From Candidatus Bathyanammoxibius amoris (GTDB taxonomy: Bacteria > Planctomycetota > Brocadiia > Brocadiales > Bathyanammoxibiaceae): 64,000 nucleotides of DNA. The translations under genes and the position numbers were made by a program. Where the stretch lies: NCBI GenBank assembly GCA_024451685.1, contig JAMXCW010000003.1:1-64000 (forward strand), written 5' to 3'. Positions 1 through 64,000 of the stretch are shown here, one piece after another. The notes beneath the pieces were generated by a model. It was not told the origin of the DNA, searched no databases, and worked only from the letters and a program-made list of their open reading frames with translations. Position 1 is the stretch's first letter, and the number at the start of each line of letters is the position of its first letter.

Positions 1-47
1 GCAGTTGGTATCAATCCATTGATTATTTTTTTAAATGTTTTATTCAT
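1..47 (-). CDS. 5' end of a second GH64-like gene copy (cut by window edge)
   Basis: The first 15 codons read MNKTFKKIINGLIPT and are identical to the start of the gene at 463-2217. The ATG is at 45-47 on the minus strand. The rest lies outside the window. The upstream DNA is also duplicated (48 to about 154 matches 2218 to about 2323), so this looks like a tandem paralogue with its own copy of the control region. What the remainder encodes cannot be seen; a full GH64-like copy is the simplest inference. Confidence 0.6.
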   Translation of the reverse strand, partial: MNKTFKKIINGLIPT

Positions 48-154
48 TTCAGAAACAGTTAGAAGGTAGCCTCCGGCGCATAAAGAAATGCTAATTGTTA
101 TTGCACTAATCGTAAAGGAGAAACCTTTAAAAAGCCCTGAGGGCGTCCAGGCTT
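1..154. repeat. Direct repeat copy 1 (gene start plus leader)
   Basis: Nearly identical (about 95%) to 2170-2323, at a constant offset of 2169 bases. It spans the first codons of the flanking gene and about 107 bases upstream. Similarity fades after about 154, exactly where the restriction-enzyme remnant at 153-365 begins. This marks the junction of a tandem duplication or a recombination site. Confidence 0.9.
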
Positions 155-365
155 AAAGGAAGAACTTGCGTGTCCCCCCTACACGGAAGCAGTAATCAGG
201 AGCTTTAGCCTTGTCTCCTATTTTTATTGATTCTTCGTGGACAACGTCCGTGTATGCTTCCGCACGACCCCTCTTGTTGTAAATGTCCCAGCCGAGGAGT
301 TTAAATAACTGATTGATAAATTCCAGCCGAACCCGGGTTTCGTTGTACCGGCCAGATTTGTACGC
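153..365 (-). pseudogene. Remnant of a type IIG (Eco57I-like) restriction-modification enzyme
   Basis: On the minus strand an open stretch of 70 codons, with stops on both sides and no start, reads YNETRVRLEFINQLFKLLGW, then an EAYTDVVHEESIKIG segment, then APDYCFRVGGTRKFF. This is the characteristic N-terminal nuclease region of type IIG restriction/methyltransferase proteins, where the next residues would normally be VEAKKP. Here a stop follows the FF and L, at the edge of the direct repeat. The rest of the enzyme (about 1000 residues) is absent. I infer a decayed restriction system truncated by the duplication that made the flanking repeats. Confidence 0.75.
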
Positions 366-384
366 TTAGATATTTCTAAAATAT

Positions 385-419
385 AAGCTGCTGGTCAAGG
401 CTAACCAAGCAGCTTTTTT
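385..419. terminator. Hairpin with T-tract beyond the GH64-like gene
   Basis: The arms AAGCTGCTGGT (385-395) and ACC-A-AGCAGCTT (404-415) form a stable stem followed by a T run to 419 on the plus strand. On the minus strand the stem is followed by ATATTTTAG, a weaker T stretch. It lies 44 bases past the stop of the minus-strand gene at 463, so it probably ends that transcript and may work in both directions. Confidence 0.55.
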
Positions 420-462
420 ATAACTGCAAAAATTTAAAAAATTATATGCCAGCAGGAGATCC

Positions 463-2217
463 TTAAGGCCCAAAGTCTGCGGGAAATACAAGCTGGAAGA
501 ACGTTTTTGTAATAAGCACACCGGCTCCGTTTTCCCAGTCGTTTGGATTTAGAACTTTTCTATTAACTATATCGATATTTAATAATTTACCTAGATGTTT
601 CGAAAATTGAATATCTGTAAATTGAGGTAGTCCTACAGATGGAATATTATTTACAGTATCAGGAATTACATACTCGGGTTGTTGGTTCTTATTGACATAT
701 ACAAATCCTAGATTGGTTATTACTTGCGGAGGTATTCCTAATGTTGTCAGGTAGTTATGGTTTGGCCATGTTATAGGTGTTGAACCATCTGATCCTGTGA
801 ACTTCCATATATGTAAAATTACAGGTTCACCTGGAGGAATTGTTATCGATGAACTTCTCTTATAAAGATCGTCGTGGGCCAATCCGTAATTCCTTCCGTT
901 AATACTCCATTGATGTACTGTTTCTGAATAACGGTTATACTGATTGGCATTGCTGCCTTCAATGTCCTGGTAGTAATTCCATGGAAATCCTGCAATTCCT
1001 CCAAATGTTTTGTCATTCTGGCCCCACAGTCGCGGATTATATAGAACACCTCTGTTGATTGCAGTCTCAATGAGAGCAATAAATCTTCCAGCTGCGTTAT
1101 TAGGTTCTGTCATTGCAGTAGATATTACATTTATACTTGAAAAAGCATTTTTTCCTGTTCCTCCACCTATTGTAAATTTTGTACCATTAGCTTTAAATGA
1201 CAGAGATCTAGAACTTGAATCCCAGCTAAAATCTGTAAATGTCCATTGGCCTGAACTAATAGAAAGGCCTTGTGAATTAGTAATAAACTGGGGAAAACCG
1301 ACATCCATTGCATTATCTAGTACTGTTGTATTGCTTGGCAAATAGTTCTTATTTCCCGCTTGTGTAGGAGCTAATGCCCTTACAATAGTACCGCCATCTC
1401 TAATTATTGCCCCTGGTGAGTTGAATGGTGACGGTAGATTTACAAATTTTCCCATTATAAAGTCTCTAGGTATATCTCTCCAGCCAGTTTTTCTTGTTTT
1501 AAATTCCAGGGCCATAGGTATGCCAACGGCATCAACTGCAGAGATATCCCAGATACCGCCGGTGTTATATTCAAAAAAGTCCCAAATCTGCGTTGAAGTT
1601 AAGCTGGGTACACCTGTCGGCACGAAGGTAGTCACAAAAACATTACCAGACTTAATTCCAGGATCAATTAATGATATGGAGTCAGTTGATCCTGTGATTT
1701 TGTGTCTATTATTGGGACCAAGTGTTGTAGATCCCCATGTAGGTGGATTTGTAGAAAAATCCAGCCATTTATTATTATCAGCTCTTTTAACAGAAATATA
1801 TAGAACTTTCCCTGACTGATTATCTATACTGAGTGTGTTTGATGAACTTGCCTGTGCATCATCAGCAGTGATGTTGCTGAGGGGAGTGAGTTCGCCGGGG
1901 GTAGGCGTGATGGGAGCAGCGATTTTGCCGGCGGGAGTGAGTTTGCCGGGGGTAGACGTGAGGGGAGCGATTTTGCCCTCGGCAGTGAGTTTGTCGGGGG
2001 TAGGCGTGAGGGGAGCGATTTTGCCCTCGGCAGTGAGTTTGTCGGGGGTAGGCGTGAGGGGAGCGATTTCGCCCTCGGCAGTGAGTTTGCTGGAGGGTAT
2101 GTTTTGCGCTTCAACCAGTTCAACAGGTTGGGACAAGACAACGACTACAACCGCGAGAATCACCAATATAGCAGTTGGTATCAATCCATTGATTATTTTT
2201 TTAAATGTTTTATTCAT
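463..2217 (-). CDS. Secreted or anchored GH64-like (beta-1,3-glucanase fold) protein with proline/threonine repeats
   Basis: This 584-residue protein starts with one hydrophobic segment (about residues 11-33), a signal peptide or membrane anchor. Next come 4 to 5 near-identical 16-17 residue repeats of the type KLTAEGKIAPLTPTPD (about 41-115), which look like a flexible linker. The rest resembles the GH64/thaumatin-like fold: an IDNQSG beta start, DISAVDAVGIPM, and a late SETVHQWSINGRNYG segment matching the VH...DG..YGF region of GH64 enzymes. The role could be glucan binding or cleavage; catalytic acids were not assigned. The gene is AT-rich compared with the B12 operon beside it and appears tandemly duplicated (see 1-47). 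The fold assignment rests on motif memory only. Confidence 0.55.
   Translation of the reverse strand: MNKTFKKIINGLIPTAILVILAVVVVVLSQPVELVEAQNIPSSKLTAEGEIAPLTPTPDKLTAEGKIAPLTPTPDKLTAEGKIAPLTSTPGKLTPAGKIAAPITPTPGELTPLSNITADDAQASSSNTLSIDNQSGKVLYISVKRADNNKWLDFSTNPPTWGSTTLGPNNRHKITGSTDSISLIDPGIKSGNVFVTTFVPTGVPSLTSTQIWDFFEYNTGGIWDISAVDAVGIPMALEFKTRKTGWRDIPRDFIMGKFVNLPSPFNSPGAIIRDGGTIVRALAPTQAGNKNYLPSNTTVLDNAMDVGFPQFITNSQGLSISSGQWTFTDFSWDSSSRSLSFKANGTKFTIGGGTGKNAFSSINVISTAMTEPNNAAGRFIALIETAINRGVLYNPRLWGQNDKTFGGIAGFPWNYYQDIEGSNANQYNRYSETVHQWSINGRNYGLAHDDLYKRSSSITIPPGEPVILHIWKFTGSDGSTPITWPNHNYLTTLGIPPQVITNLGFVYVNKNQQPEYVIPDTVNNIPSVGLPQFTDIQFSKHLGKLLNIDIVNRKVLNPNDWENGAGVLITKTFFQLVFPADFGP
1888..2082 (-). 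repeat. In-frame 48-bp tandem repeats in the GH64-like gene
   Basis: Four units at 1888-1938 (51 bp), 1939-1986, 1987-2034 and 2035-2082, plus a partial unit from 2083. The two units nearest the gene start differ by about one base. Each encodes 16-17 residues rich in Pro, Thr, Lys and Ala. The periodicity keeps the frame, so unit number can change without disrupting the protein, as in a stalk or linker region. Confidence 0.9.
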
Positions 2218-2323
2218 TTCAGAAACAGTTAGAAGGTAGCCTCCGGCACATAAAGAAATGCTAAGTGTTATTGCACCAATTGTAAAGGAGAAACCTTTAA
2301 AAAACCCTGAGGGCGTCCAGGCT
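2170..2323. repeat. Direct repeat copy 2 (gene start plus leader)
   Basis: Second copy of the sequence at 1-154. It contains the first codons and leader of the 463-2217 gene. The few differences (for example at 2249, 2267 and 2279) lie upstream of the start codon. Confidence 0.9.
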
Positions 2324-2392
2324 TGAAGCGAGAAGAATCATACCTGATTAGCCGGCGAAACCCCTTGCCTGATATCCGTAGCAGTAACTGCG

Positions 2393-2420
2393 TTGACTAA
2401 CTATGACCTGCCTATATAAT
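2393..2420 (+). promoter_or_regulatory. Sigma-70 type promoter of the B12 operon
   Basis: TTGACT at 2393-2398 and TATAAT at 2415-2420 with a 16-base spacer. This is nearly consensus and sits about 50 bases before the first B12 gene. Transcription would begin near 2427. I looked for a cobalamin riboswitch between here and the AT-rich repeat and did not find the B12 box. Confidence 0.7.
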
Positions 2421-2467
2421 GTGCTGTAAGCACTTTTCGTGTATTCATGCGTGAGGGGTATGAACGG

Positions 2468-3574
2468 GTGACACATATTTTTGACGGCCACGGTGGCAAG
2501 ATTGCCCAGGCGTGCGCGGCGTACGGGCTCAAGGCCGATGAGATTATAGATTTCAGTGCGAACATCAATCCGCTTGGTTATTCCCCTGACCTGCCGAAGA
2601 AGATTGCCCTGGAATTCGGGGCTATTCTGCATTATCCCGACATAAATGTCTCCAGCCTCAGAAGCGCAATCGCAGGGAAAATCCATCACAAAGAAGAACA
2701 GGTGCTGGTGGGGAACGGCTCGACCGAGTTTATTTATCTCATTCCGCGCGCCCTTAGACCGGATACCGGCCTGGTGTTTGAACCCACTTACAGCGACTAT
2801 GCCCGCGCGCTCAGGAACTCGGGGGCGCGTGTTAAAGAAGTTATGTGTGACGAAGAGACGTTTAAATGCGACTTTAACCATCCCGCCCTCGCCGGTGCGG
2901 AGATGGGCGGAGGCACAGTTGTTACGTACCTGTGCAACCCCAACAATCCCACCGGATACCTGACAAGACGGGATGAGATATTATCACTGGCCGGGCGCCT
3001 TCCCTCAATGTATATCGTCATAGACGAGGCCTTTATGGACTTTGTGGAGGGGAATGACGACTTCAGCGTACTTCCTGACGCCGGCGGGGTGAGAAACATC
3101 ATCGTCCTGCGTTCCATGACAAAGTTCCATGGGTTCCCGGGGCTCAGGCTGGGTTACATGGTGGCACATCCGGAGGTGATAGAACGAATCAAGGCGGTCA
3201 AGGAACCCTGGACGGTAAACACATTGGCGCAGGTTGCGGGACTGGCGGCCCTGGAGGATAGACGCCACATAACCAGGAGCAGGGAATTTGTATCCGCCGA
3301 AAAGGATTTTTTGTATCAGGAGCTTTTAGAAATAGACGGTCTCAAACCGCTGCGTCCAAGCGTGAACTTTATCCTCGTCAAAATAACCGATGAAGGCCTT
3401 ACGGCACGGGAGCTTCAGGAGGCCCTTATCAGGATGGGGATACTCATCCGGGATTGCTCCAATTTCAAGGGGCTGGGTAACAGGCACTTTCGTGTGGCGG
3501 TCAGGAACCGTGAAGAGAATATGCGGCTGCTGTCCTGCCTTGAAACCGTCCTCAAGGGGTTAGCGGTAAAATGA
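2468..3574 (+). CDS. cobD: L-threonine-O-3-phosphate decarboxylase (CobD type)
   Basis: PLP enzyme that makes (R)-1-aminopropan-2-ol phosphate, the linker of the cobalamin nucleotide loop. It is a fold-type I aminotransferase-like protein with the family N-terminus HGG (the start of these proteins), NPNNPTG near the middle and the PLP lysine in RSMTKFHGFPGLRLGY (K226 if counted from the upstream ATG). The length, about 370 aa, is usual. Two starts are possible: ATG at 2447 has no ribosome site, while GTG at 2468 follows GAGGGG (2453-2458) by 9 bases and begins VTHIFDGHGG as in homologues, so I chose it. First gene of the operon; its end overlaps cbiP by 4 bases. Confidence 0.9.
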   Translation: MTHIFDGHGGKIAQACAAYGLKADEIIDFSANINPLGYSPDLPKKIALEFGAILHYPDINVSSLRSAIAGKIHHKEEQVLVGNGSTEFIYLIPRALRPDTGLVFEPTYSDYARALRNSGARVKEVMCDEETFKCDFNHPALAGAEMGGGTVVTYLCNPNNPTGYLTRRDEILSLAGRLPSMYIVIDEAFMDFVEGNDDFSVLPDAGGVRNIIVLRSMTKFHGFPGLRLGYMVAHPEVIERIKAVKEPWTVNTLAQVAGLAALEDRRHITRSREFVSAEKDFLYQELLEIDGLKPLRPSVNFILVKITDEGLTARELQEALIRMGILIRDCSNFKGLGNRHFRVAVRNREENMRLLSCLETVLKGLAVK

Positions 3575-5109
3575 GCGCCAGAGCGATAATGATACAGGGG
3601 ACGGGTTCGAGCGTCGGTAAGAGCCTGATAGCAAGCGCGCTGTGCCGTATATTTAAAAGAGACGGCCACAGGGTCGCCCCCTTCAAGGCCCAGAACATGG
3701 CCCTGAATTCTTACGTGACCCGCGACGGCGGCGAGATGGGGAGGGCACAGGTGGTTCAGGCCGAGGCCGCCGGCATTGAGCCGTCAGTAGAGATGAACCC
3801 CATCCTGCTGAAGCCCACGGCCGATACGGGTTCACAGGTAATTGTTATGGGCAGGGCGATAGGGAATATGACGGCAAAGGAGTACTTCGCCGCAAGGGGA
3901 GAGATGCTCAATACGGTTACCGGGGCATATAAGACCCTGAGTGAAAGATACGACATTATAGTGATAGAAGGCGCGGGCAGCCCTGCGGAGATAAACCTGA
4001 AAAACAACGATATAGTGAATATGAAGGTGGCAGAGCTGACCGGCGCACCTGTATTGCTGGTGACGGATGTGGACAGGGGCGGCGCGTTTGCCTGGATAGT
4101 GGGCACGCTTGAACTGCTTCGGGAGGACGAGAGGGCCAGGCTAGGCGGCTTTATCTTTAACAAGTTCCGCGGTGACCCTGCGCTCATCAAAGACGGGCTG
4201 GAGATGCTCGAATCACGAACGGGCCTTCCCGTTTTAGGGCTCATACCGTACCTGAGGGATATTGGTCTGGACGAGGAAGACTCCGTCTGGCTGGATGACC
4301 GCCGTAATACCGGTAAAGGCGGACGGAACGGGGACGACGTTGACGTCGCGGTTATCAGGCTGCCCAGGCTCTCTAACTTCACAGACTTCAATATCCTGGG
4401 AAAAGAGAAAGGCGTGGGGCTAAGATACGTGGATGACCCGGCGACACTTGGCCAGCCGGATTTAATAATCCTGCCAGGCACGAAGAGCACGATTAAGGAC
4501 CTTCAATATATAAGGAAAAAAGGTCTGGCACAGGCAATAACCAGCCGTGCCCGTAACGGTGCGATGGTAATGGGCATCTGCGGCGGGTATCAGATGCTCG
4601 GCACGGGTATTGAAGATGCGGGGCTTGTGGAGTCCAATCAAAACTACACCGAGGGACTTAATCTCCTCGACGTCTCTACCAGATTTTTGAAGGATAAGCA
4701 GACCTTTCAGGTCAAGGCCGTTATGGACGAGCATGGCCCCCTCCCGTTCCAGGTGGACGGTGTGCTCAGCGGTTACGAGATTCACATGGGAGACTCGGAA
4801 TGCCGCAGTAAACCGCTGCTCAGGATAATAGAGCGCGGCGGCAGGCCGGTTGATATCGCTGACGGCGCGGTGTCGGCCGACGGCCGGGTGATTGGCACGT
4901 ACCTGCATGGACTCTTCGATAATGACGAATTCCGCCGCCAGTTAATTAACTATCTGAGGGGCACGAACGGCGTGGCGCAAGAAGACAGCGAAATACAGTT
5001 GTCCTCACAGGCCCTGAAAGAGGAGGCGTACGACCGGTTGGCCGACGTCGTGCGGGATAATCTTAGGATGGACGTTATCTACAAGATGCTGGAGGCGAAG
5101 CGTTCCTGA
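3571..5109 (+). CDS. cbiP: Cobyric acid synthase (CobQ/CbiP)
   Basis: Amidates the b, d, e and g side chains of adenosylcobyrinic acid a,c-diamide, using glutamine and ATP. The 512-aa protein has the usual two halves: an N-terminal dethiobiotin-synthetase-like ATPase with the P-loop region GTGSSVGKS (10-18) and a C-terminal type I glutamine amidotransferase with nucleophile Cys337 in GICGGYQMLG and a YLHGLFDN histidine near the end. Start ATG overlaps the cobD stop (ATGA), indicating translational coupling. Confidence 0.96.
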   Translation: MSARAIMIQGTGSSVGKSLIASALCRIFKRDGHRVAPFKAQNMALNSYVTRDGGEMGRAQVVQAEAAGIEPSVEMNPILLKPTADTGSQVIVMGRAIGNMTAKEYFAARGEMLNTVTGAYKTLSERYDIIVIEGAGSPAEINLKNNDIVNMKVAELTGAPVLLVTDVDRGGAFAWIVGTLELLREDERARLGGFIFNKFRGDPALIKDGLEMLESRTGLPVLGLIPYLRDIGLDEEDSVWLDDRRNTGKGGRNGDDVDVAVIRLPRLSNFTDFNILGKEKGVGLRYVDDPATLGQPDLIILPGTKSTIKDLQYIRKKGLAQAITSRARNGAMVMGICGGYQMLGTGIEDAGLVESNQNYTEGLNLLDVSTRFLKDKQTFQVKAVMDEHGPLPFQVDGVLSGYEIHMGDSECRSKPLLRIIERGGRPVDIADGAVSADGRVIGTYLHGLFDNDEFRRQLINYLRGTNGVAQEDSEIQLSSQALKEEAYDRLADVVRDNLRMDVIYKMLEAKRS

Positions 5110-5143
5110 TGACTATCGCTACGAAGGGAACAAGGAAGAATAG

Positions 5144-6097
5144 ATGCTAGAGGCAGCGACGCTCCCGCTACTGGTGGCCTTTATAATTGACCTGGTTATT
5201 GGAGATCCGCGTGGCATGCCCCATCCGGTCAGGGCCATCGGCAGGGTAATAGAATGGGCCGAATCTCCTCTGCGCAGGCTGCCCTCGGAGAGGCTTTCGG
5301 GTATTATCCTGACCGTCTCCGTAGTGTCGGCCACGTATTTCTTAACCTCCTGGGTGTTATCCACGTCCAGCCATTACGGTCTGATGTTGTATTTCATTGT
5401 CGCCAGCATCACGATTTATTTTACAATATCGGTGAAGTCACTTGCGGACGAGGCGAGGGCCGTCATCTCGGCGCTGGAGACGGGAGACATAATTAAGGCC
5501 CGGCAGAGGCTTTCCCGTATAGTGGGCAGGGATACAGAAGACCTTGACGAGTCACAGGTGGTCAGGGCCTGCGTGGAGAGCGTGGCAGAGGGCACCGTAG
5601 ACGGGGTCATATCACCCATCTTCTACGCCGCACTCGGAGGACCCGCCGCGGCCATGGCGTATAAGGCGGTAAACACGCTTGACTCTATGGTGGGGTACCG
5701 CAACGATAGATATCTGAGATTCGGCTGGGCATCAGCCCGCCTGGATGACCTCGCAAACTACGTACCCGCACGGATTTCTCTCCGGCTGATTGCCATAAGT
5801 TCTTGTATATGCGGTAAACCGTTTTGGGACTGCATATGCATAGCCACGAGGGACGGACGCAGACATCCCAGCATAAACAGCGGCATACCTGAGGCGGCGT
5901 TCGCGGGGGCGTTGGGTGTACAGCTTGGCGGGCCGAGCACCTACGGGGGCGTAGTGTCCGATAAGCCCCTTATTGGTGAGCCGAAGAACGCGCTTAATAT
6001 TGATAGGATTAAAGAGGCCGTAAACGTGGCCTATGTGGCCTCCTTTCTGGCGCTTGGGTTGGGACTTACGTTAAGTGCCATTGTCGTCATAGTCTAG
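5144..6097 (+). CDS. cbiB: Adenosylcobinamide-phosphate synthase (CbiB)
   Basis: Membrane enzyme that attaches the aminopropanol phosphate made by CobD to cobyric acid. The 317-aa sequence shows the family's N-terminal LIGDPR-like motif (DLVIGDPRGMPHPV), the ESVAEGTVDGVISP and NTLDSMVGYRN blocks, and PSINSGIPEAAFAGALG near the C-terminus, with several hydrophobic segments (about 60-95 and 280-317). Naming caution: this family is called CobD in aerobic-pathway nomenclature and is unrelated to the decarboxylase above. AAGGAAGAATAG gives a good ribosome site before ATG 5144. Confidence 0.95.
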   Translation: MLEAATLPLLVAFIIDLVIGDPRGMPHPVRAIGRVIEWAESPLRRLPSERLSGIILTVSVVSATYFLTSWVLSTSSHYGLMLYFIVASITIYFTISVKSLADEARAVISALETGDIIKARQRLSRIVGRDTEDLDESQVVRACVESVAEGTVDGVISPIFYAALGGPAAAMAYKAVNTLDSMVGYRNDRYLRFGWASARLDDLANYVPARISLRLIAISSCICGKPFWDCICIATRDGRRHPSINSGIPEAAFAGALGVQLGGPSTYGGVVSDKPLIGEPKNALNIDRIKEAVNVAYVASFLALGLGLTLSAIVVIV

Positions 6098-6107
6098 AGA
6101 TGAATAT

Positions 6108-7490
6108 ATGTCAAGACTCCCCCGGATACTGATAGCCGGCACGCACAGCGGGGCTGGTAAGACCACGTTCACGCTGGCCCTTATGGCGGGGTTGAGGAAG
6201 AGGGGCCTCAGTGTCCAGGGGTTCAAGACAGGGCCTGATTATATAGACCCAAGCCACCACACCGCCGTCACCGGAAGGCCGTCGCACAATCTCGACACCT
6301 GGATGATGGGTGGTGACGCCTGCCTGGAGAGCTTTTCGCGTGCGGCGTCAGATGCAGACGTATCCGTCATTGAGGGTGTTATGGGACTCTATGACGGGCA
6401 CAGGGACGGCTCCGGCACGGGCAGCACGGCCGAGATGGCAAGGCTCTTGCGCGCGCCGGTTATCCTGCTGGTGGATGCCAGAGGTCTGGCGCAGAGCGTT
6501 GCCGCCCTGGTCATGGGGTATAAGGAGTTTAACCGGGAGACCCCCCTCGCCGGTGTCATACTGAACAACGTTTCCGGTAAAAAACACCTCGAATTCCTTA
6601 AGGCCCCCATTGAAGGGCACTGCGACCTGCCTGTACTCGGCTATATGGAAAGAGACAGAGGGTTGACCATACCGGAGAGACATCTTGGCCTCATACCTCA
6701 CAGCGGGGGCGCGGTCGACGCCGCTTTCTACGCGGGGTTGGCGGAGCTACTGGGAGGTGTGGACGTTGAACGCATCGTGGATATCGCAGGCTCGGCCCCG
6801 GAGATACCTTCGCCTGCGGTGGAGACTCCCTGTCGTCCGGGCGACAGGGTTCCGGTTCGCATGGCCCTGGCCAGGGACCAGGCATTTAGCTTCTACTATG
6901 AGGACAACCTGAGGCTTTTGAGGCAGTTTGGGGCCGAACTCATACCGTTCAGCCCGCTCAAGGATAGGACACTTCCGCCGGACATTGACGCCATATACAT
7001 AGGAGGTGGTTTTCCCGAACTCTATGCCGGAGAACTTGAATCAAACGGCGCCATGAGAGAAGCGATGCGCGCGGCCGCCGGTGACGGGGTGGTGATATAC
7101 GGCGAATGTGGCGGCATGATGTACCTTCTTGAAAGACTGATTGACTTTGAGGGCAGTTCATTTAAGATGAGCGGTATACTCCCGGGCACTTCACAGATGA
7201 CCAGCAGGAGACAGGACCTGGGTTATGTCAGCGTAAAATCTCGAAATGATAACATCCTCTGTAAGAGGGGGGAGACCTTCAGGGGACACGTATTCCACTG
7301 GTCAACCCTCAAAGACATACCGGAAAGCACTAAATTTGCTTATGAAATCTCTAAGCCGGGCGAGGAAGGAAAACCCGACGGGATTCTTGGAGACAATATC
7401 CTCGCGTCGTACACGCATACGCACTTCGCCGGTAGACCGGAGATGGTTCTAAGACTACTTACTTCCGCAAAGAGGGCGAACAAGGTATGA
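6108..7490 (+). CDS. cbiA: Cobyrinic acid a,c-diamide synthase (CbiA)
   Basis: Glutamine-dependent amidation of side chains a and c of (cobalt-)cobyrinic acid. The 460-aa protein pairs an N-terminal P-loop domain (GTHSGAGKTT, about 9-18; GFKTGPDYIDP; EGVMGLYDG) with a C-terminal glutaminase domain (GGGFPELYA; nucleophile Cys in YGECGGMMYL). Size and motif order are those of the family. Begins 10 bases after cbiB and overlaps the next gene by 4 bases. Confidence 0.96.
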   Translation: MSRLPRILIAGTHSGAGKTTFTLALMAGLRKRGLSVQGFKTGPDYIDPSHHTAVTGRPSHNLDTWMMGGDACLESFSRAASDADVSVIEGVMGLYDGHRDGSGTGSTAEMARLLRAPVILLVDARGLAQSVAALVMGYKEFNRETPLAGVILNNVSGKKHLEFLKAPIEGHCDLPVLGYMERDRGLTIPERHLGLIPHSGGAVDAAFYAGLAELLGGVDVERIVDIAGSAPEIPSPAVETPCRPGDRVPVRMALARDQAFSFYYEDNLRLLRQFGAELIPFSPLKDRTLPPDIDAIYIGGGFPELYAGELESNGAMREAMRAAAGDGVVIYGECGGMMYLLERLIDFEGSSFKMSGILPGTSQMTSRRQDLGYVSVKSRNDNILCKRGETFRGHVFHWSTLKDIPESTKFAYEISKPGEEGKPDGILGDNILASYTHTHFAGRPEMVLRLLTSAKRANKV

Positions 7491-8509
7491 AGACGGCAGT
7501 GGTGGTTGTCGCCCACGGCAGCAGGGCAAAGGGTGCCAACAAGGAATTTTTCGGCGTAATAGAGGGGTTGAGGGCCATGGGCAGGTGGGATGAGGTGGAG
7601 CCCTCTTTCCTGCAGTTTAATGAACCAGGCCTTGCCTCCGCGGTGGAGGGAGTGATTAAACGAGGCGCAAAAAAGGTAATGGTCGTCCCCCTGTTGCTTT
7701 TCCCTGGCAACCACATGCGGAAGGACATACCCGAAGAGATAGAGAAGCAGAGGTCGAAACACCCCGGCGTAGAAATAGTAGTAACAGAACACCTGGGCAT
7801 TGACGGCAGGACCACCCAGATGGTGGTTGAAAGAATAGAAGGCGCGAGCGATAACGGGAGGGCCGCCACGGGTACGAAATACACGCAACTGAAACCGCAA
7901 GAAATAGAGCAAGAAAGTTTCAGGATACTCAGTGAGCTGGTAGACCTGGAACAATTCCCCGAAGACTTCAGGCCCGTCGTACAGAGGATAATCCACACCA
8001 CGGGAGACCCGGAACTGGCCAGGACGCTGGTATTTCATCCCGATGCGGTGAGTTCCGGCATTGAGGCCGTAAGGGCCGGCAGGCCGATTTTGACGGACGT
8101 CACCATGGTTCAGACGGGGATAGACAAAAAAATTCTTTCCCGTTTTGGTGTGGAAGTAATTTGCAGGATATCGGACCCCGAAGTGGTGCGGGAGGCCGAG
8201 TCCGCGGGAAGCACAAGGGCGGCCGCCGCAATGAGGGCCGCCGCCGACGCGGTCTCAGGGGGCATAATAGCCATTGGTAATGCCCCGACTGCCGTAATGG
8301 AGGTCGTAAGGCTTGTAAATGAGGGAAAGATAAACCCCGCCCTGATAGTTGGTGTGCCGGTCGGGTTTGTGGGCGCGGTGGAATCAAAGGAAGAGCTGGA
8401 GACGGTACCCGTACCTTTTATCACAAACCGTGGCAGGAGGGGCGGGAGTACTGTGGCCGTAGCCGCGGTAAACGCCATTTTGCGGATGGCCCGGGAGGAA
8501 AGACCCTGA
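7487..8509 (+). CDS. cbiXC: CbiX-CbiC fusion: sirohydrochlorin cobaltochelatase and (cobalt-)precorrin-8 methylmutase
   Basis: Two pathway steps in one 340-aa chain. Residues 1 to about 115 are a short CbiX chelatase: VAHGSR with the metal-binding His10 and the second histidine in GNHMRKD (His76), which inserts cobalt into sirohydrochlorin. Residues about 130-340 are CbiC/CobH, which moves the C11 methyl to C12: the RIIHTTGDPE block holds the candidate catalytic His160, followed by TDVTMVQTGI and the GIIAIGNAPTA segment. The two enzymes act at the first and a late step, so the fusion is not for channelling consecutive reactions. CbiX-CbiC fusions are known in several anaerobes. Confidence 0.92.
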   Translation: MKTAVVVVAHGSRAKGANKEFFGVIEGLRAMGRWDEVEPSFLQFNEPGLASAVEGVIKRGAKKVMVVPLLLFPGNHMRKDIPEEIEKQRSKHPGVEIVVTEHLGIDGRTTQMVVERIEGASDNGRAATGTKYTQLKPQEIEQESFRILSELVDLEQFPEDFRPVVQRIIHTTGDPELARTLVFHPDAVSSGIEAVRAGRPILTDVTMVQTGIDKKILSRFGVEVICRISDPEVVREAESAGSTRAAAAMRAAADAVSGGIIAIGNAPTAVMEVVRLVNEGKINPALIVGVPVGFVGAVESKEELETVPVPFITNRGRRGGSTVAVAAVNAILRMAREERP

Positions 8510-9615
8510 ATAAACCGCGGATTAGTCCTGGTTACGGCTTTACTACCGGCACGTGCGCCGCGGGGGCGGCACGGGCGGCGGCGCTGGGGCTGACCACGGG
8601 TTCCGTGCCCGGCAGTGTGGAAGTGGTTACCCCTTCAGGTGTAGTCGCAAGGCTGGAGGTGCTGGAAGAAGAATTTAGACCGGGAGAGTTTGTCCGGTGT
8701 GCCGTCAGGAAAGACGCGGGAGATGACCCTGACGTTACCCACGGGTGCCTTATAGTCGCCAGGGTAGAACAATGTCAGGAAGATGGTGTCGTGATAAACG
8801 GTGGCGATGGTGTGGGCAGGGTAACCAAACCCGGGCTCCGGATGCCTCCGGGAGAAGCGGCCATAAACCCTGTACCGAGAGAGATGATAAGGGCGTCGGT
8901 AAGTGAGTTCATTCCGGAAGGTATGGGCCTCAGCGTTACCATTTCCGTACCGGGCGGGGAGGGGATAGCGGAAAAGACGTTTAATCCCAGGCTGGGCATT
9001 ATAGGGGGTATCTCCATAATAGGCACAACGGGCATTGTACGTCCAATGTCACAGGAGAGTTTCAAGACTTCCCTTGTATGTGCCCTGGATGTGGCCGGGG
9101 CTATGGGTTACGAGACGGTCGTACTCGTGCCCGGGAACCTGGGGGAAAAGGCGTTTCAAAAGACGTTCAAGGTGGCTCCCGAACAGGTCGTGCAGATTGG
9201 CAATTACCTGGGGTTTATGCTCATCGAGGCAAGGAAGAGGAAATTCCGGAGGATAATACTTGCGGGCCATCCCGGCAAACTTGCCAAATTCATCCGCGGC
9301 GACCTGGATACGCACAGCATGAAGTCGCCGCCGGCCATGGACGCCGTCATCAAAATTCTTGAGGAAAATGGTCTGGAGAAGTCTATTATTGAGGTTGTCA
9401 AGGACTCTCCCACCGTAGAGGGCATAATCCAGCAGTTAAAAAAATGTGATAAACTCTTTATGATGGAGCATGTTGCAAATATAATTGAAGAGAAGGCGAG
9501 AGACCTTCTTGGCCCGGGTGTGGAGACGGGGGCGGTGCTCTTCGACATGCAGATGAGACTTACAGCTATTTCGAAAGGGGCGGGGGATTGGCAAAAAAGC
9601 CTGCAAACAACGTAG
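8506..9615 (+). CDS. cbiD: Cobalt-precorrin-5B C1-methyltransferase (CbiD), apparent CTG start
   Basis: Methylates C1 of the corrin ring in the anaerobic route. The conserved CbiD N-terminus PGYGFTTGTCAAGAA is encoded from about 8521, upstream of the first in-frame ATG/GTG/TTG region, so a start near 8605 would delete it. The only plausible start codon before it is CTG at 8506, which overlaps the cbiXC stop (CTGA) and is preceded by GGGAGG (8493-8498) at 7 bases. Later family blocks present: GVGRVTKPGL, NPVPREMI, LNPRLGIIGG-like (FNPRLGIIGGISIIGTTG) and the GHPGKLAKF segment. About 369 aa, as usual. Function is firm; the CUG start is inferred. Confidence 0.92.
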   Translation: MNKPRISPGYGFTTGTCAAGAARAAALGLTTGSVPGSVEVVTPSGVVARLEVLEEEFRPGEFVRCAVRKDAGDDPDVTHGCLIVARVEQCQEDGVVINGGDGVGRVTKPGLRMPPGEAAINPVPREMIRASVSEFIPEGMGLSVTISVPGGEGIAEKTFNPRLGIIGGISIIGTTGIVRPMSQESFKTSLVCALDVAGAMGYETVVLVPGNLGEKAFQKTFKVAPEQVVQIGNYLGFMLIEARKRKFRRIILAGHPGKLAKFIRGDLDTHSMKSPPAMDAVIKILEENGLEKSIIEVVKDSPTVEGIIQQLKKCDKLFMMEHVANIIEEKARDLLGPGVETGAVLFDMQMRLTAISKGAGDWQKSLQTT

Positions 9616-10241
9616 CCATAATAGGCTGTGGTCCCGGCAGCATAAGCTATATGACGGTGGGGGCCCTCAAGCGCATCAAGGAGGCGGACGTGGTTGTGGG
9701 CAGCCGGAGACTCTTAAACCTGTTCCCAGAGGTGAGGGTCGAAAAACTCGTCCTTGGCAGAAATTACAGGGTCCTGCTGGGTAAGATAGAAAGACTCAGC
9801 GCCAGAAAGAAGGTTGCCGTGCTTGTCAGCGGTGACCCCGGCTTCTTTAGTTATGCGAAGCTGGTTGTTAACAGACTGGGAAAAGAACATTGCGATATAA
9901 TACCCGGGATAAGCTCCGTTCAGCTTGCCTTCGCCTCAATAAGGCAGCACTGGAGCGATGCCCGTTTCATAAGCCTTCATGGCCGTAAGACGGAATTGAA
10001 TAGCCTGGTAGAGGCCGTCAAGGCACATGACAAAGTGGCCGTCCTTAACGACACTGCAATGAGCCCGAAGATTGTATGCCATGCCCTGAAGAGGGGCGGT
10101 GTAAAAGACAAAAAGGTCTATTTGTGTGAAAACCTTTCGCTGGGAAACGAAAAGGTTAAAGAGTACGACCTCTCATCCCTCAGCAGGGCAAATGCAGACG
10201 GTATAAACGTGATGATTTTTGTCTCAGAAGGCTGCGCTTGA
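9588..10241 (+). CDS. cbiE: Cobalt-precorrin-7 C5-methyltransferase (CbiE)
   Basis: SAM-dependent tetrapyrrole methylase acting at C5. It has the family glycine motif VAIIGCGPGS at the N-terminus, LVSGDPGFFSYA (the SGDPG substrate/SAM loop) and PGISSVQLAFA. At 217 aa it is a stand-alone CbiE without a fused CbiT decarboxylase domain; no cbiT is seen anywhere in the window. Start TTG 9588 lies inside the end of cbiD (28-base overlap) and follows a GGGGCGGGGG run. Confidence 0.92.
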   Translation: MAKKPANNVAIIGCGPGSISYMTVGALKRIKEADVVVGSRRLLNLFPEVRVEKLVLGRNYRVLLGKIERLSARKKVAVLVSGDPGFFSYAKLVVNRLGKEHCDIIPGISSVQLAFASIRQHWSDARFISLHGRKTELNSLVEAVKAHDKVAVLNDTAMSPKIVCHALKRGGVKDKKVYLCENLSLGNEKVKEYDLSSLSRANADGINVMIFVSEGCA

Positions 10242-10244
10242 TCT

Positions 10245-11018
10245 ATGTCCTCCCCCACGCTAGGTAATTTCTACGGCATCGGTATCGGCCCCGGAGACCC
10301 GGAGTTGCTCACCCTCAAGGCCCTGCGCGTCCTCAAGGAGATAGACGTGGTGTTCGTCCCCAAGGCGGGCATCAAAGAGGAGAGTATGGCGCTGGAGATC
10401 GTACAGCCGATAATAAACGGTAAAAAAGTGGTGGAAAAGGTCTTTCCCATGATAAAGGATGCGGATAAGCTGCAGGAGTTCTGGCTTGACGCCGCCGGGG
10501 CGATTAGGGACGAGTTGTCCAAGGGAAGGAACGTGGCCTTTCTTACGATAGGCGACGCGCTGACCTTCAGCACGTATGTATATCTACTGCGGTGCCTTAG
10601 GGAGATGATCCCTGAGGACAACATCCACACCATACCGGGTATCACGTCATTTAACGCCGCGGCAAGCCTTGTGAACCTGCCCCTCGCCCAGAGAGGCGAA
10701 AAAATCGCCGTCATACCTGTGTCTGACGACGTGGAGGAATTGAGACCCGTCTTTAAGGACTTCGACACCGTAGTCCTCCTAAAAGTGGCGAAGAGGCTGG
10801 ACAAGGTAATAACGCTCCTTGAGGAGACGGGCCTTGCCGGGACGTCCATATTCGCCTCGCACGTGGGGCTTGCGAATGAGTACGTTTCACGCGACGTCAG
10901 CACGCTAAAGGGCAGCGGCAAGGGCTATATGTCCGTAATAATCGTCAAGACACACCGGAAGCATAGCCACCGTGAAAATACAGGTTCTACAAGAGCTGCG
11001 AAAGGCAATGGTGACTGA
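10245..11018 (+). CDS. cbiL: Cobalt-precorrin-2 C20-methyltransferase (CbiL)
   Basis: Adds the methyl group at C20 of cobalt-precorrin-2. The N-terminus FYGIGIGPGDPELLTLKALRVL is the classic CobI/CbiL signature (quoted in part), followed by FLTIGDALTFSTYVYL and PGITSFNAAAS. The 257-aa length fits. Starts 3 bases after cbiE and ends inside the next gene. The last 15-20 residues are basic and low in complexity. Confidence 0.93.
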   Translation: MSSPTLGNFYGIGIGPGDPELLTLKALRVLKEIDVVFVPKAGIKEESMALEIVQPIINGKKVVEKVFPMIKDADKLQEFWLDAAGAIRDELSKGRNVAFLTIGDALTFSTYVYLLRCLREMIPEDNIHTIPGITSFNAAASLVNLPLAQRGEKIAVIPVSDDVEELRPVFKDFDTVVLLKVAKRLDKVITLLEETGLAGTSIFASHVGLANEYVSRDVSTLKGSGKGYMSVIIVKTHRKHSHRENTGSTRAAKGNGD

Positions 11019-11964
11019 TTCCATCGAAACAGAAGACAGGTTTATCGGTTCCGTACTGGGGGTGGCCATTGGCGATGCCATGGGGATGCCCTTCGAAGGC
11101 TGGTCCCCTGACAAGATAAGGGAGCACTGGAAGGATAAGGTCTTCCTGTCGGCATCACCGCGCAGGGGGCTGGGACCCGGCCAGTATACAGACGACACGC
11201 ACATGACCATCTGCCACCTGAAGAGCCTTATAGATTCGGGTGGGTTAGAGCCGGAGGACGCCGCGCGAAAATTCCTTGAGTGGTTTGATTCGGGTGACCT
11301 CAGGGGAATAGGCGCGGCTACCGCGTTGTCAATGAAAAGACTGAAACAGGGCCGCTCCTGGCAGAAAAGCGGGGCAACGGGGGAGTACGCCGCGGGCAAC
11401 GGCGGTGCCATGAGAATCGCCCCGGTGGGGCTGTTTTACTATAACGATATATCCGCACTGAAAGAGTCTGTCCGGCAGGCAGTAGTGATAACACATGATA
11501 ACACGGAGGCCGTGGCCGGCGCGACGGCGGTGGCCTATATCGTGGCAAGGGCGGCCAAAGGGGACCTTGACCTTGACCTGGACACCCTTATAACTGACAC
11601 AAGGGAATTTATCGGGGACTCAACAGTATCAGAAAACCTGGCCAGGGCGGAGGCACTCTTAAAGGATAATGCCACTAACGAAAAGGCGCTGCAGGTGCTG
11701 GGCACGTCCGGCTATGTTGTGGAGACCGTGGCAAGCGCGGTGTTTTGTTTCCTGTCCTCACCCCGCGATTTCAAGAGCACAGTGGTTAATGCCGTCCTGG
11801 GTGGACTGGACACCGACACAACTGCCGCCGTTGCCGGCAGCATGAGCGGGGCCTTTAACGGAAAGGACGGGATCCCCCGGGACTGGGTCGATGGTGTTGA
11901 GGACGACGAGCGGCTTACTTCTATGGCCAGGAAACTCTATAAGGTCTCCAGAAAAAACCAGTGA
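11008..11964 (+). CDS. ADP-ribosylglycohydrolase (DraG-like) inside the B12 operon
   Basis: DraG-family hydrolases remove ADP-ribose from proteins or small molecules using two Mg ions. Visible family features are GSVLGVAIGDAMGMPFEG at the N-terminus, QYTDDTHMT (the metal-binding TDDT block), GNGGAMRIAPVG in the middle and LGGLDTDTTAAVAG (the C-terminal metal-binding D-T-D-T) near the end. ATG at 11008 overlaps cbiL by 11 bases (a GTG at 10972 is a less likely start). It has no known role in B12 synthesis. Its tight overlap with cbiL means it is co-transcribed, so it may act on a cobalamin-linked nucleotide or simply be a passenger. Confidence 0.88.
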   Translation: MVTDSIETEDRFIGSVLGVAIGDAMGMPFEGWSPDKIREHWKDKVFLSASPRRGLGPGQYTDDTHMTICHLKSLIDSGGLEPEDAARKFLEWFDSGDLRGIGAATALSMKRLKQGRSWQKSGATGEYAAGNGGAMRIAPVGLFYYNDISALKESVRQAVVITHDNTEAVAGATAVAYIVARAAKGDLDLDLDTLITDTREFIGDSTVSENLARAEALLKDNATNEKALQVLGTSGYVVETVASAVFCFLSSPRDFKSTVVNAVLGGLDTDTTAAVAGSMSGAFNGKDGIPRDWVDGVEDDERLTSMARKLYKVSRKNQ

Positions 11965-11976
11965 AGGGAGGGATGC

Positions 11977-12702
11977 ATGAAGGTCTACTTTATAGGCGCT
12001 GGCCCCGGAGACCCTGAACTGCTCACCGTGAGGGGGAAAAAGATACTTGGCAAGGTCGGCTATTGCCTCTACGCGGGCTCCCTGGTTAATGAAGAGATAT
12101 TAGGGTACACAGGGCCGGGCGCGAGGCACTATAACACACACGGCATGGGCCTCGAGGAGCAGCTAAAGGTGATAAAGGAGGCGCAGGAAAGGGACGAGGA
12201 CGTAGCCCGGCTGCACACGGGTGACCCGTCTATTTACGGGGCCATCCAGGAACAGATGAAGGCGCTGGACGATATGGGTATTGCTTATGAGGTGGTGCCG
12301 GGGGTCAGCTCCTTTGTGGCCGCGGCAGCCAGCCTGAAACAGGAGTTAACACTCCCCGGTGTCTCGCAGACCGTAATTATTACCAGGGTGGAGGGTGAGA
12401 CACCCGTGCCTGCAAAGGAATCCCTTAAAGTGCTCGCGCAGTCAAAGTCCACACTGTGTATCTTCTTGAGCGCAGGCCACGTAGAAAAAATAGTTGAAGA
12501 ACTCCTCCCGTCATATGGCCCGGACTGCCCCGTCGCCGTGGTCTATAAATCCACGTGGAAGGAAGAAAAGATAGTGCGCACCTCTCTTTCAAGGCTGGCG
12601 GAAGACGTAGAACGTGAAGGCATAAAAAAGACGGCCCTCATCATAGTCGGGGAAGTGCTGTCGAGGGACTTCGAGAGGTCCCGGGTCTACCAGTCCCCCT
12701 AA
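11977..12702 (+). CDS. cbiF: Cobalt-precorrin-4 C11-methyltransferase (CbiF)
   Basis: SAM-dependent methylase for C11. The N-terminal VYFIGAGPGDPELLTVRG is diagnostic of CobM/CbiF, followed by RLHTGDPSIYGA, PGVSSFVAAAASL and the ITRVEGETPVP stretch that distinguishes this subgroup. 241 aa, normal size. GGGAGG lies just before ATG 11977. This is the last gene of the first half of the B12 block; the next B12 gene comes only after the efflux cassette. Confidence 0.95.
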   Translation: MKVYFIGAGPGDPELLTVRGKKILGKVGYCLYAGSLVNEEILGYTGPGARHYNTHGMGLEEQLKVIKEAQERDEDVARLHTGDPSIYGAIQEQMKALDDMGIAYEVVPGVSSFVAAAASLKQELTLPGVSQTVIITRVEGETPVPAKESLKVLAQSKSTLCIFLSAGHVEKIVEELLPSYGPDCPVAVVYKSTWKEEKIVRTSLSRLAEDVEREGIKKTALIIVGEVLSRDFERSRVYQSP

Positions 12703-12764
12703 GAAATCCCCCCTCCCAAATACCTGAATCCTTGTGCCACCCGTCACGTATATTGCACCCGGAT

Positions 12765-12791
12765 AAATAGTTGCATATTATGCAACTATTT
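12765..12791. promoter_or_regulatory. Perfect 27-bp palindrome, likely MarR operator
   Basis: AAATAGTTGCATA-T-TATGCAACTATTT: two 13-base arms that match exactly around one central base. MarR-family operators typically carry TTGCA...TGCAA half-sites like these. It overlaps the -35 box and spacer of the promoter at 12771-12799 and lies 89 bases before the marR-like gene, so autorepression of the cassette is the natural reading. Confidence 0.85.
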
Positions 12792-12799
12792 GTTATGAT
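12771..12799 (+). promoter_or_regulatory. Sigma-70 type promoter of the MarR-RND cassette
   Basis: TTGCAT at 12771-12776 and TATGAT at 12794-12799 with the ideal 17-base spacer. The -35 box and most of the spacer lie inside the palindrome at 12765-12791, so bound repressor would block polymerase. Confidence 0.75.
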
Positions 12800-12879
12800 T
12801 TAACTAAATAAAGCCCGCCGCTTGAGGGGTTCCCGGGCGGATTTTCAGACCAATAAATGTCCTCTATCAGGACACGGGG

Positions 12880-13353
12880 GTGCCGCTTGTGAAACAAGAA
12901 ACCAAAACCAAACGGAAGACCAGCCTGGACAGCTTTGTAGAGGAGATAAACCTGCTCATCCTGGAGTTGGGAAGAGATCCGGAATCCTCATCCATCCTTA
13001 CCTTTGACCAGGAGGCCCTTCTGGCCTTACTCAGGTGGAAGGACAAGATGTCGCTCAAAGACATAAAGACCCAGCTAAACATAAACACCTTTCAGGCGTC
13101 ACGCCTGCTGTCCTCGCTGGAGAACTATATTGAGGGGAAAAGCAGGGCACCGTTGATTATTCGCGAGGTAAATGAGCAGGACAAGAGGCAGTGGGATATA
13201 TCCATGTCTGACATCGGCCGGCAGGTGCTTATGGAAGAACTCCACAGGAGGAAGCTCAGGGTCAAAAAGCTTCTCAACCCTCTGACCCAGGAAGAGAAGA
13301 CCGACTTTATGTCAATAATCGAAAAGATGCTTGCCTCCATGAGACAAGGGTAG
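12880..13353 (+). CDS. MarR-family transcriptional regulator
   Basis: A 157-aa protein with the winged-helix layout of MarR proteins: an N-terminal dimer helix, helix-turn-helix around residues 60-90 (MSLKDIKTQLNINTFQASRLLSSLE), a beta wing with REVNEQDKRQWDISMSDIG (the D-x-R of the MarR wing) and a C-terminal helix. GTG 12880 is the likely start; a later GTG lies at 12889. It sits first in the efflux cassette, 7 bases before the adaptor gene and behind a promoter with a perfect palindrome, so it probably represses the pump genes. The inducing ligand is unknown. Confidence 0.85.
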   Translation: MPLVKQETKTKRKTSLDSFVEEINLLILELGRDPESSSILTFDQEALLALLRWKDKMSLKDIKTQLNINTFQASRLLSSLENYIEGKSRAPLIIREVNEQDKRQWDISMSDIGRQVLMEELHRRKLRVKKLLNPLTQEEKTDFMSIIEKMLASMRQG

Positions 13354-13360
13354 ACACAAA

Positions 13361-14488
13361 ATGCCGAATACCAAATATTTCATTACAACTTCGAGCAAAT
13401 TATTCCAACCGGGCGCAATAGTGCTTGTGATTGTCTTTGCCATAGTTCTGCCGGCTGTGGCCGTGGGGGAAAAGAACGGAAGAGTATACCCTGTAGAGGT
13501 GTTTAAGGCGATAACACAGGACATAGTATATATGGAAGAGACAACGGGGTCGTTTTACGCCGAGGCCGACGTGGACATACGGAGCGAGGTGGACGGAATT
13601 GTAAAGGAAATACTCTTTGAAGAAGGCAGCAAGGTAAAGAAGGGCAAACTCCTCATTACGATTGGGGACGAGAGGTACCGTTTTAAGGAAGAGGAGCACA
13701 AGGGCAGGGTCCGGGAGGCGGAAGCAGACCTGGTACTGGCCAGAAAGACGCTTAAAAGGATAAAACAGCTCTATGAGGAAGGGGTCGTATCCGGCCAGGA
13801 ATATGACGAGGCGGTTAGCGGCGTGAAGCTAAAAGAGGCCAACCTGAAAGCCACCCGTGCAGCCCTTTCCCTGGCGGAAGACGAGCTTGGCGATACCAGA
13901 ATTTATGCCCCGATATCCGGAACAGTGAGCAAGAAGTTTATTGACGTCGGAGAATACGTTAGCGAGGGTAATACCGACCTGCTGAACATAGTGGACATCA
14001 ATCCCATAAAACTCGAGTTTACCGTCCCCGCAAAATACTACTCTTATGTGAAGACCGGTCAGGAGGTAAGCGTTTCTGTAGAGGCCTATCCCGGTGAAGA
14101 ATTTGTGGGCACGGTATATTATATCAATCCCAAGACCGTAGTAGAGACAAGACGGTTTCAATGTTACGCAAAGATACCGAATCCCGACGACAGGCTGATT
14201 CCGGGGTTTTTTGTACTTGTCAAGCTGCCGGTTGCCTTACATCCGGACGCGGTGGTGGTCCTGGAGGAGGCCCTGCTCAGTGAGGAGGGCATCAGATATT
14301 GCTTTGTGGTGGAGGACGGGCGCGCCGTAAAGGTCGTTGTTACTCCCGGAATCAGGTTAAAAGGGGGTATGGTGGAAATATTAAAGGGGCTGAAGGCCGG
14401 TGACAGTGTGGTAGTAAGGGGGCAGTATGTGTTGTCTGCTGGAGACAGCGTTGAGCCGAAGCCGTTCAAGGCCAATGAAGGAGCATAG
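13361..14488 (+). CDS. RND efflux periplasmic adaptor (HlyD/AcrA-like)
   Basis: Membrane fusion protein linking an inner-membrane RND pump to an outer-membrane channel. The 375-aa chain has an N-terminal hydrophobic segment (about 18-35), the biotinyl-lipoyl half motif (ADVDIRSEVDGIVKEILFEEG), a coiled-coil hairpin (about 105-165), the second lipoyl half (DTRIYAPISGTVSKKFIDVGEYV) and a beta-barrel plus membrane-proximal domain. Followed after 2 bases by the RND pump. No outer-membrane factor gene is in the cassette. Confidence 0.92.
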   Translation: MPNTKYFITTSSKLFQPGAIVLVIVFAIVLPAVAVGEKNGRVYPVEVFKAITQDIVYMEETTGSFYAEADVDIRSEVDGIVKEILFEEGSKVKKGKLLITIGDERYRFKEEEHKGRVREAEADLVLARKTLKRIKQLYEEGVVSGQEYDEAVSGVKLKEANLKATRAALSLAEDELGDTRIYAPISGTVSKKFIDVGEYVSEGNTDLLNIVDINPIKLEFTVPAKYYSYVKTGQEVSVSVEAYPGEEFVGTVYYINPKTVVETRRFQCYAKIPNPDDRLIPGFFVLVKLPVALHPDAVVVLEEALLSEEGIRYCFVVEDGRAVKVVVTPGIRLKGGMVEILKGLKAGDSVVVRGQYVLSAGDSVEPKPFKANEGA

Positions 14489-14490
14489 CG

Positions 14491-17400
14491 GTGTTTTTAC
14501 CCGACCTCTGTATAAGAAGACCCGTATTCACCGTAATGATAGTCTCTGCGATAGGCGTCTTTGGAGCAATCGCCTATTTCATGCTCGGTGTGGACCAGTA
14601 TCCCAAGATAGATTATCCCTATGTGGTGGTACAGACCAAACTGAGAGGCGCCAGCCCGGACGTCATGGAGCTGGACGTCACCGATCCCCTTGAAGAAGAG
14701 ATAAACACTATACAGGGGATAAGAAACCTCACGTCCAAGAGTTCTGAGGGCTTCTCGGAGATAACGGTAGAGTTCAGACTGGACAGGGACATAGACGTTG
14801 CGGCGCAGGACGTGCGCGACAAGGTCGCCATAGCCCTGGAGAAGCTTCCGAAGGACGTTGAGCACCCGATAGTAGACAAACTGGACCCCTCCGCAAGCCC
14901 CATCATGTGGATAGCCGTACAGGGCAACATGCCGATTAAAGAGATAAGCGACTACGCCCACTACGTCCTGAAACCCAAGTTTCAGGTCCTCCCCGGCGTG
15001 GGCCTGATTATTGAGGGTGCCTCCCGCAGGAAGGCAATGCGAATCTGGCTCGACCCCAACCGCCTGAAGGCCCGGCAGATAACCGTAGAGGACGTCATTG
15101 ACGCCCTGCGCAGGAAACACAGCGAGGTGCCCGGCGGGAAGATAGAAAGAGGGTCTGTGGAACTTTACATAAGGACCCTGGGGGAGTTCAAGGACGCGGA
15201 GGATTTTAATAACCTTATAATAGACTACCGTTCGGGCGCCCCCATAAAGTTAAAAGACGTCGGCTTTGCCGAGTTTGGAATGGAAGACCGGAGTATGGTA
15301 GGCCGGTACCGTTATGCCCCGGGGGCCATAGAGCCGGCTGTGGGCCTTGGCGTAAAGAAACAGTCGGGCGCGAATACCGTAGCCGTCTCCAGAGAGGTAA
15401 TGAGGGTTTTTAAGGAGGCCAGAAAACACATGCCCGAGGGCATGTCTATGAACATTGCGGTGAACCGCGGCGACTTCATCGTTGCGTCCATAAATGACGT
15501 GCAGTATGCCATCCTTTTTGCGATATTAATAACCGGACTTGTGGTGCTGTTTTTCCTGCGAAATCCCGTTGGCACATTCATAGTCTTCCTGGCCATACCG
15601 GTTTCGTTCTTGGGCACCTTTACCGTGATGTATTTCCTGGGTTTTACGCTCAACAATATGACCCTGCTGGCGTTGAGCCTCGCCGTTGGTGTGGTGATAG
15701 ACGACGCGATAGTGGTTCTGGAGAGCATATTCCGGCACAAGGAAAAAGGCCTGGAGCGTTTTGAAGCTGCCAGCAGAGGGGCGGGGCTGGTGGCCTTTGC
15801 GGTTATTTCCACAACGATAGTGATGGCGGCGATGTTCATTCCGGTGGCCTTCCTGGGCGGTATAGTGGGGAGATTCCTTTATGAGTTTGGAATTACCGTT
15901 TCGGTGGCCGTATTTGTCTCGACGTTTGTCGCGCTCACACTGACCCCGATGCTCTGCTCGCGCTGGCTGAAGGTCGGGGGCAAGCGAAACAAGGTATTTG
16001 TCTTCTTTGAGCGCATGTTCCTGGCGCTTGAGCGCGTTTACGTAAAGGCGCTTGGCTGGTCCTTACGGTGGAGGTTTATCATATGCATAATTGCTGCCGC
16101 AAGCCTGACGGTCGGCATATTTTTTGCGGGTCTTGTTGGGAGGGAGCTGGTGCCCTCGTCGGATACGGGGCAGTTTATGGTAAGCGTGAAGACGCCGGTA
16201 GGCTCGTCACTGGACTATACCGACAGTATGATGAAAAAGATCGGATATGTCCTTGACGAGACGCCGGAGGTAAAGTCGTTCTTCTCCGCGGGTGGTTTTG
16301 GCGGGGGGAACAAGGGTATCTTCTTTGTGCATCTTGTGCCAAAGTATGACCGTACGCGTTCACAGGGTGAGATTATCGCCGGACTGAGAAGACAATTTGC
16401 CGGGGTCCCGGGTGTCTTCGCGTTTCCTCTGGAGTTTGAGCGAAGCTTCGGTGCCGGGAGGGGCGCGGCGCTGGAGTTTTCCGTTTCCGGTCCGGAACTC
16501 ACGGAACTGGAAAAGCTGGATGTGGAGTTTCAGGAAAGGCTTAGCAAGATACCCGGCATCGTTGACGTGGATTCTGACCTGGAACTGGGCCGGCCCATGG
16601 TTTACGTAAACATAGACCGCGAGAAGGCCGCGGACCTGGGTGTGGACGTAACCGGAATAGGTAACGCTATCAGGGCCATGATGGGCGGCGTAGAGGTAGT
16701 GGAAGCCAAATACAAACACGCAGGCAAACGATACAACACAATCGTAAGGCTCGCCGAACAATACCGGGACCTGCCACAGCACATAGGCGAGCTGCACCTG
16801 AGAAACAAAGAAGGACGTATTGTCGGGTTAAAGGACCTTGTGAGTATAGAAGAAGCAACCGGGTTCAACGTTATAAACAGAAGGAACCGGCAGCGCTCTT
16901 TTGTGATATCCGCGAATCTCGTTAAGGATGAAAAGACCCTGGGGGAAGCGGTCAAAGACGTTAATGAGATTGCCAAAGAAATACTGCCGGAGCAGTACAT
17001 CATGGCCTTTTCGGGAAAGGCGGAGACGTTTAAGGAGTCTTTGCGTACTATAATATTTGTGCTCGTGCTGTCTATGGTTATAACCTATATGGTGCTTGCG
17101 TCCCTCTTTGACAGCTTTATCCACCCTTTAACCGTAATGGTGGCGTTACCCCTCAGCTTTGCGGGCGGGTTCGGCCTGCTGCTGGTCACCGGGAACACCA
17201 TCAATGCATACAGTGTAATAGGTCTAATTCTGTTGTTCGGACTGGTTTCAAAGAATTCAATATTACTTGTGGACTACACCAATAGGCTGCGGCGCGCGGG
17301 CAAGGACGTCAGGGAGGCCATACTGGAGGCCGCGGAGACAAGAATGCGCCCTATCCTCATGACGGCCTTTTCGACTATGTTCGGGATGCTGCCAATTGCC

Positions 17401-17610
17401 ATCGGTCTAGGCTACGGCGCGGAGGCGCGGGCCGGCATGGGTGTGGTAGCCGCGGGCGGGATGTTCTCTTCTATGTGCCTTACACTGCTTGTGGTGCCGG
17501 TATTTTATTCCCTGCTTGATGAACTTGTACAGATTACAAGACGTTCGAAACGCAAAAAACCTAAAAAACTAAAAAAGGCCGCCGCGGCCGCGTCTACTGC
17601 AAAGGAATAA
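14491..17610 (+). CDS. RND-family efflux transporter (HAE1/AcrB-like)
   Basis: Proton-driven inner-membrane pump of 1039 aa, the full length for the family. Residues about 12-30 form TM1, followed by a large periplasmic loop, TM2-6 at about 340-480 with the proton-relay pair in ALSLAVGVVIDDAIVVLESI, a second periplasmic loop and TM8-12 at about 850-1010 (GLILLFGLVSKNSILLVDY). The C-terminus is Lys/Ala-rich. The carboxylate pair indicates an HAE-type rather than a heavy-metal (HME) pump, though substrate cannot be read from sequence. It stands between cbiF and cbiG, which begins 4 bases after it. Confidence 0.93.
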   Translation: MFLPDLCIRRPVFTVMIVSAIGVFGAIAYFMLGVDQYPKIDYPYVVVQTKLRGASPDVMELDVTDPLEEEINTIQGIRNLTSKSSEGFSEITVEFRLDRDIDVAAQDVRDKVAIALEKLPKDVEHPIVDKLDPSASPIMWIAVQGNMPIKEISDYAHYVLKPKFQVLPGVGLIIEGASRRKAMRIWLDPNRLKARQITVEDVIDALRRKHSEVPGGKIERGSVELYIRTLGEFKDAEDFNNLIIDYRSGAPIKLKDVGFAEFGMEDRSMVGRYRYAPGAIEPAVGLGVKKQSGANTVAVSREVMRVFKEARKHMPEGMSMNIAVNRGDFIVASINDVQYAILFAILITGLVVLFFLRNPVGTFIVFLAIPVSFLGTFTVMYFLGFTLNNMTLLALSLAVGVVIDDAIVVLESIFRHKEKGLERFEAASRGAGLVAFAVISTTIVMAAMFIPVAFLGGIVGRFLYEFGITVSVAVFVSTFVALTLTPMLCSRWLKVGGKRNKVFVFFERMFLALERVYVKALGWSLRWRFIICIIAAASLTVGIFFAGLVGRELVPSSDTGQFMVSVKTPVGSSLDYTDSMMKKIGYVLDETPEVKSFFSAGGFGGGNKGIFFVHLVPKYDRTRSQGEIIAGLRRQFAGVPGVFAFPLEFERSFGAGRGAALEFSVSGPELTELEKLDVEFQERLSKIPGIVDVDSDLELGRPMVYVNIDREKAADLGVDVTGIGNAIRAMMGGVEVVEAKYKHAGKRYNTIVRLAEQYRDLPQHIGELHLRNKEGRIVGLKDLVSIEEATGFNVINRRNRQRSFVISANLVKDEKTLGEAVKDVNEIAKEILPEQYIMAFSGKAETFKESLRTIIFVLVLSMVITYMVLASLFDSFIHPLTVMVALPLSFAGGFGLLLVTGNTINAYSVIGLILLFGLVSKNSILLVDYTNRLRRAGKDVREAILEAAETRMRPILMTAFSTMFGMLPIAIGLGYGAEARAGMGVVAAGGMFSSMCLTLLVVPVFYSLLDELVQITRRSKRKKPKKLKKAAAAASTAKE

Positions 17611-17613
17611 TAA

Positions 17614-18396
17614 ATGTCCCTGGCGCTTATAACACTCTCGGAAGAAGGCCTGGAAGTCGCAGAGCGGCTGAGACCGGCCCTGGGAGAAGATGTTGACCTG
17701 TTCGTAACGGAAAGATTCAGCAAGGACAAGCCGCGCACAAAATCTTTCTCCAAGGGTATTCGTGCCCTTGTAGCCGAAATCTTTGATAAATACGACGGCC
17801 TGGTATTTATTATGGCCCTGGGCATAGTGGTAAGGGCAATTGCCCCGCACGTGAAGGACAAGCTCACGGACCCCGCGGTGGTAGTGGTGGACGACGCCGG
17901 ACGCTACGCCGTCAGTGTGCTGTCGGGACACGAAGGCGGCGCAAACGACCTCGCCCTGAAGGTGTCCAATGTCCTCCACGCGGAGGCGGTTATAACAACG
18001 GGTACCGAGGCGAAAAAGGACCTGGTAGTCGGGGTGGGTTGCAAGGCCGACGTCTCTTCGGAGGCCGTTAAAGAGGCCATAGTGTCCGCGTTACAGTTTT
18101 GCCATATGCCGCTTGAGCGGGTGAGACTTGCGGCTACTATAGACGAGAGGGCGCGCGTGCCCGGCCTGGCCGAGGGCGTTCGAGAACTGGGAATACCCTT
18201 GAAGATAATCTCAAAAGAAGAGATAAATACGTGTGCGAAGGAGTTCAGCAGGTCTGAGTTCGTTAAGGAAAAAATCGGCGTCTGGGGCGTCTGTGAACCC
18301 GTGGCGCTGCTGGCGGGGAGGAGGACGAAATTAATACTGAAAAAACAGAAGTATCCGGGGGTAACCGTAGCCGTGGCCCAGGAAAACTTTTCGTAG
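17614..18396 (+). CDS. cbiG: Cobalt-precorrin-5A hydrolase (CbiG)
   Basis: Opens the delta-lactone of cobalt-precorrin-5A and releases acetaldehyde. Visible family features: the N-terminal region ending in IMALGIVVRAIAPHVKDKLTDPAVVVVDDAGRYAVSVLSGHEGGAN (key blocks: GIVVR, DPAVVVVD, LSGHEGGAN) and a C-terminal domain beginning VGVGCKADVSSEAVKEAI and ending KKQKYPGVTVAVA, which is the normal CbiG end. 260 aa is on the short side, lacking a long linker. Its stop overlaps the cbiH reading frame. Confidence 0.93.
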   Translation: MSLALITLSEEGLEVAERLRPALGEDVDLFVTERFSKDKPRTKSFSKGIRALVAEIFDKYDGLVFIMALGIVVRAIAPHVKDKLTDPAVVVVDDAGRYAVSVLSGHEGGANDLALKVSNVLHAEAVITTGTEAKKDLVVGVGCKADVSSEAVKEAIVSALQFCHMPLERVRLAATIDERARVPGLAEGVRELGIPLKIISKEEINTCAKEFSRSEFVKEKIGVWGVCEPVALLAGRRTKLILKKQKYPGVTVAVAQENFS

Positions 18397-19109
18397 TAGG
18401 CATCGGTCCCGGCTCAGCGGACGATATGACCCCCAGGGCAATTGAGGCGCTCAGGGCGTCTGACGTCATCGCCGGGTACAAGACATACCTGAAGCTGATA
18501 AAGGACGTGATAGGTGATAAACCCGTGCTGAGTTCAGGCATGGGAGAAGAACGGCAGAGGTGTGAGGCCGCGCTCAAGGAGGCCGCGGAGGGCAAGGTAG
18601 TGTCCATCGTGAGTAGCGGCGACCCTGGGGTCTACGGCATGGCCGGACTTGTGCTGGAGCTGGCCGGGCGTGTGAACCCCAAAATCCCCGTTGAAATAAT
18701 CCCCGGTATCCCCGCGTCCTCTGCCGCGGCCGCGCTCTTAGGGGCGCCGGTCATGCACGACCACGCCGTTATCAGCCTGAGCGACCTGCTCACCCCCTGG
18801 GATTTGATAGAAAAGAGGCTGCGGCTTGCGGTCGAGGGGGACTATGTCATTGTGCTATACAACCCCAGGAGCTCACAGCGGACCTCTCAGATAGAGAAGG
18901 CGCAGCAGATAATTATGGAGAAGAGGCCGGGGTCACTGCCCGTTGGCATCGTGAAAAATGCCGGAAGAACGGGACAGGAGATAGCTGTGACCACCATCTC
19001 CGAGATGCTTAACCATACGATAGACATGACTACTATAATCATAATCGGCAACTCCACCACGTTTGTCTCAGATAATTTCATGGTAACAAAGCGAGGCTAT
19101 AAGCTGTGA
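18330..19109 (+). CDS. cbiH: Cobalt-precorrin-3 C17-methyltransferase (CbiH), non-standard start
   Basis: Methylates C17 and contracts the ring. The SAM-binding N-terminus GKLFVVGIGPGSADDMTPRA begins at 18381, inside cbiG and in its -1 frame, while the first ATG (18426) would remove that motif. No ATG, GTG, TTG or CTG exists in this frame between 18330 and 18425. The best candidate is ATT at 18330, five bases after GGGGAGGAGG (18315-18324). Later blocks are VSSGDPGVYGMAG, PGIPASSAAAALLGAP and the YNPRSSQR segment, all typical of CbiH/CobJ. Alternatives: ribosomal slippage from cbiG, giving the CbiG-CbiH fusion known elsewhere, or an uncharted start. Function is firm; the start is not. Confidence 0.88.
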   Translation: MNTEKTEVSGGNRSRGPGKLFVVGIGPGSADDMTPRAIEALRASDVIAGYKTYLKLIKDVIGDKPVLSSGMGEERQRCEAALKEAAEGKVVSIVSSGDPGVYGMAGLVLELAGRVNPKIPVEIIPGIPASSAAAALLGAPVMHDHAVISLSDLLTPWDLIEKRLRLAVEGDYVIVLYNPRSSQRTSQIEKAQQIIMEKRPGSLPVGIVKNAGRTGQEIAVTTISEMLNHTIDMTTIIIIGNSTTFVSDNFMVTKRGYKL

Positions 19110-19861
19110 TACTGGTAATGTCAGGCACTGCCGACGGCAGGGAGATAGTCCGCAGGCTGCACGATGCAAAGGTAAAAGTCATTACCACCGTTGCCACACC
19201 GTACGGCGAGGAGATTTTTGCGGGGATGGGACTCGGCCACCTCTGTGTGAAGGGCAGGATGGACGGGGACGAGCTGGTCCGATTCATCGATGATAACGGC
19301 GTGGACACCGTCATAGACGCCACACACCCCTACGCCGCCAACGCCTCCCTGAACGCAATGCGGGCCTGCGGGGAAAAGGGCATCAGGTATATCAGGTTCC
19401 AGAGAGAGGCCACGCCACTACCGGAATCCCCCCTCATACACGGAGTAGACGGCGTAAATGAGGCCGTGGAGGCGGCGGGTAAGCTGGGCGGCAGGATACT
19501 CCTCACCACCGGGTTTAACAGTGTAAAGGATTTTATCAGGCTGCGGGACGGTGGCAGTCACGAGATAATCGTCCGCATCCTCCCCATGCCGGAACATATC
19601 AGCAGGTGCGTCGAGATGGGAATCTTACCAAAAAACATCCTGGCCATTCAGGGCCCGTTTTCCAGGGAATTTAATATAGTAAACATCCGCGACTTCAGCA
19701 TAGACGTCGTCGTCACCAAAGACGGCGGCAGAGAGGCCCGGACCCGGGAGAAACTCGACGCCTGCCTTGAGTGTGAAATTCCAATAGTAATCATCCACCG
19801 CCCTGTGCTAGACTATCCCTGTACATGCTCAAGTATAGAAGAAGTTATGGAGCTTGTTTAG
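19106..19861 (+). CDS. cbiJ: Precorrin-6A reductase (CbiJ/CobK)
   Basis: NAD(P)H-dependent reduction of the macrocycle. The 251-aa sequence has the family pattern: MILVMSGTADGREI at the start, DATHPYAANAS, IRFQRE, LLTTGFNSVKDF and RILPMPEHISRCVEMGI, then VTKDGG. GTG 19106 overlaps the cbiH stop (GTGA). This is the last gene of the B12 block; a decayed copy of its last codons occurs at 20312-20362. Confidence 0.93.
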   Translation: MILVMSGTADGREIVRRLHDAKVKVITTVATPYGEEIFAGMGLGHLCVKGRMDGDELVRFIDDNGVDTVIDATHPYAANASLNAMRACGEKGIRYIRFQREATPLPESPLIHGVDGVNEAVEAAGKLGGRILLTTGFNSVKDFIRLRDGGSHEIIVRILPMPEHISRCVEMGILPKNILAIQGPFSREFNIVNIRDFSIDVVVTKDGGREARTREKLDACLECEIPIVIIHRPVLDYPCTCSSIEEVMELV

Positions 19862-19884
19862 GAGATTATCGGGAGGTATATCTT

Positions 19885-20085
19885 ATGAAACTCCATGTAG
19901 TGTTGGAGAAAGACGAAGCGGGTTACTATGTGGTGGAGGTACCTGCGCTGCCGGGTTGTTTATCGCAGGGCAAGACGAGTGAAGAGGCCCTGGAAAACGT
20001 AAAGGAAGCTATCGATGGCTGGCTGGAGGTAATGGAGTCCAAACATACCTTTGACACGTCTAAGGCGATAGAGGTTGTTGTTTAA
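19885..20085 (+). CDS. HicB-like small protein (orphan antitoxin family)
   Basis: A 66-aa protein with the partial RNase-H fold of the HicB family: LHVVLEKDEAGYYVVEVPAL, then PGCLSQGKTSEEALENVKEAI. ATG 19885 has GGGAGG seven to eight bases upstream. No HicA toxin (a 60-80 aa dsRBD-like protein) is found on either side, and no DNA-binding tail is present, so this is a solitary HicB-like protein. It may neutralise a distant toxin or be a vestige. It lies 23 bases after cbiJ and could be read from the B12 transcript. Confidence 0.8.
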   Translation: MKLHVVLEKDEAGYYVVEVPALPGCLSQGKTSEEALENVKEAIDGWLEVMESKHTFDTSKAIEVVV

Positions 20086-20127
20086 TACCGCTCAGACTGT
20101 GCTCCGGCCAGGAGGCTGTTAAAAACG

Positions 20128-20182
20128 TAGGGACAGGGCTTGTCCCTGTCCGTTCTCGGACAGCCACGAGGGCTGTCCCTAC
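20128..20182. repeat. Compound palindromic repeat (GTAGGGACAG...CTGTCCCTAC)
   Basis: Outer arms GTAGGGACAG (20128-20137) and CTGTCCCTAC (20173-20182) enclose two further hairpins: GGACAGGG/CCCTGTCC (20131-20151) and GGACAGCC/GGCTGTCC (20158-20178). Related sequence motifs occur at 54446-54470 and 45736-45760. It looks like a REP- or MITE-type dispersed element. Confidence 0.75.
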
Positions 20183-20311
20183 ACAAAAGCTTTTCCCTCA
20201 AATTGTTACTTTAAAGTCATTAGTGGGTGAACAATAATGACACTTGAGTTTCCCATTATGATTTGTGTAGGTAACCCCGTCGATAAGACCCCTACCTCGA
20301 GACCAACGCCC

Positions 20312-20362
20312 CCCTTGATAATCATCCACCGCCCCCGGCTGGACTATTCTATAACGTTTTGA
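20312..20362 (+). pseudogene. Decayed 3' end of a cbiJ-like gene
   Basis: Reads PLIIIHRPRLDYSITF followed by stop. It matches the C-terminal IPIVIIHRPVLDYP of the intact CbiJ 520 bases upstream, with DNA identity of about 80% over 40 bases. It is too short to be functional and has no start. A partial duplication that also carried the repeat and HicB-like region would explain it. Confidence 0.6.
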
Positions 20363-20501
20363 ATCTACATTAGCTTGTAAACTGTATTTAAGCCATGAAC
20401 ATGTTTTGCTGGAAAACCCATGTTGTTACCGCAGTAACATCCCGGAATTGTGTTGCAAACAAATAGAGCTACATGCCTATAAAAAGCTTCTTCTTTTCTC
20501 A

Positions 20502-20529
20502 TTGACATTGCGAAAGCACATTGTATAGA
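20502..20529 (+). promoter_or_regulatory. Promoter-like sequence before the STAND NTPase gene
   Basis: TTGACA (20502-20507), 16-base spacer, TATAGA (20524-20529). It would give a leader of about 95 bases before ATG 20632, which has GGCGGTG as a weak ribosome site. The 20086-20631 gap holds only this, the palindrome at 20128-20182 and the cbiJ remnant; sequence becomes AT-rich from about 20380. Confidence 0.5.
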
Positions 20530-20631
20530 ATCAACCCGCATATACCAGAACAACGTAAGTGTGTGTATATGATACGAATGTAGTATAAGTAGTGTGTTTT
20601 GTGTGGCAGAAGAATATTTAGGCGGTGATAC

Positions 20632-23433
20632 ATGAGTATACAATTTAATCGTAGAGATATTGGGTATACAGTCATTTCACGGTTTGAAGAATCTTTTAGA
20701 TGCTTCTTGTCAGAGAAGCTTCCTATTCATAATGTAAATTACGTAGAGGGTATTCCACCTGGAGTTATAAGTAAAATCAAGGATCGAATATCAAGTGCTG
20801 ATTATGAGGAAATAGGTGATTTGCTTGCAGAGACAGATTTTCCAGACTTAAAGGAAATCGTATGCTACAAAGACATGTATCGAAAACACTTTCCAAATAC
20901 TGGCTTCTCAGCAAAAGAATTCTCTAATGTAATGGATGAGCTGTACGGTTTGCGATGCAAGATTGCTCATGTTAGAGGGTACTTTACAAGTTTAGACTTG
21001 GACAAATTATTAGAAAACACAAGAAAAATAGCTCGTTATTTAGGTTCTGAAAAGACGGCATTTGCTAACTTTGTTCGAGACATAGAGGAACATCCAGAAA
21101 AGGTTGTAATTAGGATACCACCGGGATTTACCATTGATTATTTGTGTAATATCGGAATACCTAATAATGTTCCCACGCCAGATTACGAATATGAAGGTGG
21201 ATTTATTGGAAGAGAAGAGGACATTAAAAAGGTAATGCAATTATTAGAAGGGAGTCTCCATCGAGTAATTACAATCTCTGGAGCTGGAGGAGTTGGCAAG
21301 ACAGCTCTCGCTTTACGGGTTATTTATTCACTTGTTCAACAGCCAGTTCACAAGTTTGATGGTATTATCTGGATGAGTGCAAAAGAAGAATCATTATCTT
21401 ATCTAGGAATTGAAGATATAGAGCCGACAATAAAAAACTACGAACAGCTATTAGACACGATCTTTTGTGTTATGGGCTTTGGGGAGCCGAGCGATTCTGT
21501 AGAAAAGAAGGGAGAGGATATTCAGGCAATCTTTGATATGCATAATTGCATATTAGTTGTTATCGATAATTTGGAAACCATTACTGATGAGCGTACAATA
21601 AACTTTGTCCTTGACCCACACCCAAAAACAAAGGTTCTTATTACAAGCAGAAAAGGATTAGGTCAGGTTGAGAGGCGTTATGAACTTAGACAACTTAAAG
21701 AAAAAGAAGCTATTCACTTATTCCGTCAAATTTCTAAAGACAAAGGATTGGGTAGTCTAACAAGGCTCGATGATAAAACTATTAGAGCGTACGTGAATAA
21801 AGTATGTTGCTATCCGCTGGCTATCAAGTGGGTGATTGGGCATGTAGCAATGGGGAAGGATATTTCTAGTATAATTGATGCTGTCGGAGAAACAACTAGT
21901 GAAATTTCTCGTTTTTGTTTTGACCATATTTATGGCGAGCTTTCATATTCCTCAAAAAAAATACTTTGTGCTTTAAGTTCTTTCGACGAACCTCCTCAAG
22001 CCGGAGTGTTGAAGTATGTGACAAATATCGAACAGAGAGATTTTGAAGATGGAATCCAAGAATTAATACTAGTGTCCTTAATTGTACCAGAACCATATAA
22101 GGGTGAACAAAATCAGATTTTGACACGATATGTCTTGTTATCTCTAACTCGTAGATACATACGAAAGCAAATAGATAGGGATTCTTCTCTGAAAAGGGAA
22201 ATTGAGGAGAAGTTGCAAGAAGTTCAAGCAACTGTTGAAGAAGCAGAACGCGCGAAAAAACAATATCGCTTCAGTTTGTCAAACTTGGGGGCTATTTCAG
22301 AAGAAGAAAAGGTTGCCGCAATGATTGTACAAACTGCTTTCCAAAAATACCAAGCAGGGAGATATGCTGATGCTGTTGATGATTACAAAAGAGCTCTGGG
22401 CATTGCTCCTGGCTTTGCTTCTTTATACAGAAACTGGGGGGTAATGGAATCTCAGGAAGGCCATTCCGTTGAAGCGGATAGACTGATGAAGAAAGCAGCA
22501 CAACTTAATCCTAATGACCCGCAGATTTGGCTTACGTGGGGCAACATGAAAAGAAAGGGGGATAGAATAAAAGAGGCATTAAGCTATTATGAAAAGGCAT
22601 ACAAATTATCTCCCGATGACTATGTAATACTTAATGCCTTGGGGCAAGCTAAATGTCGCTTAGGTGAACATTCGGAAGCGGATAAATTGTTTGGGCGAGC
22701 TTTAAAGAAGGAAACTACAGGCTCAGCTAGACGTCATGAAATAATAAACCGCACAAGTATGGCTGAAAACCTTAAGCGATGGTCTGAGGAGCTAAAAAAA
22801 GACCGAAAGCATACGGAAGCCGAAAAGAAGTTGAAGGAGTCCTTACAACAGATTGAAGCAGCCGTAAAACTAGATGACAGTGATTATAGATCATTAGATA
22901 TGCGCCGCGAGATTCTAATAGAGCTAGGCTACTTCTATAAAGTAAACAACACAAATTTAGCGCTACAATATTTTAAACAGGCTATTGTTAATAAACCTTC
23001 AACGTATAAAGAAAAAAAGTGTACCGTCATGGCGAGTTTCCAGGCATCACAAATATATTTCAGAAAAGGAGAACTTGATAAGGCAAAAGAGATGCTTCCA
23101 GCAAAGTTGCTTAAATATGTTAGAGACAAATCAGATAAAGATCGTGAACTTAAAGATAAACTCGAGGACTTCTACGCTAAACTATACGAAGTACATAATG
23201 TGTTGAGAGGCAAAATAATATCAGTAGATGAAACCAGAGGTTTTGCCATAATTGAGTTGCTTCATGTTCCTGGTAATACATATTTAGCTCATATTGAGGA
23301 ATTTTTACCAAGGATTTGTGATCTTACGGAAGAGGCCTGTGGTAAAATTGTAACTTTTATTCCGGAAGAAGTTAGACAGGGAGATAGTGTAAAGAAAACT
23401 GCTAGCAACATTAGATTCATAAAGGAAGAATAG
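20632..23433 (+). CDS. HEPN - NB-ARC (STAND) NTPase - TPR - cold-shock-fold protein; candidate defence protein
   Basis: No known gene recognised, but the 933-aa domain order can be read. Residues about 1-140 resemble a Swt1/HEPN-type helical domain with an R-x4-H motif (RCKIAH, Arg108/His113), the catalytic signature of HEPN RNases. Residues about 190-480 are an NB-ARC ATPase: Walker A GAGGVGKT (217-224), Walker B LVVIDN (308-313), LITSR sensor (336-340) and CYPLAI in place of GLPLAL. Charged helices follow (about 515-560), then TPR repeats (about 565-700 and 720-830). Residues about 858-931 resemble a cold-shock/OB fold (RGKIISVDETRGFAIIE). The gene is AT-rich with codon use unlike its neighbours, which indicates transfer. 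By analogy with antiviral STAND proteins, the C-terminal part may sense a ligand and the HEPN part cut RNA; this is inference. Confidence 0.8.
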   Translation: MSIQFNRRDIGYTVISRFEESFRCFLSEKLPIHNVNYVEGIPPGVISKIKDRISSADYEEIGDLLAETDFPDLKEIVCYKDMYRKHFPNTGFSAKEFSNVMDELYGLRCKIAHVRGYFTSLDLDKLLENTRKIARYLGSEKTAFANFVRDIEEHPEKVVIRIPPGFTIDYLCNIGIPNNVPTPDYEYEGGFIGREEDIKKVMQLLEGSLHRVITISGAGGVGKTALALRVIYSLVQQPVHKFDGIIWMSAKEESLSYLGIEDIEPTIKNYEQLLDTIFCVMGFGEPSDSVEKKGEDIQAIFDMHNCILVVIDNLETITDERTINFVLDPHPKTKVLITSRKGLGQVERRYELRQLKEKEAIHLFRQISKDKGLGSLTRLDDKTIRAYVNKVCCYPLAIKWVIGHVAMGKDISSIIDAVGETTSEISRFCFDHIYGELSYSSKKILCALSSFDEPPQAGVLKYVTNIEQRDFEDGIQELILVSLIVPEPYKGEQNQILTRYVLLSLTRRYIRKQIDRDSSLKREIEEKLQEVQATVEEAERAKKQYRFSLSNLGAISEEEKVAAMIVQTAFQKYQAGRYADAVDDYKRALGIAPGFASLYRNWGVMESQEGHSVEADRLMKKAAQLNPNDPQIWLTWGNMKRKGDRIKEALSYYEKAYKLSPDDYVILNALGQAKCRLGEHSEADKLFGRALKKETTGSARRHEIINRTSMAENLKRWSEELKKDRKHTEAEKKLKESLQQIEAAVKLDDSDYRSLDMRREILIELGYFYKVNNTNLALQYFKQAIVNKPSTYKEKKCTVMASFQASQIYFRKGELDKAKEMLPAKLLKYVRDKSDKDRELKDKLEDFYAKLYEVHNVLRGKIISVDETRGFAIIELLHVPGNTYLAHIEEFLPRICDLTEEACGKIVTFIPEEVRQGDSVKKTASNIRFIKEE

Positions 23434-23719
23434 GAAAGCATTTTTCAACATTGAAAAGAATCTTATTGTATTTCATTCTATACTTACTCATAATTGTTAA
23501 GGTAGTTCCCAGACGTATGACTACGTATTACACTCCATAACCTTTCCTTGACCAAATAACCCGCCCGTGTTAGAATCTTTAACTCTTCTGGCCTCGTTGG
23601 GCCTGTACCTCTGTAGAGAAAGGATTTCCGCCCCGATGGCAAGCTTCCGCAGTGTGAAGATAGTTGTGTTAAGTCTTTTAGTCATCTTGACTTCTACGTG
23701 GCACCCGGGAGGTGTGTTA

Positions 23720-24367
23720 ATGGCCGTTGAAACCACGAAGTTTAATAAAGATTTCTTTGATGAAGTAGAGCCCATAAAATTAGAAGACCCCCTCGCGGTA
23801 GTGCTCGGGGCGATAGATAAAGGCGAGCCGCTGGTCTATACATACGGTGACGCCGTAAAGATGGCGGGCCACTCATGCCCTGCCATTTCCGGGACGTACA
23901 AGATGACACAGCTGGCGCTCAAGAAGCTTTACCCGGACAAGAACCCGGTCAGGGGCGAGATAAAGGTCAAGTTCAAGGGCGGCGTTGAGGATAAGGTGAA
24001 CGGCCCGGTGTCCCAGGTGGTGACTTTTATAACCGGCGCAGCGCCGGAAAGCGGTTTCAGCGGGCTTGGCGGCGGCCGCTACAACAGGAAGAACCTCCTC
24101 ACCTTCGACGCGAGCCAGGAACCCCCTGCGGACTGTATATGCTCGGTGGAATTTGAGCGGATGGACACGGGTAAGAAGATAGAGATAACGTATTCAAATT
24201 ACATGCTAGGCGGCAACCCAAAGATGGGTGCGCTTATGCCGAAGGCCGTGACCGGGAAGGCCACGGACGAAGAGCAGAAGGAGTTCGGAGAACTCTGGCA
24301 CGAGAGGATAAAGACCATCCTCTTTGACCCGCCGGAGGGTATGTTCGTTATAAAGGAGCTGAATTAG
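23720..24367 (+). CDS. FmdE-like protein
   Basis: Resembles the FmdE family (named after formylmethanofuran dehydrogenase subunit E, but widespread with unknown roles). The key region is DAVKMAGHSCPAISGTY with the conserved G-H-x-C-P, followed by LYPDKNPVRGEIKVKFKGG and ITGAAPESGFSGLGG with RYNRKNLL. The Cys and His could bind metal. I chose ATG 23720 because GGGAGG precedes it by 7 bases. An upstream in-frame ATG at 23638 would add a hydrophobic signal-like segment but has no ribosome site. If the longer form is real the protein is exported. Confidence 0.7.
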   Translation: MAVETTKFNKDFFDEVEPIKLEDPLAVVLGAIDKGEPLVYTYGDAVKMAGHSCPAISGTYKMTQLALKKLYPDKNPVRGEIKVKFKGGVEDKVNGPVSQVVTFITGAAPESGFSGLGGGRYNRKNLLTFDASQEPPADCICSVEFERMDTGKKIEITYSNYMLGGNPKMGALMPKAVTGKATDEEQKEFGELWHERIKTILFDPPEGMFVIKELN

Positions 24368-24463
24368 TTTTCCACCACAGGAGCAAGTCAATAACGCGAC
24401 GCTGGCGGTTTTCCTGGACCTGCGGGAATCTTGAGCGGGCCCGGCCACCACAATAAAACGGAT

Positions 24464-25384
24464 ATGAACATGAACACGAGAAGAGTTACTATATTAGCTG
24501 TCATCGCCGCTCTGCTTCTGGGGCTAATCGAGCCCTGTTATGCCGAGGTTGGTGCGGTGGACAATTTCCGCGTCGGGCTTGAACTGCTGAAAGAGAAGAA
24601 GTATGGCGAGGCAATCACGCAGTTTAAGACGGCAACTGAGAAGGATCCCTCAAAGGCGGAATACTATCGAAGGCTGGGCCAGGCCTACGCCAAGAACAGT
24701 ATGTGGGAGGAGTCCATAGGGGCTTACACAAAGTGCATCGAGCTCGACCCGAAGAACGTGCAGGTCTATAACAATCTCGGGGTCGTGTATGCCACGCTGG
24801 GAAAGCCGAACGACGCGATTACGATGTATGAGAAGGCCATGGCGCTGGACCCGAACTACGTTGAGGCGTACAATAATAAAGCCGTTGCGCTGATGAGCGG
24901 GGCACGTATGGAACGGGCGCAGAAAGAGCTTGAGAAGGCGCTGAAGATAGACCCAAACCACCCGCAGGCCCATTATAATATGGGGATCATTCAAGCCAGG
25001 AAAGGTTGGCCTGATAAGGCAATGGAGGAGTACAGAAAGGCCATTGAGCTTAACCCGGAGTACGCGGAAGCCTACAACAACCTGGGCATACTACTGGAAG
25101 ACATGGGAAAAGAAGAAGAGGCCGCAGCACAGTGGAAGAAGGCGATAGAGGTCAGGCCTGATCACGTCGACGGTTATTACAACCTGGGCGCGTTCTATTT
25201 CAACCGGCAGATGTATGCGGAGGTACTGCCTGTATGGCAGAGTCTAGTGGAACTGCAGCCGGATAACCCGTGGGCACATTGGCGGCTGGCCGCGGCATAC
25301 GGCAGGCTGGGAATGGTTGAAGAAGCGAAGAAAGAGATAGAGATATTTAACAAAACTGCGCCGCCGGCGGACCAAATAAGATAA
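24464..25384 (+). CDS. Exported TPR-repeat protein
   Basis: About 306 aa. A signal peptide (TRRVTILAVIAALLLGLIEP, cleavage after CYA) is followed by about seven consecutive 34-residue TPR units with the usual W/Y-x2-LG-x2-Y...A-x3-Y/F...P spacing (for example YEKAMALDPNYVEAYNNKAV). Such proteins scaffold complexes in the periplasm. ATG 24464 or 24470 begins just before the signal sequence; an upstream ATG at 24431 would place 11 polar residues before it. It is preceded by FmdE-like (gap about 96 bases). No partner can be named. Confidence 0.8.
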   Translation: MNMNTRRVTILAVIAALLLGLIEPCYAEVGAVDNFRVGLELLKEKKYGEAITQFKTATEKDPSKAEYYRRLGQAYAKNSMWEESIGAYTKCIELDPKNVQVYNNLGVVYATLGKPNDAITMYEKAMALDPNYVEAYNNKAVALMSGARMERAQKELEKALKIDPNHPQAHYNMGIIQARKGWPDKAMEEYRKAIELNPEYAEAYNNLGILLEDMGKEEEAAAQWKKAIEVRPDHVDGYYNLGAFYFNRQMYAEVLPVWQSLVELQPDNPWAHWRLAAAYGRLGMVEEAKKEIEIFNKTAPPADQIR

Positions 25385-25393
25385 CTCACCGGA

Positions 25394-25431
25394 GATGGAC
25401 AGGGGAAGTCAGGAGTCCATCCTATTTCTTT
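25394..25431 (+). terminator. Possible terminator after the TPR gene
   Basis: GATGGAC (25394-25400) pairs with GTCCATC (25415-25421), followed by CTATTTCTTT. The stem is only 7 bp and the T run is broken, so it is a weak candidate. Confidence 0.35.
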
Positions 25432-25516
25432 ATAAATCCTATCGCAGGGACATTACACATTAGCCACTGACTATGGTTATTGTCCGTATTAATAACGATA
25501 CGGGAGTGGTAAAGAC

Positions 25517-26023
25517 ATGACGGAAATTACGATTAAACAGGGGGATATAACGAAGGAGGCGGTGGACGCGATAGTGAATGCGGCCAATAAGCCGCTTCTT
25601 GGCGGTGGAGGCGTGGACGGGGCCATACATCGTGCTGCGGGGCCGGAGTTGCTTGAGGAGTGCAGACCGCTTGGTGGTTGTCAAACGGGTGAGGCGAAAA
25701 TCACAAAAGGCTACCGCCTGCCCGCGAAACACGTGATACACACCGTTGGCCCGGTTTACGGGCGGTCTGGAGGTAATGACGCGGAACTCCTGGGTAATTG
25801 CTATACGAACAGCCTCCTTTTGGCCAGGAAGCATGGTCTTAAAACCATTGCCTTTCCCGCCATATCTACCGGAGTTTACGGCTACCCGAAGGAAGACGCG
25901 GCGCAAGTCGTTTATGATGCCATCAACAACTTTATTTCCAAAGACGATTCTCTGGATGAGATTAGTTTTGTACTGTTCTCAGGCGATGATTTGAAGTTGT
26001 ACGAGAAGGTCTTCAAAAAATGA
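25517..26023 (+). CDS. Macrodomain protein (ADP-ribose or O-acetyl-ADP-ribose hydrolase)
   Basis: A 168-aa stand-alone macrodomain of the YmdB/MacroD type. It has [20 protein letters not shown] (catalytic-loop N-A-A-N at 21-24, glycine-rich loop and the Asp34 expected of hydrolases), [22 protein letters not shown] and [13 protein letters not shown] (the second ADP-ribose-binding loop). All hydrolase-type features are present. GTG/ATG context: ATG 25517 preceded by GGGAGTGG. It may clear ADP-ribose marks; a DraG-like protein (11008) and a possible ADP-ribosyltransferase fold (44842) are in the same window but not adjacent. Confidence 0.92.
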
Positions 26024-26605
26024 GTAAGCAGGGTAACTGCTGTCATACCACTTGATTAGGAAAAGCAGGCACTCTGTTTCCAGAGTAACCGGAATAATAA
26101 GGGTGTTGTGTTGTCTTCGCAAGGTTTCTAATTTTTCTGACCTGCCCAGCAGAATTTCTTTCATTTTCCGCTTCCAGGGTGGTCGTGGTCAGGCCACTTG
26201 AGCGCCAGTCAAGGCCGGGAATGCGGTGGAACGACTGGAACCAGAAGGATTTAGAAAATCTAGCCAGCCTCTCGTCCGGGCCCGTTTACCCTGCTTCAAC
26301 GGTAGATATCCAGACTGAAATGCGGCTGCGGGCATTGCAGTTAATGGGAAAACCGCCCAATTCCCTCTTTTTAATAAAAACATATATGTTCTTGACATTT
26401 TTGACAATTCATAGTAGTTTTCCTGAGTTGCAATCTCTGAGGGTCTATACCGCATTTGGCAAATAGGAAACACCGTGCGGCAACAACGATATACAATTTT
26501 CAATACCTGGTGTCATGAGTATTACATGCTGCAAGGCAAGGTCCGGGGCAGCGTTCCGGCGCCGGTGGACATAGCAAGATTTCTAACTTAAGGAAGGGGA
26601 AGTAA
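26024..26605. other. Intergenic stretch, no gene seen
   Basis: 582 bases between the macrodomain gene and the small membrane protein. Open frames here (for example 26179-26466) lack family features and ribosome sites and look spurious. A TTGACA occurs near 26393 but without a convincing -10 box. I see no RNA gene or repeat. Confidence 0.5.
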
Positions 26606-26986
26606 ATGGCAAAGAGTACGAAGTTGCAGATCGGCGGCTGGAAGCTTGTGTTTATGCTTCTCATTACGTGGCTTACCCCGTTTTCGGGGCTTGGCAACCT
26701 GATCTTCTGCTGGCGCGATCGGCATTATAGAGATAGGGCGGTGATAGCTCTCGCTGTCGCCGTTGTTGCCAGTTTAATTCCGCACGCTGTGCTGGGAGGC
26801 ATGGGATGGACGTTCAGCCATATCTTCCGGGTCGTCTGGGTTGGTATGAGCGTATGGATGACATTTGACGCCATCAAAGTATACAAGCTGTGCCATGCGC
26901 AAAGAGGCGTTACCGGAAAGACTGCCGCAACAAAACCCACTGTGTCAAAGTCCAAGAAGAAGGCAAAGAAATCCAGGACAAGATAA
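26606..26986 (+). CDS. Small membrane protein with basic C-terminal tail
   Basis: 126 aa, family not recognised. Hydrophobic segments lie at about 13-35, 45-64 and 70-90; the last 25 residues are rich in Lys/Arg/Ser/Thr (KSKKKAKKSRTR) and would face the cytoplasm by the positive-inside rule. AAGGAAGGGGAAG precedes ATG 26606, a strong ribosome site that argues for a real gene. It is isolated from neighbours by about 580 bases upstream and a strand change downstream. Confidence 0.7.
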   Translation: MAKSTKLQIGGWKLVFMLLITWLTPFSGLGNLIFCWRDRHYRDRAVIALAVAVVASLIPHAVLGGMGWTFSHIFRVVWVGMSVWMTFDAIKVYKLCHAQRGVTGKTAATKPTVSKSKKKAKKSRTR

Positions 26987-27142
26987 CCCGTTGCCGGTAG
27001 ATTAGGAAGTATATTGGCGGGACGCGCTTAACGTTGCCGGGAACGTTGGGGCAGTATTAACAGAAACTACGGTTGTATACCGTTGAGATAATGTGCCGCA
27101 GGGTGCATGTCTTACAGTGCAGGACTCTATTTAAGGCATGTG

Positions 27143-27574
27143 TTAAACGGCTGCAACTGTATATCCCAGCCCTGAGAGTATGTCCCTCTCCAGAAGGTGC
27201 ATCGTCCTGGCGTTTTTTTTGTCCTGGTCGTCATAACCCAACAGGTGAAGTACCCCGTGGACTACGTACAGCATGACCTCCCCCTCAACATCAGTTTCTG
27301 CCCCGGCGGCGTACTCAACGGCTACGGGCACACAGACGGCTATCTCGCCGTTTATGCCTTTTGCGCCCGTGTCGAGGAGAAAGGACAGGACGTCGGTGGG
27401 CTCTTTGTGGCCGAGAAATCTTTTGTTGAGCTTTGTCATCTCGTCTTTATCTACGAAGGCGATGTTGAGCTCAGCGTCCATGTTTTCACGACGCAGGACC
27501 TCCTTCACCACTTCCCTCACCCGCCGTTTCTTTATGGGATGGGCGTCTTGCAGGTTGGTTACAGTTATTTTCAT
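27143..27574 (-). CDS. ybeY: Endoribonuclease YbeY, third metal histidine replaced
   Basis: Single-strand endoribonuclease involved in 16S rRNA 3' processing and ribosome quality control. The 143-aa protein has LNKRFLGHKEPTDVLSF and the metal motif HGVLHLLGYDDQ near the C-terminus. The family motif is H-G-x-L-H-L-x-G-Y-D-H, and here the third His is Asp, although Asp could still bind zinc. Overlaps phoH by 4 bases and ends a minus-strand operon purA-uppS-cdsA-phoH-ybeY. The phoH-ybeY pairing is common in bacteria. Confidence 0.92.
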   Translation of the reverse strand: MKITVTNLQDAHPIKKRRVREVVKEVLRRENMDAELNIAFVDKDEMTKLNKRFLGHKEPTDVLSFLLDTGAKGINGEIAVCVPVAVEYAAGAETDVEGEVMLYVVHGVLHLLGYDDQDKKNARTMHLLERDILSGLGYTVAAV

Positions 27575-28560
27575 GAGGTCTCTTCATGCGAGCCGTATGC
27601 GTCTACTATATCCTGCACAAGCCTGTGGCGTACTATGTCTCTTCGCGTCAGGTAGACAAAATCTACACCGTTAACGCCCTTCAGTCTTTGCTGCACGTCA
27701 ATAAGGCCGGAGGGCTCACCGGGCGGCAGGTCTACCTGGGTGATATCGCCGGTGGCCACCACCTTCCCTTTCACCCCAAGCCTGGTCAGGAAGGTCTTCA
27801 TCTGCCTTATCGTGCAGTTCTGTGCCTCGTCGAGTATTATGAAGGAATCGTTGAGCGTCCGGCCCCTCATGAAGGCGAGTGGAAGGATTTCTATTATCTC
27901 GTTTTCTATGTATTTCCTTACCTGTGCGGGTGCCATCATGTCCTCGAGTGCATCGTAAAGGGGCTTGAGAAAGGGGTTCACCTTCGCCTGTATGTCGCCG
28001 GGCAGATAGCCCAGCTTTTCACCGGCCTCGATGGCAGGTCTGGCCAGCACGATCCTTTTCAGGGCACCCATCTTGATGGCTGAAAGGGCCATGGCAACGG
28101 CCATATAGGTCTTCCCCGTACCGGCAGGACCGATACAGAATACCAGGTCGTTGACCCCTATCGCCTCAACGTATTTGGCCTGGCCCTCAGTTTTCGGCCT
28201 TACAGAAACACCCGTTATAGACACCTCTAGAGGCTTTCTGGCGGAAATGGGCGGTCTTCCGCTTTCGACGGTGTCTATTACCTCCGCAACAGTTTTTGAC
28301 TCAAGCACACCTTGCCGGCGTACTATATCTATCAGAAGACCGAACACCTCTCCGGCCTTTTTCACCTGCGCCTCTTCGCCGTCTATCTTAAGAAGGTCGT
28401 TTCTGGCGGAAATCTTTAGACCCAGCGCGCTTCGTATCAGGCGAAGATGTTTATCGTGGCTTCCAAACAGGATTGCGGCCTGTTCAACGTCCTCCAGTTC
28501 TATAGTCTTTTGGATGGACTTATCTTCTTTACCCGGCTTTAGGCTACTGGAGTTTTGCAA
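27571..28560 (-). CDS. phoH: PhoH-like P-loop ATPase
   Basis: ATPase of the PhoH/PhoL family, usually linked to RNA metabolism together with YbeY. The 329-aa chain has an N-terminal KH-like part (about 20-100) and the ATPase with GPAGTGKTYMA (Walker A), ARPAIEAGEKLGYLPG, LNDSFIILDEAQNC (Walker B) and KVVATGDITQVDLP. The apparent start is TTG at 28560, inside the end of cdsA (17-base overlap), implying coupled translation. Confidence 0.94.
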   Translation of the reverse strand: MQNSSSLKPGKEDKSIQKTIELEDVEQAAILFGSHDKHLRLIRSALGLKISARNDLLKIDGEEAQVKKAGEVFGLLIDIVRRQGVLESKTVAEVIDTVESGRPPISARKPLEVSITGVSVRPKTEGQAKYVEAIGVNDLVFCIGPAGTGKTYMAVAMALSAIKMGALKRIVLARPAIEAGEKLGYLPGDIQAKVNPFLKPLYDALEDMMAPAQVRKYIENEIIEILPLAFMRGRTLNDSFIILDEAQNCTIRQMKTFLTRLGVKGKVVATGDITQVDLPPGEPSGLIDVQQRLKGVNGVDFVYLTRRDIVRHRLVQDIVDAYGSHEETS

Positions 28561-29413
28561 GGTGTTGATTCCAACTATAAAACAACAGGAGGAAATAATA
28601 ACCCGCGGGCAAGCTTACCAGAACACCGTCTATCACGTCTAGAGTGCCGCCAAACGATGGTACAAGATTTCCGGAGTCCTTTACGCCCGCGTCTCTCTTC
28701 AGCATGGACTCTGCCAGGTCTCCACCTATTGAGGCGACGGCTATCAATAACCCGAACGGGACGGCCCACGCCAGCGGTAAGATGCTGATCTGTGGGACCA
28801 GATTCCAGGCCACGGCGATTACTATGCAGGAGAGTATACCGCCAATAACGCCTTCCAAGGTCTTATTGGGGCTGATGGTTGGGAAAAGCCTGTGCTTGCC
28901 GAATTCTTTACCTATAAAATAGGCCCCAATGTCCGTACACTTGGACATGAGAATGATGCCAAATAGTATAATCAGCCCCTTACCTCCCGGCAGGTAGCGG
29001 ATGGCCATGGAAAAGGACAGGAAGAAGAATACGTACAGCGTCCCAAAGATGGTAATGGACACGTTTTCTATGATGTGTTTCAGGTCTCTCTTTACGCCTT
29101 GCCAGAGAAACAGCCAGCAGACGAAAGCAAACATGAGAGTAAGATTTAGAGAGATACTACCGCGGGTTCTTGCTTCGTACCAGCAGGTTGCAAAGATAAG
29201 TATACCGCCCACAACACCGGAACGTCTAAACGGGTCGAACCCTTTATTAGCGGCAATTCCGTATAATTCAAGTAACCCTACGGTGCCAATCACAATAGTG
29301 AGGCATCCAAGGCCGATGTCTGTGTCAAAAACGAAGTCCAGGTACAGGATGCCGACGAGTGCCGCCATCATGGCTGTGCCGAATACTATTCTCGTTCCGT
29401 GTGAGGAGCTCAC
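28544..29413 (-). CDS. cdsA: Phosphatidate cytidylyltransferase (CdsA)
   Basis: Makes CDP-diacylglycerol from phosphatidate and CTP in the inner membrane. 289 aa with about eight membrane segments and the C-terminal CDP-DAG synthase signature SMLKRDAGVKDSGNLVPSFGGTLDVIDG, where family members usually read KD...PGHGG.LDR.D; PSF replaces PGH and VI replaces RI/DR here, as in some divergent members. Overlaps uppS by 4 bases. Confidence 0.9.
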   Translation of the reverse strand: MSSSHGTRIVFGTAMMAALVGILYLDFVFDTDIGLGCLTIVIGTVGLLELYGIAANKGFDPFRRSGVVGGILIFATCWYEARTRGSISLNLTLMFAFVCWLFLWQGVKRDLKHIIENVSITIFGTLYVFFFLSFSMAIRYLPGGKGLIILFGIILMSKCTDIGAYFIGKEFGKHRLFPTISPNKTLEGVIGGILSCIVIAVAWNLVPQISILPLAWAVPFGLLIAVASIGGDLAESMLKRDAGVKDSGNLVPSFGGTLDVIDGVLVSLPAGYYFLLLFYSWNQHLAKLQ

Positions 29414-30123
29414 TCTATAAGGCCGCCGAAGCGTCTCTCCCTCTTACAGTAGTCTCTAATGGCTTCTTCCAGGTTCTCCTTCCTGAAGTCCGGCCAGCAC
29501 ACCGGGGTTACCCAGAGTTCGGCGTAGGAGATTTCCCATAGAAGGAAATTACTGACTCTCATATCTCCACCCGTCCTTATGAGCAGGTCCGGGTCTCTCA
29601 TGTCTGACGTGTACAGATGATGCTTGAGGCACTTCTCGTCTATATCGTCCAGGGACAGCTTGCCGTTTGCCACGTCGCGGGCAATATCCCTGGCGGCGTC
29701 TACGATCTCCGCCCTGCCTCCATAGTTAAGGGCGAGGCACAAGATAGTACCGGTGTTCGATGTACTCTCTTCTATATTTATGGAGATCTCTTTCCGTATG
29801 TCCTTTGGGAGGCCTTCGATCTGACCTATTACCGTGAAGCGGATATTATTCTCCAGAATGGTTGGACGCTCACGAATCAGGTAACGCTTGAGAAGCCGCA
29901 TCAGTATGGCGACCTCGTATCTCGGGCGTGACCAGTTTTCTTTAGAGAAGGCATATAAAGTAAGTTGTTCTATATGCTTCTTGGCGCATTCGGTTGTTAT
30001 CTCTCTAACCGATTCAACCCCCCGGATATGACCTTTTATCCTTGTGAACCCGCGGCGTTGAGCCCAGCGGCCGTTGCCGTCCATGATTATAGCAATGTGC
30101 CTGGGCTGGTTATTTTCAATCAT
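29410..30123 (-). CDS. uppS: Isoprenyl (undecaprenyl) diphosphate synthase
   Basis: cis-Prenyltransferase that builds the lipid carrier for cell-wall and glycan synthesis. 237 aa with the family opening HIAIIMDGNGRWAQRRG (catalytic Asp in MDGNGRWA), TLYAFSKENWSRP and the C-terminal RTGGDMRVSNFLLWEISYAEL (in most members RTSGE.R.SNF). Followed immediately by cdsA, its usual neighbour. Confidence 0.95.
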   Translation of the reverse strand: MIENNQPRHIAIIMDGNGRWAQRRGFTRIKGHIRGVESVREITTECAKKHIEQLTLYAFSKENWSRPRYEVAILMRLLKRYLIRERPTILENNIRFTVIGQIEGLPKDIRKEISINIEESTSNTGTILCLALNYGGRAEIVDAARDIARDVANGKLSLDDIDEKCLKHHLYTSDMRDPDLLIRTGGDMRVSNFLLWEISYAELWVTPVCWPDFRKENLEEAIRDYCKRERRFGGLIE

Positions 30124-31399
30124 GGGAGATGCGTATGATTTGTTTACGTTCCGGTCCTACCGAGACCATTCTTATTCTAAGTCCGACAATTTTCTCAAGA
30201 AAGCGTATGTATTCCCTGGCCCTTTCCGGCAGCTTGTCCGCTTCGGTAATTTTCGAGGTGTCTTCCAACCAGCCCGGTATTTCTTCGTATACCGGTTTAC
30301 AATCGGGCAGGAGTGTAAGGTCAGAGGGAAACGTATCATAGGTATGTTTGTTGATCTTATATGCCACGCATACCTTTATGCTTTCCAGGCTGTCGAGTAC
30401 GTCCAGTTTTGTGAGTACTGTGGAGTCCGCAGCGTTGATGGTTACGGCATAACGCACGGCCACGGCGTCAAACCATCCGCAGCGTCTTGGCCTTCCCGTA
30501 GTGGCCCCATATTCCGTACCCCTTTCCCTTAGCGCCTCACTCAGTTCCTTTTCCGCCTCTGTGGGGAACGGACCGCTTCCCACCCTCGTGGTGTAGGCCT
30601 TCATAACGCCGTATATGTCGTTTATATACCTTGGAGAAATGCCTGTCCCGGAAGACACACCGCACACACTCGGGTTGGATGACGTGACGTAAGGATAGGT
30701 GCCGAAGTCTACGTCCAGCATGGTTCCCTGGGCTCCCTCAAAGAGTATCCGTTTAGACTGTTTTATGGCCGCGTTCAAGAAAACAACGGTGTCGCAGATG
30801 TAAGGTTTTAGTTCTTCTGCATACTTGACATACTCCTTGTATATTTCCTTCCAGGACAGTGGTCCCGCTTCGTAGAAAGTCTGCAGTATAACGTTCTTCT
30901 CTGCGACAATTTCTTTGAGTCTATTCTTGAAATGTTTGGGATGATAGAGGTCTACTATTCTCATACCCGTCCGTGACATCTTATCTGCATAGCAGGGGCC
31001 GATTCCACGCCCGGTCGTGCCTATTTTTTCGTCCCTCTTTCCGGACTCCGACTCAAGGTCAAGAAGCTTATGGTACGGAAAGACCACGTGCGCACGGTCG
31101 CTAACAAACAACTTATCTTCAATAGGGATGTTGTGCTTTTTGAACTCTTCGAGTTCCACAAGGAGCTGGGCCGGGTCTAAAGCTACCCCGTTAGCTATTA
31201 CGCACTGCTTGTTGTGGTGCAAGATGCCAGAGGGCAGCAAGTGAAATATGAACTTGGTCCTGTCCAGCACGACAGTATGGCCGGCATTACTGCCGCCCTG
31301 GTACCTGACAATAATATCGTAGGCATCGGCAAGGATGTCAATAATCTTACCCTTGCCTTCGTCGCCCCACTGGAGACCAATCACACAGGTGTTGGACAT
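30116..31399 (-). CDS. purA: Adenylosuccinate synthetase
   Basis: Joins IMP and aspartate with GTP in AMP synthesis. 427 aa; opening GLQWGDEGKGKIIDILA has the catalytic Asp and P-loop-like GDEGKGK, followed by GGSNAGHTV, TTGRGIGPCYADK, FEGAQGTMLDVDFGTYPYVTSSNP (key: GAQG, TYPYVTSSN) and GATTGRPRRCGWFDAV. It is the first gene of the minus-strand operon; ATG 31399 faces the divergent small-gene pair at 31590. Confidence 0.96.
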   Translation of the reverse strand: MSNTCVIGLQWGDEGKGKIIDILADAYDIIVRYQGGSNAGHTVVLDRTKFIFHLLPSGILHHNKQCVIANGVALDPAQLLVELEEFKKHNIPIEDKLFVSDRAHVVFPYHKLLDLESESGKRDEKIGTTGRGIGPCYADKMSRTGMRIVDLYHPKHFKNRLKEIVAEKNVILQTFYEAGPLSWKEIYKEYVKYAEELKPYICDTVVFLNAAIKQSKRILFEGAQGTMLDVDFGTYPYVTSSNPSVCGVSSGTGISPRYINDIYGVMKAYTTRVGSGPFPTEAEKELSEALRERGTEYGATTGRPRRCGWFDAVAVRYAVTINAADSTVLTKLDVLDSLESIKVCVAYKINKHTYDTFPSDLTLLPDCKPVYEEIPGWLEDTSKITEADKLPERAREYIRFLEKIVGLRIRMVSVGPERKQIIRISHD

Positions 31400-31589
31400 T
31401 TAGACGGCCCGCCTATTAGTTGTAACGTTAAGTATTGTAAGCCCTTACATGTAATATATCAAAATTATAGAATAACTACTCTGAATTGTCAATAATAAAC
31501 ACAGTTGGCTTTTCGTTGAAGTGGCAGCAGAGAGCGTGTATGGTGTTATGTTGGAACAAGGGAACGTACTCGCAAAAAGGGGAATAACT

Positions 31590-31826
31590 ATGGAGTCTGG
31601 AGAACTACTGAGGAGAGAAAGGATGCGAGAACTACAGCGGATGGCCGACCGGGTATGTTCACTCATAGTTGGTTCAGACTACCCGAGGATAGACATAGAG
31701 ATAGAGAAGGCCAGGGTAAGGGACAGATGCGAAGAACTATATCCCGACAGGATGGACCTTTACGATATGATTTACGAGAGCCGTTTTGAACGCCTGTGGT
31801 ACCAGTTTAGAGAGGCAAGGGAGTAA
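31590..31826 (+). CDS. Small conserved-looking charged protein, function unknown
   Basis: 78 aa from ATG 31590, which has AAAAAGGGG ten bases upstream; a longer form from GTG 31521 lacks a ribosome site. It is almost entirely helical and charged, ending in ELYPDRMDLYDMIYESRFERL. No metal site or membrane segment is visible. It seems coupled to the next small gene (5-base gap). I do not know the family. Confidence 0.6.
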   Translation: MESGELLRRERMRELQRMADRVCSLIVGSDYPRIDIEIEKARVRDRCEELYPDRMDLYDMIYESRFERLWYQFREARE

Positions 31827-31831
31827 CACGG

Positions 31832-32044
31832 ATGGGAGGGATACCGGCTAAATGCAGTGCCCTTAAGGTGGCAAACTCCCCGCTGTTCGGGTGGTGGTGC
31901 AACTGGATATGTGGAGGCCTGACGGGGGGTAGGCTCTGCAGCCCGTGGTGCTTAGTAGCAGAAAGGTACGGTATGTGGACACTGGTCTTTACCTTACCCA
32001 TACCGGTGGTAGCGTTTTATCTGATGTATCGTCTTCTAATGTAG
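31832..32044 (+). CDS. Small cysteine-rich membrane-associated protein, function unknown
   Basis: 70 aa. Four to five Cys in the N-terminal half (GWWCNWICGGLTGGRLCSPWC) and a C-terminal hydrophobic helix (about 48-68). ATG 31832 has AAGGGAG nine bases upstream, which overlaps the end of the preceding gene, so they are probably translated together. Paired CxxxC and CxxxC cysteines could bind metal or form disulfides. It ends 1 base before a converging gene. Confidence 0.5.
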   Translation: MGGIPAKCSALKVANSPLFGWWCNWICGGLTGGRLCSPWCLVAERYGMWTLVFTLPIPVVAFYLMYRLLM

Positions 32045-32045
32045 T

Positions 32046-33065
32046 TCAGGTCTGGATAAGCTCTATCTTTTCGGGATCATCTTCCCCAAGGCCTAAGGCG
32101 GCAGCGGTGTTGATATACTTGGGCTCGCGTTTCACCTGTTTCAGGGTGGGAAGCCCCACCTCTTTCCTCCTGTCTTCAATGATGTTGGCACTGATGCGGT
32201 CCAGGGCCACCGGGTCTCTGCCCATCAGTATACCGCCGAAAGGCCATGACCAACGACGTTTAAACGCCGGCCCGCCGTTACACTGGGCCACGAGAGCGTC
32301 ACAGATGATAAGTCTTGACTTATCTCTTATGTAGGGGTGGGTATTCAGCTCGGCAATGTAAGGGTTGCAGTTGTTATCGTGGTATTTATTGGGGTTGTGG
32401 ATTACGCCGTAAAAATTCTTCATTGAGACTGATACGCCTGAGAGGTCGTGGTCCTTGAGAATGGGTACGTTTATGATGGCGTCGCAAAGCCTGGATACTA
32501 TCTTGCTGAAGCAACTGCCGACGCTGCCGGCCATCTGGAGCCGCGGGTCATAGCCGCCACCCGCAAGCGCGTCCGTGCCAAAACTTTTGAGCCCGCCGCC
32601 CTTTCTTATTGTGAACCCTGCCGCCGCCAGTTCTTTGTTGGTCCTGTCAAAGATGATAATGCGGTCATCCCTTATACCGGCTGATTTCAGGCCCTCCACA
32701 ATGGCCTCCACCAGGGCTACGTGAGGGGAAAAGGGCTTCTTGCCCAGGCAGTTGAGTTTTATGCCTATCATCTCTTTTGGCTTGAAGAGGGTTGACCAGG
32801 CTTCAGGCGCGGTACGCACCCCGGTAATCCTCATCACGCCGTCGTCTACGGCCTTCCGGAGCAGTTCCGCATTTGCCCTGCCGCCGCTGCCCAGGAACTT
32901 ATTGGAACGGCACAGGATCACCTCCGGTTTTAGTATGGAAGACGTTCCCGCGGTATCGAGGCTTGAGGCGTAAACGTGGCCGGGTAGGAAGTGGTTGAGA
33001 GAACAGGCAATACCCACGCCAAGCGCGTCTCGCAGAAATTCCCTTCGGGTCTTCTCGCAGTTCAA
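32046..33065 (-). CDS. DUF362-family protein with Tat signal
   Basis: 339 aa. The N-terminus TRREFLRDALGVGIACSLNHF is a twin-arginine export signal (RREFL). The body has DUF362 features, for example IGIKLNCLG, DRIIIFDRTNKEL, INVPILKDHDLSGVSVSMKNFYGVI and the late GRDPVALD. Family members often sit near iron-sulfur proteins; this one lacks an attached ferredoxin domain. Start is TTG 33065. The role is unknown; placement outside the cytoplasm is inferred from the Tat motif. Confidence 0.82.
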   Translation of the reverse strand: MNCEKTRREFLRDALGVGIACSLNHFLPGHVYASSLDTAGTSSILKPEVILCRSNKFLGSGGRANAELLRKAVDDGVMRITGVRTAPEAWSTLFKPKEMIGIKLNCLGKKPFSPHVALVEAIVEGLKSAGIRDDRIIIFDRTNKELAAAGFTIRKGGGLKSFGTDALAGGGYDPRLQMAGSVGSCFSKIVSRLCDAIINVPILKDHDLSGVSVSMKNFYGVIHNPNKYHDNNCNPYIAELNTHPYIRDKSRLIICDALVAQCNGGPAFKRRWSWPFGGILMGRDPVALDRISANIIEDRRKEVGLPTLKQVKREPKYINTAAALGLGEDDPEKIELIQT

Positions 33066-33296
33066 CAGCCCGTCCTCGCATTCAAACTGGCTTAATCATG
33101 TTGAGGCTTGATAGATACGTCGTGTTCAGCCTTCGCGGATTATTGCCTGAAAATATTATAAATGCGCGTTTAAGAACTGTCAACAACACTATACCCGGTC
33201 CCACATTGTAAACGGGAGTTGTTTTCTGTTGACCGTGTTGGGTGTTCCTGCTAGAATCCGCAAAACACGGATTCTCTTCAAGGAAAGCAACCAACC

Positions 33297-33860
33297 GTGA
33301 CCCCTATTGTTTACCTTCTCTGCTTGGTTTTACTGTGCGGGTGTGCTCATTACGTTGGAGATCTTGAGATTATCGAGGAGTTGAGACACCCGACAAAGTT
33401 CCCGGACATCAACAAGCCCGAAGTGCTGAACATCACACAAGTGCTGGCAACGAACCGGCTTGGGGAAGGTGACAAGATAAAGCTGGTACCACTGGGAGAG
33501 ACAAAATACACAAGCGTCCAACTGATGCTGGTGCGAAGCGGTGTCTCGGTGCCGCCCCATCTGCACAAGGACCACGACGTGGTCATACATGTAAAGGGGG
33601 GGAGCGCTATAATAATAATGAACGGCACGCATTACTTTGTGAAGGAGGGAGACATAATCCTTGTGCCCCGGAAGACATGGCACGAGGTCAGGAACACGGG
33701 CGAAGAACCTTTTGCAATGGTAGACGTCTTTTATCCGCCCTACCAGGGAGAGGACATAAAGTTCTTTAAAACGAGAGAGAAAGATAAGAAGAAAATAAAG
33801 AGGGAGTTGGAGCCTAGAGAGGTGCCTTCAAGTGCGAGTGGACAGGGGCACGGTCATTAA
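33297..33860 (+). CDS. Cupin-domain lipoprotein
   Basis: 187 aa from GTG 33297. The N-terminus ends in a lipobox LLCGC (Cys16), so it is likely anchored outside the inner membrane. The cupin core is GVSVPPHLHKDHDVVIHVKGG and VKEGDIILVPRKTWHEVRNTGEEP, with the metal-binding His-x-His, Glu-less first motif and His in the second. The C-terminal tail is Lys/Glu-rich and ends GQGHGH. It overlaps surE by one base (TAATG). Confidence 0.85.
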   Translation: MTPIVYLLCLVLLCGCAHYVGDLEIIEELRHPTKFPDINKPEVLNITQVLATNRLGEGDKIKLVPLGETKYTSVQLMLVRSGVSVPPHLHKDHDVVIHVKGGSAIIIMNGTHYFVKEGDIILVPRKTWHEVRNTGEEPFAMVDVFYPPYQGEDIKFFKTREKDKKKIKRELEPREVPSSASGQGHGH

Positions 33861-34657
33861 TGCGGATATTACTGACAAACGATGACGGGATTTACGCAAC
33901 GGGCATAGCGGCCATAAACAAGACGCTTAGGGAGATAGGCGACGTGGTGACGGTAGCGCCGGAGGCGGAACAGAGTGGGACGGGTCATTCCATAACCTGG
34001 GCCCATCCGCTGCGGTACCGCAAGGTCTATGCGAAGAATAAGTTCTTCGGATATGCCATCAGCGGTTCACCCGCCGACTGTGTTAAGCTGGGAGTTATGG
34101 GCATTATGAAGGAATTGCCTGACCTCGTTGTCTCAGGGATAAACCTGGGGGCGAACGTGGGGATACACGTGCTTTACTCCGGGACTGTTGCTTCCGCCAT
34201 CGAGGGCGCGATACTGGGCATCCCGTCCGTGGCCGTGTCGGTTGATGTTTCAGGATACACGGATCTCGAGTACGCGGCTGTTGTTGCTAGGGACATCATA
34301 AAGGAAATAATGAAGAACAAGCTCCCGAAGTGTACGCTCATAAACGTGAATATCCCGTCTTTAAGACGGGAAGAAATTAAGGGGATCAGGTTTACCCGTC
34401 AGTGCACACACGGTTTTGAGGAGAGTGTTGATGAACGCAAGGACCCCGGGGGCAGGACGTACTACTGGCTGGTGGGCGGTATGGAAGTGGCCGTGGAAGA
34501 AGAGGGTACGGATATACAGTCGATTAATGACGGCTACATATCCATCACGCCCCTGCGCTATGACCTGACGGACCATAATCTGCTTAAGAGCATAAGCTCA
34601 TGGAACTGGAAGGCTGTGGAAGAAGACGTTTGTAAATTTAAGGGGATAACTAAATAG
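33860..34657 (+). CDS. surE: 5'/3'-nucleotidase SurE
   Basis: Survival protein E, a metal-dependent nucleoside monophosphate phosphatase. 265 aa with the N-terminal metal motif LLTNDDG (Asp8 and Asp9), APEAEQSGTGHS, SGSPADCVKLG and SGINLGANVG, all typical. The end overlaps nothing; surE is converged on by the cdd-punA pair. No ordinary pcm/rpoS neighbours here. Confidence 0.96.
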   Translation: MRILLTNDDGIYATGIAAINKTLREIGDVVTVAPEAEQSGTGHSITWAHPLRYRKVYAKNKFFGYAISGSPADCVKLGVMGIMKELPDLVVSGINLGANVGIHVLYSGTVASAIEGAILGIPSVAVSVDVSGYTDLEYAAVVARDIIKEIMKNKLPKCTLINVNIPSLRREEIKGIRFTRQCTHGFEESVDERKDPGGRTYYWLVGGMEVAVEEEGTDIQSINDGYISITPLRYDLTDHNLLKSISSWNWKAVEEDVCKFKGITK

Positions 34658-34736
34658 CAGTAAGAAGCTTTTATCAGAAAAGACATTTCTGCTATATGTC
34701 AAGTGGCGTATGCACGTTTAGAGCGTCAGGGTGAGG

Positions 34737-35117
34737 CTAGAAACTCTGCCTGTTAAACGGCATTGGCAAGAGTTCGGAGAGTTTCAGTTCTTTCTGTTCC
34801 CCGGGGTTTGCAAGGATGATGACTAAATCCCGGGAAAATTCCGAAAGCACCTGTCTGCACGCCCCGCAGGGCGGTGTCAGCTCCCCGGCCTCGGTAAATA
34901 TGGCCAGTGCCTCGAAGTCCGTTGCCCCGTCCGCGACGGCGTTGTAGATGGCCGTTCTCTCCGCACATACGGTAAGGCCGTAGGAACAGTTCTCGATGTT
35001 GCACCCCAGGTAAACCTTGCCGGACCCTGTCCTGACGGCGGCACCCACCGCGAAGCGGCTGTACGGGCTGTAGGAACGCGTCCTTGCCTCCCGTGCCTGT
35101 TTTACCAGCTCATTCAT
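34737..35117 (-). CDS. cdd: Cytidine deaminase
   Basis: Zinc enzyme for (deoxy)cytidine salvage. 126 aa, the short homotetrameric type. Zinc and proton-transfer residues Cys51-Ala-Glu53 (in TVCAERTAI) and Cys84 and Cys87 (in PPCGACRQVL) are all present. It is followed upstream on the same strand by punA (17 bases away), giving a nucleoside salvage pair. Confidence 0.96.
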   Translation of the reverse strand: MNELVKQAREARTRSYSPYSRFAVGAAVRTGSGKVYLGCNIENCSYGLTVCAERTAIYNAVADGATDFEALAIFTEAGELTPPCGACRQVLSEFSRDLVIILANPGEQKELKLSELLPMPFNRQSF

Positions 35118-35134
35118 GTTTTTCCTGCCTGTCT

Positions 35135-35971
35135 CTAGTCGAAAACGTCTGTGCTTGAAATGATCATCTCCCTGAGCAGTTGGAATGCCCCGGTCTGTAC
35201 TTCGTTCATGACGACGTGAACCTCTTCCTCCGTCAGTTTCTGTGGCCCGAGTCCCGCGGCCTTGTTTGTTATGCAGGAGAGGCCACAGACCCTTACGCCC
35301 ATCTGTCTGGCAGCGATGACGTCTGTCACGGTTGACATACCGACCGCGTCTGCCCCCATCTTCCCGAACATCGCTATCTCTGCGGGTGTCTCAAAGCTGG
35401 GACCGCACACGCCCAAATATACACCCTTCTTGACCTTCATCCTGAGGGCCTTTGCGGCGTTTGTCGCCATTTTTATGAGTACGGGGTCATAGGCCCTCGT
35501 CATATCAGTAAATTGGTCCCCAATCCTGTCATCCTCCACGCCTGTTGCGGGACTTTGCATAGTCATGTTTATATGATCAGTAATCAGCATTAAATCGCCT
35601 TTTTTGAACCCTCGCTTTATACCACCGGCGGCGTTGGTCACAAAGAGCGTCTTTATCCCCAGATGGCATAACACCCTTACCGGATGGGCCACATCCCGGG
35701 CTGAAAGCCCCTGGTAGAGGTGAAACCTCTCGTTCAGGCAGGCCAGCGGCATTTCACCAAGCTTTCCTGTTATCAGCGCCCCGTTCTCTTTTTTGCGGTG
35801 TTGAGGCAGGAGGTGCGGTATGTCACGATATCTTATTGTAGTGGACGGACTTAGCTGTTTCGTAAATTCCTGCCACCCGGTGCCGAGTATAACCCCCACT
35901 TTTGGCCTGTCGGAGGACCGGGATCGAATATACCTAATGGATTCCTGTAGTTGTTCATAGAGATCTGTCAT
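35135..35971 (-). CDS. punA: Purine nucleoside phosphorylase (class II)
   Basis: 278 aa, trimeric type. It has GVILGTGWQEF, HRKKENGALITGKLGEMPLACLNERFHLYQG-type blocks (short keys: GTG, ERFHLYQG), TNAAGGI, GVYLGVCGPSFETPAE and the D-A-V-G-M-S-T purine-site strand. Splits purine nucleosides with phosphate. Upstream partner of cdd in the same minus-strand unit. Confidence 0.95.
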   Translation of the reverse strand: MTDLYEQLQESIRYIRSRSSDRPKVGVILGTGWQEFTKQLSPSTTIRYRDIPHLLPQHRKKENGALITGKLGEMPLACLNERFHLYQGLSARDVAHPVRVLCHLGIKTLFVTNAAGGIKRGFKKGDLMLITDHINMTMQSPATGVEDDRIGDQFTDMTRAYDPVLIKMATNAAKALRMKVKKGVYLGVCGPSFETPAEIAMFGKMGADAVGMSTVTDVIAARQMGVRVCGLSCITNKAAGLGPQKLTEEEVHVVMNEVQTGAFQLLREMIISSTDVFD

Positions 35972-36102
35972 ATTGCCGGCAGATTGTACTCCGCGTGAAC
36001 TGGAAGTAAAGAGAGAAATAAATGTTGCCTTTCAGCCAGACAGCGATAATAATAGAGTGGTAGATTTCTGGCGTAGTACTGAGGTTGTGGAAGGAAATAA
36101 TA

Positions 36103-37275
36103 ATGAAGAGAAGTAGCTCGGTCTCAAGAAGGGATTTTCTCAAGGCCGGGATAACCGCGGCGGGCGCGATGTGTATGGGTTGCCCAGGGGTGGCCCTGGC
36201 GGCCTCGGAATCAGCCGCCGGCGCCATAATAACCGGCCAGAAGGACGGCGAGTTCCCGCTCTACGAGGCGATGTACTATAAGAAGCTGGAGGACGACCGG
36301 GTAGAGTGCGAGCTTTGTCCCAAGGCGTGTCAGGTGGCTGACCTGGAGAGGGGCTACTGCGGCGTTAGAGAGAACCGCGGCGGCACGTACCACACGCTCG
36401 TCCACTCGCGCGTCTGCGCGTTACATATTGACCCTATCGAAAAGAAACCGTTTTTCCACTATCTGCCAGGCACCGATGCGGTTTCAGTCGCTACCGCGGG
36501 CTGCAACGTGGAGTGCAGGTTCTGTCAGAACTGGCAGATTTCACAGTTCCGGCCCGAACAGGTGGACAGCATAAAACTCACCCCGGAAGACGTCGTGGAA
36601 CATGCAAAAATGCGCCACTCTCCCACCATCGCATACACATACACGGAACCGGTCATCTTCTATGAGTTTATGTACGACACGGCAAGGGTGGGGAGAGAAC
36701 AAGGGATTACCAGTGTGGTGGTGTCAAACGGTTATATAAAAGAAGAACCCCTCATCGAGCTGTGTAAGTACCTTGACGCGGTCAAGATTGACCTCAAGGC
36801 TTTTAGCGAGAAATTCTACAAAGAGACCTGCAGCGGGGAGCTTAAACCCGTGCTGGAGACCCTGGTGACATTGAAAAAACTTGGGATGTGGTTCGAGATA
36901 GTGGTACTCATCGTGCCCACCCTGAACGACAGTGAGGAAGAAATAAAGAATATGTGCGCGTGGGTATATGCGGAACTGGGACCTGACGTACCCATCCATT
37001 TCTCGCGCTTCCATCCCACCTACAAGATAAAGAACCTTCCGCCCACCCCCGTACCCACGCTGGTCAGGGCACGGGGCATTGCCCAGGAGGCCGGTCTGAA
37101 CTATCCGTATATCGGCAATGTATCGGGTCACCATGGCGAGAGCACTTATTGCCCCGATTGCAAAGAAGTAGTCATCAAGAGAGTGGGCTACACCATCATC
37201 CGCAACACCATAACGGACGGCAAGTGCGGCAACTGCCGTCATCCCATCGCCGGCGTGTGGGAGCTCAAGGGCTAA
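36103..37275 (+). CDS. Tat-tagged radical SAM protein of the AmmeMemoRadiSam (AmrS) type
   Basis: About 390 aa. The 4Fe-4S cluster motif is CNVECRFC (C-x3-C-x2-C), preceded by a Cys-rich CELCPKACQVADLERGYCG and ending with C-x2-C pairs (CPDCK, CGNCRH) that may hold further metal. The family gives KKPFFHYLPG, TYTEPVIFYEF and DLKAF. Unlike most members, the N-terminus SRRDFLKAGITAAGAMCM is a twin-arginine signal, implying export of a folded Fe-S enzyme. ATG 36103 has AAGGAA 7 bases upstream. AMMECR1 and Memo partner genes are not in the window. Confidence 0.85.
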   Translation: MKRSSSVSRRDFLKAGITAAGAMCMGCPGVALAASESAAGAIITGQKDGEFPLYEAMYYKKLEDDRVECELCPKACQVADLERGYCGVRENRGGTYHTLVHSRVCALHIDPIEKKPFFHYLPGTDAVSVATAGCNVECRFCQNWQISQFRPEQVDSIKLTPEDVVEHAKMRHSPTIAYTYTEPVIFYEFMYDTARVGREQGITSVVVSNGYIKEEPLIELCKYLDAVKIDLKAFSEKFYKETCSGELKPVLETLVTLKKLGMWFEIVVLIVPTLNDSEEEIKNMCAWVYAELGPDVPIHFSRFHPTYKIKNLPPTPVPTLVRARGIAQEAGLNYPYIGNVSGHHGESTYCPDCKEVVIKRVGYTIIRNTITDGKCGNCRHPIAGVWELKG

Positions 37276-37342
37276 CGCTTCATCTGTGGATTCTACAAAC
37301 TCGGCATACGCCTCAAGCGGATCACTCCGCGGACATGGAGTA

Positions 37343-39685
37343 TCAGGACGGCTTACGGGCAGTCCCCATTTTAATAACCAGCGCGGAAAGCAGAACGAGA
37401 CTGGCGACGTTGAGGGCTGCGACGATTACACACGAGCCAGTTACACCCATGATGGGTACCAGGACTATTCCCGTTAGCGCCGCCCCGGCAAACGCCCCCA
37501 GGTGGTCGGCGCCGTCTATCAACCCCGCCGTCCGCCCGGAATCCCTGTCTTCATCCAGATATATACGGCTCGCTATGGGAAACTCAAGGCCGGTAATGAC
37601 GCCGGGGATTATTATGAGTACCATAAAAAGAACGGCGGATTCGGCATGCAGAAAGGGGTACCACTTGATAAACGGAATAATAACCAGGGAGTACGCCACC
37701 ATACCACCCACGATATACATAAGAATCCTGAGCCAGTCGCGCTGTTTTTTGAGTATCACGGTATTGCTGATATAAGCGCCGATGGCGAGGCCCATCATAA
37801 ACAATGCCACAATAAGACCTATCATCTCGTAGACGTAGCCATAGATGTTCTGAAAGGCGAATATCAATATGATTTCGAGGGCTATTGCGGCGAACCCGGT
37901 TGTGGCGATGGCAAAGATGCTGTTGAACTTTTTCTCTCTTGAGATATTGCCGTGCGTAAACTTTGTGGTGGAAAGTCTTATCACAAGGAACACCCCAATG
38001 GCGGCCAGGAAGTACCACAGCTTCAGCATGCCCAGAGACCTCAGGACCCCCTGCAGCTGCCCGCCGGAAAACTGGTCCCACAGCAGCAGGTTGTAGAAGT
38101 AGGTGACGGGTTTTGAGTCGGTGTTTATTGGCAAGACATCTTTTCTGCTGTCCAGGCGTTCTTTCATGAACTTGACCTGCCCGGGTTCCAGATAGGGCAG
38201 GAAGTGATATTGAGAGAACACGGTCGTCTCTATGTTACGCCCGTTATACCTTGCGATTAGCGTATCCAGGTCTGTAGTTATCACGTCCGGCTCCGAGGAG
38301 GCAAAATAGTAGTTTGTCTGGCCGGGTGTTACTATCACGTACGGAAAGACCTCCAGGAGGGTTTTATATATAGAACCCGTATAGCTCCCCACCACCTCGC
38401 CAAGATATACTACGGCGGAGCCGATAGAGGCTACCAGTACGCCGTCCGGTTCAAGCAGCTCTTTCACCTCCTCAAAAAATTCTCGCGTATAAAAGCGGTT
38501 CAGTGCGGCGGTCGAGGGGTCGGGGACGTTAATGAATACGAGGTCGTATTTGTATTTACCCTTGGCGGTTTTCACGAAATAGCGTCCGTCTACCGGGAAT
38601 ACCGTCACCCTCTCGTCGGCCAGCGCGGCCCTGTCCTCCCCGGAGAGATACGGTCTTGTAATCTCCAGGAGTTTTGGGTCCAGTTCTATATAATGGACCT
38701 CCTCAAGGGGATATTTGAGCATCTCGCTTATCAGACCACCGATGCCGCCGCTGATAAGGAGTATGCGTTTGGGGGATGGATGCTCTGAAAGTATCAGGTG
38801 GGCCATGGGCCCGTACTCATACAGGTTCGGAAACGCGAACGCGTACTGCCCGTTGTTGTATACACTGTACTGGTCATGCTCCTTGCCGAGTACGATATTC
38901 TGGTACCTGGAATCCACGGACTCAATCAACTTTATGTTCGGGTTAAACGACTCCCACCTCTTTTCAACAAAGAACGACTCCAGCCGGCTAACGCCGCCGG
39001 AGAGGATAAGGGACAGCGAGACGGCCAGGAGTGAGATGGTCGTTCCCAGCAACACCTTTCTGGACGGGAAGGTCCGGGTAAGGAATGTGAGTATGAGCAG
39101 GTTTGTCAGGACCACGGCGATGAAAATTGCCATAATCTCATACGAAGCGGCCCTGGGAGCCAGTACAAAGGTAAACACAACCCCTCCTATGAGACTGCCG
39201 ATGGATTCCAGTATATACACCGCCCCGATGTCCGTAGCTCCGCCGCGGGTAAACCCCTTGAAGACGGACACGGAAAATGGAAAGATAAACCCGATGACAA
39301 AACTGAACGGCATGATGATGAGCGGTGAGGACCATATAAGCGACAGGATGGAGATCTGCTGGCCGTAGGGCACGTGGATTATGTATCTAAGCAGCCTGAT
39401 AATCGACACCTGCACCGGCAAAAGTAGGCACAGTGCAAGCAGGAGGAACAGGAAAACGACAAGGCTGTTCTCGACCTTCCTTGTCAGTTTTGCGCCTATG
39501 CCCGCCCCGATGGCCACACCGAGGAGCCAGGCACCGAATATCACCCCGAGGCAGAGCTCGTTTCCGTAGAATACTACCAGTAGCTCCCTTACCAGCAGCA
39601 CCTGTGCGATAGTGGCATGGGCGCCGATGAGGACTACCGCCGCTATCAGCGGAAACAAGGTCTTTTTGCCATGAGACGACATTGT
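37343..39685 (-). CDS. Membrane protein with central spermidine-synthase-like methyltransferase domain
   Basis: About 780 aa. N-terminal and C-terminal blocks of membrane helices (about 10-230 and 560-780) flank a soluble spermidine-synthase-like Rossmann domain (about 290-510): RILLISGGIGGLISEMLKYP (glycine loop), VHYIELDPKLLE (acidic strand end), DGRYFVKTAKGKYDLVFINVPDPS-type segment and FYTREFFEEVKELLEPDG. I use ATG 39685 (start MSSHGKKTL) because the 31 residues encoded upstream lack family features. Such fused MFS-like/spermidine synthase proteins have unknown substrates. The small lipoprotein gene at 39822 is 136 bases upstream on the same strand. Confidence 0.85.
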   Translation of the reverse strand, partial: TMSSHGKKTLFPLIAAVVLIGAHATIAQVLLVRELLVVFYGNELCLGVIFGAWLLGVAIGAGIGAKLTRKVENSLVVFLFLLLALCLLLPVQVSIIRLLRYIIHVPYGQQISILSLIWSSPLIIMPFSFVIGFIFPFSVSVFKGFTRGGATDIGAVYILESIGSLIGGVVFTFVLAPRAASYEIMAIFIAVVLTNLLILTFLTRTFPSRKVLLGTTISLLAVSLSLILSGGVSRLESFFVEKRWESFNPNIKLIESVDSRYQNIVLGKEHDQYSVYNNGQYAFAFPNLYEYGPMAHLILSEHPSPKRILLISGGIGGLISEMLKYPLEEVHYIELDPKLLEITRPYLSGEDRAALADERVTVFPVDGRYFVKTAKGKYKYDLVFINVPDPSTAALNRFYTREFFEEVKELLEPDGVLVASIGSAVVYLGEVVGSYTGSIYKTLLEVFPYVIVTPGQTNYYFASSEPDVITTDLDTLIARYNGRNIETTVFSQYHFLPYLEPGQVKFMKERLDSRKDVLPINTDSKPVTYFYNLLLWDQFSGGQLQGVLRSLGMLKLWYFLAAIGVFLVIRLSTTKFTHGNISREKKFNSIFAIATTGFAAIALEIILIFAFQNIYGYVYEMIGLIVALFMMGLAIGAYISNTVILKKQRDWLRILMYIVGGMVAYSLVIIPFIKWYPFLHAESAVLFMVLIIIPGVITGLEFPIASRIYLDEDRDSGRTAGLIDGADHLGAFAGAALTGIVLVPIMGVTGSCVIVAALNVASLVLLSALVIKMGTARKPS

Positions 39686-39821
39686 ATCTTTATACCAGGT
39701 ATTCCAAGAAACGCTTGTGGCGGGTGAAACCCAGGATGGAAATTTCTGCCCTTTTGGGTCCGGGAACTGCAGGTGCATTCATATTGCGGGGTGCGGCCTT
39801 ATGGATGAGAATGTACAGACA

Positions 39822-39998
39822 TTACTGTTGCCCCAGGTTTCCTTTTGCCCCCTGCGGTTCCTGCGGGCCTTTTATTAAATTAGGCCACTCCATGGTTTCG
39901 GTCCTGAAGTTGAGACCCTCCTCCTCTTCAGATCCTTGAATACAGCCCCCGGAGGCGAGCAACAGGAACAGGCTTAATATCATTGTGAGTTTGTACAT
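39822..39998 (-). CDS. 58-aa lipoprotein (short gene)
   Basis: The minus strand encodes MYKLTMILSLFLLLAS then GGC, a typical signal with a lipobox-like SGGC (Cys19), followed by an acidic patch (EEEEG) and a Gly/Gln/Pro-rich tail. No known family. It lies on the same strand as the spermidine-synthase-like gene, which begins 136 bases downstream. Ribosome site is weak (AAGAACACAAG). Supported by signal features rather than homology. Confidence 0.5.
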   Translation of the reverse strand: MYKLTMILSLFLLLASGGCIQGSEEEEGLNFRTETMEWPNLIKGPQEPQGAKGNLGQQ

Positions 39999-40140
39999 TT
40001 TCTTGTGTTCTTAAGGCCAGAAAGTATCACATTTCATACCTAAGTCAAATGAAATCTATTTACGTCTTGAATTTGTATAATATGGTGCCTATTCTAAAAG
40101 TATGCAGTGCCTTTGAACGTGCATGCACCTCTGACAACGC

Positions 40141-41103
40141 GTGTACGAGGTACAGGCAGGCACACAGGACAAATTCCACCTGATAAAGGGGAAACCGTTG
40201 CCACCCGTTAAAGTGCCTTCATGTTGGAAAGAACTTGTAGAGGATATCCACCGGGTAAAGGGTGTGGTGGTAATACTGGGGGCTTCCGATACGGGCAAGA
40301 CCACACTGGCCTTCTACCTTGCCGGAGAACTCCTTAAGAGGCGTAACAGGGTCTCCATAGTCTCTGCCGACGTGGGTCAGTGTGCGTTTGGACCGCCGGC
40401 CACGATTAGCATGGCCATGCTGGAGCCGGGCGCAAAATTCCTGCAAGAGGTTCCCGCGCACTCGATGTACTTTGTGGGTTCGACGTCGCCTGTGGGCCAC
40501 TTCCTGCAGACGGTGGTGGGTGTAAAAAAGCAGGTGGAGCGGTCGCTCCGGGAGGGTGCTGAGGTTGTGGTCGTTGACACGAGCGGGCTTGTATCGGGGG
40601 GCGCGGCCTGGGAACTGAAATCCCACAAGATAGAACTTGCCGGGGCCAGGTGTGTGGTGGCTATCCAAAAAGAGCGGCGGGAACTGGAGGACATCCTGCT
40701 TCCTCTTGAACGCAGGGGTGGCATCAAATTACATCGCCTTCCGGTATCAGAGCACGCGAAGGCCCGGTCGTACGAGCAGCGCCGTGAGTATCGGCGCCAG
40801 AGATATGAGGAATATTTCAGGGACGCGGGGATGAAGTCCCTGTCGCTCAAAGACGTAAGTCTTGTTAACCCTTACGACATGGCAATACAAGAGGGGGACA
40901 GTAATACCCTTAGAAGGCGGCTGGTGGGTCTCAACGATTGTGACAATTTTTCCATAGCCCTTGGTATCATCGAAGACGTAGATTTACAGGGTGGTACTAT
41001 CAGGCTGGAGACACCACTCCGGGCGGCAAGGGATGATGTTGGATTGATAAGACTCGGCTCTGTCGTTATAGAAGACGGCTGGTATGACCGTATGGTCAGG
41101 TAA
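40141..41103 (+). CDS. Clp1/Grc3-type polynucleotide 5'-kinase (P-loop NTPase)
   Basis: 320 aa with P-loop GASDTGKTT (47-55), a SADVGQCAFGPPATISM block (the DxGQ of Clp1-like kinases), VDTSGL (Walker B-like) and a C-terminal domain ending in VIEDGWYDRMVR. The closest family memory is the Clp1/Grc3/NOL9 kinases that phosphorylate 5'-OH RNA or DNA ends, found sporadically in bacteria. GTG 40141 start is uncertain as no clear ribosome site is seen. It precedes a second P-loop protein by 18 bases. Confidence 0.72.
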   Translation: MYEVQAGTQDKFHLIKGKPLPPVKVPSCWKELVEDIHRVKGVVVILGASDTGKTTLAFYLAGELLKRRNRVSIVSADVGQCAFGPPATISMAMLEPGAKFLQEVPAHSMYFVGSTSPVGHFLQTVVGVKKQVERSLREGAEVVVVDTSGLVSGGAAWELKSHKIELAGARCVVAIQKERRELEDILLPLERRGGIKLHRLPVSEHAKARSYEQRREYRRQRYEEYFRDAGMKSLSLKDVSLVNPYDMAIQEGDSNTLRRRLVGLNDCDNFSIALGIIEDVDLQGGTIRLETPLRAARDDVGLIRLGSVVIEDGWYDRMVR

Positions 41104-41121
41104 TAATCTGAGAGACATAGT

Positions 41122-41658
41122 ATGCTGGTCAAAAACATACTGATAACCGGCAGGCCGGGTGTGGGAAAGACGATGGCGATTAAAAGGATACTATCCGGCT
41201 GCAACGTTAAACCGGGCGGATTTTACACAGAGGAGATAAGGGTAGGCGGGGAACGCAAGGGTTTTACGGTAAAGACGTTTGACGGGAAGAGCGGCATCCT
41301 TGCGCATAAAGACAACAAGAACGGTCCCAGGGTGGGAAGATACGGCGTGGACCTGGAAAGCTTCGAGTCTACGGCCCTCCCGGGGCTGGAAGACGCAATC
41401 AATAGTAGAAGGCTTGTGATCATAGACGAAATAGGCAAGATGGAACTGTTTTCCCGCAGGTTTAAGGGCCTGGTGTTGGAGGCACTGGATGGGCCTGCGC
41501 CCGTCCTGGGGGTCATTACCGAGTCCGGAAACGGGTTCATCAGAGACATCAGGCAAAGAAAGGACGTCAGACTCTACAGGATTACCCCGGCGAACAGAGA
41601 CGGCATAATCCCGGACATACTAAAATGTCTGGAGGAGCTTATGGAGACCGGGGAATAA
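41122..41658 (+). CDS. Nucleoside-triphosphatase (THEP1-like)
   Basis: 178 aa. P-loop GRPGVGKT (10-17), Walker B LVIIDEIGKMELFS, and the DUF265/THEP1 pattern VKPGGFYTEEIRVGGERKGF and PVLGVITESGNGFIRDI. These NTPases hydrolyse NTPs and often accompany nucleic-acid enzymes; biological role unclear. Gap to the preceding kinase-like gene is only 18 bases, so they likely form an operon. Confidence 0.88.
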   Translation: MLVKNILITGRPGVGKTMAIKRILSGCNVKPGGFYTEEIRVGGERKGFTVKTFDGKSGILAHKDNKNGPRVGRYGVDLESFESTALPGLEDAINSRRLVIIDEIGKMELFSRRFKGLVLEALDGPAPVLGVITESGNGFIRDIRQRKDVRLYRITPANRDGIIPDILKCLEELMETGE

Positions 41659-41704
41659 TGAGGATGTTTTCGCGGCAACTGTCCCTGCGGTATACGTCTC
41701 TTTG

Positions 41705-42754
41705 TTAAAGGCCGTATCTTTCCTTCAAGGTGGTGGACACCTCATGGGTGAGAGACATGGCCTTCTCGGACTCTGCAACGGTGAGGGTGCCCGTGCCGCA
41801 GCTGGGTGTTATGAGCGAGTTCTGCAGTACGGTCTGTTTATCAATCCCCTTTTGGGAAAGATAGTCCAGCCCCTTCTCCATCCTGGCGACAAGGCTGTCG
41901 GAGTTTATGTCCTGCAGGGCGTCTGCGGTGGTGGGGGCGATTCCCCATGCGAGTATGCCGCCACGCCCCACGAATTCCTGGATGTTAGCGGAGTACGCAA
42001 GGACCTTGTCCATAAAGATAAAGGCGTCAAAGCTGAGTATGTCGAGCTCCGTACCGAGTACCATGTCCCAGTCCGTATTCCCGCAGCAGTGTATGGCCGC
42101 CATCGCGCCCCGCGACTTAACGGCCCTGAATACCTCGTTGAATGAGCTGGTGACCGTATCCCGGCTGACAGTCGCGAACGCCGAGCCCATGCAGCTCAGA
42201 AACGGTTCGTCGGCGAATATTATAAGGGGCAGCTTGAACCTTGAGAGGAAGTCTATCTGCCATCGTGCCTTGAGGCACAGGAGCTTTATGACGGCGTCGT
42301 TGAAGGTCGGGTCAAAGAGTGCCGCCGTTCCCTCTGCGTCCTTCAGGTTGGCTGCCAGTGTGATAGGCCCGACGATTTGCCCCTTGAGGGCCTTGATATG
42401 CTTAAATTCCGGGAGATGTTTTTCCAGCGCGTAAATGCCGGCTGCATAGTCCGGCGATATGCTGAAACCGCTCGCGTCGTTGCTGGAGAACTTCTCGTGA
42501 AGATTCTCCAACTCAGCGACGTCATCGTGAACCTCAAGATAGAACCGCTTCTCCTCCGGAACCAGATGGAAGAACGGCATCCCCTCGGTGTACTGTACGC
42601 ACATCTCTTCCTGTATGCCCCTTTTCGGAAGTTGCGGCCAGCACGGGATTTCGGGGAGGGTCTTTAGGATAAGCCCGAAGGCGGCGTCCGGGTCGGCATG
42701 GGGGAAACTCCCTATGGCTGTGGCGGCACAGTTGGCTCTAAAGATGTCGGTCAT
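41705..42754 (-). CDS. MetE-like (cobalamin-independent methionine synthase C-terminal type) protein
   Basis: 349 aa, only the catalytic-barrel half of MetE. It has SFPHADP near the start, ITLAANLKDAEG, IFADEPFLSCMG, and AAIHCCGNTDWDMVLG (His and Cys of the zinc site) with a late ITPSCGTG (the second zinc Cys). Such short MetE-like or archaeal-type proteins transfer methyl groups from corrinoid proteins or other donors. Specific function cannot be told. Ends converge with the NTPase; starts 1 base before thyX ends on the same strand. Confidence 0.82.
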   Translation of the reverse strand: MTDIFRANCAATAIGSFPHADPDAAFGLILKTLPEIPCWPQLPKRGIQEEMCVQYTEGMPFFHLVPEEKRFYLEVHDDVAELENLHEKFSSNDASGFSISPDYAAGIYALEKHLPEFKHIKALKGQIVGPITLAANLKDAEGTAALFDPTFNDAVIKLLCLKARWQIDFLSRFKLPLIIFADEPFLSCMGSAFATVSRDTVTSSFNEVFRAVKSRGAMAAIHCCGNTDWDMVLGTELDILSFDAFIFMDKVLAYSANIQEFVGRGGILAWGIAPTTADALQDINSDSLVARMEKGLDYLSQKGIDKQTVLQNSLITPSCGTGTLTVAESEKAMSLTHEVSTTLKERYGL

Positions 42755-43528
42755 TTACTGAAGGTTCCTAAATTCCTCTCTTACTTCATCGATTTTGCCG
42801 CAGGTGAGCGGGCCTTCACCGCACGGGCCCCGCACGCAGGACGGGCCGGCATTGCCAAAGATGGATGGCGCAATCCCCCTGACAATGCGCAACATCTCTA
42901 TGGCCATTTCTCTTATCTCCCATTGGGCACGGTTACAGCACCGGACCTTAAAAAAGTGAAGCAGTTCGCGTGCGTTCATGGTGATAATGATCTTTGTCTC
43001 AGCCGCGTTGGGAAGGAGGAAGCGCGCGTCCTCATATGTAGACTCCCCCCGGTCACCCAATGCCTCTAACAGCTCATCGTACCATGCCTGAAGCTCTGCC
43101 ATTTTTTCCTCAAACCACTCCTTTTTCCCCGCCTCGATTACGCTGGGAGGCACGATGAAATCGAACGACCCGCCGCCTTTTTTGGAGTGTTTGCCCACGT
43201 AACGCTGGCTCTGCTGTGAATAGGAGGCCAGTCTGTGCCTTACGAGTTGATGTGTGCATGCGCGGGATATACCCTCTACGCCGAAGCTGAATGCTATGTG
43301 CTCTATGGGTGACATATGTCCCATGGAGATCAGTTTCGCGACGAATTTGTGTTGGTCCCTTTTCTCGATTTTCTCCCTTAATTCTTCGACGGTAGACGGG
43401 CTGTAGCAGAGTTTTGCCGCCTGCGCGACAAGTTTTTCCGGCTCGGGGGTGTGTGTAAGCAGAACTACTTTGAGCTGGGCGCCTTTTTGAAGGGCGGGAC
43501 TGGCTTTAGAGGTTGTAGACGGGGTCAT
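42755..43528 (-). CDS. thyX: Flavin-dependent thymidylate synthase (ThyX)
   Basis: Makes dTMP using FAD and methylene-tetrahydrofolate, independent of ThyA. 257 aa with the ThyX motif RHRLASYSQQSQRYVG (family RHR-x2-S-x-N-x2-S-x-RY; here the Asn is Ser) and nucleotide-binding ARELLHFFKVRCCNRAQWEIR. Lies in a tight unit metE-like/thyX/rpiB/tsaC on the minus strand; overlaps rpiB by 4 bases. Confidence 0.95.
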   Translation of the reverse strand: MTPSTTSKASPALQKGAQLKVVLLTHTPEPEKLVAQAAKLCYSPSTVEELREKIEKRDQHKFVAKLISMGHMSPIEHIAFSFGVEGISRACTHQLVRHRLASYSQQSQRYVGKHSKKGGGSFDFIVPPSVIEAGKKEWFEEKMAELQAWYDELLEALGDRGESTYEDARFLLPNAAETKIIITMNARELLHFFKVRCCNRAQWEIREMAIEMLRIVRGIAPSIFGNAGPSCVRGPCGEGPLTCGKIDEVREEFRNLQ

Positions 43529-43971
43529 GACCCCTCCAGGTCTGTTATCTTTTGTACCCTTCTGGCATGCCTCTCTCCCTCAAACTCCGTGTCGAGCCAT
43601 ACCTGGACTATCTTTGTCGCCATAGCGGCCGGCGCAATCAGGTCGGCGCCAAGGCATAAGACGTTGGAGTCGTTATGCCTGCGGCTCATCTCTGCGCTGT
43701 AGAGGTCGTGAGCCACTACGGCCCGAACACCGTTAATCTTGTTGGCGGCAAGTGACATGCCTATACCCGACCCGCATACCAGGATGCCGCGGTCACATTC
43801 CTTACGTGATACGGCCCTGGCCGCCTTGGAGGCAAAGTCAGGATAGTCGACCGATTCTGAGGCGCTGTTCGTGCCGTAATCGACTACGGTATGATTATGT
43901 TGTGACAACAGCTGGCATAACATCGTCTTAAACTCATATCCCCTGTGGTCTGATGCGACCGCTATCTTCAC
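43525..43971 (-). CDS. rpiB: Ribose-5-phosphate isomerase B
   Basis: 148 aa. N-terminal IAVASDHRGYEFK, the active-site region RGILVCGSGIGMSLAANKI and NDSNVLCLGADLI match RpiB. It is a LacA/RpiB fold protein; an allose-phosphate isomerase role is an alternative. Sits between thyX (4-base overlap) and tsaC (2-base gap). Confidence 0.95.
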   Translation of the reverse strand: MKIAVASDHRGYEFKTMLCQLLSQHNHTVVDYGTNSASESVDYPDFASKAARAVSRKECDRGILVCGSGIGMSLAANKINGVRAVVAHDLYSAEMSRRHNDSNVLCLGADLIAPAAMATKIVQVWLDTEFEGERHARRVQKITDLEGS

Positions 43972-43973
43972 CG

Positions 43974-44600
43974 TTAATTTACCTCAACCTTTGTACTAAG
44001 ACAGTTTATGATTCGCTCTTCCGGGATAGCGCCTTCACGGAGCACAACGCAGGAATCCTGGGAGACCTTAACTACGGTGGACGGGGTCTTTATTGTGCTT
44101 GGGCCGCCGTCCAGAATTATTGCCACCTTGCCGCTGAAATATTCCCGGACCTTTTGTGCGTCCGTTGCGGGCGGGTTGCCGGACACGTTTGCGCTGGTGG
44201 CGACCAGGGGGACCCCTGCCTGTCTCACCAGGTCTTGCGCGACTTTGTGTCCCGGGAACCGTATGCCTATGTCACTTTTACCTGTGTTGGAGAATACGAT
44301 AGTGAGTGGTCCGGGCCAGAATTCCTTCATCAGGATTGTGGCATAAACGGGCACGTTTTCCACAAGGTTCCGGATATCATCCGGACTTGAGATGAGATGT
44401 GCAAACTCTTTCCCGCGTGGCCTATGCTTGACGTCGTACAGCGTCGCTACGGCGTCACGGTCCCGGGCATTGGCCCCGATGCCGTAGACTGTCTCTGTGG
44501 GAAAGGCAACCAGTTCGCCTTTCCTCAGGGCCGCGGCGGCCTTATTAATGTTGTCTCTGTAATGAGTTATATCTTTTGTGTCAAATAATTTAGTATGCAT
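43974..44600 (-). CDS. tsaC: Threonylcarbamoyl-AMP synthase (TsaC/Sua5 family)
   Basis: First enzyme of tRNA t6A modification. 208 aa, with PTETVYGIG (34-42), the basic FWPGPLTIVF region, IGIRFPGH and VATSANVSGNPP, and DGGPS. Only the core YrdC-like domain is present, without the C-terminal Sua5 extension. First gene of the minus-strand unit. Confidence 0.94.
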   Translation of the reverse strand: MHTKLFDTKDITHYRDNINKAAAALRKGELVAFPTETVYGIGANARDRDAVATLYDVKHRPRGKEFAHLISSPDDIRNLVENVPVYATILMKEFWPGPLTIVFSNTGKSDIGIRFPGHKVAQDLVRQAGVPLVATSANVSGNPPATDAQKVREYFSGKVAIILDGGPSTIKTPSTVVKVSQDSCVVLREGAIPEERIINCLSTKVEVN

Positions 44601-44841
44601 CTTAAAAAAATTATATCACCTTCAGCGGGCAATATCAACCTTTCTTGAAGAAGGACACCGGTACAGTTGACGTGTGGGATGTTATTTGTTAGACTTGCCT
44701 TGGATTAGGGATTTGTCAATGATTTTTGGTGGATACAGTGTTACGTATGCGGTAAGACCATTTCCTTCTGTTTCTTTTTTAGTTATTTATCCTCATGTTT
44801 AGAGTGTTGGAAGGAAGAAACCTTCCTGTGCGGCCCGTAGG

Positions 44842-45591
44842 ATGCCTGATACCTTCAACCCCGATTACAACTGGCTAAAGACATGGAAAGAAAACACCTC
44901 ACCCCCGACCATCTTTTACGGTAGTACTCCAGGGCTTGTGCCTGAGATAAAAAAGGCGGGTTTGGTGCCCTTCAATGAAGGAGACGGTCTCTTTATGGGT
45001 GGTGTTCAAGATGCCCTCTCCATGGCAAAAAAGCTCAGAGACGGGCGCTGTATAGAATTTGCGGAGATTCTCCTTTTGGAACATTCAGAGAGGCCCAGAC
45101 CCCTTCAACTCACCTTTAACTATTACCTTGCGCTGCAACAGCTCGAAAGACGGGCACGCAAGCTCAAGGCCCTTCAGTGGCTCTATGAACTCCTGTTTGA
45201 GCAATTGAAAAAGAACGCCCCGTTTCGACCCACGGAAACGGAAATCAAGAAACTGAATAAGAATGCTGAGGAACTAAACTCAGTTCAGTCAGACAATCGG
45301 GGTGTTATAGTCTATCTTGGTACAGACCTTAAGAAATGCGACACCCTGCCCCCGATAATGAAGGACAAAAAGGAACTCCGCCGCGCGATAAAGGGCAAGA
45401 ACCCCTTGTGCAGCATCTGCGGGCCCAAGGATAAAAAGTGGCGAAAGCTCTCAAAAGACGAACTTGAGACCTGCATAGAGACGATGGTGAGAGGGAGTGA
45501 AGATTTCGAAGGTCTGGGGAGTGAGATAACAACCTCGGAGACCATCCCGCCGTCTGACATTCTCGAGCTTAAGTACGTCCAGCTCCAGTAA
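44842..45591 (+). CDS. Unknown protein with possible ADP-ribosyltransferase-like fold
   Basis: 249 aa, no family recognised with confidence. Near the N-terminus it reads TIFYGSTPGLVPEIKKAGLVP, then LFMGGVQDALSMAKKL, an arrangement like the YHGTS...I...GL.P...DA..A pattern of ART-fold enzymes (DarT, KptA and relatives). The C-terminus IPPSDILELKYVQ matches their final strand. The middle (about 90-160) is charged helices, and a CSICGPKDKKW patch holds two Cys. ATG 44842 is preceded by little of note. If ADP-ribosylation is its role, catalytic residues differ from classical motifs. Isolated gene with about 240 and 200 bases on either side. Confidence 0.4.
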   Translation: MPDTFNPDYNWLKTWKENTSPPTIFYGSTPGLVPEIKKAGLVPFNEGDGLFMGGVQDALSMAKKLRDGRCIEFAEILLLEHSERPRPLQLTFNYYLALQQLERRARKLKALQWLYELLFEQLKKNAPFRPTETEIKKLNKNAEELNSVQSDNRGVIVYLGTDLKKCDTLPPIMKDKKELRRAIKGKNPLCSICGPKDKKWRKLSKDELETCIETMVRGSEDFEGLGSEITTSETIPPSDILELKYVQLQ

Positions 45592-45639
45592 GCCTATTCC
45601 GATACGTGAATTCAGTGCCATGTGTCATTCTGACCTGTT

Positions 45640-45780
45640 TTTGTAGCGGTCGAGCTTGCTCGACAATTCGTAGGGGTGATCCACCTCAGGTTGGAAATCC
45701 GCCATTTTTGGGGCGGGCGGACGGTCGCCCAAACAGGGCAGGCGCAAGACCTGCCCCTACTCTGCCACTACAAAAAACTC
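45640..45780. repeat. Palindromic repeats
   Basis: Two hairpins: GTCGAGC-TTGCTCGAC (45649-45664) and GGGCAGG-CGCAAGA-CCTGCCC (45736-45756) followed by CTAC. The phrases TAGGGGTGATCCACC (about 45672) and CCTGCCCCTAC recur as TGATCCACC and GTGCCCCTAC at 54687-54715, so these belong to a dispersed element family. Confidence 0.7.
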
Positions 45781-45787
45781 TCTGCCC

Positions 45788-47245
45788 TTAAGACTCAAAG
45801 ATTTTTCCGGGGTTCATGATGTTCTTGGGGTCTATCAGCTTTTTCAGCGACTTCATCAGCTCCAGTTCTACGCGTGGAATCTCCCACGGGAGGTGCTTTG
45901 CCTTTGCCGTGCCGATTCCGTGTTCCCCGGTGATGGTGCCGCCCAGAGAGATTACCTTCTCCATGATGCGGTCCAGCATCTCATCCACCTTGGCCTGCTG
46001 TTCGTCCCCCTCCCCGTAGAGGAAGTTGATGTGAACGTTGCCGTCGCCTATGTGGCCGAAGCATGCCGTATCTATAGAGAACTCTTTGGCCAGGGCGTAG
46101 GCGGCCTCGGAGACCTCCTTTACCTTGCTCCTCGGGACACAGACGTCTTCATTGAGCTTTCTGCCGGAGACCTTGAACAGGGCCGGCGATATGACCCTCC
46201 TGACGGCCCACAGGGCCTCACGCTGCTCCATGTCTTCAGTAACGACCGTATGGAACGCGTTGTTCTTCTTACACGCCTCTTCTACGCGAAGGCGCTGCTT
46301 CCTTACTACCTGGGAGTCACCGTCTACGTCCACAAGGAGCAGGGCCCTGGCTTTCTCTGGTATCTCTACTCCGCCGTAACCTCTGATGGAATTGATGCAT
46401 ATGGTGTCCACGAACTCAAGGGTCTTTGGGATTACGCCTTGTTCCAGTATTATCCCGTCGGCCGCGTCCATGGCGTCGCCCGTAGAGTGGAAATAGGCCA
46501 ACACGGTCTCCAGCTTTTCCGGAAGAGGTATGAGCTTAACCGTTATCCCGGTAAAGATGCCGAGGGTGCCTTCTGAGCCGACAAACAGCCTTGTAAGGTC
46601 GTATCCGGCCACGGTCCTCCAGGTCTTCTTGCCAGTGTTTATGACCCTCCCGTCCGGCAGGACAACTTTGAGCGAAAGTACGTAGTCGCGGGTAACCCCG
46701 TATTTTATACCCGCCATACCACCTGAGCACTCCGCCACATTGCCGCCCAGTGTGGAGAATTCGGCGCTGCCCGGGTCCGGCGGATAGAACAGCTTATGCT
46801 TTGCAACCTCATCCTGGAACCGCCTGGTTATCACGCCTGGCTCCACGGTGGCGATGAGGTCCTTCTCGTTTATCTCCAGGATGCGGTCCATTCTTGTTGT
46901 GTCCAGCGCTATTCCGCCATAGACGGGTATAGACCCGCCAGAAAGCCCCGAACGCGCCCCGCACGGGTAAATCGGTATGGTATTCTTATCGGCCACCTTG
47001 ACTACGGCCGACACCTCTTCCGTGGAGGAAGCCTTGACAACGACGTTGGGCAGGGCCCTCTGCCGGGTTGCGGTTGCGTCATAGGAGTAGCACACGAGTG
47101 TCTCTATGTTGGTGAGCACGTGCTCCTTACCCACCGCGCGTATGAGCTCGCCCAGGACGTCCTGTGACAGCGTTCGTTCCTTTAGTTTTGGCATAGACTC
47201 TTTTATCATCTCCAGGGACTCTCCTCGCATGATATCAAATTTCAC
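45788..47245 (-). CDS. FAD-binding oxidoreductase (GlcD/D-lactate dehydrogenase type)
   Basis: 485 aa. The FAD-binding PCMH domain is clear (VVVKASSTEEVSAVVKVADKN, GARSGLSGGSIPVYGGIALDT, EPGV, GGNVAECSGGMAGIKYG) and the C-terminal FAD-oxidase domain ends ITGEHGIGTAKAKHLPWE. It fits the subunit of glycolate oxidase or D-lactate dehydrogenase. No GlcE/GlcF iron-sulfur partner is adjacent. Start ATG 47245 or an internal ATG are both possible because several lie within the first 18 residues. Confidence 0.9.
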   Translation of the reverse strand: MKFDIMRGESLEMIKESMPKLKERTLSQDVLGELIRAVGKEHVLTNIETLVCYSYDATATRQRALPNVVVKASSTEEVSAVVKVADKNTIPIYPCGARSGLSGGSIPVYGGIALDTTRMDRILEINEKDLIATVEPGVITRRFQDEVAKHKLFYPPDPGSAEFSTLGGNVAECSGGMAGIKYGVTRDYVLSLKVVLPDGRVINTGKKTWRTVAGYDLTRLFVGSEGTLGIFTGITVKLIPLPEKLETVLAYFHSTGDAMDAADGIILEQGVIPKTLEFVDTICINSIRGYGGVEIPEKARALLLVDVDGDSQVVRKQRLRVEEACKKNNAFHTVVTEDMEQREALWAVRRVISPALFKVSGRKLNEDVCVPRSKVKEVSEAAYALAKEFSIDTACFGHIGDGNVHINFLYGEGDEQQAKVDEMLDRIMEKVISLGGTITGEHGIGTAKAKHLPWEIPRVELELMKSLKKLIDPKNIMNPGKIFES

Positions 47246-47398
47246 GTCCCGTGGAAACTACCTTAAACGAATAACGTGAGGCTTCGGCTCCTGCGGTTAT
47301 GTGGAACGGAAACGATGTACCCTGACCTTATACGGGTATAACATAAAAAGGGGGGGGCAACGTGGCCGGCACCAAATAATGTAACGTTCCGGTGTCTT

Positions 47399-47440
47399 GA
47401 AAAAAAAGATGTGCGCGGGACTCTCTATCCCGCACACATC
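47399..47440 (-). terminator. Rho-independent terminator of the glutamate synthase gene
   Basis: Stem GATGTGCGCGGGA (47408-47420) pairs with TCCCGCACACATC (47428-47440) with one mismatch; on the minus strand it is followed by an eight-base T run (plus-strand A at 47400-47407). It sits 31 bases past the stop at 47472. Confidence 0.85.
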
Positions 47441-47471
47441 TTCATTTGTAAAAAGGAAGAAGTCGGATTCC

Positions 47472-49061
47472 CTAAGCGCCCAGGATTCTGGTTGCCGCTT
47501 CCTTATCGTAGTCCATTACAAACGGGATTCCTGATACGTCAGCGGCCTCCATTGTCAGGGCGAATATGTCGTCACGGGTAATATTTTCGAGGGAGAGGCG
47601 CCGTGAGCCCGCCATGAGCTGCCGGAGCCCCGTGGCAAGCCTCTGATAGTAGGAGTATACGCCCAGGCCGGAAGCGGGTATCTGGTCGCCGTTCCCGCCG
47701 AATTCCTTCTGAACGGAGTGATGATAGTAGAACACCTCTTCAACGCTCTTTCCGTACGGCTCAGAGTTCTTGGGCTGCTTCCCGGTCCCTATGAGCTCAC
47801 CCTGAGTCTTGCCCACCATGGCGGCGCAGATAGTTGACCTGGACATGCCCACGGCCTTTATATATGGAGAACAGAGCGCAAAGGCCTTGTAAATCTGATC
47901 TTCCATGGTAATGCCGCCGGCGAGAATTACGTCGGGGACGTACTTATTTTTCTTGGTAAGCCTGTCGCAGTACTCGTGGAGAAGCGAGGCAAGATACACG
48001 GTAGGCACTCCCCACTCATTCATCATGCGCCACGGACTCATACCGGTGCCGCCGCCGGCCCCGTCTACGGTCAGCACGTCTATCTCGGCCTCTGAGCAGA
48101 ACCTCAGGGCCCTTGCCAGGTCAGCCGGGCGGTAGGCGCCCGTCTTTAGGAATACGTACTTTGCCCCCTTATTTCTCAGGTCTTCCACGGTTTTAATGAA
48201 CGTCTCAATAGATTTATCAATGTCTTCGGAGATGGTCCCTATTCTCGTGTGCCTTTCAAATCCCTCGAAGGCGCCCTGCTGAAAGGATTCTATGGCGATG
48301 GGGTCTTCCGGGTCCGGTATGACTACGTAGCCGCGCTTCTTTAGAAGCCGTGCCTTTTTAAGGTTTGTTATCTTTACCTCTCCACCGATGGATTTGGCGC
48401 CCTGTCCCCACTTTAGCTCGACGGCGTCGGCGCCGAGCTTGCTCATGGCATACTCAAACACTCCGAGACGAATGTCCTCGTCGTTGGCCTGGACACAGAA
48501 AAAGCCGTAGCCGTCTCTCTGCCATCGCTTGAAGATGTCTATCCTCCGTTGGAGTTCCGGGCAATGTGTGACCTTCTCGTTGCTGTCGAACTCCGTGGTT
48601 GAGTCCATGGCGCAGACGTTTTCGCCGATCACCACGCCCGTACCGCACATTCCGGGCCCAGAGCCAATCCCCTCAAAGTGCTCGGCGGCTATCTTTGTGG
48701 AACCCACTCCTGTTACCACAAACGGCAGTTTCATTTTGAGGCCCTTGTCTCTGCCGAGTCTTGTCTCCAGGTTTACATTGGTAAACTTTTCGAATCTTGG
48801 GTCGGCCGGTCCGGCTATCGTGCCGGTTATATTGAAGTGATGAAAATCAACGGGATATTCTTTTTGTGCGGCAGTGGTCATCTTGCCGAACGGCATAGGA
48901 TATATAACCTCTGGACCCCTGAACGATGATTTCCCTATCTCACAGTAGCCTGGACAACCGTCAAGACAAATCGTGCACATACCACTGGTAGGAGTAACAT
49001 CGTTGGGCGTCCTATTCCTCGTACCCGTAGCTATCGCTCTGTTGGGCAACGATATGGCCAT
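47472..49061 (-). CDS. FMN-binding glutamate synthase family protein (GltB2 type)
   Basis: 529 aa, the glutamate-synthase FMN domain without the glutamine amidotransferase half. The N-terminus has a Cys cluster (Cys29, 32, 36, 40 in CTICLDGCPGYCEIG), probably an Fe-S or rubredoxin-like site. The barrel shows GADAVELKWGQGAKSIGGEV, LTVDGAGGGTGMSPW and GGITMEDQIYKAFALCSP. Archaeal and anaerobe members use separate partners for electron and ammonia delivery. AAAGGAGGAATT before ATG 49061 is a very strong ribosome site. Terminator follows the gene. Confidence 0.9.
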   Translation of the reverse strand: MAISLPNRAIATGTRNRTPNDVTPTSGMCTICLDGCPGYCEIGKSSFRGPEVIYPMPFGKMTTAAQKEYPVDFHHFNITGTIAGPADPRFEKFTNVNLETRLGRDKGLKMKLPFVVTGVGSTKIAAEHFEGIGSGPGMCGTGVVIGENVCAMDSTTEFDSNEKVTHCPELQRRIDIFKRWQRDGYGFFCVQANDEDIRLGVFEYAMSKLGADAVELKWGQGAKSIGGEVKITNLKKARLLKKRGYVVIPDPEDPIAIESFQQGAFEGFERHTRIGTISEDIDKSIETFIKTVEDLRNKGAKYVFLKTGAYRPADLARALRFCSEAEIDVLTVDGAGGGTGMSPWRMMNEWGVPTVYLASLLHEYCDRLTKKNKYVPDVILAGGITMEDQIYKAFALCSPYIKAVGMSRSTICAAMVGKTQGELIGTGKQPKNSEPYGKSVEEVFYYHHSVQKEFGGNGDQIPASGLGVYSYYQRLATGLRQLMAGSRRLSLENITRDDIFALTMEAADVSGIPFVMDYDKEAATRILGA

Positions 49062-49263
49062 ACTTTAATTCCTCCTTTTATTCATAGACAGAATTAGGCA
49101 AGTGTCTGTATATGAAAGCTAAGTTGCCATCAAAATATTGGTACATATAACAGTATAGGCCTCCCTACCAGCTATACAAGAAACATTTGCAAGTGACGTA
49201 AACAGCTTAGCGCCACGTCTTTGCATAGTTAACCCAGAAGTAACGGGACGTTAGAATCTAGCA

Positions 49264-49306
49264 TAAAAACAAAAAAAGGCAAGAGGAAAATACGTTTCCC
49301 CTTGCC
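49264..49306 (-). terminator. Rho-independent terminator after the CADD-like gene cluster
   Basis: Stem GGCAAGAGGAAA (49278-49289) pairs with TTTCCCCTTGCC (49295-49306, with one G-T pair), followed on the minus strand by TTTTTTTGTTTTT. It ends the transcript of the gene at 49319 before the glutamate synthase gene. Confidence 0.85.
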
Positions 49307-49318
49307 TCCCACCAACCT

Positions 49319-50032
49319 TCATGTTTGACCTGTAAGTGCTTGTGTACAGCATACCTTCTCGAGCCCATCCCATAATATGGTCCTGATGTCCAGTATTTTC
49401 TTTGCTCCGCGGGAGATGAGCTGCTGGCCCTCTTCGGTGTTGGCATAGGGTTTTATAGCCCTTTCCATGTTTTTTCCGTGCTCCACGTCCAGCTCGATAT
49501 GGGCCTCGAAGAAAAAGAGGTCGTCCTTGCCGAATTTTCCGCTCTTCTTCAGACCCGTAAATATCGGCTTGTAGAAGTATGGCACTACGGCCTCCGTCCC
49601 CGGTCCCAGAGTTCCCATGGATTCAAGGTAGTGACCGAGCCTGCAGGTGAAGAGATACTCGTCAATAAACGCCCTTGTGCAGGGCAACGCATCGGTTTCT
49701 TCCAGGCTCTCCATGTCAACACCCGCAGCCGCTGCAAACCTCCTGAAGAGGTTAGGGTGGCTGCCTTCGCTCCAGTCGAGTCCGACCTCATCCCAGAGGT
49801 TTTGGACTAACGGCCTTCTGGCCTCCTCATAAGGGATGTTAGAGACAACGGCGGCCAGGTATCTTGTGAACCACCTGGAGAAAAGGTAATACTGCTCGGC
49901 AAACGTCTTTATACCCTGTGGGGTGACGTCGCCTGCGGCAAACTTCTTCAGGAACGGATGTCCTTTTACCGCCACATGGTTCTGGCATTCAGCATTCAGT
50001 TCCTTGAAGAATTGCTCAGGTGTTCTGGCCAT
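49319..50032 (-). CDS. CADD/PqqC-like heme-oxygenase-fold protein A
   Basis: 237 aa. All six metal ligands known for CADD-type di-iron proteins can be placed: Glu82, His92, Glu147 (LGPGTE), His178, Asp182 and His185 (AHIELDVEH); the spacing H-x3-D-x2-H equals CADD. Family members act as CADD-type para-aminobenzoate synthases, PqqC-like oxidases or TenA-like proteins; which applies cannot be told. C-terminus contains GLEKVCC. Third of three tandem paralogues on the minus strand (78-base gap to B), followed by a terminator. Confidence 0.85.
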   Translation of the reverse strand: MARTPEQFFKELNAECQNHVAVKGHPFLKKFAAGDVTPQGIKTFAEQYYLFSRWFTRYLAAVVSNIPYEEARRPLVQNLWDEVGLDWSEGSHPNLFRRFAAAAGVDMESLEETDALPCTRAFIDEYLFTCRLGHYLESMGTLGPGTEAVVPYFYKPIFTGLKKSGKFGKDDLFFFEAHIELDVEHGKNMERAIKPYANTEEGQQLISRGAKKILDIRTILWDGLEKVCCTQALTGQT

Positions 50033-50110
50033 TAAGGTGCTGCCTCTTCTTACCAGTTGTTTCTACACACAGATTGAACAACCAACGGGCAAACGGGTGC
50101 TCCCCGGGGG

Positions 50111-50806
50111 TTACAGGCAGCAAGCCCTTTCCAGGCCGCTCCAGAAGACCTGCCTGGCGTCCAGCATGTACTTTGTCCCGCGCCTCATCAGTTCCTGGTG
50201 TTCCGGGTTATCGGCATATGGCTCCATCGATTCCCATATGTTTTCGCTGTGTTCCACGTCCAGGGTGATGTGCGCGTCAAAAAACAGGAGGTCTTCTTTT
50301 TTGTACCCTAACTTTATAAGGCCGTCGAGGATGGGTCTGTAGATATAGGGCACTATGTACTCGGTACCGGGGCCGAGTGCGGCTATGGCCTCGATATAAT
50401 GTAACTTGGGGAGGTTAAAGTATCTCTCCACGAAGAGTGACGTCTCTGGAAGCGGCACCACGTGCCCGAGATCGGCCCCAACGGCGTTACAGAAACTCCT
50501 GAATATGTTGGCGTGCACAAGTTCCAGGTCCATGTCACGCTGCTCTTCACTCCTGCCCCCATATTCCTCATAAAGGTTTTTTATGAGGGGTTTTCTGGCA
50601 GGCTCGTCAGGTATTATGCTAATAAGCATGGCCAGGTACATAGAGAAATTCCGTGAATACTGATAATATTGCTCCGCAAAAATTCTCGGACCTTCCGGTT
50701 TGAGCTTTCCTTCACCAAATTTTTTGAGGAAAGGGTGGTTCATGGCTGGATGAGCATGAACTTCTTTCTTTAAAGACTCTAGAAACGCATTTGCAACTTT
50801 AACCAT
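50111..50806 (-). CDS. CADD/PqqC-like heme-oxygenase-fold protein B
   Basis: 231 aa, about 40% identical by eye to proteins A and C. Metal ligands: Glu80 or Glu81, His98, Glu149, His179, Asp183, His186 (AHITLDVEH). It has a six-residue insertion before His98 compared with the others. The motif RIFAEQYYQYSRNFSMYLA and the C-terminal GLERACC are shared. ATG 50806; 33 bases from C. Confidence 0.85.
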   Translation of the reverse strand: MVKVANAFLESLKKEVHAHPAMNHPFLKKFGEGKLKPEGPRIFAEQYYQYSRNFSMYLAMLISIIPDEPARKPLIKNLYEEYGGRSEEQRDMDLELVHANIFRSFCNAVGADLGHVVPLPETSLFVERYFNLPKLHYIEAIAALGPGTEYIVPYIYRPILDGLIKLGYKKEDLLFFDAHITLDVEHSENIWESMEPYADNPEHQELMRRGTKYMLDARQVFWSGLERACCL

Positions 50807-50839
50807 AAATCAACTCTCCTTTTCATAAAAGGCTAAAAC

Positions 50840-51538
50840 CTATCCACAACAAGCTCTCTCCAGGCCGTTCCACAAAACGGTTCGTGCACTGAGGACGGTC
50901 ATAGCGCCCTGCCTTATCAGTGCTTGATTCCGTTCGCTCCTGGCGTATTCAAGAAGGGCCTCTTTTATGTTTGCGCTGTGTTCAACGTCCAGGGTTATGT
51001 GGAGGGCGAAGAATTCTATGTCCTCCTCCTTCAGGGAGGGTTCCTTCTTTAGGCCCTCGTAAATGGGCCGGTAGATATACGGGACGATGGATTCCGTGCC
51101 GGGGCCTATAGCGCCCAGCGCCTTTAGGAAATGTCCTCCCTGACAGATATAGAGGTATTCGTGTATGAAGAGGTGCATTTCCGGAAGTGGCTCGCATTCT
51201 TCAACCTCCCGCGAATCCAGGCGCAGGGCCTTCATAAACCTGCGAAATATGGCGGGGTGACTATTATTCGTGTTTCCCTCGCCATACTCTTGATAGAGAT
51301 TTTTTATAAGAAGGGTTCGCGGACGTTCATCCGGAATGTTCGCCACTATGGCGGAAAGGTATCGGCCGAACCAACGGGAATACAGGTAATATTGCCGGGC
51401 AAATATCCTTATCCTGTCCAGAGAAAGCTTGCCTTGTCTGAACTTCTCGAGAAAGGGGTGATTGAGGGCCGGATGTTCCCTTATTTCCTCTTCCAGCGTC
51501 TCAAAATAATCTAATGCAGTTGATTCCATAAGCTTCAT
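50840..51538 (-). CDS. CADD/PqqC-like heme-oxygenase-fold protein C (operon leader)
   Basis: 232 aa. Metal ligands: Glu84, His94, Glu149, His180, Asp184, His187 (LHITLDVEH). Ends GLERACCG. This is the first of the three paralogues; a sigma-54 promoter (51554-51569) lies just before its start. Two starts are possible: ATG 51538 has AAGGA only two bases before it, and ATG 51529 is the fourth codon. The sigma-54 site would give a leader of only a few bases to 51538, favouring 51529. It directly follows the histidine kinase/NtrC pair. Confidence 0.85.
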   Translation of the reverse strand: MKLMESTALDYFETLEEEIREHPALNHPFLEKFRQGKLSLDRIRIFARQYYLYSRWFGRYLSAIVANIPDERPRTLLIKNLYQEYGEGNTNNSHPAIFRRFMKALRLDSREVEECEPLPEMHLFIHEYLYICQGGHFLKALGAIGPGTESIVPYIYRPIYEGLKKEPSLKEEDIEFFALHITLDVEHSANIKEALLEYARSERNQALIRQGAMTVLSARTVLWNGLERACCG

Positions 51539-51553
51539 TGTCCTTAATCATTA

Positions 51554-51569
51554 AGCTATTGCCGTGCCA
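51554..51569 (-). promoter_or_regulatory. Sigma-54 promoter of the CADD-like operon
   Basis: On the minus strand TGGCACG-GCAA-TAGCT. The consensus is TGGCACG-N4-TTGCT, so only one of twelve fixed bases differs. The -24 GG and -12 GC are correctly spaced. Transcription would start near 51543. An NtrC-type activator gene is directly upstream, with two AAAAATTT(C/G)(G/C)C-like repeats at 51671-51683 and 51714-51725, about 130-180 bases before the start, possible activator sites. Confidence 0.85.
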
Positions 51570-51727
51570 AAGTTTTCGCCGAAGGTATAACTATTGCTGT
51601 TACAATATGTTAGTGATGCTTTTGGAAAAGACGGGAAAGATGGAAAAGTGATGGTCTGGCGGTAGAATAGAAAAAATTTCGCCTTTTTCGGCCTGGACGG
51701 CAAGATTCGCAGGAAAAATTTGCGGAA

Positions 51728-53101
51728 TCAGTCCTTATCCTCCTCCTTCTTCTCCCACTCTTTTACCTTATAGTCCACCTTGCGGGCAGAGACCCCAAGG
51801 AGCTTGGCCGCATCGGTCTTATTGCCGCCGGTTAGCTCCAGCGTCTTCAAGATAACCCTTTTTTCCACGTCCTTTAAAGGGGTGCCTATGTTGACCTGCA
51901 GAACCGGGGCGGTTGCGGGGCCGCTAGTTACGAGGTTGGGGGGCAGGTGTTCGGGTCCTATGATATCTTTCTTGCACAGTACGACCCCCCTTTCGATGGT
52001 ATTTTCAAGCTCGCGCACGTTACCGGGCCAGCTGTAGGCCGCCAGGAGCTTCATCGCCTCGGGTGATACGCCCTTAATTTGTTTGTTGTTTTTTTGCGCG
52101 TAGCGTATTACGAAGTAGTCTGCGAGTAACGGTATGTCGGCCTTTCTTTCTCTGAGAGGCGGTATACTCAGGTTGATTACGTTGATTCTGTAATACAGGT
52201 CTTCTCTAAATCTGCCTTCCGCAACTTCTTTACTAAGGTCCTTGTTGGTTGCCGCGACGAGTCTGACGTCTACCGCACGTGTTTCTTGTCCCCCGACCCT
52301 TTCAAATTGACCCGTCTCTGTTACCCGCAGGAGCTTTGTCTGCATATGGGTACTCATTTCTGAGAGTTCGTCAAGAAAGAGGGTGCCCTGGTGTGCCAGC
52401 TCGAAGCGTCCCTTACGGGTATAGAGTGCCCCCGTAAAGGAGCCCTTATCATGCCCGAAGAGTTCACTCTCAAGCACGCCCTCTGCAAGTGCCGCGCAAT
52501 GCAAGACCACAAATGGCTTATCCTTTCGTGTGCTGGACCGGTGAATGGCCTGTGCCACCATTTCCTTGCCGACCCCGGTCTCACCGTAAATCAGCACTGT
52601 GGCGGTTGAGGTAGCGACATCACGGATTGTCCGAAATACCTGCTGCATTTCCGGGGTTTTACCCACGAACTCCGGGAAAGGTAATTTCTTTTCCAGATGC
52701 GCCTTCAGCTCCTCATTATGTCTTAGAAGCTCCTGCCTTTCTCTGATTTTATTAAGCGTTTGTTTCAACGTGTTAATGTTCAGCGGCTTTGTCAGGTAAT
52801 CCTCCGCCCCCTTTTTTATGGTGGTGACGGCGTTCTCAATGGAACTGTAGGCGGTCATGACCACTACGGGCAGGTCACCATCCTTCTTCTTAATCTCGTC
52901 AATAAGTGAAAGGGCCCCCATTCCGGGAAGCTTCATGTCGGCGAGGACAATGTCATATTGCTGTGTATCAAGCAGGGCCAGGGCCTCATAGGCGGAAATG
53001 GCCCCGCTGGCCTCAAAGCCTTCTTTTTGCAATAGCTTCAGAAGACCGCTTAAGGAATTCTTGTCGTCTTCTACTACCAGTATTCTTGAACCTGGTGTCA
53101 T
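51728..53101 (-). CDS. Sigma-54 response regulator (NtrC family)
   Basis: 457 aa. N-terminal receiver domain (ILVVEDDKNSLSGLL; phosphorylated Asp in DIVLADMKLPGMGA), central AAA+ domain with GETGVGKE Walker A, ESELFGHDKGSFTGA (GAFTGA loop with Ser in place of Ala) and Walker B FLDE, and a C-terminal Fis-type helix-turn-helix (TGGNKTDAAKLLGVSARKVDYK). Activates sigma-54 promoters; the match at 51554-51569 just downstream is the natural target. Overlaps the sensor kinase by 4 bases. Confidence 0.95.
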   Translation of the reverse strand: MTPGSRILVVEDDKNSLSGLLKLLQKEGFEASGAISAYEALALLDTQQYDIVLADMKLPGMGALSLIDEIKKKDGDLPVVVMTAYSSIENAVTTIKKGAEDYLTKPLNINTLKQTLNKIRERQELLRHNEELKAHLEKKLPFPEFVGKTPEMQQVFRTIRDVATSTATVLIYGETGVGKEMVAQAIHRSSTRKDKPFVVLHCAALAEGVLESELFGHDKGSFTGALYTRKGRFELAHQGTLFLDELSEMSTHMQTKLLRVTETGQFERVGGQETRAVDVRLVAATNKDLSKEVAEGRFREDLYYRINVINLSIPPLRERKADIPLLADYFVIRYAQKNNKQIKGVSPEAMKLLAAYSWPGNVRELENTIERGVVLCKKDIIGPEHLPPNLVTSGPATAPVLQVNIGTPLKDVEKRVILKTLELTGGNKTDAAKLLGVSARKVDYKVKEWEKKEEDKD

Positions 53102-54192
53102 CCTGGCGTATTCTCCAGAGGCAATTCTATCACGAACTCGGTACCTCTACCATCAGAGTTGCATGAAAGAGTGCCTCCGTGGGACTGAATTATATTATAT
53201 GAGAGTGGCAGGCCGATGCCAGTACCGCCCTTCTTGGTGGTAAAGAACAGCTCAAATATATTGTCTTTCACGTCTTCAGGGACACCGCGCCCCGTGTCCT
53301 TGCATATCATCTTGACCGCGTTGCCGTCCCTGGCGGCCCGAATCGTCAACGTGCCACCGTCCGGCATCGCCTCGAAGGCATTAATGACTATGTTAAGCAG
53401 TGCCTGCCTGAGTTTCTCCTTATCAACCATTACCGCTGGAAGGTCCTGTTCTACGTCCAGGCGAATTTTGACGCCAATAAGGTCGGCCTGTGGCATTACC
53501 AGTTGTACCAGGTCCTCCAGCAAGGGTTCCAAGGCCTCCTTCTTGATTACAAGGTTGCCCGACCGGGAGAATTTGAGGCAGTTGTCTACCAGCCCTGTCA
53601 GCCGCGCCACCTCTTCCTTTACTTTAGAGACCATTTCAGGTATCTCGCCCCGGGAGGCCTCCTTATGTGACGATATTTCCTGTTCGAGGAGCTGCATCTG
53701 TATCTGGATGGCGTTAAGAGGATTTTTCACCTCATGGGCAAGTTCCGAGGCAAGTTGTCCCAGTGAGGCAAGGGTCTTGGTGTGCAGGAGTTCTTTAGAA
53801 TATCTTTTCTTCTCGCTTGTGTTCTGGAAGGTGGTGACGATGTATTCTACCCTACCTTCATCGTCCTTTATGGGGAAGACCGTAGCCTCTACCCAGCACT
53901 CCCCTCCGTCGTCCAGATTTATCAAAAACTCCCTGGTTACCCTCGGCACCTCTCCATTTATTACCCGGAAGCCAGGGCAGTCTTCATCCTGTATACATTT
54001 TCCGCTGGACGTATGACATCCAAAGATCAGGTCGCATCTCTTTCCCCCTATATCTCTCCAGTGCCAGCCGGTAATCTGTTCAAAGGAGGGATTTACGGCG
54101 ACAATCTGCCGGTCGCTGTCCTGTACCATCAGGCCAACCCCCGCGTTTAGCCATACCGCCCTCAGCAGGTTGACATCCCAGCCGCTCGCCAT
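53098..54192 (-). CDS. Cytoplasmic sensor histidine kinase with Cys-rich PAS domain
   Basis: 364 aa, no membrane segment. PAS domain (about 10-125) carries GKRCDLIFGCHTSSGKC, then QDEDCPGF: four Cys in a pattern (C..C..C..CP) seen in PAS domains proposed to sense redox or bind a metal centre. A short coil leads to the H-box ELAHEVKNPLNAI and a full HATPase with DNCLKFSRSGN, NIVINAFEAMP (N box), DTGRGVPED and GTGIGLPLSYNI. Partner of the NtrC-type regulator below. Signal is internal, probably redox, metal or a small molecule. Confidence 0.92.
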   Translation of the reverse strand: MASGWDVNLLRAVWLNAGVGLMVQDSDRQIVAVNPSFEQITGWHWRDIGGKRCDLIFGCHTSSGKCIQDEDCPGFRVINGEVPRVTREFLINLDDGGECWVEATVFPIKDDEGRVEYIVTTFQNTSEKKRYSKELLHTKTLASLGQLASELAHEVKNPLNAIQIQMQLLEQEISSHKEASRGEIPEMVSKVKEEVARLTGLVDNCLKFSRSGNLVIKKEALEPLLEDLVQLVMPQADLIGVKIRLDVEQDLPAVMVDKEKLRQALLNIVINAFEAMPDGGTLTIRAARDGNAVKMICKDTGRGVPEDVKDNIFELFFTTKKGGTGIGLPLSYNIIQSHGGTLSCNSDGRGTEFVIELPLENTPG

Positions 54193-54966
54193 AGATACTC
54201 CTTATTGAAAAGCGCATTATAGCCTATATATGAAAGGACTTGCAACAGAAACATAGCGTAATCCCTGGGCCTGTGAATCTTACTGGCAGGCGACGAACTT
54301 CTCGCCCAATCCGTCGTATTAAGGGGTTTTCCATTTTAGTGGAGGCAGGTCTGCCCACCCGAAGTGGAAATGATTTGTATCGCGCGTATGGTTGCTCTTG
54401 TCATTGCGAGGGGCGTAGCCCCGAAGCAATCTCATGAAGATTGCGGACAGGTTTAAAAACCTGTCCCTACGTCGGTTTCACCGCCTCAGTGTAATTCTTC
54501 GCAATTTAGTGTGTAGCGTGGCAGCTTGCTGCCACGTTAAAACGTTGGAGCAAGCTCCAACGCTACATTAAATCAACGACCATATCGAAGACTCGCCACG
54601 TTGTTGGGCCAGAAGGTCGTTGTCCACCCTCTTCCCCCCGTCAAGGGGGAGGGTAAATGCATACGGGAATACAGGATGCAGGGGCGTGATCCACCAGAGG
54701 CGAAACGTGCCCCTACAGTGCGGTACCTTTATTGTCATTTATTTGACGCGGTGATGCCGTATCTTGTGTGCATGCGGCACGCCAGCGGTTACGCGGAATC
54801 CGTCGTTGATGGAAGGGTTGTATTGGCCGGACGCGGACTTACGGAATTCCCAGCGGGGCAGTAGAAGAGGCCAACGCATCAACCGCGCGGCCCCCCGCCG
54901 TTTAGATGACGAAATCTCTCCGGCCGGGGTTTTTGGTTACAAAGGGAATGTTTAGATATATTTACC
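54193..54966. repeat. 774-base intergenic stretch filled with palindromic repeats
   Basis: No credible gene. It holds TGTCATTGCGAG...AAGCAATCT (54399-54432), GACAGG...CCTGTC (54446-54465), CGTGGCAGC-TTGCTGCCACG (54517-54536), CGTTGGAGCAAGCTCCAACG (54543-54562) and TGATCCACC...GTGCCCCTAC (54687-54715). Related motifs occur at 20128, 45649 and 57320. Looks like REP/MITE accumulation next to the end of the two-component operon. Confidence 0.65.
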
Positions 54967-55509
54967 TCAGTCCATAACCTCGAAGCCGAAGGTATAGACC
55001 TTGATGTGTTCTCCAATCTCCAACGGCAGGGTTAACTTGATCCTTGATCCCCCCGCATATTTCAAGGGGTATATAAGGACGTCCTGAAATCCGGAAGGGA
55101 AGGGTTTAATGTAGTCATTATATGAGGCACCCGCAGGAATTGTGGAGGGGTCTATATGGGGGTGTGTCGTAGTTGCATGGGCCGTCTTGGTGCGCACCGT
55201 ATCCTGGTCCTCTGCGCTGTTGATTACCCAGTGTGTGGCGCCCTCCGGGTCTCTCAAGATAATCTCGTCCCAGATTATAGCGATAGGCCCCTGCGTCTTA
55301 TTCGTTAGGCCGAAGTCTATCCTTCTCTGCTGGACAATGAAGTAGATATCAATATTGTCGTCGCTGAATTCAAGCTCATCGCTGTGTATGGGTTTGGTAA
55401 GTCTTATGGTTTGTTTGCCCGGGGCCTTTTCTATTCCCGTGCAACCCGACGTGAAAGGTAAGGACAGTAGGAAGAGAAGAAGGGCAAAGGTTACGCGTTG
55501 GTTTTTCAT
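54967..55509 (-). CDS. Lipoprotein of unknown function
   Basis: 180 aa from ATG 55509. The signal TFALLLFLLSLPFTSGCTG ends in a lipobox (SGC; Cys23). The mature part is beta-rich: IDFGLTNKTQGPIAIIWDEI, FPSGFQDVLIYPL and KVYTFGFEV, suggesting an immunoglobulin-like fold. An in-frame ATG 12 bases upstream (55521) is an alternative; farther upstream frame has no signal. Lies 175 bases downstream of the cytochrome gene on the same strand. Confidence 0.7.
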   Translation of the reverse strand: MKNQRVTFALLLFLLSLPFTSGCTGIEKAPGKQTIRLTKPIHSDELEFSDDNIDIYFIVQQRRIDFGLTNKTQGPIAIIWDEIILRDPEGATHWVINSAEDQDTVRTKTAHATTTHPHIDPSTIPAGASYNDYIKPFPSGFQDVLIYPLKYAGGSRIKLTLPLEIGEHIKVYTFGFEVMD

Positions 55510-55684
55510 ATCCGTTGGCATTCCATATCTACAAGCCATGCCACCCCTTCGCAGAAGAGGATACCAAAGTTGTGCCGAAAAGCAAGCGAAATCCTGCCAC
55601 GGTCCCGCAGGCCATGCGAAATCGTGCGTGGGACTATTGTCCGCGCTTACACGGTTTTGCGTGGAGAACGGACAACGGCCCTGT

Positions 55685-57196
55685 TCAATTCGCGGTGGCT
55701 TTTGCCTCGGCCACTGTGGCAGTGGCCTCCGCCATGTCAACAACAGGGATTACGGGCGCCTTGTCCCCCAACAGTTCCACCGCCAGCCATTGAGGCGCGC
55801 TCCTGTAATGAAGCACTGCCTTTACCTGTAAGGGCAGTTTTGCATCACTGGGCGCCAGGAAGGCGTATTTCTCAACCATCTCTCCTTTCGGGGGGATTCG
55901 GTAGTCGGAGATGATGTGGTCGGCCTCCCAGACCTTGTAGGTGGGTTTTCCGTCCTTGTTGCCGAAGACGGTGTGATATAGAACCGCGTCTTCATCAATC
56001 TTGCCGTTCTCGTCCAGCTTACCGGAGTGATAGACGTTTTTTCCGCCGGCGTCCGTCACAGCCACCTCAAGCCATACCTGCCGCACCTCTGTGAGCCCGG
56101 TAGGGATGTAGTGGCCCGCACCCACGTTCTTCACCATGACCCGGAGTTTCAACAGCTCGCCCGGCTTTATGTCGGAGGGTGGTAAAATTTCCACTGTGGC
56201 GGCGTTTTTGAGCCTGTCCTCTGCCATCTTCTGTCTCTCCGGGTCCTGGGCGGGCGGGCCGAGGATGAGGCTGGTACCGCCGACGTAATAGTGTGTCCAT
56301 ATATGCGGCCTCTCTATACCCCCCACGTGCTTTGCTGCGGCAAACCCCGGGTTGTCCGGCCTCTCGGTAGCACCCGTGGCGGGCACCCCCGGTCTCTGCC
56401 GCATGTGGCAGTCCTGACAGTGCACGGCAGTCTCAGGGTCGCCTGTATTGTAGGGACCGAGCCGCCACTCCGTGTAGGTCTGTTCCACGGCCAGCCTGGT
56501 TCCCGCGTGAGAGACGTCGTGGCATGAGCCGCAGAATTCCGACCGTGTATGCAGCTCGGAAAATTCCGTCTTATGCTGTGTCTCGGGGCAGTTCTTGAAG
56601 GGTCCGCGCTTTGTCCCGAAGTCCATCTTCGCCGCGTCTCCGGGGTCAACTATAAAAGGGGCGTTGCCTATGCCGGTGGTGGCCTTTATGGAATGGCAGA
56701 AGTCGCAAAATATGTTTTCCTTACTTGCCTCAGCCGGCATTGCCGGTTGGCCGGTCTTCCACTCCCCGGAGGTGAAACCCACAGGATTGTGACAACGGAC
56801 ACAGGAGTCCAATGCCGCCTTCTCCATCTCGCCCTTGGCCTCCTTGAGGCCCTTTTGGTACAGGGCCTGAAACAGGGGGTCATACCACGCGTATGCGTGT
56901 GTTGAACCCTTCCACTGCGCGAATATGTCCGTGTGACATGTCCCGCATATCATTGGCACAAAGAACCTGCTCCCCGGCATTTCCCCCCGGCCTGTGATGG
57001 AACCGTCAGTAAGATTAGCCGGACGGTCACGTTTGGGCAGCTGCCAGCTCGGCGACCATTCCTGCGCGCAGAGTTTTGCCGTGAGACCCGCTAACACAAG
57101 CCCCGCAAGCACAAAATAAAGAACAGGTCTTCCCTTTATCTCAAACAGATTTCTAAGACGCCGCATAGTTTGTTGACCCTCACGTTTGTTCTTCAT
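55685..57196 (-). CDS. Five-heme cytochrome c (c554-like)
   Basis: About 503 aa. N-terminal signal anchor (about 23-45), then five CxxCH heme motifs: CGTCH, CVRCH, CDFCH, CGSCH and CQDCH. The order and the YKCGTCH-like opening resemble cytochrome c554/multiheme families that pass electrons in nitrogen metabolism. The C-terminal third (about 350-490) has no heme and an Ig-like region (VKNVGAGHYIPTG) plus an Ala/Thr/Glu tail. ATG 57196 chosen; TTG 57205 and ATG 57166 (preceded by GAGGG) are alternatives. The reaction is unknown; the protein faces the periplasm or an internal compartment lumen. Confidence 0.9.
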   Translation of the reverse strand: MKNKREGQQTMRRLRNLFEIKGRPVLYFVLAGLVLAGLTAKLCAQEWSPSWQLPKRDRPANLTDGSITGRGEMPGSRFFVPMICGTCHTDIFAQWKGSTHAYAWYDPLFQALYQKGLKEAKGEMEKAALDSCVRCHNPVGFTSGEWKTGQPAMPAEASKENIFCDFCHSIKATTGIGNAPFIVDPGDAAKMDFGTKRGPFKNCPETQHKTEFSELHTRSEFCGSCHDVSHAGTRLAVEQTYTEWRLGPYNTGDPETAVHCQDCHMRQRPGVPATGATERPDNPGFAAAKHVGGIERPHIWTHYYVGGTSLILGPPAQDPERQKMAEDRLKNAATVEILPPSDIKPGELLKLRVMVKNVGAGHYIPTGLTEVRQVWLEVAVTDAGGKNVYHSGKLDENGKIDEDAVLYHTVFGNKDGKPTYKVWEADHIISDYRIPPKGEMVEKYAFLAPSDAKLPLQVKAVLHYRSAPQWLAVELLGDKAPVIPVVDMAEATATVAEAKATAN

Positions 57197-57319
57197 AAGC
57201 TGCAATCTGTGATAGACCCTAAAGAATCATTTTTATAACAAACTGCATGTAATTGCAACTTTTAATGATAACGAGGTTTCCGGGGAAGTAGCAAAAGAAT
57301 ACATAACGACGCCACGGAT

Positions 57320-57409
57320 TGTCATTGCGAGCGAAGCGAAGCAATCCCGTATTTTCTTGTGGAATCGAATTATGAGATTGCCGCGTCGCTTTCGCTCCTC
57401 GCAATGACA
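57320..57409. repeat. Large imperfect palindrome (TGTCATTGCGAG family)
   Basis: Left arm TGTCATTGCGAGCGAAGCGA (continuing to GCAATC) and right arm GATTGCCGCG...CTCGCAATGACA form a hairpin about 90 bases long. The same TGTCATTGCGAG...GCAATC phrase occurs at 54399-54432. Together with the rest of 57206-57654, where I see no gene, it separates the cytochrome and the radical SAM gene (opposite strands). Confidence 0.75.
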
Positions 57410-57654
57410 GCTTTCTCTCCCATTTTTCAGCGGTGTCGTAATATATATAGCTGGAGCCCATCGTGCTTCATGGGCCTGTTGCGGGCCTATAACACCTCTT
57501 TCGCAGCCCCCTATATTTCATTTGAAATCCAGGAACAAAATGTTAGATACTATACATACTTTATTCATCTAACAACTTCAGTCTGGCCGGGAAGTATGGT
57601 TTGTATAGTGGAAACGTATAAGCGGCTACTGTGTGTCAAGTGGGCAGGTATAAT

Positions 57655-60237
57655 ATGAGTAATTCGATTTCGATAAAGGTACTGGGTACGGAAACCGTCT
57701 TACACGCACCCGCGTTCTACCGCACGCAGACGGGTTCAAACGGGGACGCGGTGCTTATAGACCCGGAGGGGCCGAACTGGATGGTGACAGGCGCGGCCGG
57801 GGCAGAGATTTTGGCGTCGTTTGACGGAACGAAGACGTTTGGTCAGGTCGTCGGCGAATATTCCGCCGGAAACGGCGTGGACATGGCGAAGGCGTGGCTT
57901 GACGTCCACACACTTACAAGAGACGCCCTCCGGCACGGATTCCTGTCCGGCTCCGTGTTTGACGTGACATCGTATGGGGGCAGGTATGCCCACCTTTCTT
58001 TAGACCGGCTGAGAGAGCTGTGGATACATACCAACAATTCATGCAATCTTTCGTGCACCCACTGCCTGGTCGATTCCTCACCCTCAGGGGATAAGGGACT
58101 TTCAACCGGGACGATAATGCGCGTCATGGACGAGGCCCGTGAACTTGGCGTCAGACAATTCTATTTCACCGGAGGTGAACCCTTTCTAAGACAGGACATT
58201 TTTGAACTCATTGAACACGTACTTGGACATGACGATTCCACGCTCACCATACTCACAAACGGGACGGTACTCGATGAGAGGAAACTGAAAAGACTCCAAA
58301 AATTCCCGGTCTCCCGCCTGCGTTTGCAGGTCAGTCTCGACGGCTCATGCCCGGAGATAAACGACCCCATCAGGGGCGAGGGCAGTTTTCACAGGATTAT
58401 TGATAATATCAAGCGGACGGTTGAGAGCGGCCTGAGTATCACGGTCTCGACGGTAATAGCGCCGAGCAACGCGGAGGACGTCTGGCAGGTCACAAAGCTG
58501 CTGGCGGAGCTGGGCGTGCGCAATCACCACCTGCTGTTCATGCATCACAGGGGACGGGTGTTGGAAGACATGGATACTTCCCGACCGGTACCCGCATCAA
58601 AACTCATCGAATCCATAAGAAAGGCCAAAAAGGTTGCACTTGAGACCGGGATAATAATTGATAACCTGTCTTTTATTCGAATGCGAGTGGATTCGCCGGC
58701 CTTTACCCGTTACGACCTGAGTAACGCATGCTGGGATAGTCTCTGCCTGTACTCCGATGGAGAGGTGTATCCGTCCGCCGCCCTTGCGGGTTACCGTGGC
58801 CTGTCATGTGGAGATATAAACGAAAATACCTTAAAGGAGATATGGAAAAAATCCCTCATTTGTAGGCAGTTCAGGCAGGCTACCCTGCGTGATAAACCCG
58901 TCTGCGCAGAATGCCACCTGAGATTTATATGCGGGGGCGGCGACATAGAACATTCATATCTCTACTCCGGCCGGAACGGGGACAGAGACAGCCTTTCCAT
59001 TTCTCTTTCAAAAATGGACCCCTACTGTGAGCTGTACAAGGCGCTGATACTCGATACCATGCACGACCTTTCAGACGCAGCCAGGGCGACGGCTGTTAAT
59101 GACAAGTCCGGCTTTAACGCGCCTGTTGTGTTCAGGGGTATGGGGGAAGGCGCGGCCTCGTGCAATGAAGGCGGGTGCGAGGGAAATGATAATGATGATG
59201 GTAACAGTGGCAGCGGCGGGGGCAGCGGCAAAAAATTTCAGGTGAGGACGCTCAGTTCAAATTGCGTGCTTTCTATAGGCCCTGACGCGCCAAGACATGC
59301 GGTGCGCGAGTTCTACGCGCGTGCCGCTACGGACCCGGACGAGGGGCTCTGCTGTGCCCAGGTTTTTTCCGCCGATGACGTGGCTCATATACCGAAGGGG
59401 GTACTTGAACGGGCCTATGGATGCGGAGGCCCGGTCGGCGTGGCAGGGATAGCCGGGGGGGAGAAGGTCCTGGACCTCGGTTCAGGGGCCGGCATAGACT
59501 GCTTCATGGCGGCAAAACAGGTTGGGCGGAGCGGAAAGGTAATCGGCGTGGACATGACAGACGAGATGCTGGATACCGCCAACAGTTTCAAGGCTGAAGT
59601 GGCAAGGAATCTGGGTTATGACGTGATAGAGTTCAGGAAGGGGTTTTTGGAAGAAATCCCCGTCGAGTCAGGGTACGTGGACGTAATACTCTCGAACTGT
59701 GTGATAAACCTCTCGCCGGATAAAAAGCAGGTCTTCCGCGAGATGTGGAGGGTGCTCAGGGACCATGGCCGGATTGTGGTGTCGGACATAGTTTGCGACA
59801 GGAAAATCCCCGAACGCCTGCGCGCAGACAGGCTGTTGTGGGGACAGTGTCTTAGCGGGGCCCTTACGGAGGAAGAATTTCTGTGCTTTCTCGAACAGGC
59901 CGGTTTCTATGGCACCCAGATACTTTCCAAGACCTTTTGGAAGGAGGTGGAGGGTTACAGGTTCTTCTCTGTGACGGCAAGGGGCTACAAATACGAAAAG
60001 CGGGCGGAGTGCGCGTATCAGGGCCATAGGGCCGTTTACCTCGGCCCCCAGAAGGCGGTCATAGATGAAGAGGGCCATCTCTTTCCCAGGGGTGAGGAGG
60101 TAGCGGTCTGCACGGATACCGCGGAGAAACTCAGGCAGCCCCCGTACTCAGGCCGTTTCGTTATTATTGATCCAACGGACAATGCCCCCCTCGATTTTGT
60201 CTGCGAACAAGATTCGGATAGCAAGTGCTGTGGATAA
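57655..60237 (+). CDS. PqqD-like - radical SAM/SPASM - ArsM-like methyltransferase fusion
   Basis: 860 aa from ATG 57655. Residues about 10-100 look like a PqqD-type peptide-recognition domain ([30 protein letters not shown]). Residues about 120-330 are radical [11 protein letters not shown] (Cys130, 134, 137), TGGEPFLR and SLDG. A SPASM region with several Cys ([24 protein letters not shown]) follows to about 460. After a Gly/Asn/Asp/Ser linker (about 495-535), a SAM methyltransferase reads [28 protein letters not shown] and [14 protein letters not shown], with Cys at CCAQ and YGCGG, and ends SKCCG. The last part closely resembles ArsM and its C-terminal extension ([20 protein letters not shown]). 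I infer organoarsenical (arsenosugar-like) chemistry; a peptide-modifying role is the alternative because of the PqqD-like domain. Confidence 0.82.
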
Positions 60238-61312
60238 AAAAGACACAAAAATCCCTTACGTGTGTATTCTGGGCCTATGTGCGGCATTTCTAGGCGGCCT
60301 GCAGTTGTATCAGGCCGTGGCCCGGGGCGTCGAGGTAGACCCCATGGAGATACTTTCAGTCTTGCCTGAAGACGCTATTAGGTCGATAGATAACCCCAAA
60401 TTCGTCTCTGGTGAAAAGGCAGATAAGCAGATGAGAGAAGACGAGCCGGTAATCGGCCTGAAGATGAACAGTGAGATGAAGGCGTATCCCCTCTACGTCT
60501 TGAGTGCTCACGAGATAGTAAATGATGTTATTGCAGAGAAACATATTGCCGTCACCTGGTGACCGCTGTGCTTTACGGGTGTGGTCTACATCCGTGACAG
60601 AGTAAATGGTGAACCCCTTGAGTTTGGTGTCTCTGGCAAACTCTGGATGAATGCACTGCTCATGTACGACCGGCAGACCCACTCCCTGTGGAGCCATATT
60701 ACAGGCGAGGCCATCGATGGCACATTAAAAGGAGAGGTCTTGAAATCATTGCCATCTACACATACCACCTGGAGGGAGTGGAAACAGGCAAATCCCTCAA
60801 CGGTAGTGTTGTCAAAAGGCGGCTTTTTGGGGAGAAAATATGATATCGACCCCTACCAGGACTATTATGCCGATGATAAGAGGGTCGGAATGGTACCCCT
60901 GCGGCATCCAGATGAGAGAATACACCCTAAGGAACACGTGGTGGGGGTCAAGATTGGTCCAGCGGCCAGGGCCTATCCATTTTCATACCTGGATAAATCC
61001 CCAGTGGTCAACGATGAGGTATATGACAGGAGGCTTGTAGTAGTCTTTTCGAGGAAAAGCAAGACAGCCACCGTCTTCGATAGAACACTAGGAGAAGAAA
61101 TCCTAACCTTCAAAGAGAGGGGAAATTCAGCTTCAGGCGAGTTGTTAATTGCGGATAACGAAACGAGCAGCCTATGGCATGGCCTTACGGGGGAGGCGGT
61201 AGAGGGTGAACTCAAGGGTCAAAGGCTGGAGCGGATACCCAATATGGTATCTTTCTGGTTTGCGTGGAAGGACTATTTCCCAAATACAACAATATTTCAG
61301 GATGAGAGATAG
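60230..61312 (+). CDS. DUF3179 (seleno)protein with in-frame UGA
   Basis: The frame opened at GTG 60230 meets TGA at 60560-60562 and then continues unbroken to 61312. Around the stop it reads VTW-U-PLCFTGVV, while DUF3179 members read VTYCPLCGTG, so UGA replaces the first Cys of C-P-L-C (residue 111 of 360). A SECIS hairpin follows (60560-60595). The N-terminus has one membrane segment (about 9-28). The protein has two DUF3179-like halves (about 75-195 and 230-355): ...KAYPLYVLSAHEIVND and ...ARAYPFSYLDKSPVVND align, but the second half lacks the U/C motif. Overlaps the rSAM gene by 8 bases (GTGGATAA), so both are one operon. Function of the family is unknown; U-x-x-C suggests redox. Confidence 0.88.
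60560..60595 (+). promoter_or_regulatory. UGA codon plus bacterial SECIS element
   Basis: TGA at 60560-60562. The stem ACGGGTGT (60575-60582) pairs with ACATCCGT (60588-60595), eight pairs with one G-T, around the loop GGTCT (60583-60587). The loop is 20 bases after the UGA; in E. coli fdhF the same GGUCU loop is 18 bases after UGA. Stem length, loop sequence and spacing all agree with SelB recognition. Confidence 0.9.
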
Positions 61313-61315
61313 GCG

Positions 61316-61939
61316 ATGGCGATAGGAAATGTCCTTATGATATTTGTGAAATACCCGGAGCCCGGAAAGGTGAAAACCCGCCTTGCCGGGACACTCGGCA
61401 AGGAAGCGGCCGCCCGCCTGTACAGGCGCATGGCCGGGGATATTATCCATCGCCTCAAAGGGTGCGGACAATATGAGACGGTTATATTCTTTGACCCGCC
61501 CGAAAGGGCCTCAGACGTGCGGGACTGGCTGGGCGACGACCAATGCTATATTCAACAGTCGGGAGGAGATTTGGGTGAGAGGCTATCTAACGCCTTTCGT
61601 ACCGTCTTCAACTCTGGTGCCGGACGGGCCGTAGTGGTCGGCACTGACTGCCCGGACGTCACACAGGACATTGTTACCAGAGCCCTTCAGCATCTTCGGG
61701 AAAAAGACGTGGTAATCGGCCCGGCCGAAGACGGCGGATATTACCTGCTGGGGCTTTCGAGTCATGCACCCGGAACATTCGACTCGATAGACTGGAGTAC
61801 CGGCAGGGTCTTTCAACAAACAACGGAAAAGATAAAACAACAGGGCCTGTCGTTCGTAACCCTGGAGCCGCTGAAGGACCTGGATGAGTTCTCGGACATA
61901 TCCCCAGCTCATCTTCATCTGTTGAAACAAAGGACGTAA
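61316..61939 (+). CDS. TIGR04282-type (arsenosugar-associated) glycosyltransferase, DUF2064
   Basis: 207 aa. GT-A-like opening VLMIFVKYPEPGKVKTRLAG, then GGDLGERLSNAF, VVVGTDCPDVT (metal DxD-like) and IGPAEDGGYYLLGL, all matching the DUF2064/TIGR04282 family that is often found in arsenosugar clusters. Three bases after the selenoprotein gene, so same operon. It could transfer sugar to the methylated product of the rSAM-ArsM fusion; alternative is a lipid- or nucleotide-sugar role. Confidence 0.85.
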   Translation: MAIGNVLMIFVKYPEPGKVKTRLAGTLGKEAAARLYRRMAGDIIHRLKGCGQYETVIFFDPPERASDVRDWLGDDQCYIQQSGGDLGERLSNAFRTVFNSGAGRAVVVGTDCPDVTQDIVTRALQHLREKDVVIGPAEDGGYYLLGLSSHAPGTFDSIDWSTGRVFQQTTEKIKQQGLSFVTLEPLKDLDEFSDISPAHLHLLKQRT

Positions 61940-61954
61940 GAGAGAAAAACCTTG

Positions 61955-62794
61955 ATGGTAATTCTCCTTAGAAATATTGTTGCCGCGCTGCTTTTTACGT
62001 CCTGTTGCTATGGTGAACCAGGTAGTTCAGGGGGCACTATATCCATCTCCGGTTCCACAACCTGCCTCCCGGTTGTCAGTAGGGCCGCCGAGGAGTTTAT
62101 GCAAAAACACCCACAGGTAACGATAACGGTATCTCCTGGTGGCTCTGGGGTTGGCGTAAGCGCTTTGGCCAAGGGGGCAGTCGACATCGGTATGACATCC
62201 AGAGACATTAGTGAAAAGGAGCAAAGAGAATACCGGGAAGTAGACTTCTTTCTCACACCCTTTGCCCGTGATGCGGTGGTCCCGGTAGTATCCTCAGAGG
62301 TCTATGAGGCGGGGATAACCCATCTATCCGTATCCCAAATCGGGGATATTTACAGTGGACAGTTAAAGAACTGGAAAGACCTTGGAGGCCCTGACAGGGG
62401 AATCCTGGTAGTGGACAAGGAGTCTGATAGGGGGACCAGACACGTCTTTATGCAGGCCATCTTTGGCGATAAATATGCAGCCCCAGGAGCTACTATAGTA
62501 ACAGGCCCTAACGATGATATGCAGATGGCCGTTGCCACTAGCGGTGCGGCAATCGGGTTTCTTTCCCACGCATGGATAAACGCCAACGTAAGAGGTCTGG
62601 GAATCAAAGTGGGGGAAGAGGTAATCTATCCCACAACTGCCGATGTCAGAGGCGGACATTTCCCCATATCCCGAAATCTCTCCTTTGTTACAGATGGCCC
62701 GCCAAAGGGAATGGCCAAAGAATTCATGGACTTTGTTCTAAGCCCTAAGGGGTTTAGGATAATCGTCGGTGCGAATCTTGTACCTCTAGAATAA
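61955..62794 (+). CDS. PstS-like phosphate (or arsenate) binding lipoprotein
   Basis: 279 aa. The signal peptide ends in a lipobox (LLFTSC, Cys16 or 17). The mature part is a PBP-like phosphate-binding protein: ISGSTTCLPVVSRAAEEFM, SPGGSGVGVSALAKGAVDIGMTSR (ligand-binding loop), KESDRGTRHVF and AAIGFLSHAW. Phosphate-type contacts present; specificity for arsenate versus phosphate cannot be read. No ABC permease or ATPase nearby. 13-16 bases after the glycosyltransferase, so likely last gene of that operon. Confidence 0.85.
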   Translation: MVILLRNIVAALLFTSCCYGEPGSSGGTISISGSTTCLPVVSRAAEEFMQKHPQVTITVSPGGSGVGVSALAKGAVDIGMTSRDISEKEQREYREVDFFLTPFARDAVVPVVSSEVYEAGITHLSVSQIGDIYSGQLKNWKDLGGPDRGILVVDKESDRGTRHVFMQAIFGDKYAAPGATIVTGPNDDMQMAVATSGAAIGFLSHAWINANVRGLGIKVGEEVIYPTTADVRGGHFPISRNLSFVTDGPPKGMAKEFMDFVLSPKGFRIIVGANLVPLE

Positions 62795-62854
62795 AACCTC
62801 TCTCCGGTACAACACACTCCAGATTAAGACAGCATATAGACGCTGCATTCTTGT

Positions 62855-62886
62855 ATTGCACTGTTGCAATTTTCAAAAAGTGCAAT
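62855..62886. promoter_or_regulatory. Inverted repeat ATTGCACT...AGTGCAAT
   Basis: Eight-base exact arms at 62855-62862 and 62879-62886 around 16 bases that include TTGCAA. It lies between pstS and the zinc-ribbon gene, without a T run, so an operator is more likely than a terminator. Similar TTGCA half-sites occur in the palindrome at 12765-12791. Confidence 0.4.
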
Positions 62887-62947
62887 ATTAAGTCCTCATG
62901 AAGAAATATAAATTGTGATTGGCATAATGGAATAAAGGGGTGGTTGC

Positions 62948-63184
62948 ATGGACAACAAGGCACAGCTTCTACATAGGAAAAGGTACGGGATAAGGACAAA
63001 TAGAAGGGTCCGTACATGTCTGATGTGCGGAAAGGGATTTAGGAGTGAAAGCCCTCATAATCGTAGGTGTTACCACTGTAATAACCGCGTAGAGCAAGCC
63101 AGGGAGAGTTCGTATTATGAGCCGAACATTTATTCTATTGAAGGAGATAAGAGAATAGATTCTTTCAGTACTGACCAGGGGTGA
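62948..63184 (+). CDS. Small zinc-ribbon protein
   Basis: 78 aa with one four-cysteine zinc motif: CLMCGKGF and CYHCNN (two C-x2-C pairs 17 residues apart). The N-terminal part is basic, the C-terminal part polar. AAAGGGG precedes ATG 62948. Likely nucleic-acid or protein contact; no specific family. Ends 4 bases into the HD-GYP remnant frame. Confidence 0.7.
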   Translation: MDNKAQLLHRKRYGIRTNRRVRTCLMCGKGFRSESPHNRRCYHCNNRVEQARESSYYEPNIYSIEGDKRIDSFSTDQG

Positions 63185-63198
63185 GGTCGCTTCTCTGC

Positions 63199-63390
63199 GA
63201 ATGGTCTTTTGTGATTGTTGCAAAACTTGATTTTGTTGAGTCCATGTCCTCTCACCGGCCTTACCGCCCGGCCCTCGGTATAGACAAGGCATTGGAGGAA
63301 ATCCAGCAAAACAGGGGAGTTCTTTATGACTCTAATGTGGTGGATGCCTGCGTGAGACTTTTTACCATGAAAGGGTTTAGGTTCGAATAA
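63199..63390 (+). pseudogene. C-terminal remnant of an HD-GYP phosphodiesterase
   Basis: Reads DFVESMSSHRPYRPALG then KALEEIQQNRGVLYDSNVVDACVRLF, the conserved last third of HD-GYP domains (normally ...AVADVVEAMSSHRPYRPALG). The catalytic HD and GYP motifs upstream are missing and no full gene precedes it; the short start at 63181 is unconvincing. I infer a truncated, decaying c-di-GMP phosphodiesterase. Confidence 0.7.
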
Positions 63391-63544
63391 GAGACCTCTG
63401 TAAAAGCATTTAAGCTGCTACGTGTTTCTTGCATTTGTAATGGCCTGGATAATTTCCTTATAGAAGGGAGAGTTGAATTGCATTAAGTACAAAAAGGCTG
63501 TCCCGTGATGTCGGATTTAACAATCTTTTACTAGGAGACTAATC

Positions 63545-64000
63545 ATGAAGCTAAAACCTTTATTTATTCCAATTTTACTTCTGGGTTTTTTCTTTCTTTT
63601 TGTCCTATCCTGTGCTAAACGTGAGGAGCCAAGAGCGGTTTTTGTTGCACCACGTGCCCCAGCAGCGGACGGAAAGGCACTGTGGAGTTACATCACAAAA
63701 GACTCGCCTTACACTGAATATCAGTTCTGGCCCGGCAAGACGGCACTTTATAAGGGTACTATGCCCCATGGGGCCCTGTTAAACCTCTATGTAAATAACA
63801 AGGCTCTTAGGGCAATAAATAGGGCCATAAAGAGGAAGGCTGGAGTCATAGCCATGCCCAATGGCTCCATCATAGTCAAAGAGAACTACAAGCCTGACAA
63901 GACCCTTGCCGCTATTACTGTGATGTACAAGGTGGCCGGCTACAATCCTGAGGCCAGCAACTGGTTCTGGGCCAAATACTCCCCGAAGGGTGAGATAGCG
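63545..64000 (+). CDS. Cytochrome P460-family lipoprotein (3' end beyond window)
   Basis: First 152 codons. The signal (IPILLLGFFFLFVLSC) ends in a lipobox (Cys21). The rest reads YTEYQFWPGKTALYKG, PHGALLNLYVN, MPNGSIIVKENY, TVMYKVAGYNPEASNWFWAKYSP, all typical of cytochrome P460 proteins that handle hydroxylamine or NO. The C-x-x-C-H heme motif and crosslinking Lys lie in the part beyond the edge. AGGAGA precedes ATG 63545 by 6 bases. Confidence 0.9.
   Translation, partial: MKLKPLFIPILLLGFFFLFVLSCAKREEPRAVFVAPRAPAADGKALWSYITKDSPYTEYQFWPGKTALYKGTMPHGALLNLYVNNKALRAINRAIKRKAGVIAMPNGSIIVKENYKPDKTLAAITVMYKVAGYNPEASNWFWAKYSPKGEIA

Follow-up and report, generated by a model that had tools for sequence, protein, structure and literature searches.

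A predicted DUF3179 selenoprotein gene beside a radical SAM–ArsM-like fusion gene in Candidatus Bathyanammoxibius amoris

The window analyzed here is a stretch of 64,000 nt from Candidatus Bathyanammoxibius amoris (contig JAMXCW010000003.1, positions 1 to 64,000). It carries a DUF3179 gene, the only DUF3179 match in this genome (G000), which is flanked on the same strand by the genes listed in Table 1. The frame 60230-61312 contains a single internal stop, the TGA at 60560-60562, followed by 249 open codons (250 in the original prediction), and in a Pfam profile search the read-through frame matched PF11376 with 316 bits (gathering cut-off, 27 bits) over profile positions 2-292 of 292. The TGA stands at the first Cys position of the family motif C-P-L-C, as had been predicted, and the sequence around residue 111 is W-U-P-L-C. 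In the same-genus relative L095, the start of the DUF3179 gene differs from the corresponding position by no more than a few codons. Two other long in-frame stretches behind a TGA (window 9588-10241 and 10972-11964) were rejected as candidates, being neighboring genes in a shared frame.

Table 1. Features of the DUF3179 locus, in window coordinates
Feature	Coordinates	Strand	Basis
Radical SAM/SPASM–ArsM-like methyltransferase fusion, 868 aa	57631..60237	+	Conserved neighbor of DUF3179 in the order
Predicted DUF3179 selenoprotein gene	60230..61312	+	360 aa including Sec; GTG start, TAG stop 61310-61312; PF11376 read-through match
N-terminal hydrophobic helix, probable signal/anchor	60230..60325	+	Helix 10-30 in the model and sequence inspection
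Repeat 1, residues 37-205, Sec-bearing, Rieske-like modelled fold	60338..60844	+	hhalign, model, PDB structure matches
His94 codon, 17 residues ahead of Sec111	60509..60511	+	His in ≥90% of aligned homologs
Predicted Sec codon, in-frame UGA, residue 111	60560..60562	+	TGA at the same codon in relatives, TGC/TGT in others
Predicted bacterial-type SECIS hairpin	60575..60595	+	8 pairs (one G-U); loop GGUCU 60583-60587; folding z -3.66; pairing above synonymous null in Sec homologues only
Repeat 2, residues 206-360, without Cys/Sec	60845..61309	+	hhalign repeat 1 versus repeat 2, probability 99.8
TIGR04282 'arsenosugar biosynthesis glycosyltransferase' family gene	61316..61939	+	213.8 bits, cut-off 134
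PstS-like substrate-binding protein gene	61952..62794	+	Profile match; same gene order in L095 (same genus)

The fusion gene ends at 60237 and shares its last 8 bases with the DUF3179 gene, an arrangement that fits an operon with coupled translation. Its ArsM-type part scored 240 bits against NF008823, under the cut-off of 263 for that family, and no match to ArsS (TIGR04167) was found in G000. On the minus strand of the window, a multihaem cytochrome gene (55685-57205) gave a weak match to the ExtKL (seleno)protein family (62 bits, cut-off 250). Cytochrome P460 family genes were also observed near DUF3179 in G000, where two lie in tandem (window 63545-64000 and L018:4136-4657), and in G206 (L048:271-852).

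The absence of selB or selC had been named in the original prediction as an argument against selenocysteine; the search gave the opposite result, and all four sel genes were found in G000. The selA (576.6 bits) and selB (377.2 bits) genes are adjacent on contig 2, while selD (358.7 bits) is located ∼16 kb downstream of the DUF3179 gene, and a tRNA-Sec (selC) with the anticodon tca was detected on the same contig. TGA also terminates 18 of the 46 long ORFs within the window, so the in-frame TGA is not accounted for by a reassigned code. When homologs were aligned at this codon, TGA was found at the same motif position in ∼40 homologs of the phylum and also in Chloroflexota; all four DUF3179-bearing genomes of the window's family have TGA at the codon equivalent to 60560. 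The suspicion of an assembly error or a pseudogene was thereby answered, as close relatives retain the TGA and more distant ones, beside the same neighbor gene, have TGC or TGT. A DUF3179 protein with two Sec residues, considered for G102, was rejected because the second TGA is a real stop. Two further genes of G000 have an in-frame TGA of their own: the selD frame (L018:16844-17890; G000:C3, about 76843-77889), with the motif C-G-G-U, is probably a selenoprotein gene itself, and a second, stand-alone ArsM-like gene (L211, about 1807-2620; G000:C9), with the motif U-I-C-G, resembles the known UxxG arsenite methyltransferase selenoproteins.

The hairpin downstream of the TGA was recovered with the GGUCU loop and eight-pair stem originally described, but the 20 nt then given as its spacing is the distance from the TGA to the loop; the stem itself begins 12 nt after the TGA. 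Numbered with the T of TGA as 1, the stem consists of pairs 16-36 to 23-29 enclosing the loop. The proposed folding check gave an energy of -12.7 kcal/mol for 60572-60600 (z -3.66), and only 1.2% of 2000 synonymous recodings folded as well. Stem pairing was also scored across homologs at six positions, taking the better of two stem registers, against a null of the same proteins with synonymous codons. Among the Sec homologs (n = 39), 91.9% of positions were paired versus 67.5% in the null (s.d. 2.2; maximum of 500 replicates, 73.5%), whereas the Cys homologs (n = 15) gave 60.0% versus 59.1%. The hairpin is thus maintained beyond the demand of the protein sequence, and solely in genes with TGA at this codon. 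In one clade with the motif T-Y-U-V-(I/V)-C-S-S-G (L055-L058, L062-L065, L067 and L068), the SECIS stem lies one codon away from its place in the remaining Sec forms. The sel set, the TGA in relatives and the hairpin kept in Sec forms only together argue that DUF3179 is a real selenoprotein gene and not an error or a pseudogene. UGA 60560 is predicted from the sequence, with near certainty, to be read as selenocysteine by SelB and Sec-tRNA(UCA), guided by the hairpin just downstream.

Position 111 was Cys or Sec in 47 of 47 aligned homologs, an invariance that is partly due to selection because the homologs were picked by the Cys/Sec motif or a family match. In the same alignment Trp154, Gly164 and Leu171 were invariant, and Asp48, Pro56, Tyr86, His94, Asn98, Gly136, Asp147, Gly168, Pro189 and Trp346 were conserved in at least 90%. 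The residue at +3 from Sec/Cys was Cys at 68 of 87 sites and Ala at the other 19, in Sec and Cys forms alike. The dithiol reading of the U-x-x-C motif is therefore weakened, and UxxC dithiol chemistry was set aside as a general mechanism; a dithiol is not obligatory, and the center would be formed by the Sec/Cys, probably together with His94. At least five changes between Sec and Cys were counted on a tree of 87 sequences. On this tree the window's clade groups most closely with the Chloroflexota DUF3179 selenoproteins L098-L108 (support 87) and less closely with the Cys forms found in its own order; a transfer between phyla might have occurred.

The neighborhood was followed across 62 genomes of the order. 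The radical SAM–ArsM protein, or part of it, was matched in 39 genomes, and DUF3179 scored above its cut-off in 19. In 14 of these 19, the match coordinates place DUF3179 on the strand of the fusion and within ∼3.3 kb of it, both as Sec forms (G000, G294, G206) and as Cys forms (G267, G301, G303, G304, G325, G326, G328, G329, G330, G334, G335). The fusion thus adjoins DUF3179 as first noted, and the context, then unfamiliar for this family, is conserved and not a local oddity. Of the remaining five genomes, G138 has DUF3179 at a contig edge without a fusion match, the two genes fall on separate contigs in G322, G332 and G300, and in G302 they are ∼17 kb apart. Gene order varies, with the fusion first in G000 and DUF3179 first in G206, and the pairing is kept. 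Monophyly of the order's DUF3179 genes was not rejected (p-AU 0.129), which leaves no basis for claiming that they were recruited to the fusion independently.

Outside the order, G057 has the arrangement arsM - DUF3179 - arsS - DUF547 - membrane protein - TIGR04282/TIGR04283 fusion, and in G056 arsS adjoins a Sec-DUF3179 gene. DUF3179 and ArsS occur together in 53 of 294 phylum genomes (odds ratio 3.9, kinship ignored). Pairs within 15 kb were found in six genomes versus ∼0.6 expected, a rough figure that assumes uniform placement in 5-Mb genomes. In ∼780 kb around the DUF3179 genes of other families, an ArsM match was present at three loci only. Within the 20 genomes of the order in the phylum sample, ArsS (seven) and the fusion (seven) were never found together, which suggests that the fusion replaces ArsS in the order, a pattern confounded by kinship.

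The hydrophobic N-terminal helix, at residues 10-30 in the model, suggests that the DUF3179 protein is probably exported or anchored, and export through this helix is considered very likely. The explanation as a whole up to this step, a Sec-containing DUF3179 gene whose product would be exported, was assigned a probability of roughly 80%. Beyond it, the Sec-DUF3179 protein is tentatively proposed to bind or reduce compounds on which the neighboring radical SAM–ArsM enzyme and the arsenosugar-type glycosyltransferase act, either trivalent arsenicals or some other metal(loid). Our best guess is an exported protein that serves organoarsenical metabolism through a selenol/His site, either in redox reactions or in metalloid binding. 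An arsenic role is opposed by the compartments, as an exported protein would be separated from cytoplasmic arsenic enzymes. It is also quite conceivable that the selenoprotein is an exported redox protein or thiol peroxidase of a general kind, without a specific link to arsenic, whose neighbors only share its regulation. This would agree with the wide distribution of DUF3179 (106 of 294 phylum genomes), mostly away from arsenic genes, and with the stress-like context in G206 and G138 (L048:1567-5190, L049:860-4144), where DUF3179 comes after a set of genes encoding a sigma factor, an anti-sigma factor with a zinc finger and a protein with a heavy-metal-associated domain. It accords less well with a pairing to the fusion that survives both gene-order change and Sec/Cys exchange, or with the position of DUF3179 between arsM and arsS in G057.

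The two structural models were confident, with pLDDT values of 93.6 and 94.2. By hhalign, the protein consists of two homologous repeats, the first of which carries the Sec; the second repeat has lost the Cys/Sec. When the model of repeat 1 was compared with 350,542 PDB chains, the top 16 matches were all Rieske proteins, with probabilities up to 0.95; the best E value was 0.17, none falling below 0.1, and the TM-score on the target reached 0.62, for a lower-ranked Rieske protein. No Rieske similarity was found in sequence (hhalign probability 0.4-0.5%), and a profile search of solved structures with DUF3179 returned zero matches. The distance of 17 residues from His94 to Sec111 equals that from the box-I His to the box-II Cys in the Rieske protein of the relative L131, as counted by hand. 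Repeat 1 would form a Rieske-like beta fold with altered cluster ligands, retaining a box-I-type His (His94) and a box-II-type Cys (here Sec111). The DUF3179 protein may operate in a Rieske-like fold; by ligands or sequence it is not a Rieske member.

The working center would be, by a modest preference, a selenolate/His site and not a classical [2Fe-2S] cluster. A Rieske-type electron carrier in which Sec directly coordinates an Fe-S cluster or a mononuclear metal is unlikely: the modelled fold and the shared His-to-Sec/Cys spacing speak for it, but the four normal ligands of the boxes C-x-H and C-x-x-H are not in place in DUF3179, which lacks the box-I Cys and has Cys or Ala instead of the box-II His, and the lack of sequence similarity to Rieske proteins also counts against it. 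More speculative, and rather doubtful, is the scenario in which DUF3179 was derived from a Rieske protein by rebuilding the Fe-S site into a selenolate/thiolate-His center and became, in Planctomycetota, an exported protein dedicated to organoarsenical metabolism and working in a pair with a radical SAM–ArsM fusion that replaces separate ArsM and ArsS. The least credible account, that TGA 60560 really ends the protein, arose by sequencing error or marks a pseudogene, draws on the ordinary use of TGA as a terminator in the window and is set against retention of the codon in genus, family, phylum and Chloroflexota with full-length homology beyond it, the complete sel set, and a hairpin conserved in TGA forms only.

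The occurrence of DUF3179 in both Cys and Sec forms, as originally stated, agrees with PMC9312934 and PMC13188914, which already list Sec-DUF3179 with UxxC/T among selenoproteins; PMC9312934 credits the 2007 Olavius algarvensis symbiont paper (Zhang and Gladyshev 2007). The protein described here belongs to the same family (PF11376) and has the same U-x-x-C motif as the listed symbiont selenoproteins, but comes from another phylum. The radical SAM–ArsM neighborhood, the +3 Ala forms and the Rieske-like model are unmentioned in the available parts of these two papers, and no published function, fold or arsenic link for DUF3179 was found in a literature that was mainly the freely accessible one. 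The new lead offered here is the repeated siting of DUF3179 beside organoarsenical-building genes, Sec-DUF3179 itself being already listed. The arsenic-enzyme neighborhood, the Sec/Cys exchange within one order and the His-Sec Rieske-like model together offer a testable hypothesis for DUF3179. Compared with Rieske [2Fe-2S] domains (NirD, PetC3, carbazole dioxygenase), the protein is alike in modelled topology and in H-x17-C spacing, but two of the four ligands are not conserved and the sequences are dissimilar. The arsinothricin pair ArsL/ArsM (PMC8552651) likewise combines a radical SAM enzyme with ArsM on arsenic, but as separate genes and with no DUF3179 described, whereas one fused protein is encoded here. 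In Synechocystis, the first arsenosugar steps are carried out by ArsM and the radical SAM enzyme ArsS (reported in PMC8552651). The window shares with the arsenosugar genes arsM/arsS (TIGR04167) and their TIGR04282 and TIGR04283 glycosyltransferases an ArsM-like methyltransferase, a radical SAM enzyme and a TIGR04282 gene, and the arsenosugar cluster in G057 contains DUF3179; it differs in that its radical SAM part, a SPASM-type one, is joined to the ArsM part in a single protein, in a genome without an ArsS match. The fused radical SAM–ArsM enzyme may represent an alternative route into organoarsenical biosynthesis.
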